From Chrysoperla carnea (Eukaryota; Arthropoda; Insecta; Neuroptera; Chrysopidae), in the NCBI RefSeq assembly GCF_905475395.1, contig NC_058339.1, forward strand, positions 89,724,520 through 89,788,519: a stretch of 64,000 bases of DNA. Reading direction: 5' to 3'. Below the pieces are notes generated by a model, which was not told where the DNA came from, did not search any database, and was given only the letters and a program-made list of their open reading frames with translations. Positions 1 to 64,000 of this stretch are shown here, piece after piece. Each line of letters begins with the position of its first letter. Within the stretch, counting starts at the first letter, position 1. A program made the translations under genes and the position numbers.

Positions 1-309
1 CAAACTTGACCAGGAATGACAAAAAGTTTATTTATATCAATACTTTGATTTGTATTTCAATAAAATTGTGTTTTAATAAAACTATTTCTGATGGATAAAT
101 TATTGTTTTCATGGATTTAGGATATTTCTTTTTAAATATGACAACAAATTATTTTTGAAAAACCTTCATTCCAGAGCATTTTATTTTCTTTTCGTACAAA
201 ATTTTATTTCCCCATTGACTAGGATTATTTGTTTACAGGTGCCTCGACGATTACACACAAAGTAATAAGAGTATCTTTCTCCTCTTCCTTCCCCAGTGAG
301 AAGAGTGTA

Positions 310-655
310 AAAGTAAAAGTTGTTTATTTTTTTATAAGAAACATGTTTTACTTTTAAACTTTTGTTCTATATCTAAAAGCTTACAAGATTGATCCTACAG
401 ACCCAAAACCAATTGATTTATGTTGATCATTTTCGAACTCGACCTCGCTTTTCAAAATGTAAGCTGGATATCTGTTTTCGTTTTAGAATTATCGTGTTCA
501 CAGACGGGCAAACAGATAGACAACTGGAAATGGACTAATTAGGTTATTTTATGAACAAAATATTGTTCGTAGTGTCAATGTTTTTAGGCGTTGCAAACTT
601 GGGAATAAACTTAGTATACCTTGATATATTACATATATACATGGTATAAAAACTT
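310..655 (-). repeat. Dispersed repeat family F1, copy 1
   Basis: This stretch has the same order of phrases as copies at 40848-41397, 52749-53388 and 55117-55542: a 'tttgttctat' region, 'gacccaa', 'gagttatcgtg'-like text, a TCTGT-type stretch, then 'acttgg', 'taaacttag' and a 'catggtataaaa' end. The strand is relative to the 52.7-kb copy. It ends about 70 bases before the promoter blocks of the first gene. No open reading frame is present, so it looks like a non-autonomous element; its class is not known to me. Confidence 0.6.
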
Positions 656-723
656 TTGAAATTGTACCTGTGTTTCAATCAATCATTGAGCAATTTGATT
701 TGCTAATTAATTGAATTATTGAA

Positions 724-878
724 GCTAATTAATAACTTTGGCTAATTTATTTATGGATTAAATTAGCATAAATCCAAATGAATTCAATCAATTATCTAAA
801 TACATTAAGAAATTTAAAAAAAAAATTGTTTGTATTTGTAAATTGTCTTTGAACTTAACGAAGTAACAATTTAAACTA
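724..878 (+). promoter_or_regulatory. Conserved upstream region of SPH paralog 1
   Basis: Two blocks before the start codon are shared with the other two paralogs. Block 1 (about 724-770) reads TAATTAATAACTTTGGCTAA and continues with an AATTTAT run and an AATTAGCATAAA end. Block 2 (about 823-845) has the form AATTGTTTGTATTTGTAAA. Block 1 lies 129-153 bases before the ATG in all three genes, while surrounding DNA is diverged. This is seen directly; a promoter or 5' UTR role is inferred. Confidence 0.55.
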
Positions 879-3871
879 ATGGATTTTAATAAATTTTTTT
901 GCTTAATTTTTAATATTGTGTTTATACCACATCTGATTGGTAAGTTTTGAAAATAATATTTCAAACAAAAAAATCGCGAATCTTCTTTGGAAGAACTCTA
1001 CTAGAAAAATCTTTTGGGGTATCAAATTGGTAGATTTTGACCAGATTGAAAAATAATCATAAAAATTGTTTGTCCGATGAAAAAAGTATATTTTTTACAC
1101 GGGTTGGACTTTTAAAAATGGTTTTTATTTAAAGGTGCAAATATTTATGGACAAGTAATGGAACCAATATCGAATTCCATAGACCGAAAATGGGACGTAA
1201 ATATGGAACATAAATACTTCAAGGGAAATAAACCAAACAAATACTCTGCCTACAACGGTGGAAGTAGCCGACCACTAATAGCGGGCGAGGGTGCTATAGA
1301 TGCTAAAACGATAGATTATCCTTATGTGGTAAAATATATATCCTATTTACTAATGTTTTTTTAGAGGGTGATTTGTTAAAAAGTTTCCACTCTTTCGAAA
1401 ACAGAAGAAATGAAAATATAATATTTATTTTAAACATTTTTTTGGAGCTAATTTTTTGGCAAAAATAATACCCCCTCGTATAAAAAAAATAGACAATTTA
1501 TTTTCATTACTCGTTTAAAATGAGCCGATACCCTATATGATACGATAAATATAATAGGAGATAATCCTGTTGTCGAATTGGTCATATTATTATTCATAAA
1601 AATGTAAAACTAGACTTAATACCATCACAAAATATGAAAATGAAACTAAAATTGATTAAAAAACGAAGATTGCATTCGAAGCCCATCTTCTTTTAGCAAA
1701 ACAAAGTTTTATATGAAATCTTTATAGCGATACTCACGTATGACGTCACTATTGTGGGTCTCTTTCTGTTTGTTTAATTAGGAATTTTAAATGTTCATAC
1801 CTTGCGTACTAGCACAGAATTTTTAAAACCAACTCATCTGAAGTGATAAAAAAAATTATGTCCGATCCCCTATTGAAGAAACTTTTAAAAAATTCACTTT
1901 GTATATAACACAAAATCAAATGAAATACTCGAAAAATTGGGACAATTGTCAGTAGAAATCCATTAAAGTTTAAAATTCCATTGGTTAATTTTTTCATTTT
2001 ATAACTCAACCCCCCCCCCCCTCAACTGACATGGAAGGGCGTTATAAGTTTAACGCGTTTGTGTATCTGCGCTTTTAACTGATGATCAATAAAAGGTTTT
2101 GAATATCAGGTTCAAGTGTTCCAACGCTCGATGGCTAGTAACCGCCGACAAGTATGGAGGTTTAGATGTACTGGAGCGATACTCGATCGTAAGGTGATAA
2201 TTGTTTCTGGATTTTGTATTGGAAACTCACCATATAAAATAAGCTTAGAAAGAGGAAGTAATTTTGCGATTCTTGCTGGGGAAGATTACCATGATCGCCC
2301 AAGGAGTGACCTGGATTCCAGATATAAAAGAGTAGAAAGTTTTACTATGCATCCTTTAAGCAAAATATTGAATGGAACTACTGGAATGGAATATGATATT
2401 GCTTTATTGAAGGTATAAAAAACTCCCACCTCGAATCCCCATTGGATACTTCTTTTCATTAAATGTGTTCATTAAATGCCGTTCTACAAACTGGGGAAAA
2501 AATGGGCTCTGGTTTCAGCTTGACTGTTTTTGTACATTCTAGTAGCGAAATTCAGACTATATTATCAAGAATACATTGTTTTTTAGCCTGTCTCAAATGG
2601 GACAGTCAAAATATGTCTTAAACTAATGGCCATTGTATGAAATCAAGTGGCAGTAAACTTTACAAAAGGCATTTCCTGAACATAAACTTCATTTCTAGAG
2701 AAATTTTCTTGTTTAAATTGGAGAGACTTTTTTGACACTGTCTAAGTCTACATACCAAGTTTCGACCCTGTAGCTCAATTTGGAGAAGATGTAGAGATGA
2801 GCAAAGCTTTAAAATCGTCGAAAAAAGTTGTTTTTCTATGGCAAATCCTCCCCAAATTTCTGAAACCAAGATTTTTCATGGTTTTTTAACCGCCGAACCA
2901 AAAACGGGGATGTTATAGATGTCTGTCTGTGGCATCGTGGCGCCTAAACAGATGAACAGATTTGGAGTTTTTTTTTTCGTTTAAGAGGTAATTTAATAGG
3001 GAGTGCTCTTAGCTATGTTTCAAGTACGTGGCTAGGGTTCCGTACCCAGAACAGCTAAAAAATAGATGATGATCTTCAAAATCGGTTTCGTTTGAAGAAA
3101 GCTCTAAGGAAAAATGTAATTTAATGGAGAGTATGTTTCAAGTGCGAGACTAGGGTTCCGTACTCGAAAAATTTCTCGAGGGTTATTAAAATTTTGAAAA
3201 TTCTCACTTGTTAAATCAACTTTCAGCTAAGTGAAGAACTAAATTTTGAAGAATCGGAAGGAAAAATTGGAAAAATTACAATTTGTAGAAGAGATGGAGA
3301 GTATTGGGCAAATGTATGGAATGAAGGGGTTCCTGGATTGGTGGTTGGATGGGGTTGGGTAAGTTTGAAATGTCTTTAGAAGGTGACGTCTTATATTACA
3401 ATCAAATTACTTAATTTCAAGAAAACTGGAAGGCGTTGCTGTGAAGTTGCTGACACACTAAAAGTAATGCATCAAGAAATAATAACAAATTATCAATGCC
3501 AAAAAAGACTTGATGAAAGAATAAAATTACATACGCCACCAAAAGTACCCCATTGTTTGATATTTTGTTCGGACGATTATAATGACGATAATAAGGCATA
3601 TCTGTGTAAAACGGACACTGGCGTATTGTATATAATTAATGGCACATTATATGGAATTGCAGCATGGTTTCAAGAAGAGTGTCCAGATTGGAATCTCAAG
3701 AATCCGAAGACAGATATGAGTCGATATGAGCAACCGACCCGTATTGTAATGTACAATAAACTTTCAAGTTTCGGCTTATATGATTGGATCATTGACACGA
3801 CAAAAAAACTTATGGATGGTGTACCAGTAGAGAATATTCAATTTGACATTCCTCGTATTGAATATGAATAA
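879..3871 (+). CDS. Secreted serine protease homolog (pseudoprotease), paralog 1, five exons
   Basis: Exons 879-939, 1135-1328, 2110-2412, 3227-3358 and 3422-3871 join in frame into 379 residues; all four introns are GT-AG, in phases 1,0,0,0. Residues 1-20 are a hydrophobic signal peptide. A chymotrypsin-fold domain follows the YPYV motif near residue 82. Cys105 and Cys121 match the Cys42-Cys58 pair; VVGWGW matches the VSGWG strand; HCLIFC and a later YLCKTDTG match the Cys182 and Cys191 regions. The triad is broken: His57 is Phe120 and Ser195 is Thr296, while Asp181 stands for Asp102. The usual R-IVGG activation site reads PLIAGE, so normal zymogen cleavage is not expected. An N-x-T sequon lies in NGTLYG. 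AATAAA follows 150 bases after the stop. In known families such proteins bind or act as cofactors; the partner here is unknown. The C-terminal tail is about 25 residues longer than in the paralogs. Confidence 0.85.
1575..1870 (+). repeat. Dispersed repeat F4 inside intron 2 of paralog 1
   Basis: Matches 31935-32285 on the same strand and 23515-23720 and 42603-42930 on the opposite strand. Shared landmarks are 'aaaatgtaaaactagactt', 'gattaaaaaacgaag', 'ttttagc', a TGACGTCA octamer (1741-1748) and 'gaagtgataaaaaaa'. The paralogs lack it at the matching intron, so it was probably inserted after gene duplication. Confidence 0.55.
2881..3212 (+). repeat. Dispersed repeat F2 in intron 3 of paralog 1
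   Basis: Carries the family landmarks 'ggcatcgtggcgcctaaac', 'gatgaacagattt', two 'agggttccgtac' phrases and 'atgatcttcaaaatcgg'. It ends only about 14 bases before the splice acceptor of exon 4, so it supplies much of the polypyrimidine and branch region of this intron. Other copies occur at 5524-5830, 19252-19490, 20735-21025, 30275-30562, 31272-31562 and 52097-52363. Confidence 0.6.
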
Positions 3872-4020
3872 TTTACTTAAAATATGTACAGAGTGGGTCA
3901 TAAGCAGAATTACAATTCTATTGCTATTAAGTCAATTGATAATTTACCATTTTGGTTATGACATTGGTGGCTTAAAATCAAATTAATTTTAATGTGCAAT
4001 TTAAATGTATGAATATCAGG

Positions 4021-4026
4021 AATAAA
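4021..4026 (+). other. Polyadenylation signal AATAAA, paralog 1
   Basis: First canonical AATAAA after the stop codon, 150 bases downstream, in an AT-rich 3' UTR. Cleavage would fall some 10-30 bases later. Confidence 0.45.
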
Positions 4027-4182
4027 TTGAATTATAGCCTTTCTTACATTATAACTTGAAATATATTATTATTTATCAATTTTTAATCACATTTCCGTAG
4101 AACAATAAAGATATTTTTACAAAAATACAAACAATAATACATGAATATTTACCAATGTTTTATTATAACATAATACACTCGT

Positions 4183-4310
4183 TTTTATACCATGTATATA
4201 TGAAATAGACATAGTATATTAAGTTTAGTCCCAAGTTTGTAACGCTTAAAAATAATGATGCAAGGAAAAAAAATTTGTCATAGGTGTTCATAAAATCAGC
4301 GTACCTGAAG
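4183..4310 (+). repeat. Truncated F1 repeat end
   Basis: Begins 'ataccatgtatatatgaaa' and continues with 'taagtttagtcccaagtttg' as in the complete copy at 52749. It stops after 'ggtgttcataaaatca', so only the first ~125 bases are kept. It lies between paralogs 1 and 2. Confidence 0.55.
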
Positions 4311-4919
4311 AGGCTTTTTATTGACTAGGGAATTTTTCCAATTAAACTACAATTACCTAAAAAATGATAACCTGGTACAAGGGACAAAATAATTGCAAAA
4401 TTTATTTGTGTGTACCTATAATCTGTATCAATGGTACAATGTGGTATTTGATCCAAAATACAAGACGGTAAATCAAACTTTATCTTCTCGAAAATTAATG
4501 CTGTGTTTAAAAGTGAAATATGGAATAAAAAAATTAGAATTTTGGAGGATGAAGACAGGAGAGACATTGTGATAAACGCTGAGTAAGTTAGGATTAGTAG
4601 TTAAAGTCACGTTGACACGAGATTAATTTAGGTGGGGTGTGATTGGTAGGTTTCTGGTAAAACTCAGAACTTCGATAATAATCGAGTACATACTTCGATC
4701 GTCTTAATGAACAAACAAATTTGTTTCATCAGAAAGATACTGGTCTGCTCTTTCCTTTATGTAAAACAAATTTTTTAGTGATATTCGTAGAAAATTTAAA
4801 AAGAAGCCACACCAATTTGAAGTGAGGGTAAAGCTTTGAGTTTGTTGCTATGTTGAAATTAATCATTTTTTGCTTAAATATTTAAACAATTTTACATAGC
4901 AATTATTTGAAAATAATTT

Positions 4920-5052
4920 AAGTTAATTAATAGCTTTGACTAATTTATGGGCTTAATTAGCATAAAAACAACTGTACACAATTTTTTAGGCTTGAAATAA
5001 CATTAATATCAAAAATTATTTGCATTTGCAAACTGCTTTTTTAACTTGAAAT
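4920..5052 (+). promoter_or_regulatory. Conserved upstream region of SPH paralog 2
   Basis: Contains block 1 (TAATTAATAGCTTTGACTAA from 4924, then an AATTTAT and AATTAGCATAAA tail) and block 2 (AATTATTTGCATTTGCAAA, about 5014-5034). Just upstream is AATAATTTAA, also found before paralog 3. Conservation above the diverged flanks suggests shared regulation; no perfect TATA box stands out. Confidence 0.55.
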
Positions 5053-8000
5053 ATGAATTTTAAACGATTTTTATTTTTTATTTTCGATATTGTTTTCATT
5101 TCAAGACTGGGCAGTAAGTTTTCTAAATAATTCAATATTTTTTATTCAAAAAAACAGTAAAATTCAGTCCTAAGGTAGATTAAAAACATCGTTGTTGAGA
5201 AGCTTTAAAAATTAATTATTTAAGCTAATTTTGAATATAATTTTTTGTTGTTGAAAAAACGTGTTCAACGGACCACTATTACTCACTTTACCAATGTAAC
5301 CCGTTTAAAAACTCTCTTTAAACTTCTTGAACACGCTGTAAACATTTCACTTCGATATCTCTTTTCGTTTTTGAGTTATCGTGATGACGTTTATTTGTAA
5401 AATCAATATTTCTAGCCGTTATACGAACTGGGAATTAAATTTAATATAGGTATTCTAATATACTTCATATGTGCGCGGAATTTTTTTCGGGGGTTTAAAA
5501 ACATTTGTTTTTAAACCCCCGAATAAATAGAGGGATGTTTTAATATTAACGTGCCTTTATATGTATCTATGGCATCGTAGATCCTAAGCGGAAGAATCGA
5601 TTTTGATTTTTTTTAATGCTTGTTTGATCGAGAGTGTTTTTAGCTGTGTTAAGTGTGATTCCGTACCTACCAGTGTCAGGTTCAAGATTCCGTACCCGAC
5701 AACATTTGAAAACAGGCGATGATCTTCAAACAGCGAAGTCGTTTTTCTTGAAACATAGCTTGGGACACCCTCTCGATCAAACTACCTTTAAAAAACTAGG
5801 TTCATCCATTTAGGACAGTCGCCACAAACGGATCGATCAGAATTGTTTTTATCTCGATTCATTATAATTTTTAATTTAATAAAATTATTTATTTAGTGTT
5901 TTTTACTTTAAGGTGCAAATTTTTATAGTAATGTCTCCATTCCAAAACTAAATTTTATATCCCGATCAAACTATCAGTACGAAAAAAATTACGGACGATA
6001 TAACGATCCACTAATGATGGGTGGTCAACATGTCCATATCGAAAATTATCCATATGTGGTAGGTCTTGTTACTTTTTATATTTGCTTATGGTTTATATCT
6101 AGAGATGTATGTGTATTGAAAATTCAAAATTATTAAAATTCTCTCACAAAGTTTTCAAAAAGATTCATTTTTTATAGAAATTTTAATTTTTTTTAGATTT
6201 TTATATTGGGAAAAATAAACCTAGACATATATAATTTTCTGAAGAATTTTACAGGGAAAAATTCTTAAAAGAAAATTTCCTTACTTTTTTCAATCCAATT
6301 TTCGATTATCTAGACAGGACAGCGTAAAAATGCGTTATAATGAAAATTATCTTATACTACGTAAAAGACGTAGTGATTCCGAGAAAATAATGATTTTCTT
6401 ACTATGGTAGCAAATTAATATTTCCTTGAAATTTTTTAATCCATTAGCACTCCGTAAACCGTTTGGAAATCTTTAGTCTTGTGATGAGAGATTTGATCAC
6501 TTGTTCTGAATTTGAATGAGTTATTAATTTTAGAACAAAAATCAAAATGATGATAATTATATTCATTAATTATCTATACTGTAAATATTTATTGAATTAA
6601 TTCTTTGCATATTAAAAATTACGATTTTATGTAAAAAATAAATATGCTTCACCTATAAGTTACGCACCAGTAAGAATACTTTCAATAAAAATTGAAATAT
6701 AGATAAATAATAAAAGAGATAATTTAAATTATTTAATAATTAATAATAACCAACTGATTATCTATGAGATATGTATCAACTTTCAGGTTCAGATGTTTAA
6801 ACGCAGTTTTGGTTATGATTGGCAACTAACGTGGGATTTTAAATGCACTGGAGTTATACTCGAACGTAAGGTAATAATTGTTTCCGGATTATGCCTGCAG
6901 TCCAACGATAGGGATCAATTCGCGAAGGATATCGTGGAATATGCTATTCTTCCTGGAGAGACTGTTTGCGAAAAAAGTCGAAAAATTTTGGATTCGAGTT
7001 ATGTAGGCGTAGAAACCATTTATTGGCATCCTTTAGCCATTAGAAGTCCACAAAGTGGAGAAGACATGGAATATCATATCGCTTTATTGAAGGTAATATA
7101 TTTAAATGAATATAAGGGCGGCTAATTTAAGGACACAAAGTATCCTAAAACTACTGAACTATGAAAACTGGTCATGGTGTGTTTGTGTGAATTTACAGAT
7201 ACCATGAGTAATTACGCTTATTTTGAGAAAACACAAAATAACAAACTGATATAGAACAAAAAATACGTAGCTACAATTTAAAAAAAAAAACTTGACCCAT
7301 CTTTGATAAAAAAAAAAGAATTTTTATTCCCCATAAAAATGAACGGATAGATTCGTCTTTTTTGATTTTCCATTACAAATACAAGGATGAGTTACTAAAG
7401 CCTATCCGTTCGGGTAGAACAGCTTTACTTTGGGTTATGTTTCCAATTGGTTTGTTTTTATCATTTAACACATTTTAAAAATTAATTTTCAGCTGAAAGA
7501 AGATTTAGATTTTGAGGGATCAAATGGAAAAATAGGTAAAATAAAAATTTGCGTTAGGGATGTGGCATATTTGGCTGAAATTTGGGAGTATGTTACAGGA
7601 GAGGTTGTAGGATGGGGCTGGGTAAGTTTTATTGTTTCACATAACCAGATAGTACTAGATGACCCATGTGAAATTTCCGCACGTTAAATAGTCACCACCA
7701 AGTATGCTCGTAGTTAAAATGTGATGTTAGCTTTTCGCTATCATTCATCTATGTGCTCCCATATTCTTGAAACGTAGTAAACTAGATTAAATTTGACCAC
7801 AAATTTGAAAAATATGATTTGAATTTAGTACAATTACATACTTTATTTACCAAAATTGTATATAATTTCGATGCAATAGAGCAAAAAAAAAAAAATTTTT
7901 TTGGATTTTGATGGCGTCATTAAGTTCAAAAAATTGATGTTTTTTGATAACACAGACAAATTTGATCAGTGATGTTAGTTTTTCGATAATATTTATCTAT

Positions 8001-9017
8001 GAGCATATAACCGGAACCAGAATCCGACAATCTTGAAACCTATAAAGGCTTGCTTAAATTTGACCACGAATTCAAGTCAAGGTCAAGGATATGACCCAAA
8101 TTTAGTACAATTACATACTTTTTTTTATCAAAATTGGACATAATTTGGATGTGATAGACCAAAATTTAATTTTTTTTTGATTTTGATGACGTCATCAAGT
8201 TAAAAAAATCGATTTTTTAGATAACACAGGCAAATTTGATCAGATCTTAATGTAATTTTTTTTCGAACCCACTAACTTCATGTGATACTTTTTGTCTGTG
8301 ATGTTAGTTTCTCACCACTATTCATCTACCAGGTCCTTCAATCTTGAAACCTTTCAAGACTTGCTTAAATTTGAAAATTATTACCCAAATTTAATAGAAT
8401 TATATATTTTGATATAATTTGGATGTGATAAAGCCAAATTAAATTTTTGGATTTTGATGACGTCATTAAGTTCAAAAAATCAACAGTATGTGGTTGACCA
8501 GGACTAACCAAGAAAGAGAAAAACGAATACATTACTTTTTATAGAAGTAACTAACTGAAAAATTTAATTCCACCAGCTATGAGAAAGACGTATGCCTTAT
8601 CTACCCGAATATTTTTTTCTTTTCAAGACAACTGAAAAAACATGCTGTGGCATTTCAGACCAATTATTAGCAACACACCAAGATGTTATAACAAATTATG
8701 AATGTCGTCGAAGATTAGACCAACGATTAACTGGCTCTTCTCTCAGACAGCAGATTATACCCCATTGTACAGTTTTTTGTACGGATGATACCAAAATCAC
8801 AATGGATGATAGAGCATACCTGTGTAAAACGGACACAGGCGTCCCATTTATTGTGAATAACACATTATACGGTATTGCAACATGGTTTATGGCAGAATGC
8901 TCAGTATTTCCAGACCAAAAAAAGACTCGAATCGTTATGTACAATCGACTGTCATGTTATGGACTATATAGTTGGATAACGGAAACAACCATGAAAATTA
9001 CAAATAAATTATTATAA
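5053..9017 (+). CDS. Secreted serine protease homolog, paralog 2, all three triad residues lost
   Basis: Exons 5053-5113, 5913-6058, 6787-7092, 7493-7621 and 8628-9017 give 343 residues with the same phases (1,0,0,0) as its neighbours. Residues 1-20 form a signal peptide. The protease-like domain keeps YPYV, the Cys42-Cys58 pair, VVGWGW, a CC motif at the start of exon 5, and YLCKTDTG. Triad positions are Leu104 for His57, His166 for Asp102 (EYHIALLK against EYDIALLK in paralog 1) and Thr284 for Ser195. The activation site reads PLMMGG with no arginine before it. Exon 2 is 48 bases shorter than in paralog 1, within the variable N-terminal linker. The NNTLYG sequon is kept. Intron 4 is about 1 kb and holds a three-copy tandem repeat. 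The reading frame is intact across every exon, which argues against a pseudogene. Confidence 0.85.
5325..5480 (-). repeat. Partial F1 repeat in intron 1 of paralog 2
   Basis: Landmarks 'gatatctcttttcgttttt', 'gagttatcgtg', 'gggaattaaatttaatata' and 'acttcatatgtg' match the reverse-oriented F1 copies, with an internal gap. It abuts the hairpin and F2 copy that follow. Confidence 0.45.
5486..5523. repeat. Perfect 18-bp inverted repeat at F2 edge
   Basis: Arms 5486-5503 and 5506-5523 are exact reverse complements (left arm starts TTCGGGGGTTT) with a 2-base gap. The arm sequence equals the terminal text of F2 repeats, so this is probably two F2 ends joined head to head rather than a transcription terminator. 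Confidence 0.7.
5524..5830 (+). repeat. Rearranged F2 repeat in intron 1 of paralog 2
   Basis: Contains 'ggcatcgtagatcctaa', 'gattccgtacc' and 'gatgatcttcaaa', then inverted text including a hindmost 'aggttcatccatttagga'. The mixed orientation suggests two overlapping insertions or an internal inversion. Confidence 0.5.
7722..8485. repeat. Three-copy tandem repeat in intron 4 of paralog 2
   Basis: Units start at about 7722, 7970 and 8299 (spacing about 250-330 bases). Each runs through TGATGTTAG, 'ttcatctat'-like text, 'cttgaaac', 'tttagtacaattacata', 'tttggatgtgatag'-like text and 'gatgacgtcat'. TGACGTCA is intact in the second and third units (8187, 8458) and mutated in the first. The neighbouring paralogs do not have it. 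Confidence 0.6.
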
Positions 9018-9120
9018 ATTATTTAGAAATTTTCGTCGTGAAGAAATTGGATCTTTTGTCCTCTGAGTAGCTCGATCCTTTGAATTTTTTTCAAGAAATG
9101 TAATCATAATTATTTCAAAC

Positions 9121-9126
9121 AATAAA
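9121..9126 (+). other. Polyadenylation signal AATAAA, paralog 2
   Basis: AATAAA 104 bases after the stop codon of paralog 2, in an AT-rich 3' UTR. Confidence 0.45.
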
Positions 9127-9592
9127 ATTGTAATTTGTTTTCGTGACGTGCGTTCATCACTGGAAAAATGAAAACCAATTATGTAGATAATTAAATTACT
9201 GGAAAAATTGTATTTATAAAGTTTTTCAAGAAATGTAATGATCTATATATTTTGAAAAAATTAACCAATGGCTGGTTTTTCCGATGCACGTTCATCATTA
9301 GAAAACAATTACTGCGAAAAGTAATTTTTTTTATTATTTTCTTTTAATCCTGATACCGGAAGAATATAGTGTCCTTGAAAAAAACACCTAGAAATACTTT
9401 TATGGTTTACTTATAACTATCCAAACAAATTTGTTCCTATGCTTCTTATCCTTACTACCTTTTTTTAGAACACACAAAAAAGAGACATTTTTGGTTGCAC
9501 TAGAAAGCTTAAAATGGATTTTGGAAGATAATTGGATGCTAAATGAAAAGTATTTTGTCTGCAGGCAGCAAATAATCGAAAATTGTATATTA

Positions 9593-9905
9593 TACAGGGT
9601 AGGTCATTTTAATCTGTAATAGCTAATAGTTCGTTTTATAGCTAACCAATCAAAAAATAACTAAAACAAAAGTTGCCGAATTTGATGGGGGGCATCATGT
9701 CCTGCCATCAGATTGGACCAAGTTCTTCGGGTTGCTTCAATAGCCAGTTTTGATTCTAAACGGTAAGAGATAGAATACCACTTTTTATTAGAAAGTTGAC
9801 CCACATAAAAAAACTAACATTTTTCAGCTAAACCATTTTTTCGAAAATCGTCAGCTTTCGGAGGTAATATGACTTAAAATTATGTTATAATGCAATTAAT
9901 CGAAA
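9593..9905 (+). repeat. Dispersed repeat F6, partial copy
   Basis: Starts TACAGGGTAGG and shares 'aatcaaaaaataactaaaac', 'aaagttg', 'ggggggcatca', 'cagattggacc' and 'attagaaagttga' with 34151-34800 and 63230-63450. Only the left half is present. It lies between paralogs 2 and 3. Confidence 0.55.
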
Positions 9906-10011
9906 TAATCATAGAAAAATATATAAACAAGTAGTACGATAAAGATTCGAATTGCTTTTCTGTTTCAATATTATACAATTATGTATGCCATTTATTTGAA
10001 GATAATTTAAA

Positions 10012-10153
10012 GTAATTAATAACCTTGACTAATTTATTTATGTTCTAAATTAGAATTGATCCAAACGAATAAAATTTTGTTGATATAATGCGTTACCTAT
10101 TAAAACAATTACTTGTGTTTGTATTTTTTTTTTTTTAGAAATAACTTTTCAAA
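10012..10153 (+). promoter_or_regulatory. Conserved upstream region of SPH paralog 3
   Basis: Block 1 reads TAATTAATAACCTTGACTAA from 10013, then AATTTATTTATG and AAATTAG. Block 2 (about 10107-10122) is AATTACTTGTGTTTGTA. A 13-base T run separates block 2 from the start codon, unlike the other two genes. Confidence 0.55.
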
Positions 10154-10156
10154 ATG

Positions 10157-12938
10157 ATGGATTTCAATCCATTTCTATTTTTAATGCTTTATATTGTGTT
10201 GGTTACAAAGACGGTTGGCAAGTACTCAAAATAATTCAATCATTCATTACAAATTTGGGACTAAAATTAGCATACCTTGATCTATATTTCGTATAGACAG
10301 GGTATAAAATAGGAGAGATTATATCTTTAATGCAACTGATGAATATTTTTTAAGTCTTAAGTAATCATTAGGTTGTCAATCCTAGTAGCTCAGTTGGTTA
10401 ACGCGTTGGTTCGTACGCGGTATGCCTAGGGTATAGCGGGTTCCCTTCGTTACAATAAATAATTAATTTAATTAATATTTGTGATGGGCTGATGAAGTGC
10501 ATCGTATATCCATGAAGGAGGTATGCTCAGTCTCTCGAAATAAATGAGAGGGTAGCCAATATAACCTAACCTAACCATAATTAGATACAAGCGCTAGTCT
10601 TATCATTACGGAGCCCGATGTGAAAGTCATTCATCTTCCAAAGTTATTTATTGCCCAATACGTACTTATGACTCAAGAAATTTTACAGCGATTGATGTAT
10701 ACTTAAATAAAGCGCCAATACATCATCGGCGAATACGTGAAAATGCCTCTTAGCATCTAAGTACCTACATCACATATACCACACAGAAAAAATTAAGGCT
10801 GAAAATTGCTATTAATTATATGAACTGTTTTATTTAAGGGAATAATTATTATGGTCAAGTGTTGGATCCAATAATGAATTCCATATCCCGATCAGATCGT
10901 GGATTTCGTTCCAAGTGGTCTTATGATGACATACAGCAATCGAATCCTTACAAACAATGGATACAAAATAACGATCCACTAATAATGGATGGAGCGCCTG
11001 CAAACCTTAGAAATTTTCCATATGCGGTAAAAATATATCTAATTTGATTGTACTTTTAGCTAGGGATGTTCGAAAATTTGCTATTTTTGAATAATTTCCA
11101 TTGAATAGAATAATGCCACTATATTGACAATAATTTAAGTTTTTTCGTATAATTCGAATTTTTTCGATTAAATTATTATAGTTCCGTAATTTCAAATACT
11201 AGGTTCAGGTGTTCGATGAAAATAGTGCTATCGATCACAAAAAATACTGGCGTTTTAAATGTACCGGAGCAATACTTGAGACAAAAGCGATCTTAGTTGC
11301 TGGATTTTGTATGGACCTTGTAGATCTTAATCGAAGATATGCAATAGTTGCTGGAGAAGAAATATTCCAGAAAAATATAATAAAACCGCTGCGAAAATTT
11401 ATAATAGTCGAAAAAACGATTTTTCATCCTTTAAGAAGGGAAAACAAACATGGATATGATGTTGCCATATTGAAGGTATAATACAGTTTTATTGCCGCTG
11501 TTTTTAGGATCAAAGATTAAAAAAGTATATATAATTTTTCCATGTGTTACAAAATAAATTTTAAAACCTTTGCAACATTGCCACTTGCTGCTTTGAGTAT
11601 ATCTATCGTTAAATTGCTCTGTTCAAAATAATTTCGAATATGATCAGCAAATTAGGGATGGAATGAATGGATTTACAACTAGTAAAACATGTTTTAAGCT
11701 TATATATCGTGATATATTCACCTGAAGAGAAAAGTTATTTGTATTTTGTTTATTGCATACTTACGAAATATATCACGATGTTCCATCTTTATATTACAGC
11801 TCCCCAAAAAATAATTTGTCGTGTTCTTCTCTTAAGAAAAATAATTTATATGGAACCCTTATATACGTGTACTACACACACTTGCAGGTCAATGTTTTAT
11901 ACATTACGCCACACTTTTGAATACAGTTCTGAAACTTGCATATATTTTCTTGGAACTGAATTTTTTCGATGGAATCGGATATTTTGAGTTTGTGATGTTC
12001 CAAAATAGTCCTCAAGCAAACTTAAGTATTCGAAATTAATTGTATGCTTTGGCCGAAAAAATCATTTTCCGGAAAATTTTCACTTTTTTTTTTGAAAAGT
12101 TAAGAGCTTTTGCGTAAGGCATGAAACATATATTTCAATGATTCGGTAGGAACAGTAAAAGCTAGATCTCATGGCGTTTAACATGTATTTAATTTTAATT
12201 TTTAGCTATCAGAGGAATTAACGTTTAATGATGTTACAAACAAAACTATAATTTGCCCTAGAGATGTGGAATATTGGGCACAAATGTGGGGAAAAGTTCC
12301 AGGGCAAGTTGTGGGATGGGGATGGGTAAGTAAAATTGTTTTGTTTGTAAGTAAAATAGAGTTTCAACCCGACTTGTGCCATCTTACTTTGTGGTACTTT
12401 GTTTGTTATCTCAAAGTTCGATGGTCAATTAATAGGCTATCATCAAGATTGATCAGCTAGGGACGTAACTATTTTATTTCTATTCGTTCGTATTCGCTTA
12501 GTTTACACGGTTCCAGAATTCTTAACATATATTCACCATAAACATAAGATTTTTATATTTTAGAAAAATGGCTCAAAATGCTGTGAGGTTAGAGACGAAC
12601 TACAAGTGATGTATCATGACGTTATCTCAAATCACGAATGTCAAATTCGACTAAATGATAGATTACCAAAAGAAGGTCGAGTTAAAATACCGCATTGTAC
12701 GGTGTTTTGTACTGATGATTCATCTGAGGGATATAATAGGGCATATCTGTGTAAATCTGATACTGGCGTATTGTTTGTTGTTAATGAGACGTTATATGGT
12801 ATTGCTACATGGTTTAAACCGGAATGTCTGCAGAACGGTGAGACGACTCGGATTGTTATGTACGCACGGCTGTCGATATTTGGAATTTATACTTGGATTC
12901 ATGAAACTGTAAAAAATATTACAAATAATTTAATATAG
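10157..12938 (+). CDS. Secreted serine protease homolog, paralog 3, GC-AG first intron
   Basis: Exons 10157-10217, 10839-11026, 11203-11475, 12206-12325 and 12564-12938 give 338 residues. I chose the second of two adjacent ATGs (10154 and 10157) because MDFN and the 61-base first exon then match paralogs 1 and 2. The first donor is GCAAGT instead of GTAAGT, a consistent GC-AG intron. Triad positions are Phe118 for His57, Asp169 for Asp102 and Thr281 for Ser195 (CKSDTG). The activation site reads DPLIMDG with no arginine. Disulfide cysteines, VVGWGW and the NETLYG sequon are kept. Intron 1 holds an F1 fragment and a SINE. The open frame and conserved cysteines point to a working non-catalytic secreted protein; its ligand cannot be told from sequence. 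Confidence 0.85.
10240..10308 (-). repeat. F1 repeat end fragment
   Basis: A short stretch with 'tacaaatttgggactaaaat', 'ataccttgat' and 'cagggtataaaa', matching the terminal ~70 bases of F1 in reverse orientation. Located in intron 1 of paralog 3. Confidence 0.45.
10376..10576 (+). mobile_element. tRNA-derived SINE, internally shortened copy
   Basis: The head has an A-box-like TAGCTCAGTTGGTTAACGCG and a B-box-like GCGGGTTCCCTTCG, so it comes from a tRNA. The body shares 'ataattaatttaattaat', 'gatgggctg', 'gtgcat', 'atgaaggaggt' and the end 'agccaatataacctaac' with the minus-strand copy at 28391-28678. About 75 bases of the body are missing here. It sits in intron 1 of paralog 3. Confidence 0.75.
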
Positions 12939-12974
12939 TCTCTTATTTTAATTAAAGAGAATTGAAAAAAATAC

Positions 12975-13045
12975 ACTCGAACCAGGACTCGAACCCGGAC
13001 TTCTTGGATTCATGTCAAGCGCCCTACCAATTAGGCTATTCGAGT
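12975..13045 (-). tRNA. tRNA-like sequence, anticodon position TGA, probable pseudogene
   Basis: On the minus strand 71 bases fold as a cloverleaf. The acceptor stem is a perfect 7-bp ACTCGAA/TTCGAGT pair; D stem GCCT/GGGC; anticodon stem with one A-C mismatch; T arm CCGGG-TTCGAGT-CCTGG. The anticodon loop CATGAAT puts TGA at the anticodon, which would be serine, but the long variable arm of tRNA-Ser is absent. Hence it is more likely a tRNA pseudogene or an orphan SINE head than a working tRNA. It starts 37 bases after the stop of paralog 3. Confidence 0.5.
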
Positions 13046-13497
13046 TCTAGACACGAATGCAATTTTTTTCAACTCAATGAATTTTTTTTACTTTGTTATC
13101 CACTTTATTTATTATTATTACTTATTATTGTTGTTCACATTTATTCTCTTATTTTAATGTTACATATACATATATTTCATTTACCCACTTGAGTATAAGA
13201 TATCGCACGTCGCGCGGATACATTATACCCTTACTTAATTCACTCTGTTGTTTATCGACAGACATCGTTTTCTATGGGATAATACCCATGAAAACAGTCA
13301 TTGTGCCATGCGAAAAATTGGTGGTTTAAGGAATAATTATGATTGAAGGTATAAAATGGGTTTTAGTAGAAGTTGAGTAATTAGTTGCTTAAGAAATCGT
13401 AGTAATTTACAATGTTATACTAATGTATGTCAAATACATGGGGCACAAAGGTGAAGCACATGGATAGCATATTGCAAGCGTAAAAAGTTTCACCAAG

Positions 13498-13608
13498 TAA
13501 GGAGATGGAAAGAAATACTTTGGGGAGATCCAATGGATGCAAGGGAGTAGAGGTCGACTGTTATGGAAGTCCATGGGAGAGACCTCTGTTCAACATGTGA
13601 GGCATTAA
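13498..13608 (+). mobile_element. LINE (non-LTR retrotransposon) ORF2 C-terminal remnant
   Basis: From 13534 the frame reads WMQG...LLWKSMGET..QHVRH and stops at 13606-13608. The WMQ-x(n)-WKSMGE-x-x-VQ pattern is the familiar C-terminal tail of the reverse transcriptase ORF of common insect LINEs. Upstream, RRWKEI fits the same protein but in another frame, so the remnant is frameshifted and dead. Earlier text back to about 13440 may belong to it as well. Confidence 0.6.
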
Positions 13609-13619
13609 CGAGCTAATTA

Positions 13620-14460
13620 TTTACTAATATATGAATGAATTGTCTAATGGTCCAAAATACAGCAGAATATCGATAACTCAAACCTCGTAGAAGTAGAAAT
13701 CTTCGAAAAATCGATAAAATTTGGTATTCTCTTTCGCTCTACATCCAAATACGTGATATCTCGAGTTATTTAACCTCTAAAACTCCAGCAAAGTATTGTT
13801 TACTTAAGAAGAATTTAGAATGTATATTTGTACTCGATAACTCGAGTTTTAACAAACAGTCTCCGTAAGTCAAAGTGAATAAAATATGTGTGTAGCTATA
13901 AAGAAGTATAGAAGCTATAAAGAAGAATTTTATTGTTCTAAAAGCAATGTTTTCTTTGAGTCGAATTTAGCATTCCCTTTGAAATTCGATTGATCGAAAT
14001 TATACTATATTACAATGGATTTAAGGGAAAAATTAATTATTATTTATTAAGCAATAATAATGATTAAAAGAGAATATTTTTCATATATTATAACAATTTA
14101 AAACAGACTTATAATAGAAATTTTCTTAAATACCACTCACTCAATGATATGAATAAACATGAACATATCTAAATCATAACTATTAAGGCCTGAATTTTGA
14201 ACCAAATTTGTACTTTCCATTTTATTAAAATGCTTGAGAAATACCGGTATAACACGAAAGTTTTATTTTATTTCCGTAAACTTTCGTTTTTTTTGGGTTC
14301 CGTACTCGAGAAGTTCCTCCGTGTATGAATCCGACTCGCACTCGTCCGCTTTTTTTACTACGCAAGAATTGGATCATTCTTTAAGCGAATAAATAGTTTC
14401 CGATAAACTGCCTAAAATACAAAAGTTTTATATTTTTGGAAACTTAATTCTTCGTTTGTT
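13620..14460. other. AT-rich intergenic stretch
   Basis: No gene recognised. There is a local direct duplication of 'gaagctataaagaag' near 13895-13930 and a short F2-like 'ttccgtactcgagaagttc' fragment at about 14298-14320. Confidence 0.4.
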
Positions 14461-14642
14461 TTTTTTCCGTCGTAGCCAGCTTAGCATCACTCGGAGTACA
14501 TTTAATCGGATTTTCTCTCCCTGCATTAGTGCTTTGTCTGGCTGTAGTCATTAAATATCACTCGAAAGTGATTCAAACTTTATGTACATGATGAATGCAC
14601 ATTATTATCGGAAGGTTTGGTCCTCATAAAATTTTCGCCGTG

Positions 14643-14746
14643 TATATATAGTTCAGTAAAAGTTCAATAAATAACAAGAACACCAGAATGTTTTAAGAAG
14701 CGAACATTTGAACAATACTTCAAGTTGATTCAATAGGTTATTGCAA
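14643..14746 (+). promoter_or_regulatory. Possible TATA promoter and untranslated first exon
   Basis: TATATATA at 14643-14650 follows a locally GC-richer stretch (14465-14560). About 100 bases on, GCAA|GTAAGC at 14743-14752 is a strong splice donor. The segment between has no long open frame, as expected of an untranslated first exon. No downstream acceptor or coding exon was recognised, so this is tentative. Confidence 0.2.
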
Positions 14747-14759
14747 GTAAGCGAAATAT

Positions 14760-16290
14760 ACATACAAGAGGGTGAAATTGTTGTAAGTATTATGTAAGGG
14801 TTGTTTTTGTTTTGGTTCTGGTGAAAAGCACATTAAGTTCGACACACACACGTAATAAATACGAATCGTTTTAGTCTAGGTCCAGGCAAAATATTTCACA
14901 GTAATTTTTTCTCAATGGAAATTTCCATAGTTTGATATTGCGAGTGCAAAAAAACACGAATTTTTTTGGGAAGATCATTTATTTTAAATAAATATAAAAA
15001 AACTTATAAATATAGGACATTTCTTTAATTTTTAGATCCCTTTGTCCGATTTCAAAAATTTTATATGGTACTGCTCCTGTACGCGATTTCCTATAGATCC
15101 TCCAAATAAAGGTGCCCGGCGGTGAGCAGCATATCTCTGGTTTGGATTATCTGAAATGAAAAAATCCAGAAAAGTTCTTTAGTCGATAGATGAATACAGG
15201 TATTAATCGAAGAAATAGTCAAAATTAAGAGTGCTCTAAAATATCGAAATAGATTTCAGAAATCTTATATCTTCGATAATACTTGGCAAAAATATCTAAG
15301 ATATCTGTGTAAAAATCAAGCCGTTTCGGAGAAATCTTGCTCACCGATTTTGAAAACACTGTTTCGAGAAAAACGCATTTAAAGTTTCAAAATAGTCAGT
15401 CAAAACTTTTTTTTATGCGATTATTAAATATTTGTACATTTCTTGGATCAACTTGAAATATTCAGAAAATATACTGAAATATGTACATTTCGGAAAAAAA
15501 ATCGAATCTTTGAAATTTTTTTTAAACTGGAAATAACCCCTTAAATTTAAGTTAAATATTTATTCCGTATGCGATTTAACACGCACTTTCTCATTTTTTG
15601 AATAAAAACATTTGTTATTCGTTACATTTCGAAGTAAATATGATTGTAGTTATCAGATTAAGCAAAATAGTTTTTGGAGCGTCGATATTCTAACTGTTGA
15701 AGTGACCCATTTTTCGAGCCAAGAACAAGTCAGTTTTCTTATTAATTGAATACTATCTTTAAGAAATAATCATCAATTTTAAACTGGACTCTTGACCGGA
15801 TATCAAAATGTTCGTATTTTTAAAAGTTAACGACCTGCACAAATTTTCCGTACTGAAATATTTGTCAAATACTACCAATGGCCCCTGCTCTATAAATTCG
15901 AATCGTTCGGTATTTGTTTGTATGCATTGGCAAAAATAAAAGACATGTGATTTATTTGAATTTACACCGAAAAAATGTTTGGTGTATACGAATGTTACAT
16001 TTCCCATATGGGAAAACTTTGTTGTTTTTTTTATATACTTTTTTAAACAAGGGTATGGGATACGAAGTAGGAGGAAAAGTGAAATGGTTTTATAGAAATC
16101 AAAGTAACACATTTCAAGTGAGTAGGCGCGATATTTTCCGCCGGCTAGAAATACGTACACGTAACATATTATTATTGTACAGCTCAAGTTTTGTGAACGA
16201 TATTGGGAGGTTTCTGTTCGAATTTTATTTGCCAGGGTTTTGTTTTTCTAAAATTCTAATCAATTCTAATTTAATTTAATCAGCTATTTA
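14760..16290. other. Intergenic stretch with no recognised gene
   Basis: The longest open frames here are 142 codons on the minus strand (15759-16187) and 121 codons on the plus strand (15914-16279), overlapping each other. Neither resembles a known family, and frames of this size arise by chance at this base composition. A degraded repeat resembling other palindromic copies may lie at 15000-15560. Confidence 0.3.
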
Positions 16291-16439
16291 ATTGTAAAGC
16301 AAAATTTTTACCAAAAATAAAACTCAGTTAAATTATCAATTTGTCTAATTTTTACATTTCATAGCACAAATAGTTAATAAATTAGAAAATCAACTTTTAT
16401 AACTAGCGTGTTATGGATTGTAAAAACTGGACAAATTGA

Positions 16440-16885
16440 TAATTTAAGGTAGTACAAGCGCCAATGCAAGTTTATACTTGTGGTTGAAATTATTTGTACC
16501 TTATTTTCAACTTTGATGATTAACTTTATAAATATAGGCGAAAAATTCGAATAAAATTTTTCGATATCTGCCTTGGTTTTCGGAAAATCGAAAGCTACAT
16601 CAATAAACAAAATTTTCAACTTTCGATATTTTGAAAATTACTCCAGATATCCAAAAATTTTATGCTTACTTTTCGTTTTATGTTGTAAAGTTAGAACATA
16701 ATTCATCATCAAAATTGAAAATATATATTTTTTTTTAAATTTGTGGGTCCACTACCGTGCTAATGCATTCTTAATTAGTAGAGCTCAACAAGTTTCTGTT
16801 GTTTTCAATAATTCATTAAGGTTTAAATACTTTTACACAAGCCCAATGTTAAATATACCTACTTTTGAAGTCATTTATTATATAA
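16440..16885 (+). repeat. Dispersed repeat F5, complete copy
   Basis: Contains 'tgaaattatttgtacctta', 'aactttgatgatta', 'tttttcgatatctg', 'actccagatatc' and 'ccactaccgtgc'. The two halves are partly inverted copies (the 'catcaaa..ttgaaaa..atata' text occurs once in each direction). Other copies are 41410-41745 (minus) and 53520-53890 (plus). Confidence 0.5.
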
Positions 16886-17059
16886 TAGGCCAACCCCCCC
16901 CCTTAAATTTATCAGAAATGATTTAGGCCTAGCCCAACTTCATATGAAAATAAATCAAATCTTTTACCCAAAAGTGCCCAGGCACTCGTTCATCTTCCAT
17001 AGAAATAAATAAATTTGTAATAACTTTGAATTTAGACCACAATAATAAAAAAATTAAAA

Positions 17060-17262
17060 ATGCGAATTCATCTCTGACGCTAGGCAAAATATTGTGAATC
17101 GGCCCTATTTGTCAATTTTTAGTACGCTGAATTTAAAGTTCAGATTTCGGTTAAGAATCTTAGAAAATGTGCCCTTTCACCCCGTATGACTCTACAAAAT
17201 TTCAAATCGTTATTCCTATGTATAACGAAAATATGTGGGTGTCTTCATCTTAAATGCAATAA
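17060..17262 (+). repeat. F7 element, right half
   Basis: Shares 'cctatttgtcaat', 'agaaaatgtg', 'ccgtatgactc', 'caaaatttcaaatcg' and 'gtgtcttcatcttaaatgc' with the right arm of the complete element 39702-40368. The left arm is missing. Confidence 0.55.
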
Positions 17263-17797
17263 ACGGTGTAGAACCTTCAATTTATTGCCTATCTTCATGC
17301 TTATTCGGTTTTTTATCGTTTGTTATTGGTTTTAAGTACAAGTTTTTTGTATGTTGTATTATTATTATACAGAACACATGCTATGGAAGAGATATGTCAA
17401 TATATTTCGATTCGCTTTCATTCGGTGTACACCTCTGGTGTTGTTTTGTATACAAGTGTATTCGAGTATATTGTCATTCAAACCACCAAACACCCCCCAT
17501 TCATCCATCTGATGTGACACATACACACACTTTCACTCCCACTACCAAATATTTTATTATATTTGTATGGATGTGTGTTTGGTTTGGATGGACTGATTGA
17601 AAATCAGTTGACGAATGAAAAATAAAGTCATATATTTCAAAATGTCAATGAAATAGACATTTTCATTCATGATAAGAATGATTTTATTAAACTATAAAAT
17701 AAAATAAAATGAAATAAAAACCGATAAGTGCGAGTTGGACTCGCACATGAATGGTTTCCTACCATCGTACAAGACCCTTTAAATATTTGTGTAATAT

Positions 17798-18215
17798 ACA
17801 AAGTGTTCTATAATTGACTGTAGAACTCTTGACTTCCGAAAGAAGCTTATGAAGACAAAACGAAAAAGTTCTTTCACAAATTTCGGTCTGACGCCTAATT
17901 TCCGGGATAATTAACGAAATCAACTAATAAATTTATCCAATGACAGAACACTTAGAAATAGAAGGATGTATTTATCGTTGCATTAATCATATTATCTATC
18001 TCATCTTTTTTTAATTTTTATAAAACCTCTGCCACTTATGATAGAGACATCCTTCTATTTCTAAGTGTTCTGTCATTGGTTAAATTTATTAATTGATTTT
18101 GTTAATTATCTCTAAAATTAGGCCTCAGATCGAAATTTGGTGAAGAGCTTTTTCGTTCGTCTTTATACGCTTATTTAGGAAGCCAAGAGTTGGACAGTCA
18201 ATTTTAGGACACCTT
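17798..18215. repeat. Long inverted repeat (foldback element), ~170-bp arms
   Basis: Left arm 17798-17970 and right arm 18047-18215 are inverted copies with a 76-base AT-rich loop. The innermost part (about 30 bases, including AGAACACTTAGAAATAGAAG) is almost exact; outer parts differ by scattered substitutions. Flanks carry F2-like text ('tatggaaccct'). No transposase is present, so it is a foldback MITE or, if transcribed, a hairpin RNA source. Confidence 0.75.
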
Positions 18216-18229
18216 GAACTGATTCCTTC

Positions 18230-19250
18230 GAGTATGGAACCCTAAAAAATGTATCTCTATGTGTTCGTGTCTATTTAGAATATATTTCTATCTATCCTTT
18301 TACTAAGATAGATCTTTTTTTTGTTTGGTGTTTCCAAGAAGGAATATTTTAGTCTCAAATATTTTATTTTATAGATTTTTATTTGAAAGTGATTTAATTT
18401 ATTTTTAATTTGATATATTACTTATTTTCTTCGTCTTGTTTTTATGTGTATTTCTGAGTTAACAAATAATCTACATAGTTTGAATTTATTGGGCGTGACA
18501 CCTGGCGGTAGTTTAAAATAATTTGAATGAATTTAGTTAAATATTAAAACTTTCAAAATATAATATATCAATAATTTTATTTATAATCAATAATTTTAGA
18601 ACAATTTAACTCCTAATTAATATAAATTATGTTATTTGAATAGATTAAAATATATATTCTTATCACATATGTAATCAAAAAGTGTTTATCTATTTTAATA
18701 TGTGTATTCTAGAACACGTAGAAGGTTCTAGAATATGGGTACACGTGTATGAGTGTCTGTCTGGTTCTATTTATTTTGGATTTAGTCTATTCTATGTGTG
18801 TGTGTTGTATAAAGTAAATGAAATTAAATTGAACGGAAAATATATTCAAATATCAACCGAATAATATACCTACAAAACTATATAAATAAATACAAGTTGG
18901 GAAACCCATAAAAATTCAAAGGGTGTCCGTTATTATTTTAAATAAAGTTTTAACCAAGAACGTCATAAACTTTCTTCGTTTTGCATTGAAAGTTGTTCTT
19001 TGGTGTAGTTAGATAACCACTCCATCACAAACAGGTCACTTGAGTTACCTTAACCTCGTCCCCACCTGTTTTGTAAACCTCAATTTACCGTGTCATTCAA
19101 TTTACTAATATTTGAGTTGACTTTGTTCTTTTGAATTATTGTTTTGAATTACCTAATTATTTTACCATTTAACTTTTCAAAATAAATTGAGCCAGGTTTA
19201 TTTGACCATTCATTTCCATAGTAATTATTTATATGTTAAAATTATACGTC
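18230..19250. other. AT-rich intergenic stretch
   Basis: No gene, RNA or clear repeat recognised apart from AT-rich low-complexity DNA. Confidence 0.4.
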
Positions 19251-19251
19251 A

Positions 19252-19490
19252 AACTGAATCGATTTTGAAGATCACCGCCAATTTTTTAGTTTTTTCGAGT
19301 ACGGAACTCTAAACTCGCACTTAAATAGCTAAGAACACTCTCCGTTAAATTACTTTTCAAATGAAAAGAAAAAATTAAAATCGGATTCGTTTAGGCGCTT
19401 CAATGCCACCGACAGATAAACACACGGACACACACATACACACGGTCAAACTTATAACACCCCTTTTTTTAGTTCGGGGGTTAAAAATAT
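19252..19490 (-). repeat. Dispersed repeat F2, minus-strand copy
   Basis: Reading on the minus strand gives the F2 order: a 'ttaacccccgaac' end, TGTGTGT-rich text, 'ggtggcattgaagcgcctaa', 'cgagtttagagttccgtact' and 'gatcttcaaaatcg'. Confidence 0.6.
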
Positions 19491-20080
19491 TAACAATAAT
19501 TGAAGTTTAACACCCCACGCCTTTTTACGATAAAATTTTTAAGAAAATTTTTGAATTTAAAGAAATTATTTGTTACCTTTTAGTTCAGCTAGCTACAAAA
19601 GTATGTTTTTTATTTTTTTAAAACTATTCTTTATTGATAACTAGAAATATCATTAAAATTTGTAAGTATGTATCGGCCTGACTCCAGAGGATATTGAAGA
19701 ATAATTTCAACCTGTACAACTATGGAAAATAATATAATATTGTAAATATGGCCGTCGAGTATATTTTAATAACTTACAAGGCACATGAAATATTAGTGAA
19801 TAAATATATTTAGCTGGAAGGCCTGCCGCCATGTAGTAATTCAATTTTAGAATATGATAATGTACATCAATTAATTTAAATATTTCAATTAAATTAGTAA
19901 TTATAATTTATAATTATTTAGTCCTTTATACCCTTAAGAATGTCCTATGGTTATGTGAATATTGTCTGACAGTTTAACTATTCAGCAGCTCGATTATTAT
20001 AGGTTTGTAGGTTCAATAGTGTAGGTTTCAAGGTTTCATAAAAGAAAAAATACCTATTTGTGATAACAATCCATACTAGT

Positions 20081-20622
20081 CCATACTAGAATATTATAAA
20101 TGTGAAAGTAACTCTGTCTGTCTGTCTGTTACTCTTTCACGCCTAAACGGCTGAACGGATTTTGATGAAATTTGGTATGGTGATAGATGATAACCTAGAA
20201 ATGGTCATAGGCTATAAATAATCACGCCATCGTTCTTAGGGGGTAGGCAATAGGCAGATAACTAGGTTGAGTTAGTGATTTTTAGTCGTTTTTGTTGGGA
20301 CTTTTGCTCTTTCACGTCTAAACGGCTGAACAGATTTTGATGAAATTTAGTAAGGTAATAGATGGTTACCTAAAAACGGATATAAGATCAAAATGATCAC
20401 GTCATCGTACTTAGGGGGTAGGAAGTAGGCAGAAAACTGAATTGAGCTAGTGATTTTTTTATGGTGTTTGCTGGGAGTTTTGCTCTATCATGCCTAAACG
20501 GCTGAACGGATTTTGATGAAATTTAGTTAGGTGATAGACAGTAACCTAGAAAAGGATATGGAATATGGGGGGAGGGGTGAAAGTGGGAATGTTGCCCAGC
20601 AAAGCGGGTAGTTCACAGCTAG
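20081..20622 (+). mobile_element. Helitron-like non-autonomous element with 175-bp internal repeats
   Basis: Three internal units begin at 20135, 20310 and 20486. Each has 'cctaaacggctgaac', 'gattttgatgaaatttag'-type text, a 'gatag' and 'aacctag' stretch, and the first two also 'cttagggggtagg'. The 3' end reads 'cagcaaagcgggtag' then CTAGT, the CTRR-T ending typical of Helitrons. Similar ends occur at 49445, 59641 and 62157. No helicase gene is present. Confidence 0.5.
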
Positions 20623-20734
20623 TATAACAATAAAGCCAACTATAATATTGTAGCGAGTATGTACCAATCCCAATTGAAAATGATTTTTGAGTTTAGTAAA
20701 TCGTAAATGGTTTAGTTGATTTAGTCCCAGTGTG

Positions 20735-21025
20735 TTTAACCCCCGAACTAAAAAAAGGGCTGTTATAAGTTTGACCGCATGTGTGTGTGTTTGTCTGTCT
20801 GTAGTATGGTAATACCTAAACGGATGAACCGAATTTGATTTTATTTTGTTTCGTTTGACATAGATAATTTAATGGAGAGTCTTCTTGGCTATAGGTCAAG
20901 TGAGACTTTAGTACTTTTATTTTTATTAATTGGGAGTATTCTTAGTTATGTTTCAAGTGCGAGTATAGGGTTCCGTACCTGAATTTTTTTTCGGGGGTTT
21001 TTAAATTTTGTAAATTTTATTTGTT
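20735..21025 (+). repeat. Dispersed repeat F2
   Basis: Begins 'ttaacccccgaac', followed by 'ttataagtttgaccgc', a TGTCTGTCTG run, 'cctaaacggatgaacc', 'ctatgtttcaagtgcgag' and 'agggttccgtacc', then a 'gggggttttt' end. One of the more complete copies. Confidence 0.65.
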
Positions 21026-21029
21026 GTTG

Positions 21030-22590
21030 CCTGGTAAAATAAATAAATATATAAAAATAATTTAAATATGGCTATCATTATCAAATAAGTCGGAAGCTTC
21101 TTTGACAATATTAATCATTTTCTGTAAACCAAAAAAAAAGGTAAACATTTTTTAATATTCTATTTAACAATTTAGCCGATGTTCTTAACCGATTTTATGT
21201 TTTAGTTTGAATAAAATTATACACAATATCATCCCAAAAATCGACCCATAGACCTACTACTTATCAGATGAATGCTCAAAGCTCTGTCACGCAATATCGT
21301 GTAGACTCGCCGAAAAAATTTTCAAAATTGCAAGTACCCCGTTTAGTTATACTTTTTATAAATTTTCTGAATGAAATGCTTAATTTCTTTGGACAGTTTG
21401 CTATAAAATTTTGACAATGAATGACAAAGAATTTTTATAAACATTTATGGCTTACACAATTTAATATTATTATTTTATTCATAATTCATCAACAAAATTT
21501 CACCATCAAACATTTCTTACCCTCCAGGTATACAGGTGGTGTAGGGTAGAGTTGGTACAATTGTACAAGGGTTGAATGGATTAAATGAATGAATATTTGT
21601 GTTGTTATTTAATAATATTAAATGTTTAGTTTCTGGAGGTTGTAAATATTATACAGCTTTTTACAGAGTGAGTGTAGAAATAAAAGATAATTGCAAATAA
21701 AAATGACATCTTTAACACTTGTAGCATGGAAGAAGTGTGCGAAAATGCCAATCTTCTTAATTTTTCTAGTGCAGTAGTGTTACCGTTTTGGAAAAAACTA
21801 ATGTTTGGAACAATAAAATATTTCGAATCATTAAAAAAAAAAAAAAGAGACGTCGTGGGACACCCAGTTGGAAATATGCTCCTTTCGTACTTTCTTATAT
21901 TATAAATGTAGCACTTACTGTTTTTACTCAGATTTGCTTCGATTTTTTTGCTGGTTTGAATGATTGTTTATGCACATGTTCAATTTTGTAAGATCATTTT
22001 GTGCTTTTTCTAAAAATTATTAGAAAATACAAATAACTGTATGAGTAATTAATTTACAATATTGGTTTTGTGGTACACTGCCTTGCAGGTTTAGTTTAAA
22101 TGTTATTTTTTATTGTTTTTTCATTTTTTCTCTCACGATACTGTTTGCATATCTGTGCGTTTGTAATTCTGAAAATTTAAAGTATTAGTTTAAGAAGTCA
22201 AATACTTGTTTTATTGTTTAAGGAATTAAATATTAAAGCTACTTAAACTCTATACTTTATGAATTAATTGTAATATTAGTTTAAAAAAGACATACTTCTG
22301 ATTTAGTAGTCAACCCACTATGTATATTTATTATGACATAACATAAAATTTCCTTATTTTTACTTTAAACTATCTCTATTTTGCTTAACTTCTTCTGGAC
22401 AAAGAATATAAATTGTCAGATTGTGAACTATTTCCAAAATCTTCTCAAAATTTAGATTTTTGGGTCATTTTAAATTGTTGCACATATTTGGTTTTACCTC
22501 CCAACCAGCAAACAAATTATAACGTGCTATAAGGAACATTGTGCCAAAAATTTTGGTTGCTCAAAGATTCTAAAAATATCATTCTGCTTT
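21030..22590. other. AT-rich intergenic stretch
   Basis: No gene or clear repeat recognised. The tract contains short A runs and AT-rich low-complexity sequence only. Confidence 0.4.
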
Positions 22591-22659
22591 TATATTCGCT
22601 AATTATAATGCGATACTTTTCGAACACTCCATATCTGTACAGAATTGTATTCCAGCAAT

Positions 22660-23075
22660 GTTAATATTACATAAACATGTATTCCCGCTGTGAATAACAT
22701 TACATATTACAATGTAATACCTAGTAGGTAGTCCTAGTAGGGATCTACCTAGTTGTAATGTAATGTTGTAACTCACTGCTAGTCTCAGCAGTTTATATCT
22801 GTAATAAAAACTGTTCCAGTGCGATTCGGGCTCACATACTAAGGGTTCCGTGCCATCGTACAAGAAATAACAGTCCTTTTTATTAAAAACTTTTGTAAAA
22901 GAATTAAAAAAAAGTGGAACCCTTATTATGTTATTTTTGTTATAGCGGCATTGGGAATATACCCCTTCTTAAAATTTTTAGCTGTCTTTCTATTGTGGTT
23001 TATGAGAAACAACCTATGACAGGCGGACTCGTGGAGTCTTAGTAACCTGTTGATTACCTTTCGGGTACGGAACCC
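22660..23075. repeat. Short inverted repeat followed by a degenerate repeat
   Basis: Around 22697-22770 'acattacat..aatgtaata' and 'ttgtaatgtaatgttg' form an imperfect hairpin with 'aggtag..ctacct' in the middle. From 22838 to 23075 lies another repeat: it opens with AAGGGTTCCGTGCCATCGTA and closes with the inverted GGGTACGGAACCC, so its ends are inverted copies. Confidence 0.4.
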
Positions 23076-23514
23076 TAAGAACATCATTTACTAAAGGTGA
23101 AAAACACTTGGTTACTAAATTACGAATACCATACTTCAAAAAATTGTGGACCATTATAAGAAACACATTTTAATCATAATTCAAAAATGCTTCATTATTC
23201 AAAAAACTGCAAAACATACAACAGGTGAGTCAAATCCAAGCGATACAAGGTCGAATGCATCACAATTCGCAATAATTAATTTAACTTTATCGTATTCGAC
23301 TACTGTATAAATTCATTTTACCATTTGTGTATACAAAAATTGTGGAAAATTAAACCTGGTAGTTTTGCCGATCGGGAATTCCATTTTTTTAATATCGTTA
23401 AGTGAAGAGTTTTCACTGGGCGAGAAGAAAAGTGAAGTTGATTTTTGAAAATCCTTAGTAGTATGCTTCATTATGAACGTTTAAAATTCTTAGATAAACA
23501 AAGAGGAAAATATA

Positions 23515-23720
23515 GTCTAATGACGTCATCACTATAGAAATTACATATAAAACTTTGTTATGACAAAGGAGATGGGCAACAATCTTTAAATGCTTTTAAC
23601 TTCTTCGGTTTCTAATCAATTTTAATTTCAATTTCAAATTTTGTTATGGTGTCAAGTTTATTTTTATGGGTAATATGGAAAATTTAACATCGGACAACTA
23701 CCGTATTATCTGCTAGTACA
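23515..23720 (-). repeat. Dispersed repeat F4, partial
   Basis: Reverse orientation of the F4 family with TGACGTCA (23521-23528), 'aaaactttgtta', 'ggagatgggcaac', 'cttcggtttctaatcaattt' and 'catcggacaactaccg'. Confidence 0.5.
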
Positions 23721-24392
23721 AAAGTGATTTTCACGAATTGCACTGTTTTTCCGGATGAGTCAAAGAAGAGTCCGCAATAAGCTTAATATCTTTGCCAAAA
23801 CATATTAATTTTTATCAGTTTCGTCAAATGACGTGCTTTGCGACACTGTCAGATTGTAAGAAAAGTAAGTTTATCATTTGAGTATTTGAAGAAGGTTCAC
23901 ACTTTTGAATTACACGGTATTATTGTGAATCTTGAAGTATATTTTCGATTATACCTATTCTATGTTTATTTAATCAAATTTATATTAATCTAAAATATTT
24001 TATGTTTATTAAATCAAATATTTTTTATTTATTTGAAATTTAAAATGTTCTCCTTTTTGTCTATTTCAACCCCCAAGATAATAGGATTTCGATGCATTGA
24101 AGATTTAGTTAAAATTCCATTAAGTGTTTGTAAAACTTTTATTTAAATTATTTTACTTTATATATATAGCTTTGACTTAAAAACTTTTAAACTACGAAGA
24201 TAGTATGGAACAATGTCCAAACTGTACTGTCCAAAAGAAATCGCTCCTTAAATCCTTGGCAATTAATAATTAATATATTATTAATTATGGCAATTAATTA
24301 ATAATATATTCTTGCTCCATTGACATCGGTGGTATATTCCCCAGAACTAAATAAGTCCATTGAAAAGTTACATTTACGGTTGCAAAAGTAAA

Positions 24393-24556
24393 GTTAAATC
24401 CATGTTTGTGTGGTCACATACCTTGCCCCGCAGCCGCCATCTTGTATAAAAAGGGATACGAATGGTTTTTACGCTATTTCAATTAAATTCTGGTACCGTT
24501 TATACAAGATATCAGTTGCGGGGCAAGGATTGCGACTTCACAAATATGGATTTAAC
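24393..24556. mobile_element. Small MITE with ~57-bp terminal inverted repeats
   Basis: The left end starts GTTAAATCCATGTTTGTG and the right end is its inverted copy ending GGATTTAAC. Both arms share CCTTGCCCCGCA and CTTGTATAAA; arms are about 80 percent alike and enclose about 50 bases. There is no coding capacity. A target-site duplication is not obvious. Confidence 0.6.
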
Positions 24557-25107
24557 ACTACCTCCTATTGACAACAAAAAGTAAAATTGAGCAAAAAAAT
24601 ATATCATTTCAATGGTTCAAAGGACTAAAGAGCATATCGTATGAAAATAAAAGTTTGAAAATCTCCATTATTATTTTTTAGCAAAGGTAAATAAAATTAA
24701 CTTTTACCAAAGAAAATTGTACAGGTAGCAACAGTTATCATGAAAAAAAGAAAGACAAAAAAGATAACGAAACTGTTAAAACTATAAAAACTTTTCACTT
24801 AAAATGTTACAAAATTTATTTCATCAAACAAAACGAATGCGATATTATTCGAGTCTTTGTGACACTTTGTTATTTTATTATTATTATGATTTGTTTGTGT
24901 TTGTATAAATGTTAGGGAAGGGGGTAGGAAGAAAAAGTATTCTTCGCACTCGTATTCCTAAAGTGAGTTTACTTTAAGGGATTATTATTTAAATAAAAAA
25001 TAATACAAATAAACTACAAAATGTAACAAAACACAAACAGCTTACTAACCAAATTATACAGGGTCGAAAATGGTCTTTTCAACGCTGTACCAAATGACCT
25101 TATGACT

Positions 25108-27332
25108 CCTTAGAAAAATTCGAAAAAATCGTAAACAATTATTTGTTTTGGAATTTGATGAAACTCAGTTTATAAGGTGATTTTGACGTAAGAAATTCAA
25201 AAATCGAGTTTATTTGGCGATTGGGCTAGTAATTTTCGAAAAAAACGATATTTCGGATCGATTTCCGGTATTATCTCGAGAATTATTCGCCCAATCGTTA
25301 AATGAAACCGATTTTTGTATTTTTTGGGTCAAAATTACCTTATATACAGAGTTTTATCGAAATTGGAGACGATAAATTTGTATCGATTTTTTGCAATTTT
25401 TTCAAGGGGTACCCCTTAGAAAAATTCGAAAAAATCGTAAACAATTATTTGTTTTGGAATTTGATGAAACTCAGTTTATAAGGTGATTTTGACGTAAGAA
25501 ATTCAAAAATCGAGTTTATTTGGCGATTGGGCTAGTAATTTTCGAAAAAAACGATATTTCGGATCGATTTCCGGTATTATCTCGAGAATTATTCGCCCAA
25601 TCGTTAAATGAAACCGATTTTTGTATTTTTTGGGTCAAAATTACCTTATATACAGAGTTTTATCGAAATTGGAGACGATAAATTTGTATAGATTTTTTGC
25701 AATTTTTTCAAGGGGTACCACTTAGAAAAATTCGAAAAAATCGTAAACAATTATTTGTTTTGGAATTTGATGAAACTCAGTTTATAAGGTGATTTTGACC
25801 TAAGAAATTCAAAAATCGAGTTTATTTGGCGATTGGCCTAGTAATTTTCGAAAAAAAACGATATTTCGGATCGATTTCCGGTATTATCTCGAGAATTATT
25901 CGCCCAATCGTTAAATGAAACCGATTTTTGTATTTTTTGGGTCAAAATTACCTTATATACAGAGTTTTATCGAAATTGGAGACGATAAATTTGTATCGAT
26001 TTTTTGCAATTTTTTCAAGGGGTACCCCTTAGAAAAATTCGAAAAAATCGTAAACAATTATTTGTTTTGGAATTTGATGAAACTCAGTTTATAAGGTGAT
26101 TTTGACGTAAGAAATTCAAAAATCGAGTTTATTTGGCGATTGGGCTAGTAATTTTCGAAAAAAAACGATATTTCGGATCGATTTCCGGTATTATCTCGAG
26201 AATTATTCGCCCAATCGTTAAATGAAACCGATTTTTGTATTTTTTGGGTCAAAATTACCTTATATACAGAGTTTTATCGAAATTGGAGACGATAAATTTG
26301 TATCGATTTTTTGCAATTTTTTCAAGGGGTACCCCTTAGAAAAATTCGAAAAAATCGTAAACAATTATTTGTTTTGGAATTTGATGAAACTCAGTTTATA
26401 AGGTGATTTTGACCTAAGAAATTCAAAAATCGAGTTTATTTGGCGATTGGCCTAGTAATTTTCGAAAAAAACGATATTTCGGATCGATTTCCGGTATTAT
26501 CTCGAGAATTATTCGCCCAATCGTTAAATGAAACCGATTTTTGTATTTTTTGGGTCAAAATTACCTTATATACAGAGTTTTATCGAAATTGGAGACGATA
26601 AATTTGTATAGATTTTTTGCAATTTTTTCAAGGGGTACCACTTAGAAAAATTCGAAAAAATCGTAAACAATTATTTGTTTTGGAATTTGATGAAACTCAG
26701 TTTATAAGGTGATTTTGACCTAAGAAATTCAAAAATCGAGTTTATTTGGCGATTGGCCTAGTAATTTTCGAAAAAAACGATATTTCGGATCGATTTCCGG
26801 TATTATCTCGAGAATTATTCGCCCAATCGTTAAATGAAACCGATTTTTGTATTTTTTGGGTCAAAATTACCTTATATACAGAGTTTTATCGAAATTGGAG
26901 ACGATAAATTTGTATCGATTTTTTGCAATTTTTTCAAGGGGTACCCCTTAGAAAAATTCGAAAAAATCGTAAACAATTATTTGTTTTGGAATTTGATGAA
27001 ACTCAGTTTATAAGGTGATTTTGACCCAAGAAATTCAAAAATCGAGTTTATTTGGCGATTGGCCGAGTAATTTTCGAAAAAAACGATATTTCGGATCGAT
27101 TTCCGGTATTATCTCGAGAATTATTCGCCCAATCGTTAAATGAAACCGATTTTTGTATTTTTTGGGTCAAAATTACCTTATATACAGAGTTTTATCGAAA
27201 TTGGAGACGATAAATTTGTATCGATTTTTTGCAATTTTTTCAAGGGTGCCCCTTAAAAAATCGTAAAAAATTATTTGGCCGAGTAATTTTCGAAAAAAAA
27301 CGATATTTCGGATCGATTTCCAATCGATTTAC
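25108..27332. repeat. Satellite array of seven ~306-bp units plus a truncated eighth
   Basis: Unit starts (at TAGAAAAATTCG) are 25111, 25417, 25723, 26030, 26337, 26643 and 26949, giving spacings of 306, 306, 307, 307, 306 and 306. Units are nearly identical and differ at diagnostic sites: GACGTAAG, GACCTAAG or GACCCAAG; GGGCTAG, GGCCTAG or GGCCGAG; TATCGAT or TATAGAT. Each unit contains two diverged inverted arms of about 110 bases. The eighth unit (27254-27332) has lost most of its length. No transcript or protein is suggested. Confidence 0.9.
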
Positions 27333-27354
27333 CTATACCAAAATTTTTTTCGTA

Positions 27355-27433
27355 GCATCATTATTTTTAAGCGTTACAAACTTGGGACTAAACTTAATAT
27401 ACTATGTATATTTCATACATACATGGTATAACA
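27355..27433 (-). repeat. F1 repeat end abutting the satellite
   Basis: 'taagcgttacaaacttggg', 'actaaacttaatatacta' and 'catggtata' match the end of reverse F1 copies. The satellite breaks off only about 20 bases before it. Confidence 0.5.
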
Positions 27434-28074
27434 ACAAACGAAAACAGTTAGTATTTCAAACCTTAACCCGAACATTTCATTCAGTCATTGTTAGTAACTT
27501 TGTTGTATCATAGTGTTACTAAATACACAGAAATGTGAATTTTGGTAAAAAATATGCGACCAGTTGTCAAATAAACCAAATTTTTATAATTTTATATACC
27601 GTGTCTCTTGTACTATGAAGAATTCTGTGATTTTATACGCAAGTCGTGCCCGTATTCCCAGCTTTACAATATTATAAAGTTTTATATACACCTATACAAT
27701 AATATTACACATTTATTCAGAGTAAAACAGAGGGGATTTACGTTTTACGTTTTATGTTTTCTTTAGTTTTCCCCTTTTGGTTGTCTTGTTCAAATTAAAT
27801 TTGGAAAATAATTCTTCTTTTTTTGCGAAGCAACAAAACAAACAAGAACATATCTCTTACCAACATATTTATTTCGTCTTCCCATTCAACAATAACAAAC
27901 ATACAAACAAAACACTATCACAATTCGGGAAACAAAAAGGAAAAAAACACTTGAAAGAAAAGAAACAAAAAGTGTGTACTTTACAAGTACAGTGTGATTT
28001 TCTTGTATATATAGGGTGGAAAAAATCATTTTCAAGAATAATGGCTTTCTTTTTGATCATCAACATTTAATACA
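27434..28074. other. AT-rich stretch without recognised gene
   Basis: An open frame at 27777-28070 is lysine- and asparagine-rich low-complexity sequence and is not convincing as a gene. Confidence 0.35.
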
Positions 28075-28320
28075 GACTATGGCGAATTTTTTTCTGCATA
28101 AAATACAGAGTTTTTTATTTTTTAAATAGGTTCAGTATCACGTACTGAATATAAATGCACTTACAAAAAAAGAGGACGGAAGTGCCGCCATTTTGGGAGA
28201 AATCTTTTTGGCTTATATCTCCGTAATCGTGCACTTTATCCTAAAAGTGATGTAACTCTTTCAACTCTGCGTACAAAGTGGCAATGGATGACGTTGAAAA
28301 TATGACAATATGCAATGGCT
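28075..28320 (+). repeat. Dispersed repeat F3, partial copy
   Basis: Shares 'aataggttcagtatcacgta', 'ctgaatataaatgcac', 'cttacaaaaa' and 'ggcttatatctccgtaa' with 37500-37812, 38035-38385 and 45950-46300. Confidence 0.5.
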
Positions 28321-28390
28321 TAAAAGAAGGCTGATTAAGTTTTCGAACGATATCTGAAAAATTTCAGTGCGATGATTATTTCAGGTGATA

Positions 28391-28678
28391 TGTTACGTTA
28401 GGTTATATTGGCTATCCACGAAAGACACACTTAGGTTGTAGAGCCCATTGTGATACCATATATGTGTTTTACCACCTTTCCGCTGATAATTTCATTTATC
28501 AGCTCCTCAATTTCAGAGGCTGAGTGCACCTCCTTCATCCATATACCATGCACTACACCAGCCCATCATAACTATTAATTAAATTAATTATGTTGCGAAT
28601 GGGAAACGAACCCGCTAGTCCTAAGCATACAGCGTACGGAATTGGTTACGCCTTAACCAATTGAGCTAATAGGGCGAC
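28391..28678 (-). mobile_element. tRNA-derived SINE, full-length, with target-site duplication
   Basis: Read on the minus strand it opens with a tRNA-like head (A box in TTAGCTCAATTGGTTAAGGC, B box in GCGGGTTCGTTTCCC) and ends in 'gccaatataacctaac'. It is flanked by a 13-base direct repeat, ATTTCAGGTGATA at 28378-28390 and ATTTCAGATGATA at 28679-28691, differing at one base: the mark of LINE-type retroposition. The length of 288 bases suits a SINE. The copy at 10376 belongs to the same family. Confidence 0.85.
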
Positions 28679-28691
28679 ATTTCAGATGATA

Positions 28692-30027
28692 CCGGACTGT
28701 AAGTCTAGTAAGTGTCAATTTTGCTTCGAAATCAAATATCTTTTTTAGCTCATTTTAAAGATAAATAGACAAAATTTCGAGTGACTTTGAAAAATATGTT
28801 GTAAAATAATTTTTAAAATTTTGGTAAGCTTCTAAACTTTATATAAATTGAAGTGATTACATTTTTCAACTTTTTTCCCCTTCCTGCAAAGGGGCAAGAG
28901 GTGGTAAAACTTTTTCACGAGTAATAGATTCCAAAACTAGAAAATACAAGTTTTCAAGCCAGCTACAGTTGTTCCAAGTTTTATGATTTTTCGCAGAGAT
29001 GCAGCTGTTTGAAATTTTGGTAAAATTTTCCTTTGATACTTTGCTTCAGTATACCTTAATTAAAAAAAAGTATTTCTCAAAGCTTGATAAAGTCTAAATA
29101 AATTGACGAAACATCGCGAGTCGGTTAATTTAAATTAATTGTTTCATTATGCTACTCTCTTGAGATTAATTTACGAAATTAACAAAGTGTGTATGATATC
29201 ACCCAATACGAACAATTTAAAATTTTTGCACTTCGAAAAAGTGTGTTACATATAAAAACTTGATTCTATTCAATTGAGTTTTTTTTCTTTATATATTATT
29301 ACTGTAAAGAGACAACAACATTTCGTTTACTAAAACCATATTTCTACACATTTGATGTTCTTTTTTTGTTTCGTTGTGTCGTTTTTTTTATTGAGTTCTT
29401 AATATTTGATTTTCAATTTATCTTCATTTCTGTTGTGTAAATAAATTTATCACAATCCTCTCGATAAAAGTTTTTGTTTTGTTTTGTTTTTATTTTTTTA
29501 AATAACAGCACAAAATAAAATTATTATTTATTCATTTAAAATAAGTTTTTCTGCTTTTTTTTTGTTAGCTGTCAATAAATTTATTATTTTATTATTTTTT
29601 ATAAACAAATAAAAAAAGTTTTATTTAGGAATAAAATTATTACTCATTTTCTAAAAGGAATTTTTATGGGAACCACGGTCTAAACATTCAACAACAATCT
29701 TAATGATACAGTTAAAATTTGTGCTTTTGGACAAAAAATTTGTGCTTTTGTAATTGGGCATAGTTGCAGCGCTGGATTTATGCTAGGGGTACTCAGGGTC
29801 AGTGCCCAGGGCAGCAAAATTCGGATGGTGTCTAAAAAATTTTCTTCGTGTTATCGAAAATGCTTGGAAAAGTGTAATGAGATCAGAAACATCTTTAAAT
29901 TATAATTAATCAAATAATTGTTTTCATTATTAAAAGTATTTTCGAATTATAATCATTGCAGTTTCATCAACAAAATTGTGAAAAAAGTTTCAGTGTTCAA
30001 AAGTATCCATCATAACTTTTGTTCTAT
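28692..30027. other. AT-rich intergenic stretch
   Basis: No gene recognised. A degenerate repeat-like phrase 'cagtgcccagggcagc' occurs near 29800. Confidence 0.35.
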
Positions 30028-30073
30028 CCAGTTGCGGTTTTAGACGATTAAGAACGTCCAAAACCGCAATTGG
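30028..30073. repeat. Short hairpin, 19-bp arms
   Basis: Arms 30028-30046 and 30055-30073 pair through TTGCGGTTTT and AAAACCGCAA with one mismatch and one wobble, around an 8-base loop. Confidence 0.6.
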
Positions 30074-30274
30074 TTCTACAAGGCTTAGGCCGATTGTCGA
30101 AAATTCATACAAAATCTGGTAATTGAATAATTTTCATTTTTCGCAGTACCCATGAGCGGCTATAAGGTTTAATCATACCCTGTATAGTTGTTTAGGCTAT
30201 GATGAGCTTTTAAAATACAATTTACCGCCCAAAGCTGCAAGAAACACGCATTTTTGGGGGTTGAAAAAATAAAA

Positions 30275-30562
30275 CAAGTAAAATTTACCCCGACAAATTG
30301 TTCGGGTACGGAGTCCTAAACTCGCACTTCAAATGCATATCTTAGAACACTCTCAATTAAATTTCCTTATCACTTAGAAACTTCTCCAAACTGAACCGAT
30401 GTTGATCATCAGCCTTTTTTTAATTGTTCAGGGTACGGGAATAAAAATAACAAATCGGTTCTTCCGTTTAGCCGCTACGATGCCACAGACAAACTCACAG
30501 ACACACAGACAGACAGACGGTCAAACCTATAACACTCCTTTTTTGATATGAGGGTTAAAAAC
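30275..30562 (-). repeat. Dispersed repeat F2, minus-strand copy
   Basis: 'gttcgggtacgg', 'aaatgcatatcttagaacac', 'ttagccgctacgatgccac', an ACAGAC run and 'ggtcaaacctataacac' are the F2 landmarks in reverse. It lies about 700 bases from the plus-strand copy at 31272-31562, so the two could pair. Confidence 0.65.
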
Positions 30563-31271
30563 CATACATGTTACAGAAACATATGTTGGGCTAAATTTTA
30601 ACTCCAAAATATGGAAAATAACGTTGGCTATAACTTTTGTATAAAAATCTTTGAGCGGTGAAGTTTTTTATCCAAAAAAAGGTAGTCAAGCAATATTGTC
30701 CCAGTTGCAAGGAAGTAGAATTTTTTTTTATAAGAATCCCCAATTTTTTACTATAGTACGAATAATCGAATTTGATAATAATTTAAAATTTTTTGGTATA
30801 AACAAACCACTTGTGGGTCATACTCATAATACTTTATTTAAAAAGAAATGTCGTTATTACCAAAGCATTGTGATATTAAATTGAAAACCATAAAAATGGT
30901 CGTTTAGTAAATAGGTTTTTTAACCAATCATATGATTAGAATTGTGGTGAGTATGGGTGTTATATTGCAGTTTTTGTAATACCTCGACCATGCCAATATA
31001 TCTATAAATTTTAATCGAAATTCCATTCTATACAATTTTTTAAATTTATATTTCGAGTATAAAATTAAATTGCACTTATATAGTTTTGACATTATAATCT
31101 TTTTATTTTGTGGAAAAATAAGAGTTGATATCAAATTGATAGCGCAATTGCAGGATTCAGTTTTCATTGTTCATAATTATTGTGTGGTCAGAAAAACTTT
31201 AACACTATCGACTAGGAATTGTGTATGTTTTAAGACTTGTGTATGTTTTAAGACTTGATTCCCAACAGTCC

Positions 31272-31562
31272 TTTTTAACCCCTTAACAAAAAAAAACGGG
31301 TGTTATAAGTTTGACCGCTATGTCTGTCTGTCTGTGAGTCTGTGTGTCTGTCTGTGGCATCGTAGCGACTAAACGGATGAACCGATTTGGATTATTTTCA
31401 AGTGGTAGTTTAGGGTTCCGTATCCGGAACAACTTAAAAATAGGCGATGAACCTCAAAATCGGTTCAGTTTGGAGAAGGCTCTAAAGAAAAGAGTAATTT
31501 ATTGGAGAGTGTTCTAAGATACGTTTCAAGTGCTAGTTAAATTTTGGAAATTTCACTTTAAG
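31272..31562 (+). repeat. Dispersed repeat F2
   Basis: Contains 'tgttataagtttgaccgct', a TGTCTGTCTGTG run, 'ggcatcgtagcgactaaacg', 'tagggttccgtatccg' and 'ggcgatgaacctcaaaatcg'. Confidence 0.65.
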
Positions 31563-31934
31563 TGATATAAGCTATAATTTCCAGACAGTTTTACCGTTGC
31601 TAACACTGTGCCAGCCAGATATTCTTTGAATAATTAAAAGAAAAAGTATTCAAATAAGTTTAGTTTGGCTGTAATTTTAATATGATTTGTTTTTAAAATT
31701 AAAGACTAAAATTTTATTTTGCCAGGCAGGAATTTAGTAGCTTTTCTAGCATAAAAGGTAGTGTAAGTTAACGCAAAACTCTCCCAGGGTTACGTTTCCG
31801 AGGGCGAATCATACTTCATACATACAACAGTTCACTCAGGAAAGAAATATCCGAAATTCATAAGACGTTGCCAATTTTCGCTCTAATAAATTTTTTTCTA
31901 AATCCATTTCATTTTACTCTACATATCGAAATAC

Positions 31935-32285
31935 GGTAATAGTCTGATGTGAAATTTGCCATATTACACATAAAAATGTAAAACTAGACTTGATACCATT
32001 ACAAAATTTGAAAGTGAAATTGATTAAAAAACGAAGAAGTTATAAACATTCAAAAATTGTTACCCATCTCCTTTTAGCGAAACAATGTTTTATATGTAAT
32101 CTCTGTGGTGATACTGTGCATAACGTCACTAAACTATCTTATTCTTTATTAATTAGGAGTTTTAAACGTTCATATGTTTTAGGCTACTAAATATTTTGAT
32201 AAACCAACTTCACATTTCTAGCGTCCATTGAGAATTATTCACCTAAAGTGATAAAAAAATTTTGTCATGAATCTTTTAAGTATTC
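31935..32285 (+). repeat. Dispersed repeat F4
   Basis: The most complete F4 copy: 'taatagtctgatgtgaaat', 'aaaatgtaaaactagactt', 'acccatctccttttagcg', a mutated CRE (AACGTCAC) and 'acctaaagtgataaaaaa'. Confidence 0.55.
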
Positions 32286-32289
32286 TAAC

Positions 32290-34145
32290 ATCTTAAAGAA
32301 ATGTCTTCAGACAAAGAAAAATCTTAATTTTATTAACAGAGGGACTTTGACTTCACAAGAAAAAAGAAAAACGTCAAAAAATCAGCAAACAAAGAAAATG
32401 CCACAATAAAACAGTTTAGTAATAATTGTATTAAATAATATAAAAATTATATAATAATTTAACTTATTTAAAATAATTCATTTAAGTGTATATATTTCAA
32501 GTAAAAAGGAAGATGTGAATGAGGGGGGAGGACAAAGCGGGAAATGGGGGAACACAATGTACAAAAAACACAGAGAAGAAAATGGGAAGTGAAAATATAT
32601 GTTAGAAGTAAAACTAATATTCCTTACTTTATTAATTAAAATTATAATGAAGAGTATAAATTGTTTGAATGTTTTTCCTCTGAGTAAGACTCATTTTTAA
32701 GGGTCGCATACATAAATATAATTCGAATGTAAGGTCCATCACATTAACAAAAAAATTTAATTTTCATTTTGTCGTGCTAACTAGAATAAAGATTGACTCA
32801 GTTATCTAATTTTAAGAAGATTTCTTTAGGCATAAAGTTGGCGAATGCCCAAGTTAAATTAGGAGAAAATAATTCTTCGATATGTTATTAACGCATTGTC
32901 TCCGCAGACTTCACATTATTTTATTATCACTGAATTTTTTTTCATTCGCTTTCGAGAAGCGAGTAAAAGAAAGTACACTTTACCGTCCGTGTAATTGAGC
33001 TAACAGTTACTTAACAATTCACTCTTGATTATCAATTGCTGAGTCGTTTGTTCGAATAAAATTGACATGGAAATTATATGGGCGATGCTCTAACTACGTT
33101 ATGGGGATGTTGAATCCTGATGGATACACATTATCCTCTCGTCAAAATTTTCGTCAAAATGCCCCGCAATCATATGCCTATCCCTGGTAGTTTAACTTTG
33201 ATATTTCAAAAGCTAATTTAAAAAAAAAAAATATTTTGTTTTTAAGCAAGGTATTCAGAGTTTTGTTTTAGAATATCGAAGATAAAACTTGATATCATGT
33301 TATGAATACGAACCATTTTTAGAGACATAAAAAGTCAAGTTAAGTATTCCACATTTGATGAAACTGAGACAGAGAAATAACAGAAAAACAAAGTGAAGAC
33401 TATAAAATTATGAGAATGAAAAATGGAAAAGGAAAAATGAAGTATAAAAGGAAAGAAGCATAATTCAAACTGAATTACAAAGAAAGGCAAATTATATGTA
33501 AAATATAATAATACCAGAGAGCATACAAGTGATATGAGAAGCTCTGGAGCTTGCTTGTTTCATAAACTCTGGTGGGGGAATGCTTGTTAAGGTTCTTGGT
33601 TAGTTGGAACCGAGAATTATGGTATGAGAGAGTAATGAGGATACCAAGTAGATATACCAAATGAAGACGACATAATATTATTTAGTTGCGACTGACTGAC
33701 TGGCTAACTGAGGTAAGTGATACATTCAAACGAATCGAATAATTCATGAGGCAGACTTCTTGGCATCCATTTTGTTTGCTTTTGGTAAGTCAACACTCAA
33801 ACAACTCTGTGGGTAAGATGGAAATCTGCTCGTACAAGCAAGCAAAATATTCTTCAAAAAGTATGTACCAACCTGCTCAAACAATTATTTCGAAATTTTT
33901 GGCAGGTCATTATTGAGACTAAATTTATAGCTTTGAATATAATATTTCAAAATGAGAGACTTTAAATTTTGGAACAAGTTAAGAAGAGCAAACAATACAA
34001 GATAGGTACTCTTATGTAAATAAAATTATGTTTCTCGGCATAATCTGGATTTTTCATTTCTCGAAATGAGTTGCTTTTAATTAAGTGCTTTCAAAACACA
34101 GACATGTAGCGATTGAATAATTTCAATAGCCTTCTTATATCGTAA
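32290..34145. other. Intergenic stretch without recognised gene
   Basis: No coding region or dispersed repeat recognised. A purine-rich tract lies near 32515-32600. Confidence 0.35.
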
Positions 34146-34150
34146 CACAT

Positions 34151-34800
34151 ATACAGGCTGGACTGTTTTAATAAATTATGGCTAATAGCTCGTTTCGTAG
34201 TAAAACAATCAAAAAATAACTAAAACAAAAGTTGTAGAGTTTGATAGGGGGCATCACGTTCTCACATCAGATTGGACCTATTCAATTTAGTCAATTTAGT
34301 TTATGAAAGGTGAGGGATAGAATAACACCTTAAATTAGAAAGTTGATCCTAATAACAAAAGCTAACATTTTATATTTAAAACATTTTTGCAAAAATCGTT
34401 AGCTTTTGGAAAAATATGTCATTATTGCATTTAATCGAAAGAAAACACGCTGGCTACAGAAAAATGCTTTAGTCAAAATGTTGTCTTAGGCAATTGAGGT
34501 GTTAAAGACTTTGACCTGAAAATCTAGTTTCAAGATCATTTGACCTTGATTTTCATATAATCTTGAAAATGTACGGGGGCTTAAAAGTTATTAACCCAGA
34601 GTGACCTTGATAACTTTTGTTAAAAAATAAGAGACAAAAAAATTGTTTTAAGGCTAAAAGGTCATACTTTTGAATTGCATTTAAAATCAAATTTTTTTTT
34701 ATTAGGACCAACTTTATACTGTTATTCCATCTCTTTCCCTTTAGCTATCTACAAAACGAGTCTATTAGTCATTTTAGATAAAATGCTCCACTCTGTATAT
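34151..34800 (+). mobile_element. F6 element, complete, with terminal inverted repeats
   Basis: Left end TACAGGCTGGACTGTTTTA and right end TGCTCCACTCTGTAT are imperfect inverted copies; the relation extends about 60 bases (left 'atggctaatagctcgttt', right 'aaacgagtctattagtcat'). Total length is about 650 bases with no coding region. Partial copies are at 9593-9905 and 63230-63450. Confidence 0.6.
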
Positions 34801-34804
34801 CCCA

Positions 34805-35930
34805 AGTAAGTATTTGAAAATATGAAAGACACCATTACTATGAATTCAATAATTATGCGGTTTGAGAAACTTTTTTTTACCATTAAAAATTGAATGAAAT
34901 TTCTATTTCAAGGGATCCATTCTAACACGTTAAGACACTATAGATTGATTGATCCAAAAAGTATATGGGTGCTTGAGAATCTCCGAGCTAAAAAAAAGAA
35001 AATATACCAAAAACAAAAAAGTAAGGTGTGAATAGAGCTTTATTAAAACACCACAAAATAAAATTATGAATATTGCAATAAAAACAATACAGTCTTCTCT
35101 GTTCTGTGACAATGACTGCTGTTATCATATCATTTTTAATTTGGTACAAAGATTATTATTATTATTATTATGATTATGATTATGTGAGTGTAATGATATG
35201 AAAAATAATATTTTAAAAAATAAAAAAAGAACATCAGAAAGCTTCACTGACTACACCGTTAAGCTACAACAAATATAATAGAGAATATACTCGATTCGAC
35301 AGCAACAAATGAACAAACGCAACTTTGTGTACTTAAAATTTTATTTTATTATTATTGTTAATAATTATTTTTATTTATTATTTGCTTAAACCATTGAACC
35401 ATAGTTCACAGTACACTGAAAAAAAATAATGATCACTTCATCCTGAAGTTATCCGTTTCATAATGAAATAAAATAAAAATTATTTCAAGAATTTCCTAAC
35501 GATTTGAACAAGTACAGCTAAATATTTGTATTTACAATAGAATGGGATTGAATTTTAAAATATGAATTCGTTGATACAAAATCACTGAAGTTAAATAAAC
35601 AAAATCATTACTTCTATGAAAGAGATAGACGTTAGTTTAAAGTCATGCAATTTATTAATGGAAAATAAAATTGTACTAAGTTGGAATATATAATCGTGTA
35701 AATAAAGCTAATTGATGAATTAAAAGAACATTTCTTTGCGTTTACTTTAATTATAGGATTTGGTGATGACGAATATACAGCTGCCATATCTAGTCCATAT
35801 GTGAACTAAATAAAGATTGCTGTAACTAGCTTACAGTGACTTTGAAATAAACTTATTGATCATTTTATAATATGCAACATAATTGTCGGTCCATCAGTAG
35901 ATTTAAGACACTAAAATCAATAGCAATGCG
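34805..35930. other. AT-rich intergenic stretch with TTA microsatellite
   Basis: No gene recognised. A (TTA)n tract lies at about 35152-35175, partly interrupted by TGA. Confidence 0.35.
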
Positions 35931-35934
35931 TATA

Positions 35935-36115
35935 AACAAAGCATGTACCGACACTCTCGCAGGCGGCAGTAGCGACTTGTGTGCAGTGAATAAACTGTAT
36001 TCAAAGCGACACAGAAATTGCCGAATACCGCCGCAACAATGATCGGCTTGGCCGAGTAGTCTTTAAAACGCGGCCTTTTTACAATCGGCTAGTCGGTCAA
36101 AGTCAAAGTCGGCAC
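35935..36115. other. Local GC-rich island
   Basis: About 180 bases near 50 percent GC in a strongly AT-rich setting, with several CpG-containing words (for example ACCGCCGCAACAATG, ending in an ATG in reasonable context) and paired 'cggcttggccgag' text. It could be a promoter or first exon of an unseen gene, or a repeat fragment; no frame longer than about 40 codons was seen. Confidence 0.25.
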
Positions 36116-37499
36116 ATCTCTTATAAAAACCAAGATCATAACATGATAGAAATTGTGAACAGATAGAAATTACTTTCTACTAAATCCGATTTTTAAAGTG
36201 AACAAATCAGAAAAAAATTCGTTTAAAAAGGTTATTGAACCGAGAATCGATATTTTAAATATATGATCAACATAGTTGTAAAAAAAGACTTACATACTGA
36301 GGACTATTGTTTTAATAGAAAAAAAATAGAAGCAAATAGAACCATGAAACTGTATATTCACAGAGTAAGGACTGACGAAAATTTATGGCCTTGAATAACA
36401 TACCAAGGGTGTCCTTACAACAAAGTGTGTTCGAATAGAGGGTGTAATGGTTTTTGTATATATACGAATATCTGCAATTGTCAGGAGTGGTTATTTTTCC
36501 GAAACATTAAATAATTTTTTTATTTGTTTTTGAAAAGGGGAAAATCTATTCGACAATTCTTGTCATCTATAAAACGCTATCAAAAATAATACCTACGTGT
36601 AATGAATTTTGTATTTAATAGTGATAAATTCTGAATGTCGTTGAAAAAAAAACCTTGAATATTTTTCGAAGATTCAAGAAATTTCAATTATTTCTACTTC
36701 GAGAAAATTTAAATTATTTCTACCTAGAAAAGGAAAATTTTATCGATGAAAAACTAATATATATCACACAAAAAATATAAGAATATTTACGATAATTTAA
36801 AATCGAAAGATTCGATCACAGATTTCAACACTCTGTGAGATTATTCACTTAAGTCAGTCATCTTTCAATTCTATATAGATGGAATGGGAGGTCTCTGTCA
36901 CATAACGTACATCTTATTATCTAAGTCGTTAACTGTTCCGTGTTTGGTGTCCTGTTGTATTGTACATTAAAGCTTATATCGTTTGTACAAATTGACTTTA
37001 GGCATAAATGCATTAGAAAAGTTATTATGGACATCAATGTGTTAAATAGAGAAAATAAAATCGTTTTTTTATATAGTGGGGATTTCAAAGACTCCGCGTA
37101 CAAAAATGAAAAATTACTTAACAAGAAATTTGTTAAACTATAGAAATTTTGTTTATTTTTCTTGAAAATGAGCTAAAAAAGATTCCGTCCAAGGTTTTTA
37201 GACTTTATAGTGAGGATTTTGAATGAACACAAGCAGTGAGTCACAAGCATCACGTGTTGTGTTGCTGTAGCTTAAACAGATTTCTTGTAAAGTAATTTTG
37301 CATTTTTGCACGCTTCTAGACTTTCAAATCCCAATCGAATGCACGAGGTTTGATAAAAATCAAAATTATGAAAACAAAAGTTAGCAAATGAGTAAAATCG
37401 ATGATTTTTAGCAGATACAAAGCTGTGTGAAAATTTTGATAAAATTTTGAGTTTTTAATACTTTTGATGAAGGTATTACTTCAGACTGTAGATAATTTT

Positions 37500-38385
37500 T
37501 TTCTACATTAAATTACAAGAGTTATATGTTTATTTTAATAGGTTCGGTATCACGCACTGAATGTAAATTCACAAAATCCTTACAAAAATGGGCGAGAAAA
37601 GTGCCTACACTTTAAGGAAATCCGGTTTGGGCTATATCCTCATAGCCGCTCACTTTAGACCAAAAATGGTATTAGATTTTATAGTAGATAATTAAATTAG
37701 CTGTCTTTTTTGTAAAATATTTTATTTTGTATCACTAACCGTTTATGACTTATACGACCATGACGATTTACTTATTGATTATTTGACCGATATTTCTTCT
37801 AATATTTGTTTAACCAATAAAATGCTAATAACTGAACTATTAAATCTATAAATTTTCTAAAACTTTTACTCTAAACTTTTCTTTCTAAAATTAAAGATAT
37901 TATTATTATTAATTGTTAAAGATATTATGTATTCAATACTGAATTACAGCTACAGATAATTAAGAATTTTTTTCTTGCACTAATTTACAGGAGTTATTTT
38001 TAAAAAAAAATTTTTATCACCTAATGAATGTAAATAAACAAATATTAGAAGACGGAATATCGGTCAAATAGTCAATCAGTAAATCGTCGCATCCGTATCA
38101 ATCATAAACGGTTAGTGATATGTACAAAAAAAAAAAAAAAATTAATTTACAAAAAAGATTATCAATTTACAAAAATTTAAATATCTACAATAAAGGTTAT
38201 TGCCAATTTTGATCTTAAGTGCACAGCTATGGAGATAGGGCCTAAAATGGTTTTTCTTAAAATGGAGGCTCTTCTCCCGCCTATTTTTGTAAGGGTTTTG
38301 TGAATTCACATTTAGTACGTGATATTGAACCAATTTAAATAAAAAAATAACCCCTGTAATTTAGTGCATTATGAACAAGAGTAAT
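37500..38385. repeat. Inverted pair of F3 repeats
   Basis: Left copy 37500-37812 and right copy 38035-38385 are in opposite orientation. Shared text includes 'cactaaccgtttatga', 'acgatttact', 'tatttgaccgatatt', 'ttcacaaaa' and 'cttacaaaaat'. A further partial copy lies in the loop (about 37940-38030). The arms would fold into a stem of some 310-350 bases. Confidence 0.65.
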
Positions 38386-38615
38386 TAGCTTCTATATAAC
38401 CTGTATTATGTTTTTTATGAAAATTTTATGAAAACACAGTGTCCTAATTGATTTTTCAACAGGTTGTCACTGTATGTGCATATATATTTGAAGATAAATG
38501 AATATGCATTGAACACATATATAACACTAAACATGCATATTATATCCTCTAGCGTATGCATCGAATTTGTTGGGAAATGTTATATATTGAACTTCTAGAT
38601 ACAGTCACGTTTTAC

Positions 38616-38893
38616 TCAAACATCATCCACAAATATCAATGTTCTAATACACCAAGAGCCAGGATCAGCTAAATTTAGATCGTAGACAGGACTTTTTTCT
38701 ACATCAAAAAAAATTAAATGGACAAAGTTCGTATTTTGAATTGTTAATAGGACTGAACCAGCACCAAAACTTCCTTGGCGTTGAATTTTCGTTGGGAGAG
38801 GCAAATTTTGAAGATCCATTCTCATTCATGTCTGATAAAACCAGTGCCTTCATACCAAATTTAAGCAAAATGTTTGTTTCAAACTCTTGTGTT
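38616..38893 (-). pseudogene. Unrecognised coding-like remnant, two overlapping frames
   Basis: On the minus strand one frame is open from 38825 to 38616 (69 codons, starting MRMDLQNLPLPTKIQRQGSF). A second frame is open from about 38893 to 38699 and contains FGMKALVLSDMNENGSS. Both have a mixed amino acid make-up unlike the low-complexity chance frames nearby. They could be one old exon split by a frameshift. I do not recognise the protein. Confidence 0.2.
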
Positions 38894-39038
38894 TGAAAAA
38901 AAATTTATGTAAACATTATTTTTAAAAGTACTATTTTGTTTTTTTGAAAAGATAGCGTAATTTGAAAAGTCTTTGAGATCTGAAATTTTGTGGAGACAAA
39001 ACCCAAAACCCCGCAATATTAGAACCCACACGATTGGA

Positions 39039-39498
39039 CCCCGCAATATTAGATAGGAAAACGACTTTCTGTGAAACTTTTTCAAACCCACCCTAAAATG
39101 TTCTTTGGATTTTTCTGATCAAAGCTACGAATATATGACGGTTTTAGAATATGACTAAGAAAGTAGTTTTCTGAGAAACTTTTTAAAACCACTACCAAAA
39201 TGTTCTTCGGATCGTTCTGACCAAAACCTCTGTAACGAGTAGTTTTCGAGCTACGGGCTGTCAAAGCTATACATTTATTATATTTATAGTATTTGATCAA
39301 ATCTCTCACGGCTACAACATTTTTAAACGGGTAGTTTTCGAGCTGCGAACTATATAACAATGTGTCGATTTAATCGCTTGTAGCTGATTAAAAAATTTTG
39401 TGCCCGTGAAAGTTTTTGATCAGAACGATCTGAATAACATTTTGGAGGCGGCTTGAAAAGTTTCACAGAAAGCCATTTTCCTATCTTATATTGCGGGG
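39039..39498. mobile_element. Foldback element with ~85-bp terminal inverted repeats
   Basis: Left end CCCCGCAATATTAGATAGGA and right end TCCTATCTTATATTGCGGGG (with 'tt' before it) are inverted copies. The similarity runs inward through 'ctttctgtgaaac' and 'aaaatgttctt' to 'ttctgatcaaa'. An inner partial duplicate of the arm occurs at about 39158-39235, and 'gtagttttcgagct' occurs twice. A stray copy of the terminal 12 bases lies at 39010. Confidence 0.65.
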
Positions 39499-39701
39499 AC
39501 CTTTGGTAGGTGGGGCTCTTACTGTACTAGAAATACCATACGATACGATCATACCCCACAAGTACACAAGTAAGCAATCAAAGCATATACAAATATAAAC
39601 ACATACTGCATCTTGGTGGTGCAAAACTCCTCCACACACATCATTCATCGTGCAAACGTTCTTGTTCAGCGTTGATCATGTCAATGCTTCTTCTTCTTCA
39701 C

Positions 39702-40368
39702 ATACAGTGTGTGCATTTAAGATGAAGACATTCTCACATTTTCGTCATTTATAGGAATATCGATTTGAAAATTTGCACAGTAATATATGGGAGTGGGTTA
39801 CATTTTTTAAGTTAGTTAACAGAAACCTGAACCTTATACTCATCTTGCTACAAATTGACAAATAGGCCAAATTCTAAAAATTATGCCTAACGCCAGAGAT
39901 GATTGGAGATATCAAAAAAATTATTAGAAAAAGTTTCTTAGAATATTTTTATACCGATATATCTATCGATATACCGATTTTCATGACAAAATTCGCATTT
40001 TTAATTTTTCATCATTTTGGTCTTTACTCAAAATTATTACTTGTTTATTTTTTAATTTTATAACAATGGAATGTAAAAACTGGACAAATTGATAATTTAA
40101 TAGTGTTATGTTTTCAAATATTTCAATACAAAACATTCTAAGCAATTTTTCTTATAATCTTTTTCGATATCCCTAACCATCTATATCGCTAGGCAAATTT
40201 CCTCTATTTGTCAATGTGTAGTATGCTGAGGTTAAGGTTCAGGTTTCGGTTAAAAAGCTTAAAAAATGTGACCCATTCCCCTGTATGACTGTGCTAATTT
40301 TCAAATCGATACTCCTATAATTGACGAAAGTGTGAGGGTGTCTTCATCTTAAATGCGACACACTGTAT
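39702..40368. mobile_element. F7 element with ~170-bp terminal inverted repeats
   Basis: Left end ATACAGTGTGTGCATTTAAG and right end CTTAAATGCGACACACTGTAT are inverted, with similarity continuing through 'gatgaagaca', 'cattttcgtca', 'atcgatttgaaaa', 'acattttttaag', 'aacctgaacctta' and 'attgacaaatag'. It is 667 bases with no transposase frame. A right half exists at 17060-17262. Confidence 0.7.
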
Positions 40369-40847
40369 ATACGTTTTGAGTGCAATTTGAATGAAATCAT
40401 TTTCATTCTTTAATATTGAGGTCAAAACTATATCGTCTTATGTCAATGACATTTTGATATAATCCTGAAGGAATTCTAACCGATTCTAGGGAGTCAACAC
40501 TTCATTATTCTTTGTCAATAAAATAAAAAATTGTACAGATTTTAAATTTCTTTCAAAGGAAAGGAAGTAGTCGTTTAATTTGAGATATCAGTTCACAATT
40601 TCTTGTTGTCTGAATGATTTTTGATAGGTACTTTAATTTTTTGTATATGATGTTGGAAAAATCTAGATCAATTCTGAAAGTTTTAGGAAGGGGTGGGAGG
40701 GGGGTTGTCTGATTATTTAAACAAATAAATGACTCCAAAAGAAGCATACTTAACATTGGTTTTACGGTAAAACGGAGGATGGGTGATATGTTTTCATAGA
40801 TTTATCCAAAACTAGTCCGTGGAAATACAAAAAACAAAAACAAATGA

Positions 40848-41397
40848 AAACAAACAATTGAGTTAATTGTTGAAATACCATGTATAAACAGTGTTGATGA
40901 CCCAATCGCTTGTTTTTTTATGTAATGTAAATAAAGAAAGATATCCACTCTTAGATAGCTACACACATGTAACTGTAATTTGTAATTTGCGCCCTCGCGG
41001 GTAAATAATGATGTTTATGAAAAAATGTTTCAAACAAAAGTTGTTTATGTTTTTATAACTTTTGTTCTATCTCTAACGGTTTACAATATGGGTCCTACGT
41101 ACCCAAGACCCAATTGACCTATGTTGCTCATTTATGAACTCAACCTTACTTTTTAGGTCCTAAACACGGTATAAAAATTTCAACTTGATATTTCCCTTCG
41201 TTTCTGAGTTATCGTGTTAACAGACAGACAGACGGATAGATAGGCAGGGGGACAGACAATCGAAAACGGACTAATAAGGTGATTTTATGAACACCTGAAC
41301 CAAAGGTTGCTGGTAGCATCAATATTTTCAAGTGTTACAAACTTGGTACTAAACTTAATATACTATGATATATTTCATATACATGGTATAAAAACTA
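40848..41397 (-). repeat. Dispersed repeat F1, near-complete minus copy
   Basis: Starts with the inverted end 'caattgagttaattgttgaa' and 'ataccatgta'. It runs through 'gccctcgcgggtaaat', 'atgtttcaaacaaaagttg', 'aagacccaattgacctatg', 'gagttatcgtg' and 'aataaggtgatttta', and ends 'acatggtataaaa'. It reads as the reverse of 52749-53388. Confidence 0.65.
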
Positions 41398-41409
41398 TTT
41401 AAATTAAAA

Positions 41410-41745
41410 TTAAAACTTTAATAAATTATTGAGAAAAAAAAAACCGTTGTGCCCGACTAATTAAAGATGTATGAGCACGGTATTGGGGACACAAATTTAA
41501 AGAAATATATATTTTTAATTTCGGTGGTGAATTATGTTAAAACTTGTCAATAGTAAGAATAAAATTTTTCGATATCTGAAGTTATTTTCGAAAATTGAAA
41601 AGTTTGTTTAATTATTTAGCTTCTTATTTCTTTTTCTTATTTTTGGTCTAAATTCATGAAATTATAACAAAATTAATCATCAAAGTTAAAAATAAGGTAC
41701 AAATAATTTCAACCTTAAACCTAAAATTACCTTGGTCCTCGTGCT
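41410..41745 (-). repeat. Dispersed repeat F5, minus-strand copy
   Basis: Contains 'ggggacacaaattt', 'aaaatttttcgatatctgaa', 'aattaatcatcaaagtt' and 'aaggtacaaataatttcaac', the reverse of 16440-16885. Confidence 0.5.
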
Positions 41746-42317
41746 ATCTTTAATCAGAGCAATTGTTTTAAATCTTTTTCGAATGAATACCCACGGATTA
41801 ATTTTTCAAATACCTTAGAAAGCCTGGTCTTTTATTGATCCCTTTGTTCGTCTTCATGCTTAAATTTTGGAAATACTCTAAATTTATTAGGTATATTACA
41901 AATAATATGCAAATCGTGAATTAACAACCTTCAGAAAAAGTTCAAAAATTGAAAAAGACAATAACAAAGAACATTATTTTTATTTGAATCCAACATGAAT
42001 CACGCATATGAAAACTATACATTAAGTGAAGTTGACTGGTAACTGGTGGCGTAAAGAAACAGCGAAGTACATAAACCTTAAAGGACGAAAAACAGCAAAA
42101 GAAACTATTAGTTAAAGTAATAATGTCATAAAATAAATATATTACGTCAAAAAATATATATTTATTATGATGATAACGAAAAAAGGAAGAAACAAAATAG
42201 TATTCATACTCAATAATATAAGACATAAAAATCCTACTCCTACAGGAATATCTTACTGTATATATAAGGAAGAGTGTTGTACTTCGTTGATAATGTAACT
42301 TGAATTGATCTTGATTT

Positions 42318-42599
42318 TCTAGTTATTATAATCTTTGATAAGGCAACTATACTTCTATATGAAGTCAAGGTTTATGTAACAGAGGATTGCAACCAAGAGA
42401 ACGCTTGTCCATGCTCTTAATTGTTCAAGTAGCAACTCCAGTCAATAATTTCCCCGTGATCAATTGCGCTTTGGAATTAAAATATTTCAAAGATCCACAT
42501 TTGGCGGAAAAATCGGTGAATGAACATTTAAAAAAAATACATATAGCCAATCATAGAACCTCCTCCGTTCTGGAGTTGGATAAAAATGATGTACAATAG
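42318..42599 (+). pseudogene. Unrecognised coding-like remnant
   Basis: Frame 1 is open to a stop at 42418-42420 and ends with the cysteine-rich YVTEDCNQENACPCS. Frame 2 is open from about 42381 to 42599 and ends LAEKSVNEHLKKIHIANH... ELDKNDVQ. The two overlap by about 40 bases, as when a frameshift splits an old exon. Composition looks protein-like, but I do not recognise the family. It ends directly at an F4 repeat. Confidence 0.2.
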
Positions 42600-42602
42600 G
42601 GA

Positions 42603-42930
42603 CGTTCAATTTTTTTTTATCACTCCAGGTGAATAATTGTCACAAAAAATTGAAAATCTTCATAGAAGTACGCAAAATATGAACGTTTAAAATTCCTAAT
42701 TAAAGAAAGAGGAAGATATCGGTTAGTGACGTCATTTCTAGATATTACCATAGAAATACATATGAAATACATATAAGTTTGTTTTGCTAAAAGGAGACAG
42801 GAATCAATCTTTGAATGCTTATAACTTCTTTTTTTAATTTAATTTTCAAATTTTATCATTTATCAAGTTTGGTTTTACATTTTGATGCGCAATATGGCAA
42901 ATTCAACATCAGACAACTACCGTTTTAACA
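42603..42930 (-). repeat. Dispersed repeat F4, minus-strand copy
   Basis: Contains 'tttttatcactccaggtga', TGACGTCA (42727-42734), 'gctaaaaggagacagg', 'aagtttggttttacatttt' and 'catcagacaactaccg'. Confidence 0.55.
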
Positions 42931-43443
42931 AGAGTTAAGAATAAAATAAGCAAATGGATCTGTCTGTTACTCGACGCTTAGAGAAAAGGATGTTTATAAG
43001 AAAAACTTGTAAGGTTTTCAATATTTCAATACATCCCATAATACTGTTTTAGAAAATGAAATTAAAACTTATAAATTTTAAACTTTTATCCAAGGTACAA
43101 TAGTCTATCATATATATACACTTATGGTATGTAGTATGGTCGATACGAAACACCAGGTTACAAACCCAGACTGTGAGTGAAAATAGTGATGTAGAACGAA
43201 AATGAAAACACACTAAGGCAAAATAAACTACGGTGAAAAAAAAATTTTTTTTTCTTCTGTTAGATTATATTTATTTTGCCAAGTGAAAAATGTCATAGGG
43301 ACAGAAGAAATGTGAACCATAGTTATCCACATACATGCCTTGCTAGATGAGAAAATGGCTGTTCTACACTGTTTGTAAGGCTTTTTTGATTTTATATTAA
43401 TAATCATTTATAGGAGTTCCATATCGTAGAAGGAGTTAGTCCA

Positions 43444-43719
43444 TTATTCCTCTAAGTCTTCCAAGTGAGCAACAATTTCTACATATGTCATGCTCACTAT
43501 GCTCTTTTTAACGGAAGCATTTGTTTTTGAAGGGTATAAATTCGCTTTTGAGCTCTCTTCCGGACCAAAATCTCAATAGGTGAACGATTTTTTCCATGCT
43601 TTGTTGAAAATGGCGATTATAGAATCATTCATCTCCCAATTGTAAAATTTTGCCTCGAAGATTTTGGCATGCGAGCACTCAAGACAAACGTTAATATCGA
43701 CAATTCTCCAATGCCGCAT
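43444..43719 (-). pseudogene. Unrecognised 91-codon frame with one internal TGA
   Basis: From ATG at 43719 the minus strand reads 48 codons (start MRHWRIVDINVCLECSHAK), a TGA at 43575-43573, then 42 more codons to TAA at 43446-43444 (end VEIVAHLEDLEE). The local GC content is above that of the flanks and the amino acids are diverse. A single stop in otherwise open sequence suggests a recently decayed gene, or chance. No family was recognised. Confidence 0.25.
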
Positions 43720-43924
43720 TAATCCATAAGCTATTTGACATCACTTTCTTTGAGAAATCTCAACGTCTTAATTTATGAAAAATTGATGGTTTATTGTGTA
43801 AAAATGAAATTGAAGTTCCTATTTTGTGTCCTGAAATATTAATTTCTAAGGTTTCTTTTAAAATACAACTCGAAGTACAACTATTTTGCAATCCAAAGTG
43901 ACGGTAGTATCAGTCTCGGTTTAT

Positions 43925-44301
43925 TTTTAACACGCTTTTATAAGCTTGGGCTGTATGTTTGTTTGTTTGTATGTATGTAACTATGTAACGGAATCTTTGA
44001 GCACGATTTTCACCGGTTTCTAAACATCTGATTAACTTGAAACTTTGCATACGTCTCAAGAACCGGTGACAATGCAATAAATCGTTAATAATTTCCCATT
44101 ATCCTTGGAAAAATCCCGAAAAACAGGAAAAACCCCGTGCAATAGTGATGCTTTAAATGAGATGAATAAATTACGAAACGATTCGTAATACATTTTAATA
44201 CCACATATCCACAAAAAACTAATTGATAAATCGTACTAAAAAGTATAAAATAAATAATAGTTTAAAAAAACTAAAAAAACACGCTTTTATAGTAAATCGA
44301 A
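43925..44301. repeat. Possible element with direct repeats CACGCTTTTATA
   Basis: ACACGCTTTTATAAGCTTGG (about 43931) and 'acacgctttta' with 'tagtaaatcg' (44279) bracket about 350 bases. Between them are TTTG/TATG microrepeats and 'aaatcgtactaaaaa' against 'aaatcgaactaaaaa'. It directly precedes the long inverted repeat and may be part of the same element. Confidence 0.35.
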
Positions 44302-44690
44302 CTAAAAACTTAAAAATAATTTTTAATAACAAAGAGTTTATATTACCTTAGCAGAAGGTTATACAATCAATCATAATTAATTACTTAAAAATAAAAATAT
44401 AATAAAATTTAAGTTACAAACAGAATTATTAAATTCAGAGTGAAAAGCGTGGGGTGCATTTCACTACATTTCCATAACTCTCCACTCATAGATAGTTGCC
44501 AATAGAATGATTGTATAACCTTTAATATGTCAAGCACCCCACGACTTTTCACTCTGAATTTAATAATTCTATTTGTAACTTAAATTTTATTATATTTTTA
44601 TTTTTAAGTAATTAATTATGATTGATTGTATAACCTTCTGCTACGGTAATATAAACTCTTTGTTATTAAAAATTATTTTTAAGTTTTTAG
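44302..44690. repeat. Near-perfect long inverted repeat, ~155-bp arms
   Basis: Left arm 44302-44457 and right arm 44534-44690 are inverted copies that differ at only about four positions. Landmarks are 'gagtttatattacc', 'agcagaaggttatacaatca', 'attcagagtgaaaag' and 'cgtggggtgc'. The loop is 76 bases. Small open frames reported in the right arm (44618-44850) are by-products. High arm identity implies recent origin or active conversion. Confidence 0.85.
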
Positions 44691-45949
44691 AATCTAATAA
44701 CTTAGATTCTAAAATATTAAGGTTTTTTATTTTACCATTTTCGGATAATTTTTTTTGTGTTATTTGGCCCCGGATGAAATTTAAAAACATAAATCCTGCA
44801 TAAAAACACACTTTGGAATGCGACTTCCTTTTGCATGTTATGTCAGTCACATTTGAATTTCGTTAAATAAATCATATATAAGTTTTATGAGCACATTCTT
44901 TAGTAGCGAGGGATAAATTTAAAATCAACTTTTAGACTATACAAAAACTAAAACGGTTAAAATAATAGGATTCATAATATATTGCAAAATAAAACCCACT
45001 TTGGGTCAAATGTAGTCAGTCACATTTGGAATCACCCTTCTATTAAAAATTCATTTTGAGTGTATTGTAAAATTTCAATGTTCTACCCGATAAACAAGTA
45101 ACAAAGTATGAATACGAATGTCGTTTGAATTTGCATATGATTTAAACAACAATTGTTTGTAATTTGGGCAATTTTTACTTTCAAAAAAGCCAGAAAGAAG
45201 AACTTTTATTGTAACGTCACTCAAATAGGTAGTAAATTGAGTAACAATGTGATCAGAATTAAATATGTATGCCAGGCATTAGATCTTATTTTCGTAAAAC
45301 AAAATATATGGAACAAGAAATTACATCAAGTATATATCTTCGTCTGTCTATTGGACGGACAAATTTACAATGTTACCTCTGCCGTGAACTTAAATTACTT
45401 GGAAAAACTTTTATCGCACTAGGTATACTTATACTTGGTTATGTTATTGTGTGCCGACCGAATACGACTGTCGTCTGGTATGGTGTATCTACCATCGTCT
45501 TGAATTCGAATGTGAAATATACAAAATTACTACGTACCTCGAATCTGAGTGAGAAAAATGGTGTTGTTTGAATGTTTTTCTCTTCTGATTTCTTCTTTGG
45601 TACGTAACTAAAAATGTACGTACCTTGCTTTTGCAACAAAAAGGAGGAGAGCAAAACACGAATATTTTCCATTGAGGTGCGCAAATCAAAATTTCAATAA
45701 AAGACTTATTCTATCATCAAATTACTTACTGCTAATCTTGTCACTAACATTAACATTTTTCATATGTTTATTGAAGTTTTATCAGTACACTATGTATACT
45801 TTTTTTTTAGTTATCTTGCACCCGGTGGTTGCAACATTAAACGCTTTAAAATTTCATAAATAATATTTTTAGAAAAAAAAGTTTAGGGTAAAAATTTTCA
45901 TAAAGTTATAGATTTAAAAGTTAAGTTATTATTATTTTCTTGTTTAAAT

Positions 45950-46300
45950 AAATATTAGAAGAGATATCGCTCAAATAATCAATAAGAAAATCGGTATAGT
46001 CGGTCATAAACGGTTAATTACAAAAACAAATTGTTTACAAAAAAAATTAGGCAATTTAATTATCTACAATAAAGACTATCACCATTTTTGGTCTAAAGTG
46101 TACGCTTATGGAGATATAGCCTAAAACGATTTGCCTTAAAATAGATGCGCTTCCCCCTTCGCCTTTTTTTTGTAAGGATATGGTGCATTTACATTCAATA
46201 CGTGATACTGATCCTATTTATTTTATAAAATAACTCCTGTAATTTAGTGCATTATGGACAAGAATAACTAGCTTCTGTATAACCTGCTAAAATATTTTTA
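45950..46300 (-). repeat. Dispersed repeat F3
   Basis: Same orientation as 38035-38385: 'aaatattagaaga', 'gtcataaacggtta', 'atctacaataaagactat', 'tatggagatatagcctaaaa' and 'ctgtaatttagtgcattatg'. Confidence 0.6.
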
Positions 46301-46759
46301 ATTGAACTGATTAGGATAAAAATTTATTTTTGAACACATTCAATAAAATATAAAATGCGTGCGTGTGTATTTAAAGGATTTTAACAGATCCTTTATTTTT
46401 ATTTAAAATAATAAAAATAAAAATTATTATTTTCTGTGTGTTAATTAGTTTCATTATGTTTTATGTTATAACATTTTATATCTAAATACTACATGCATAC
46501 AATGTTATGAAAATTATTATATCCTTTTTATTTTTAAATGCTTTTTTTTTTTGTTCATCCCTTCTTCGCAGCTATACATGTATCTTTTTGTATATTGAGT
46601 GTTTTGCGTTATCTATTCACCACTTACTTAATATTCAAAATTTGTGAGAAAAACCATTGAAAATTTGGTATATTGGGAATCAAAGTTTACAAAGCTTATC
46701 ACGATTCTCTAACGAGAAAATATGGACTAGTATAGCTTGTGGGTTTTTGCCCAAGAGCT

Positions 46760-47090
46760 GTCCCTTGGCAAAATTGGCAAAAACGACAAAATGTTTTTGT
46801 CTCCAATTTCTTTAAAACTATGTACATAAGGTAATTTTGACCAAAAATTTACAAAAACCGCATTCATTTACAAATTTGACGAGTAGTTTCTGAGATATCG
46901 CATCAAATTGGATTGCATTGAAATTTCAGAAAAAACTCGCTCAAACGAAAAATGAACATGATTTTTGGGTCAAAATACTTTATAAATTGAGTTTTATCAA
47001 ATTCCAAAGCGAAAGCTTTGTGTGATTTTTTCGATATTTTTCAAAGGGAACATTCCCTTAAAAAAATTGGCAAAAAACGGCAAAACTTTT
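46760..47090. repeat. Diverged single unit related to the 306-bp satellite
   Basis: Has the satellite order with many changes: 'ttgtctccaatttc', 'aaggtaattttgacc', 'gagtagtttctgagatatcg', 'tttttgggtcaaaata', 'ttgagttttatcaaattcc' and 'tcgatatttttcaaaggg'. It too is two inverted arms around a centre near 46910. A lone copy 20 kb away suggests the array grew from a dispersed palindromic element. Confidence 0.6.
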
Positions 47091-47158
47091 TTCTTTCAAA
47101 GTTCTTAATTAATTTGAAACTTTCAATATTTCATTATAATAAATATTTTATGTTTTAA

Positions 47159-47398
47159 GTGAGAATGGAGCGTTGGTTTCTGAAACACCCGGAATATTAT
47201 GCATACTTTCTGCAAGTTAAAATGTTAGACGTACGAAGTTTTATTATACAAGAAAGTAGTTCAATTAAAAAGGTTAAACGCAGATTTTCATCGAATGTAG
47301 ATATAATTGATAGAGAAAAAAACTCATATTTTGGTATCAATTTACCACATTTTCTGTATACAAAGTTTGGATACACGCAGACATTCTTTTCTTTTTAA
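47159..47398 (+). other. Orphan open frame, weak
   Basis: From ATG 47165 the frame encodes 77 residues (start MERWFLKHPEYYAYFLQV). No signal peptide, domain or splice pattern was recognised, and frames of this length are common by chance here. Confidence 0.12.
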
Positions 47399-48560
47399 AT
47401 ACAAGAAACTTTTATTGAAATTACAAATTACAATACGAAACGTCATATTTAATTGTTGCATTTGTTTTTTGGCTGTACCACCCAACTAGCAAAGAAATCA
47501 TAACGTGCGATAAAGATCATAGTTCCAAAAAAAAGCCAATTAATTATAACAGCATTCAATAAATTTTGTGTAAAACTTGTTGACACGTTTTTTAGTGTAT
47601 TTTATTATATTTCAAGCCAATTTATTTTGCGCACCGCATTTACTATAAAGTGTTCCAAACTCATACTCGCTTAAAAAATTGAACACATATAATATTCGAT
47701 AATAGATAAACACATAACAAGCAAACGAAGGTAAACGATGCTTTATATTGAACGTGGCATTTGGATGGCGTTAAAAAAAGAGAATGGTTTACATTTTTAG
47801 AGCTCTATTAGCTAAAGCTTCATCAACTCTTGTTAGCTAAACATTAATGTGTGTTCAGTTTGGAAACATTCAATCACTACGTACTCTACATATATAATAA
47901 AAATATTATTAAACATTATTCGTTGTGTGCGTAGTCATGGTAGGGACAATAAAATCGATGCCAGCGCTTTAAGTGAAAAATTTTGGAGTTAAAGGGGGCT
48001 GTTATGACTAATTTGCAATTCTTTACATATTAATGTAATAGAAATGTCAAATTAAAATTATTGAAAAACACGAATTAATTAAACTTAATGCATTAAAAAT
48101 TGTGAAAATAAGAAATCAAATTGAACAAATATTATTTTTCAAATGTAAATTATCATAATTATTTATTTAAATTTGTGAGACAAGAATATTAAATTTTAAA
48201 CGTAAGTCTTAAATGCAATCCATACAATTATATATGCAACCATACAATTCTATAATTAAAGTAGTGTATCGTTACCATGGAAACGAAACTCACGCACGGA
48301 GCGAATAGGTACCCATACATTTGAACTAAGATAGTTGCGATTGAAGGTTTTAAATATCTTAAAAATGTACATTTGATCATGAATTTACAAAAAAATCGCG
48401 TTAATCCAATAAAATCAATAGTCTGAGGAATTATTTTCCAGTAAGCTGGAAATTGTGGAAATACTTTTTTTAATCCTAAATGCGTGTAATCCGAGTTTGC
48501 GTAATCTCTGGAAGTGTGCAGAACTTTTAGGAATAACCGCGAAATTTTTGCTCTTTTATA

Positions 48561-49115
48561 TCGTACCCAGGACGTCAAAAGTGAGGTTCGTAACTGAGCA
48601 ACAAAGCTCAATTTGATCTTGGATTCCATCTTGTAAACCGTAAAAAATAGAACAAAAGTTTAACGTTAAAAAAAGTTCCATATAAAAAAATAAACAACTT
48701 TTGTTTGAAACATTTTTTTGTAAATATCACTGTTTATCCGTGAGGGCACAAAATAGGTTAGCAAATTATAGTTTGTATTATATGGGAATATTAGTTTTGC
48801 GTGTGTGACATCACAGTCGTGTTATACAGGCTCTCTTTTTTAAGTTGGCATACGCTTGAAGATTGATAAATAAATTTCATAGAGGAAAATGTTTCAAACG
48901 AAAAATGTTAGTTTCAAAGGCACACATCTTATAAAACCTCACTCTGATTCATACCTGACAAACATTTGATAAGCGCTCTAAATTAGAAAGTTGTTCTCTA
49001 TAAATACTCAAACATTTTCTGTTTGAAACATTTTGTTTGTAAACCGAATAGTTTAAAACTGTCTATACTTGGCATTTCAATAATTAACTCATTCGATTGT
49101 TCGGTTTCACTTGTT
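48561..49115 (+). repeat. Dispersed repeat F1, 5' truncated
   Basis: 'tcgtacccaggacgtcaaaa', 'ccatcttgtaaaccgt', 'aacaaaagttt', 'tttgtttgaaacatttttt', 'cgtgagggca' and an end 'tcaataattaactcattcg' match F1. The middle (48840-49030) is rearranged. Confidence 0.55.
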
Positions 49116-49444
49116 CCTGTTAAAAATCATATATCCTGTATAATAACATTTTTAGTATGGCTGTATTGTTATGAGTTTATGTATATATTACGTACAATCT
49201 ATTTAACACAGGATCAGTGATCAGCGATCACATTCACATCTATAGGTACCTTTTTATTCTATTTGAACTGTTAGCTTGTTGTCGATACTCAATAAACATA
49301 TCGATAACTCATTTTCAAATAATGCTATATACGATTTGGTTGAGTATATACCGAATATTGACGTTTAAACGACTTTCCGTTAAGAATGTCCAAAATTTAA
49401 ACTTAAACAAAACTTCGTATACAATTTTTTTTGTTTTAGTGAGT

Positions 49445-50049
49445 ACTAGCTGTTAAACCCGCTTCGCTGGGTTGTTTTTGCACATTTAAATATCAAAATT
49501 GTTAAATGAAAGACTTTTTTTTTAATTCTCTCTGTGTGTACGGAACAGTAAGATTTTTTTGGCCGATCCCAATATTATGTCTACACTCTCTGTGTGTACG
49601 GAAAAGTAAGGGAAAGATCGATAGAAACCCATGGAACATTCCAGAATATTCGAGAAAGTTCTAGAAAATTCGATAGAAATCCATAGAACATTCCAGAATG
49701 TTCGAGAAAATTCGATAGAAATCCATAGAACATTCCAGAATGTTCGAGAAAATTCTAGAAAATTCGACAGAAACCCATGGAACATTCCAGATTGTTCGAG
49801 AAAGTTTGATAAAATTCAATAAAAATCCATACAACATTGTACTATTGACAGTGGGGCCTATTGTACTATTAGAACTATTTTTTTAATCTATTTTCTATGA
49901 ATTCCTAGATCATTTTTAATTCCACCCCCACCAAACTCCCTTATTCACAATGGGAGCCTAAGGGCTACCCAATGACATAATCCCCTACCGAAGGTCAATG
50001 GTTAGTTTTAGGGAAAATCAAACAAACACTCTCTTTTTATATATATAGA
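49445..50049 (-). mobile_element. Helitron-like non-autonomous element carrying heat-shock elements
   Basis: The plus-strand left end is ACTAGCTGTTAAACCCGCTT followed by CGCTGGG; reversed, this is the AAGCGGG...CTAGT terminus also seen at 20622, 59641 and 62157. The other end is 'tttttatatatatagat' near 50049. Inside are two copies of 'ctctctgtgtgtacgga' (49529, 49587) and the tandem heat-shock array. There is no RepHel gene, so it is non-autonomous. Confidence 0.5.
49633..49808. promoter_or_regulatory. Tandem array of heat-shock elements (HSF sites)
   Basis: Contiguous alternating 5-base units nGAAn and nTTCn occur in four blocks: eight perfect units at 49633-49672, six at 49685-49714, eight at 49727-49766, and a decayed block of six (four perfect) at 49779-49808. 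Three such units make a full HSF trimer site, so the first three blocks are stronger than typical natural promoters. Blocks are separated by 12-base spacers of the type ATAGAAATCCAT. HSF binding is established for this motif; activity here is inferred. Confidence 0.75.
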
Positions 50050-50570
50050 TATTTCACATTATTTTGTGAGATATACATAAAAAACTAGCTAAAGCCGACA
50101 ATTATCCCAATTTTAATTACATTAAGTTGCGCACATAAGCTGTGATGGCCATTTAACTGATAGGATATAGTATTCGTTCTCATATACAATTTATAAAACT
50201 TTTATAATTTAAGTATAAATTTCGGACACTCTTAATGGAAAACTTTTACGTTTTATACAAGTACGATTTTTATATTGTCAATGTTTTTATTATTTTTTAT
50301 TATGGTATCTATGTGTGTTTATTCTCAGTTTTTGTGCACCATTTTTCCCGTTGATTATATTTTCAATTTTTCGATTCGAACCCATATACATTCGTACATG
50401 ATGAAGGTACCAATTTTTTATTTGATTTTTATCGCGTTATACAAAATGGTAAATAAAAATCAAAATGAAGCATGACAATTGACTTTAGCTAATTATAATT
50501 ATTACACTAGTTTAAAAAATGGGAAACTTTATTCTGAAAGCATTCATCAACACAAAAATTTGAAATAATT

Positions 50571-50780
50571 TTTATACCATGCATATATGTAATATGCAAG
50601 GTATACTAAGTTTAGTCCCTAGTTTGTAACGCTTAAAAATATTAATTTTAGGAACAAAATTTTGGTATAGGTGTTTATAAAATCACCTAATTAGTCCATT
50701 TTTGGTTGTCTGTCCGTCTGTCTGCCAACACGATAAATCAAAGACGAAAAAAGATATAAAGCTACATTTGCATTTCAACA
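50571..50780 (+). repeat. F1 repeat truncated next to tRNA-Gly
   Basis: Starts TTTATACCATGCATATATG and keeps 'aagtttagtccctagtttg' and 'aatcacctaattagtcc' up to 'gaaaaaagatataaagctac'. It stops within about 10 bases of the tRNA start. Confidence 0.6.
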
Positions 50781-50787
50781 CAAAAGA

Positions 50788-50858
50788 GCATCGTTGGTTC
50801 AGTGGTAGAATGCTCGCCTGCCACGCGGGCAGCCCGGGTTCGATTCCCGGACGATGAA
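50788..50858 (+). tRNA. tRNA-Gly (anticodon GCC)
   Basis: 71 bases fold as a standard cloverleaf: D arm GTTC-AGTGGTA-GAAT, anticodon stem CTCGC/GCGGG with loop CTGCCAC (anticodon at 50820-50822), T arm CCGGG-TTCGATT-CCCGG. A box and B box are canonical. The sequence equals the usual insect tRNA-Gly(GCC) except at the last acceptor base: position 72 is A instead of C, so G1 faces A72. It is followed by an eight-T terminator. It is probably transcribed; whether the mismatch harms 5' processing or charging cannot be told. Confidence 0.9.
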
Positions 50859-50862
50859 TTAA

Positions 50863-50870
50863 TTTTTTTT
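50863..50870 (+). terminator. RNA polymerase III terminator (T8)
   Basis: Run of eight T on the coding strand four bases after the tRNA discriminator base. Confidence 0.85.
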
Positions 50871-50879
50871 AAATGGATT

Positions 50880-52090
50880 TCCAATCTTTGGAGAAACTTA
50901 TGGTCAGCGCTAAAGGCGGAATCATTTTATCAATGGGCGGAATTTCCAATAATAATATGTGGGTTCTTCGATAGATAGAGGGAGTGGCTTGTTCGACCAT
51001 GAGACGTACCCAACTCTTGACTATCCAGCCCGGTTTTCTGAATCAGATAGCGTAGTTTATCTTCCTCTGTAAGATTATTTAAGTTGGAAAAAAATTTCTT
51101 GTTCTTAAATTTTGTTTGTTTTTGTTCTGTTCTTAAAAGTTGAATATTATAACTACCTGATAATTGAAAGTTTATAAAAAAAGTAAACTTAATAGTTTTT
51201 CATTTCTCGAATGTGGGACATAAAATATCATAGGTTGTGATTTTCGTAATTTAAAATAAAAAATAAATGTCCCATATTTAGTATAAAATGAAAGCAAACT
51301 TCGAACAGGCTGAAAAAATAATAAAGAGACTGTAAAAAATTCGATAATCGTTCATTTTACTTTACAAATACTCCTCTTTTTCTCTTCTAAAATTTTGAAA
51401 AACAAAATTTTCATTCTTTGTTTTCCACGATTCGAACTGTTATTACCTTCTAAGGCCAACTTCAGTTACAAAAAGAAGAGTTAAAAATATGCAAGCATCT
51501 TAGGCCTCATTGTCATGCATCTGTAAAGTATGTGCAATTTTCTGTTTGGTAGCAAAGTATTGAATAATAAATTAGTTAATTAAGAGTGCGAGTTAAAGTA
51601 TGGTGACAATATATCTTTTGTCTGCCCCCTTAAAACTCTTCCTTGGGAGAAAAAACCATTGTCAACTAACCCTGAATTACCATATTATTATAACACACAT
51701 AATAAAAAACAAAGCCCTTATACACACATTCTCGACTATATATTTTTGAAAGGTTTTTTGAACGGGGTACTCACTACTACGTTATTTAACGAAGAGCGTT
51801 ACACATTGTGTTCATGCATTGAAACGTTTTTCAATGTTTTTACTTCCTTGTACAAGGTGAAAGAAGTATTAAAATAAAATACGTACACATGTATATCTTG
51901 GATAACCAAAACTCATTATTATCCGTAGAATGTGGAAATTTTGTATCTTAGAGCAGGCGCTAGATAGAGTTGACTGTGAAAAATAGAGGACACAGAAACA
52001 GTCATTTGTCAATTTTTTCGCCAAACAAAGCTACCCGAGGTTTTAAGGGTAATTTTACCTCAAAACGGTTGTTGTTGTTTTTTCTTAAAT
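50880..52090. other. Intergenic stretch without recognised gene
   Basis: No gene or clear repeat seen. The first 190 bases after the tRNA are less AT-rich than the rest but show no long frame. Confidence 0.35.
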
Positions 52091-52096
52091 TCACCG

Positions 52097-52363
52097 TGGG
52101 GTGTTTAATCGCTATTTATGTGTGTCTGTCTGTCAGTGGCATCGTAGCGCCTAAGCGTATAAATCCATTTTGATTTTTTTTGTTTCGTTTGAAAGGTAAT
52201 TTAATGAAGAGCGTTCCTAGCTATGTTTTAAATGCTAATTTATTGTTGCGTACCGGGAAAAACTAAAAAAGTAGACGACGATCCTCAAAATCGGTTCAGT
52301 TTAAAGAAGCCTCTGAGAAAAAATTTCTTGAGGGTTATTTAAATTTTATAAATTTCATTTGCG
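52097..52363 (+). repeat. Dispersed repeat F2
   Basis: Contains a TGTGTCTGTCTGTC run, 'agtggcatcgtagcgccta', 'gtttgaaaggtaatttaatg', 'gacgatcctcaaaatcgg' and 'gagggttatttaaatttt'. Confidence 0.6.
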
Positions 52364-52748
52364 AAACCATTTCGACCAATGATTAAGCGTACCTAGAAGT
52401 CATACGGAGTTCATATTATATTTTAACATTATAGTTTTATTTATAGTACGACTTTGTTTGACTCTGACTCATATGTGAATGTAGATGGACTCATTCACTG
52501 ATATAAAACTATTATCGAATACATTTATTATCGATATAAATTGTATTATAAACACCGCCTTTTTCATGTTAACGTTATAAAAATGTTTGTTAACTATATA
52601 TACAAAATGTATGTATATGTGTGTAGGTATACGAAAAGCTCATTGAAAAAGATACCTTTTTGTGGAACCAAACATTCTATGTTCGTTTATTGTAAAAATG
52701 TGAACAAAGCTTTAATTTTTATGCGCTAGCAAAATAAAATTTATTATT

Positions 52749-53386
52749 ATACCATGTATATATGAAATATACATAGTATATTAAGTTTCGTCCCAAGTTT
52801 GTAACGCTTAAAAATAATGATGCTAGGAAAAAATTTTTGGTATAGGTGTTCATAGAATCACCTAGTTAATCCATTTCCGGTTGTCCGTCCGCCCGTCTGT
52901 GGACACGATAACTCAAAAACGAAAAAAGATATCGATCTGAAATTTTTACAGCGTACTCAGGACGTAAAAAGTCAGGTCAAGTTCGTAAATAAGCATCATA
53001 GGTCAATTGGGTCTTGGGTCCGTAGGACCCATCTTGTAAACCGTTAGAGATAGAACAAAAGTTTAAATGTAAAAAATGTTGCTTATAGAAAAATAAGCAA
53101 CTTTTGTTTGAAACATTTTTTTGTAAACATCACTGTTTACCCACGAGGGCGTTAATTAGGTGCAAATTTTATAGTATGTATTAATATAGGAATATCAAAG
53201 TGAATATCTTTTGTTATTTACGTGACGTCAAAAAAACAAACTATTGCGCATCAACACTTGCGCATTATATGAGAATATCAGTTAAATATGTCAGATATGT
53301 ATGTATGTGAAATGTGACAGAGTTATCAACACTGCCTATACATGGTATTTCAACAATTAACTTAGTCAATTGTTTGTTTTCACTTG

Positions 53387-53388
<2 letters not shown>
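52749..53388 (+). repeat. Dispersed repeat F1, most complete copy
   Basis: About 640 bases. Opens ATACCATGTATATATGAAAT; then 'taagtttcgtcccaagtttg', 'gtccgcccgtctgtg', 'acgataactcaaaaac', 'gtcttgggtccgtaggaccc', 'cttttgtttgaaacatttt' and 'cccacgagggcg'. It ends CATGGTATTTCAACAATTAA with 'tgtttgttttcacttgtt'. The CATGGTAT near the end is an inverted copy of the opening, so the ends are short inverted repeats. No coding frame. Confidence 0.7.

Positions 53389-53417
<29 letters not shown>
53388..53417. repeat. (TA)n microsatellite
   Basis: Thirty bases of uninterrupted alternating TA directly after the F1 end. Confidence 0.95.
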
Positions 53418-53422
<5 letters not shown>

Positions 53423-53519
53423 CCAAGTAATCATTGACATGCGAATAGCCTTCATCAACCAGTGCTAAAATAAAAGTGAAGGAGCTTACCGTATGAACTA
53501 ACCAACCTAACCGATATCG

Positions 53520-53890
53520 AGCTGATAAATTTAGTTATTAAGATAAATCTGCATTGGTTTTCCAAATATCGAAAGCTAAATAATTAGCGAAAATTTTGAA
53601 TTTTCGATGTTTTCAAAACTACTCCAGATATCGAAAAATTTTATTCTTACTTTCCGTCTTATATTGCCAGCTTCTAACATAATTCACCATCAAAGTTGAC
53701 GAAATATATATTTTTTAATTTGTGTCCCCACTACCCTGCCCATACATCCGTTAATTAGTCTGGCACCACAGATTTTTTTTGATTTCAATAATTTATCAAG
53801 GTTTTAACTTTAATTTAAATTTTTATTTTTTAATTTCGAAGGACTACCTTACTCGTACATCCTTAATCGTAATTAGGAAGCATTATTCAA
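53520..53890 (+). repeat. Dispersed repeat F5
   Basis: Shares 'tccaaatatcgaaagct', 'aactactccagatatcg', 'aattcaccatcaaagttga' and 'gtccccactaccctgc' with 16440-16885. Confidence 0.5.
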
Positions 53891-53894
53891 GGTC

Positions 53895-55110
53895 AATCAA
53901 ACCTTCCGTGCCACCGATTAAAAAAGTTGTAAATTATAAAAATCGCGTTTAACCCGTCAGAACTCACGTTATGAGAATTTTGCTTCACTAAAGTATACTT
54001 CAGAAATTGTGAGAATTTCTTTCACCACGTGAGTAAAGCTGTAAGCAAAAAAATAGTAACTTCGCTAATTTTCGGGATTGTTCGTGCCCTTTCGTTAGTT
54101 TAATATAAGTTAACAAAACTTATGATATAAAAATGGTGAAATTAGTTAAAATAAATTTTTATTTCTCTTATTTTCACATCAAGCATATTATTTGATGATT
54201 ATTATATTCGATAGGCTATCAAAATTTACATAACTTCGAATAATTTACTTTAAGATGAATCGAAAATTTTTTAATTTAAATCTAAATGGTTCGTTGGATA
54301 TTCAGCTATATTATACTGATAAATGTATGTCGAACACAAAGTTTTTTTTTGTGTCGAGGGAGTATTAGAAATCATAGTGAGAGCCGAATAAATTCTTTAA
54401 TCCTAGTTTATTTAATGTGACTGCATAAACTGCTAGTTAATACAGACTGTAACAATGTAAAAAAATATACAGACTGGGTGCTAGGCTTCAAAATCATGTC
54501 AAGTTCTTATTACTCAAAAATAATTACTTATACCTCCTTCACACTCTCGCGAAGATATGATGATGAAGATACAAAAATGTACTTGTACCCAAGACCGCCT
54601 ATGAGAACAGTGACAAAATTTGTTTAAATTGTTTACCAATTTCGAAGAAAACAACTTTTTAATATGATTCTTATTAATTTCCGTTATGATGAATTTCATA
54701 TGAACATATTTCTAGTTTTTACTAACAAAATTCTATTCCGAACATTTCAGAGGAGCCAACCTGTATAAGCTGTTACATATATGTAAAAATAAAGCTCGAA
54801 TATTTACAGATATTTAAATTTATGATTTATTAAAACAACACAAAGATAATAAAATTAATGGAAAAACATTCATTAGTTTTGATAGCTTTTGAATAAAAAA
54901 AAAAAAAATACAAAAATAAATAAATATACAAACATGAATTTATTTTTATAAATGACTTGAAAATAGCTTTAAATTTGAATTAATTGTATTGGAAATATTT
55001 ATGTATGTACGACTATATACGGTATGCTGAATTAATTTATATTGGAGATATTTGTTAATATAATTTATATTTTATTCATTTATTCAAGGTAATTAAGACA
55101 TTATTTTATT
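53895..55110. other. Intergenic stretch without recognised gene
   Basis: AT-rich; no gene, RNA or dispersed repeat recognised. Confidence 0.35.
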
Positions 55111-55116
55111 GTTTTA

Positions 55117-55542
55117 TACCATGTATATATGTAATATATATCAACGTATACAAAGTTTAGTCCCAATTTCCGGTTGTCCGCCCAACCGTTTGTCCGTCTG
55201 TGAACACGATGACTCAAGAACGAAAAAATATATCAAGCTCAAATTTTTATAATGTACTCAGAAGGAACTCAAGGGAACGGCCGAGTTCGAAAATGAGCAA
55301 CATAGGTCAATTGGGTCTTGGATCCGTTAGACCCACCTTGTAAACCGTTTAAAACAAAATTTTGTAGAAACTGTTCCTTATAAAAAAAATAAACCAACTT
55401 TTGTTTGAAACATTTTTACGTAAACATTACTGTGAAAAACGCAAATTACTCGCAAATTGCATAGTATGTGTTATATGGGAATATCGATTATATACATGGT
55501 ATTTCAACAATTAACTCAGTCAATTGTTTGTTTTCACTTGTT
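55117..55542 (+). repeat. Dispersed repeat F1, internally shortened
   Basis: Opens 'ataccatgtatatatgta', keeps 'gactcaagaacgaaaaaa', 'ggtcaattgggtcttgga' and 'ttttgtttgaaacattttt', and ends 'aactcagtcaattgtttg'. The gap after 'caaagtttagtccc' removes about 90 bases. Confidence 0.65.
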
Positions 55543-55559
55543 TTTAAATAAATTACGAT

Positions 55560-55778
55560 ACTTTAAGGTAACAATGATTATATCTGCTACACAATTTATC
55601 GTGGAAACAATTCGATAAAGTATGCATTAAGTCCTGCTCCTGAAGCAGAGTTCAGTAAGGCCCAACATACACTGATAGTTGAACAGTTAATTTCCTTGTA
55701 GGTGAGCAGTGTGCGACGGCTTCGTGCATCATCTTTTGTATGAACACGTCGAATTAACACTGCAAGTTCTGATTTCAT
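55560..55778. other. Coding-like stretch, both strands open, unrecognised
   Basis: Minus strand: 60 codons from ATG 55778 to 55596 (start MKSELAVLIRRVHTKDDARS). Plus strand: a frame from about 55567 to TAG at 55699-55701 containing ALSPAPEAEFSKAQHTLIVE, followed at once by a strong donor AG|GTGAGC. GC content is raised here. It may be an exon or remnant on either strand; no family is recognised. Confidence 0.15.
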
Positions 55779-56496
55779 AAATAAAATTCCTAATTTGCTT
55801 GGACTAAAATATGAATTAAAATAATTATTTAATATTTTAAATGTGAGCTTTGTAACCAGGTTCTTCTATTCGCAAATACCATTTATTTTTGTTTACAAAA
55901 ACCCAGAAGCCTGTTTGAATTCTACGAATTGCCAATGTTTGAAATAACAAGCAATAAAATAAATAATATACTACAAGTTTATTTATATTTTGTAAATAAG
56001 CAGACAACAAATTTTTGTTATGAATTTCAATTTTATTTTGTACAAATTTCTATGTTCTGACAGAATAAATATGAAAGTTGACAATAATATGTTATATTTC
56101 ATATATAATTTGCAACAACAACGACAAAACATATTCTTAGTGTTTATATTATCTACGCCTTTTTATTTCCCATCAAAAACACACAAAATTATGAATTGGC
56201 AAGTCAGGGCAAGCAACGTGTTTGTTAAGAGTTCTTTTCAGTTTTTTAGATGAAAAATTGATTTTTATTGGATTTTTTGAGTAGGTATTGGATCTTGTTT
56301 GGAGAAATTTCTTTAATAATGCAAGAAAAATCACATTATATTATGGCGTGTCATACCGAGTCTTAGGGCGGGCAAATACCGGGCGTATGTTAAGAATATG
56401 AAGAGTAAAATCTAGGGATTGAATTATCTCGTTACGTTTTTGATACTTGACCTGTCGTGCGCTCCTTTCACTTTTTTAAGCGTGTGCTATCGACAA

Positions 56497-56702
56497 AGCA
56501 TCCATTGTTTGAAATTGACAATAACTTGGCAGGCAGAGCACGCAGTTTAGTTATTGCCCATCGGTACGGAATGACTAAATAGCTACTAAGCGAAAGCTGA
56601 TTGTACGCCTTCGAGCTTTTTCGGTTACCATACATAAATTTACTATATAGTACGTATAACAGAATAATCATCTATTGTTTAAAACTGACAATAACCTGAC
56701 GG
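56497..56702. repeat. Direct repeat pair spaced ~170 bases
   Basis: 'catccattgtttgaaattga' with 'caataacttg' (56499) and 'catctattgtttaaaactga' with 'caataacctg' (56669) are direct copies. They may be remains of a duplicated element. Confidence 0.45.
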
Positions 56703-56759
56703 ACACCAGACACTATACAAGTCTATAGGAGTATAGAAAATAGAATTGTCTGATATGCT

Positions 56760-58555
56760 ATGCATTGGTAAGAAATTTTCTTCTTTATTTCTGAAATTGA
56801 AGACTCGTTCAAATCTGTTGTTCTCTAACAGATTAAGATTATTGAGATTAAAATAATCGTAATTAATTCACAAAGCTACCATTTTTTATTTATAGGTATA
56901 TGGATATGGAACAGCTTTAAGATGTCTATTTAAGGTACGAAATACATATATCATATTTCATCACAATTTAATTGTATTCTGGGTTTCACTCAAATTACTA
57001 TCGTGCTTGTCCATACACGTCTACTTCTGTCAATGTAAATGTTGTGAAATCGAAAGGAAAAATAAAAAAAATAAAGGACAACAAGGAAGTGCGTATAACT
57101 GACTACCTACGCCTATAATATAAACATGCGTTTGTTGTTTATACATATCAAACGAAAAATATATAATATATAGAAATGATTGACAAAAACTATAATTTTA
57201 TCAGTCAGACATAACACAAAACATAAAAGAACTCAAAAAAAAAAACATAAAATAACAGAGGGTTTATAATATTACTATATTAAATTATTTATTCATATAT
57301 TTATTTACGCACGCATGCGTATACGAACTTAGGCATTATTTATGCTTCATATCAAATAAAAGTATGAATATTTGCGTTTGATAGAAAAACTTTTTTTTTT
57401 CTTTGATTATTTAATTTTATTTTTAATATGGAGATAAAAATACGGGCATGATGGATACCAAAAATAGCTATGGCTGAATGCGTAGAGGCGATGGTCTTGG
57501 AGAGTTAATAAAGGTTAACGAAAACGTTGTAACAAAAAAGCTGCAGACTTTTTCGTCTGTACCCAGTCTGCAAGTAGATATCAACTAAAATTTGAATAAT
57601 TTTGTATTTTATTCATATTTTAAATGAAAATACTCAATAAACTTAATTACATAAAACAAAACAAGTTTTTTAAGTTACCTACGTTAAGTGTGTATCCCGG
57701 AATTATGCATTTCCATTCCCGGAATCAGGTTCAAAGCCAAAGCCAAATTTTATAACGGAATTAGAGACAAAATCGAAGTCTAGAAAATTAACGTTAAATA
57801 CCATAAATTAAAGACTCGGGCGTGAAAAAATGATCAAAACTAATTCTCAAGAAATCATTTTGTACGCCAAATCAATTTTTATAGTAGAAATATTTATATT
57901 TATTTCAATAATCAGCTTCAAAGTTGCATTATGCCTAAACATACCATAATATGGTACATTTACCTCACTAACATTTTCGAAACTTATATCGCTAGTAATG
58001 ACAATGCAAATAGTATAAAAATTTTAATATTCGTGGTCTTTTCGACGGATGAAGGCTTATCAAGAGTACAACCTTAATAAATTATTCTATCATACTAGAT
58101 TAAAAACAAAGTCAATTGTGTTATAGGCGTTAATTTATGTTCAATGTTTCTCCCTTAATAAAAAAAAAACTACACAAACAACAGCGGAAAATGTAAATTT
58201 TAACTTTCCACTTGGGGGAAACAAAGACAATAAACTAACCATGAGTGGGTTGAAAAAAAAAATTGAAAAATAGAATGTGAACTGCTTTTGACTGACTAAA
58301 ACTCTTCTAAGCTTCAAAATAATAAATATAGCTGTGTGTGATATGTATGTTATACCAAGAGCCAACCTGTGAAATTTTAAAAAATTTCATCAGGCGATGA
58401 ACATCTGGCATAAGTATATATCAAAATGACAGGCGATAAATTTTTGCATTACACGGATTCGCAAACTAACACGGTTTTACGAAGTGTAACATCTTTTTGT
58501 TTCAATAAATTTTCTTGATTTGTAAAAACGTAAATAAAAGATTTAAAGAAACCCC
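56760..58555. other. AT-rich intergenic stretch
   Basis: No gene or clear dispersed repeat recognised. Confidence 0.35.
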
Positions 58556-58579
58556 GACACAAAATCAGATCTGATCGAT

Positions 58580-58650
58580 TCGTCTGTGGCATCCTAGCTT
58601 CTAAACGGATGAAAATATTTCAATTTATTTTTATCGAGAGAGTTATTAAT
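58580..58650 (+). repeat. F2 fragment
   Basis: Keeps 'cgtctgtggcatcctagct', 'tctaaacggatgaaa' and 'atcgagagagtt' only. Confidence 0.4.
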
Positions 58651-59013
58651 TTGCCCATTAACGCTCGCCTTCTGAGCTGTATGTATTAGAAACTTTGCAA
58701 AGCGTGTCAAATTTCTACCGAATTCTTAACTTTCGAAAAATTGATGCAAGCAATGGTTTTTGATCATATTGCACTAGAAATAAGTTTTTCGCCACATTTG
58801 AAGGAATGAGAAAATTTTACTTAATTTTTAATTAATTTTTTTTCTGAAAATGAATTTGTGCCCTGCTTATCTTACTCTTTCATAACCTAATGATAGTATG
58901 TAGGGGTTTTTTTGAGGCGAAAAATTGATATGGCTAGATTGTATTTTTGGAAAACGTCGTTTTAAACGTGTTTTCAGTGAAAAAAAATGAGACAAACAAA
59001 CAGCTAACAAAAG

Positions 59014-59365
59014 TTAAGCGATACTGAAAAACTGTAAACAGCAAGTAGCTTTGATAGGTGACGTTTTCGGATACATATTCCTGATACCAACTTTCCTGTT
59101 TTGTTGTATCTTTTCATCCACTAGATTATTAACCATTTGTTCTGATACCCCCGGTATACGTGTACCTGCTAATAAAAAAAGTTCGCATCAAAACGGACAC
59201 TGGTACGATAAAAATTGGGGCACGATGAAAATTTGACGGAACTGGCTCTTGATGTATACATATGTTGTGTATATTGCCTAACATTGCTTGTCGCTGAATA
59301 AATATATCCATGATCGTACGTACAGGGCATTTTGAACAACATATATCAGAGGTTGTCACTTCATG
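59014..59365 (-). pseudogene. Unrecognised minus-strand coding remnant with one frameshift
   Basis: On the minus strand a frame is open from about 59365 to 59129 and includes CCSKCPVRTIMDIFIQRQ. At a seven-base T run (59180-59174) a second frame takes over and stays open to TAA at 59016-59014; it includes RIPGVSEQMVNNLVDEKI. The second frame begins as the first runs into changed text, as after a one-base slip. Composition looks protein-like. The family is not recognised. An opposing plus-strand frame (59051-59236) is the likely shadow. Confidence 0.3.
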
Positions 59366-59640
59366 TCAGAAACAGGCAAAACAAACACGTTATTATATAT
59401 CTACATATTATTATTATTATTCACTTCTACGTCTAAAGGCTGTCTCTTATGCGTATGTGAAGAAACAACCTTTAGACTTGTTGCTTAAAGCGCTAGTTTA
59501 AGGTACAATGTTGAGACAAATATTTTCCACCGACCATAAAAATCAACTGCCGAAGTGGTAATTCCTGGGTTAGACTGTTTTTTCGCGTTGATTTCTTCGA
59601 TAATGATCCAATTTTATTTTAATATTTGGTATATTCATAG

Positions 59641-60125
59641 ACTATCTGTGAACTACCCGCTTTGCTGGGCAACATCCCCACTTGCACTCCTCCCTCCACA
59701 TTTCCTTGCGTGGGATAACAGTTTTGTAATGTACACGTCATGCTCTTTTATTTGATACCCCACTTAGGTATATTTGTAAATATTCGATAATTCCTTCCCA
59801 CTTTCTCGCTACACCTCTCTACCCTCCGAAGGTTAAAAGTAGATAAAAACAATAGATTTTTGAAACTGGTTGTATATCGTGTCAATATTTTAGCTTAATC
59901 GATGCACAACTTTTTTAGTTTTTTAAGCATATCCCTTTCAACCCCTATTTCAACCCCTTACTCTACTATAATATGGATGTATTATACATAAAAACCTTCC
60001 TCTTGAATCACTCTATCTATTAAAAAAACCGCATCAAAATCCGTTGCGTAGTTTCAAAGATTTAAGCGTACATAGGGACATAGGGACAGAAAAAGCGACT
60101 TTGTTTTATATAATATGTAGTGATT
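59641..60125 (-). mobile_element. Helitron-like non-autonomous element
   Basis: The left end has CTGTGAACTACCCGCTTTGC followed by TGGGCAAC, the inverse of the 3' end at 20590-20622. The right part has 'accgcatcaaaatccgttgc' and 'tagtttcaaagatttaagcg', then 'catagggaca' and 'gactttgttttatataat', text widespread in non-autonomous insect repeats. No coding frame. Confidence 0.5.
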
Positions 60126-60129
60126 TGGT

Positions 60130-61850
60130 ATATTCATAGATTATACAGCAAGGATTCGATTATTAGAATATTTAGGAAAGTTTTCTTCCAAAAATATTGA
60201 ATTTTTCATTAAATAATAATAGTTATCTTAAAAAACTCTGTCTAAGTAGCAATACCGTACAAAAAAGCTCTTTTACCCACACATACACACATTTATACTT
60301 TTAGCAGACAGAATAAAATTTTTTTCAGTCTGTAACAATCAAATAATATATCATCATATAATAATTTTTACACAAAAATAAAATAAAATTTATATCTAAA
60401 TTCTCTAAACGTTCATTTTTATGTGCTTTTATTTTGCGTTTTTACGGAGTAAAAGAGTACACTGTATAAAATAATACACTGTTAAAAATATTATACTGAA
60501 TTGGATGACTTTGAGTTATACGGGATATCAAAAATTTGTACAAGAAATTATAAAATACGAAGCGCATATTTTGGGTTATTCTTACAAGATTTTGTATATT
60601 TTTAGTTTAAAGAACTGAAATTCATTGATTGTTTACGCTTTGAAGATATTGGAACAGGAGATATTTCCAACTATGTTCGAATCTTATAAAAAGTCATGCC
60701 TCGTAGTCCACTGGCTATATTTTGCCTCCATGAGTGGTGGGAGAGTGAAACGACACTCTCTGCTTATATTTATCCATATTTGATTTTCTTAGGTCTTATT
60801 ATGGCCATGGTAATAAAAGAGAATGTATTAAAAAACAGGGCAATAAGGAGCTAAAACGTTCCAGGTTTTTATTGTAGGAATCGTTCAATGGGAAAATTGA
60901 ACGATTGTGCGGAAATTGAAGATAGGAGTGAAAATTTACCCGTTTTGGTTTTTTCCACCTATTTCATTTAAGAAATTTCAAGAAATATTGTATACATTTT
61001 TTTTGTAGTGAATTAAATTTTTCATCGGATTTGTATTTTTAGCAAATTAAGGAATCTTTTTTCTTGTCAAAATAGAGTAAACAACCTGGAAAAAAACTTT
61101 TGACTATATTCTTTTTTTGGGCAGAGATAAGTATAGGGAACAGAAAGAACAGTTGATTAAATTTTCTTTTAAATGGTATACTGAAAAATGGTTTTGGTTA
61201 AGAATTGACCGAGATATAGCCATTTCAAACTGACTTTTTTCCGCATTTCATACCTCGTTCGTATTTTATTGTAAAAATTATTGTTACACTCAATGAAAAA
61301 AGCGTATTTTACGTTTCATTACAGAAAAAAATATATAACGGTTGCTTAATTTTCAGCAATTGCTTTCAATAAAACAGAGAGCAGAGTAAAGGGAATGACA
61401 ATTGTGAAAATATGTGTACAATATTTTTGAGAGTGTAAATGAATACAATTTTTACCATCGAAATATTCAACTTCTCTTTACCTCTTGAGTTTGTTGCCAT
61501 ATTATCTTTTGTTTTCGTATGATATGAAAATAACACAAAACAAACGCATTGAATAGTGATTGGAAAGGGGAGAGAGGAAGGACGTTGTAAATATCAAAAC
61601 AAAACACAAACTAATACAAAACAAATGATTTGTTTTCATTTATTTTCAAGAATTTTTCATGCGACTATAATTATAACCTTTTTAAATTTTCCTAATGTAA
61701 AAATTTGAGGTTTCCAATTTCAAAAGATAGAAAATTCAAAAACGTAATCGATAGGTATTTATTTCATTATTTAAAAATTGTTGGCTATCTAATCAACATT
61801 AAAGAAATCGACTTTTTGAATTTAGTTACGTCATTGATATCCAGTAAAGA
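60130..61850. other. Intergenic stretch without recognised gene
   Basis: AT-rich, with no coding frame or clear repeat recognised. An 'aatcgttcaatgggaaaatt' then 'gaacgatt' hairpin lies near 60880-60906. Confidence 0.35.
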
Positions 61851-61854
61851 CTAT

Positions 61855-62164
61855 TTCTATATAAATGTGAAAGCAAGGTTGTCTATTTGTTTGTTTGTTT
61901 GTTTGTTTGTTTGTTTGTTTGTGTGTTACGCTTTCAAACAAAAACTATACTGAATGGATTTGAAATACAATTTGTGGCCATCTGTGCTGATATACTTAAT
62001 AAATTAAGACAATTTTACATTTAAAAAGAAATTGAAAATGGTACATATACATTTTACCTGTGTAAAACAATTCCTATCCCCATTTCCAGTGTTATGGAAG
62101 GGAGATAAGAAGGGGTTGTATTTTCTTTTAGACTGAACGAAGCGAGTGGGTATCAAGCTAGTAT
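61855..62164 (+). mobile_element. Helitron-like element with (TTTG)n tract
   Basis: Begins 'ataaatgtgaaagcaaggtt' like the start of the 20-kb element, then a (TTTG)n run at 61885-61922, 'acgctttcaaacaaaaact' and 'tgaatggattt'. It ends 'gaacgaagcgagtgggtatc' followed by AAGCTAGT, matching the other CTAGT ends. Confidence 0.5.
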
Positions 62165-62169
62165 AAAAT

Positions 62170-63225
62170 ATAAGCATAAAGTTTACGCTGTATGTATCAT
62201 ATTAAAAATCATCAATTATAATCGAGAGACCATGATGTAAATAAATATTGTATACATGATTAAAAGTAAACAAAACAAAAACTTAATAATTATAAGCATA
62301 AAGTTTCGTGAAATCATTTGCAGTTAGTGGTTTTTTTTTCTACATTTATTAGTAATATTCGATTCAACAGATTGCTTGCTAAAAACTTACATATAGTCTG
62401 TACCCCGTCCCCTATCGCTTCCCTCGCTGAGAAGGGAACAATAGTTAGAGAATGGTACTATTATGACTGGAATTGTATAACAATAGAGAAACGAAATCTC
62501 TTGATTTAATAACATCTCGTTTTGGTTTTTTTTCCTGGGATAATAAAATAATTTTGTATTTATACTTTTATCTGTTCTGTATCGTACCATGTAGGATGGG
62601 CTTTATGTTTTTTTTTTACGTATATTTCAAATGAATTATTGGGTAGTAAATTTTTGGTTAAACCGATTTAAAGCATTGAATCGTAAATTTGATTTAGTGT
62701 GCGATGTATTTTTTAGAACTTTTTTTTTCGTATCAATGTCATGATCAATGAAAATGAAATTTTTTTTTCTTCTTTAAGGTAGTGCGATCACTGCTTTTGA
62801 TGAGTGATATAAAGCATCCTGTAACAGTTTTTTCTTCAAGTGAAGTCTTTTCTATTTTTTTAAAAGGTTGACATATATATTTTTTAAAAGCGTTATTTGC
62901 TTCGATATCTGGCTAGCATCAGTAAAATTACTAGTATCACGATTAGAAGAATTGTCTTGATTCTTCAAATAACCCATTATTTACTTCGAAATAAAACAAT
63001 TTGATATCAATACAAAACAGATCTTTTTTCTCAAATTTGATATCAATACAAAACTGAAAACTTGTGATAAATGGCGTGTGAGTTAGTGAGTTTACTTGCT
63101 TTTCTTTATTAAAGAAAGGAAGAAGGTAGTTGCTATACTAAGTGTACAATACTAAGACAATGTATCTATTCATATACTCAATGCACACACACAACTGCAA
63201 ATTTAAAATTGCTTTTTGTGTTTAT
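62170..63225. other. Intergenic stretch without recognised gene
   Basis: AT-rich. A duplicated 'atttgatatcaatacaaaac' phrase occurs at about 63000 and 63035. No gene recognised. Confidence 0.35.
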
Positions 63226-63229
63226 CAGA

Positions 63230-63450
63230 TTTTCTCCAAAAGCTGACAATTATCAAAAACTTATCTAATTTAAAGTGTTATTCTATTTCTTATTGGCGTC
63301 GATCGGATCTAAATTGGCTATAAAAGAAGCCTAGATCAAATCAGATGCCAGAACATGTCTTCCATCAAACTGTACAATTTTTTTGATGAGATGGCGCCTC
63401 TGACAAAAAATTCATATTCTTTGATTAAAATGGCTCATTCTGTATATTTC
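63230..63450 (-). repeat. Dispersed repeat F6, diverged partial copy
   Basis: 'tctccaaaagctgacaatta', 'tgttattctatttctta', 'gatcaaatcagatgccagaa' and the end 'aaaatggctcattctgtat' are the reverse of 34151-34500 with many changes. Confidence 0.4.
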
Positions 63451-63454
63451 AGTT

Positions 63455-64000
63455 TTATTGAATTCCTAAAAAAAGCCATTTCAAATGTGTGTTAACCGTT
63501 GTATCCAACTGTAATTGTAAGTAGGAAAACTCTTTAATCAATATATTTCTTAATAAGCAATTATTATCGGAGAAGACAAGAAATTTCTTTTAAAGGAATA
63601 CCAACATTTGACTTGTATTTAAAATGCCGACCCATTACCGGGCTAAATACCGGTCTAAAATGGACAAAATTTATTTTGAATACGATAATTTTGGGACACC
63701 CTATTTAAACATTATGTAGCTGTTTTATAAACAAATAATGGTACTCAAAACAAGAACTGTCATATCATATTATTTTAAAATATAATTAAAATAATTAAAT
63801 TGTTATTAAATTATTTCAATATAAAATAATTGAATAATGTTAGAGGGATGAAAGAGGGTTGGTATAAACAATGATAACCAAGATTGATACAAATATTGTT
63901 ATCGTAACAACACGATCACTTTCATTTTAATATAGAAGAAATCCTGAAGGAGAGAGGAAGAAGATACAAATATCCTAATTCTATTGTTGTACGATATTTA
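63455..64000. other. AT-rich end of window
   Basis: No gene or clear repeat recognised; a 'taccgggctaaataccggt' mini-repeat lies at 63636-63655. Confidence 0.35.

Follow-up and report, generated by a model that had tools for sequence, protein, structure and literature searches.

Here, we found in the 64-kb window (the whole stretch of 64,000 nucleotides of Chrysoperla carnea DNA that was analysed) a Helitron frame which encloses a dense array of heat-shock elements (HSEs) with a regular repeat geometry. We consider it probable that this anatomy is that of a non-autonomous rolling-circle element of the Helitron type with an HSE minisatellite in its interior, and that the array is able to bind HSF. 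A measurable effect of the element on genes appears rather unlikely. Judged from its sequence, the element is a good candidate for a case in which the phenomenon described in Caenorhabditis arose independently in an insect.

The element and its structural parts, apart from the HSE array, are the following:

49446–50049, minus strand: non-autonomous Helitron-like element of 604 bp, with its 5' end at 50049 (TCTATATATATAAAAAGAG...) and its 3' end at 49446 (...CAGCTAG)
49446–49449, minus strand: CTAG-3' terminus of the CTRR type, adjoining a host T, as read in the sequence
49456–49473, minus strand: 3' subterminal hairpin of 7 bp with one bulge and a GAA loop, ending 10 nt short of the 3' end
49528–49610: second, smaller direct repeat of the element, with 25-nt copies at 49528 and 49586 that are 96% identical

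Helitrons are recognised by a 5' TC, a 3' CTRR, a 3' hairpin and insertion between A and T without a target duplication (PMC3789558, PMC6544945). Read on the minus strand, the element opens with TCTATATATATAAA at 50049, thus with the 5' TC, and closes with CTAG at 49446; an A at 50050 precedes the TC and a T at 49445 follows the CTAG. These junctions are like the A-TC...CTAG-T junctions of Helraiser (PMC4778049). The first-pass annotation had given the span as 49445–50049, of which the end at 50049 stands, while 49445 turned out to lie just outside the element, as a base of the AT target, so that the exact ends are 49446 and 50049. As to a target duplication, no direct repeat of 4–20 bp was found within 2 bp of either end of the element. 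Folded as DNA, the last 55 nt of the element adopt this hairpin at minimum energy. Its energy is unexceptional, since an equally stable fold is reached by 34 of 200 shuffled versions of these 55 nt; the hairpin therefore supports a Helitron by its position, with a stem that stops 10 nt short of the 3' end, and not by its energy. The single stop-to-stop frame of at least 90 aa that lies inside the element has no Pfam match, and we call the element non-autonomous. Its putative transposon status is read from its structure, with one copy seen in the 64-kb window: a second copy of the interior was not found there by blastn (best outside match E 0.11), nor was a second HSE-bearing copy.

The interior of the element is dominated by a tandem array, which is laid out as follows:

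49618–49838: entire tandem array (Tandem Repeats Finder and layout)
49633–49672: HSE block 1, 8 perfect nGAAn/nTTCn units (unit scan and layout)
49685–49714: HSE block 2, 6 perfect nGAAn/nTTCn units (unit scan and layout)
49727–49766: HSE block 3, 8 perfect nGAAn/nTTCn units (unit scan and layout)
49779–49838: decayed fourth HSE block, with 3 of 24 core positions altered in its first eight units and worse decay further on

A contiguous-unit scan recovered all 22 perfect units that had been claimed for this array in blocks of 8, 6 and 8; their cores alternate between exact GAA and exact TTC. The decayed fourth block, equally part of that claim, is present from 49779. An HSE consists of at least three alternating 5-bp nGAAn units in phase, and the array provides runs of 8, 6 and 8 such units. 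Tandem Repeats Finder resolved 49618–49838 into units of 10, 42, 52 and 94 bp. Each repeat of 52 (or 42) bp consists of a 12-bp linker, A(T/C)AGAAA(T/C)CCAT, and four (or three) 10-mers nGAAnnTTCn, so that HSE units account for 40 (or 30) bp of it. Two other identities of the array were considered. STAT-type sites have the spacing TTC-3-GAA; within the element, TTC-2-GAA occurs nine times and TTC-4-GAA three times, the latter at the linkers, while the single TTC-3-GAA lies outside the array. We therefore rejected STAT sites on spacing, which fits HSF. A coding sequence was rejected as well, because the 97-aa stop-to-stop frame across the array has no Pfam match and a unit length of 52 bp is not divisible by three.

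Three other candidate elements were found in the window:

about 20090–20622, plus strand: candidate element, AAGCGGG (20599)...CTAGT
about 59642–60122, minus strand: candidate element, AAGCGGG (59665)...ATAGT
about 61856–62161, plus strand: candidate element, AAGCGAG...CTAGT

The 5' ends of these three were placed by eye. All of them had been said to share an AAGCGGG...CTAGT end with the HSE element, which holds for the candidate at 20090–20622; one of the remaining two ends in ATAGT and the other carries AAGCGAG. In an alignment of the 3' ends, in which the row of the second other candidate stands without its last bases, the final ~25 nt of the HSE element resemble those of another candidate element. 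By blastn against the window, the HSE element has no match to the three candidates, and none of them contains a run of at least three HSE units. Near its start, the candidate at 20090–20622 (plus strand) has a CTGT repeat, in which respect it is similar to Hel-2, which is described with a CTGT repeat (PMC4344730); it also holds ~2.4 copies of a 175-bp repeat (20132–20559). Both flanks of the candidate at 59642–60122 (minus strand) carry TCTATGAATATACCAAAT, a perfect direct repeat of 18 bp, which is not predicted by the Helitron definition and looks as if a target duplication had been made or the insertion had gone into a tandem duplicate.

How unusual is the HSE array? Eight alternating units have an expectation by independent chance of ~1.6e-9 per 64 kb, from which we infer that the array surely grew by duplication. 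First-order Markov simulation of 100 sequences that match the dinucleotide make-up of the window gave a longest run of 3 units in 60 sequences, of fewer than 3 in 39 and of 4 in one. The six-unit pattern occurs five times in the 64-kb window, all within the array, whereas 100 shuffles contained it 0.00 times on average. In a mismatch-tolerant 8-unit scan, the full score of 24 out of 24 core positions was reached at two places, both of them in the array; the next best score was 19, which was also the top score across 10 simulated windows. Elsewhere in the 64-kb window, the runs of at least 3 units are those at 18720 (3 units), 36667 (4 units) and 60971 (3 units).

Does growth by duplication call for a role of HSF? 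It is possible, though we find it the lesser prospect, that the element is a Helitron whose central minisatellite is an ordinary one, built from a near-palindromic 10-bp unit that spells HSEs by chance, HSF having had no part in its evolution. Central tandem arrays are known in rolling-circle elements, namely in Crassostrea Helentrons (PMC7492417) and, as internal arrays, in insect Hel-2 (PMC4344730), and another candidate element of the window likewise bears repeats inside, the 175-bp repeat given above. About 0.33% of random 10-bp units of this composition are HSE-type in some rotation, and therefore some among many minisatellites would be of this type. The strong self-complementarity of the array (fold z -4.15) also suits such an origin. 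Against it speaks that in blocks 1–3 all four spacer columns of the 10-bp unit vary and all six core columns are invariant, which neutral drift would not favour, though the blocks were chosen by their cores. When 15 phase-anchored 10-mers are compared, those of the decayed block among them, 3 of 90 core positions and 22 of 60 spacer positions deviate from the commonest base; these figures are not independent of each other, the 10-mers being related by duplication and descent, and since blocks 1–3 were in addition delimited by their intact cores, the contrast is not an independent test. The comparison between blocks favours the ordinary minisatellite, in that core conservation was not significant either between blocks 1–3 (0 of 24 core columns versus 4 of 28 other columns altered, Fisher P 0.11) or with block 4 included (3 of 24 versus 7 of 28, P 0.31). 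That the HSE motif was kept in the array beyond the effect of duplication is thus suggestive only.

Runs of HSE units in sequences of other origin bear on the same question. The 8-unit pattern matches 3 contigs in a viral collection of 2.9 million contigs, with perfect runs of 8, 8 and 10 units and a G+C of 0.55–0.62; two of these contigs share the same sequence. One of the viral contigs (L002, G+C 0.62) contains ten perfect alternating nGAAn/nTTCn units at 4003–4052. The 5-unit pattern matches 3 viral contigs and 21 prokaryote contigs, and across the 27 viral and prokaryote loci the longest run per locus ranges from 5 to 10 units. We treated all 27 as unrelated to the element, of which no sign was seen at them; the surrounding sequence was inspected for L001–L003, and the other 24 loci were judged on their run and G+C. 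Because viral contigs hold runs of 8–10 units, long runs alone do not prove a role of HSF, and the occurrence of such runs in three unrelated contigs counts in favour of an ordinary minisatellite. Element-specific patterns had no match in the viral contigs, and the whole element had no blastn match in plasmids or phages; the collections consist of viruses, phages, plasmids and prokaryotes and have no bearing on copy number in an animal.

It is improbable that the array is a free-standing minisatellite outside any transposon and that its Helitron ends are coincidental. The lack of a second element copy in the window, where the interior matches nothing else, would agree with this reading, as would the shortness of the element ends and the weakness of the hairpin. 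However, TC, CTAG, the A/T junctions and the 3' hairpin are all correctly placed, and the final ~25 nt are like those of another candidate element. The promoters of hsp genes hold few HSE units, as opposed to the 22 found here, and Pfam identified no coding remnant in the element, which makes it highly improbable that the array stems from a captured heat-shock gene promoter brought into a Helitron by read-through. Capture of flanking DNA by Helitrons is on record (PMC4778049) and would allow for such an origin.

We thus return to a Helitron-type element with an HSF-binding array and compare it with known systems. The precedent that the first-pass annotation had cited, the spread of HSF-1 binding elements by Caenorhabditis Helitrons, is real and was correctly described: HSE-laden Helitrons are bound by HSF-1 and enriched near heat-induced genes, belong to the families Helitron1_CE, HelitronY1_CE, Y1A, Y4 and Helitron2_CE, and amount in C. 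elegans to 953 HSE-containing copies (PMC6927752). Set side by side by description, the nematode elements and the insect element are both of the Helitron type with dense, tandem and overlapping HSEs. In contrast, the nematode elements are multicopy and HSF-1-bound, whereas the insect element is known from its sequence as one copy in the 64-kb window. The same paper states that HSE enrichment in Helitrons is limited to Caenorhabditis among the UCSC genomes with annotated Helitrons, and that high-density HSE clusters were not detected over the other species examined (PMC6927752). We counted HSE sites with the motif given in its Methods, NGAANNTTCNNGAAN. With overlap, 16 of the 20 sites of the window lie in the element, and without overlap 10 of 14; relative to the published cluster mark of more than 10 per 1-kb bin, the element is above it with overlap (16) and just short of it without (10). 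The motif printed in the Results of that paper, NGAANNTCCNNGGAN, occurs nowhere in the 64-kb window. It is probably a misprint, since the Methods give the canonical NGAANNTTCNNGAAN, and for this reason we dropped the idea that the published cross-species negative was an artefact of the motif.

Among insects, the element shares TC, CTRR, an AT target and a 3' hairpin with Hel-2 (PMC4344730) and with silkworm families (PMC3789558), and like them it is short, has no target duplication and carries no protein; the 3' end of Hel-2 is likewise CTAG. The description of Hel-2 gives a (CTGT)n repeat, not HSEs, and reports the family from 24 Lepidoptera, a few species of other insect orders, insect viruses and plants (PMC4344730). 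The term 'heat shock' does not occur in the main texts of PMC3789558, PMC6544945 or PMC4344730, and in the open-access literature, among the matches listed, we recognised no case of an insect HSE-bearing Helitron. Helitrons that spread regulatory sites in insects are not new in themselves, because the ISY Helitron of Drosophila miranda spread sites to which a regulatory complex binds and rewired the response of a whole chromosome (PMC7168160). The ISY sites, however, are those of the MSL dosage-compensation complex and not of HSF, and the effect of ISY was assayed (PMC7168160), whereas the HSE element is a finding in sequence. Cg_HINE of Crassostrea is, like the HSE element, a rolling-circle element with a central tandem array, but it is a Helentron and not a canonical Helitron, and its abstract names no transcription-factor motif (PMC7492417). 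ONSEN of Arabidopsis resembles the link proposed here in that a transposon is coupled to a heat-shock transcription factor; unlike the HSE element, it is a Ty1/copia-like retrotransposon of a plant, and its transposition was observed (PMC9032817).

What surrounds the element? Pfam gave no match for the tested ORFs that are nearest to the element (48228–48659 and 51584–51877), abut it (49175–49453) or lie inside it. Among the ten window ORFs searched, five had a match at E 0.1 or better, all at 2–13 kb, with one trypsin match over the curated cut-off (E 7.6e-05) and two trypsin and three DUF1986 matches under it; against the PDB, one trypsin/DUF1986-type exon had a single weak match (E 0.009). 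The stretch 2086–12938 (plus strand) contains three successive pairs of similar exons, some of them matching trypsin or DUF1986, and by their look these are tandem serine-protease homologues. A tRNA-Ser (TGA) gene lies at 12974–13045 (minus strand), and a tRNA-Gly (GCC) at 50788–50858 (plus strand) starts 739 bp past the 5' end of the element. At 25108–27271, a satellite with a 306-bp unit is present in 7.1 copies with 98% matches; one lone stretch related to it, at a level of about 72%, lies at 46762–47077.

How could such an array have arisen and act? Most likely, a near-palindromic 10-bp unit gave rise to a founding stretch of ~40 bp of alternating nGAAn/nTTCn, which would then have been duplicated as 42- and 52-bp blocks. 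Trimeric HSF binds HSE arrays cooperatively. Under heat or proteotoxic stress, it may thus occupy the array of the element in this manner, and bound HSF could draw transcription to the element or its vicinity. By analogy with Caenorhabditis, an autonomous partner could benefit from this, or genes close by could become responsive. That HSF binds the element, that the element is transcribed under stress and that it rewires genes is what we infer.

In summary, a Helitron-like element with 22 perfect HSE units in its interior probably has the capacity to bind HSF. We put forward, more tentatively, that a family of insect Helitrons came by HSF-binding arrays independently, multiplied them and is spreading them across its genome. 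If this is true, heat-shock coupling would be a recurrent strategy of Helitrons and not a peculiarity of Caenorhabditis. A multicopy insect family, if confirmed, would show that a transposon has become coupled to the heat-shock response by convergence. It would also provide a second system for asking who benefits from such arrays: the transposon, the host or neither of them.
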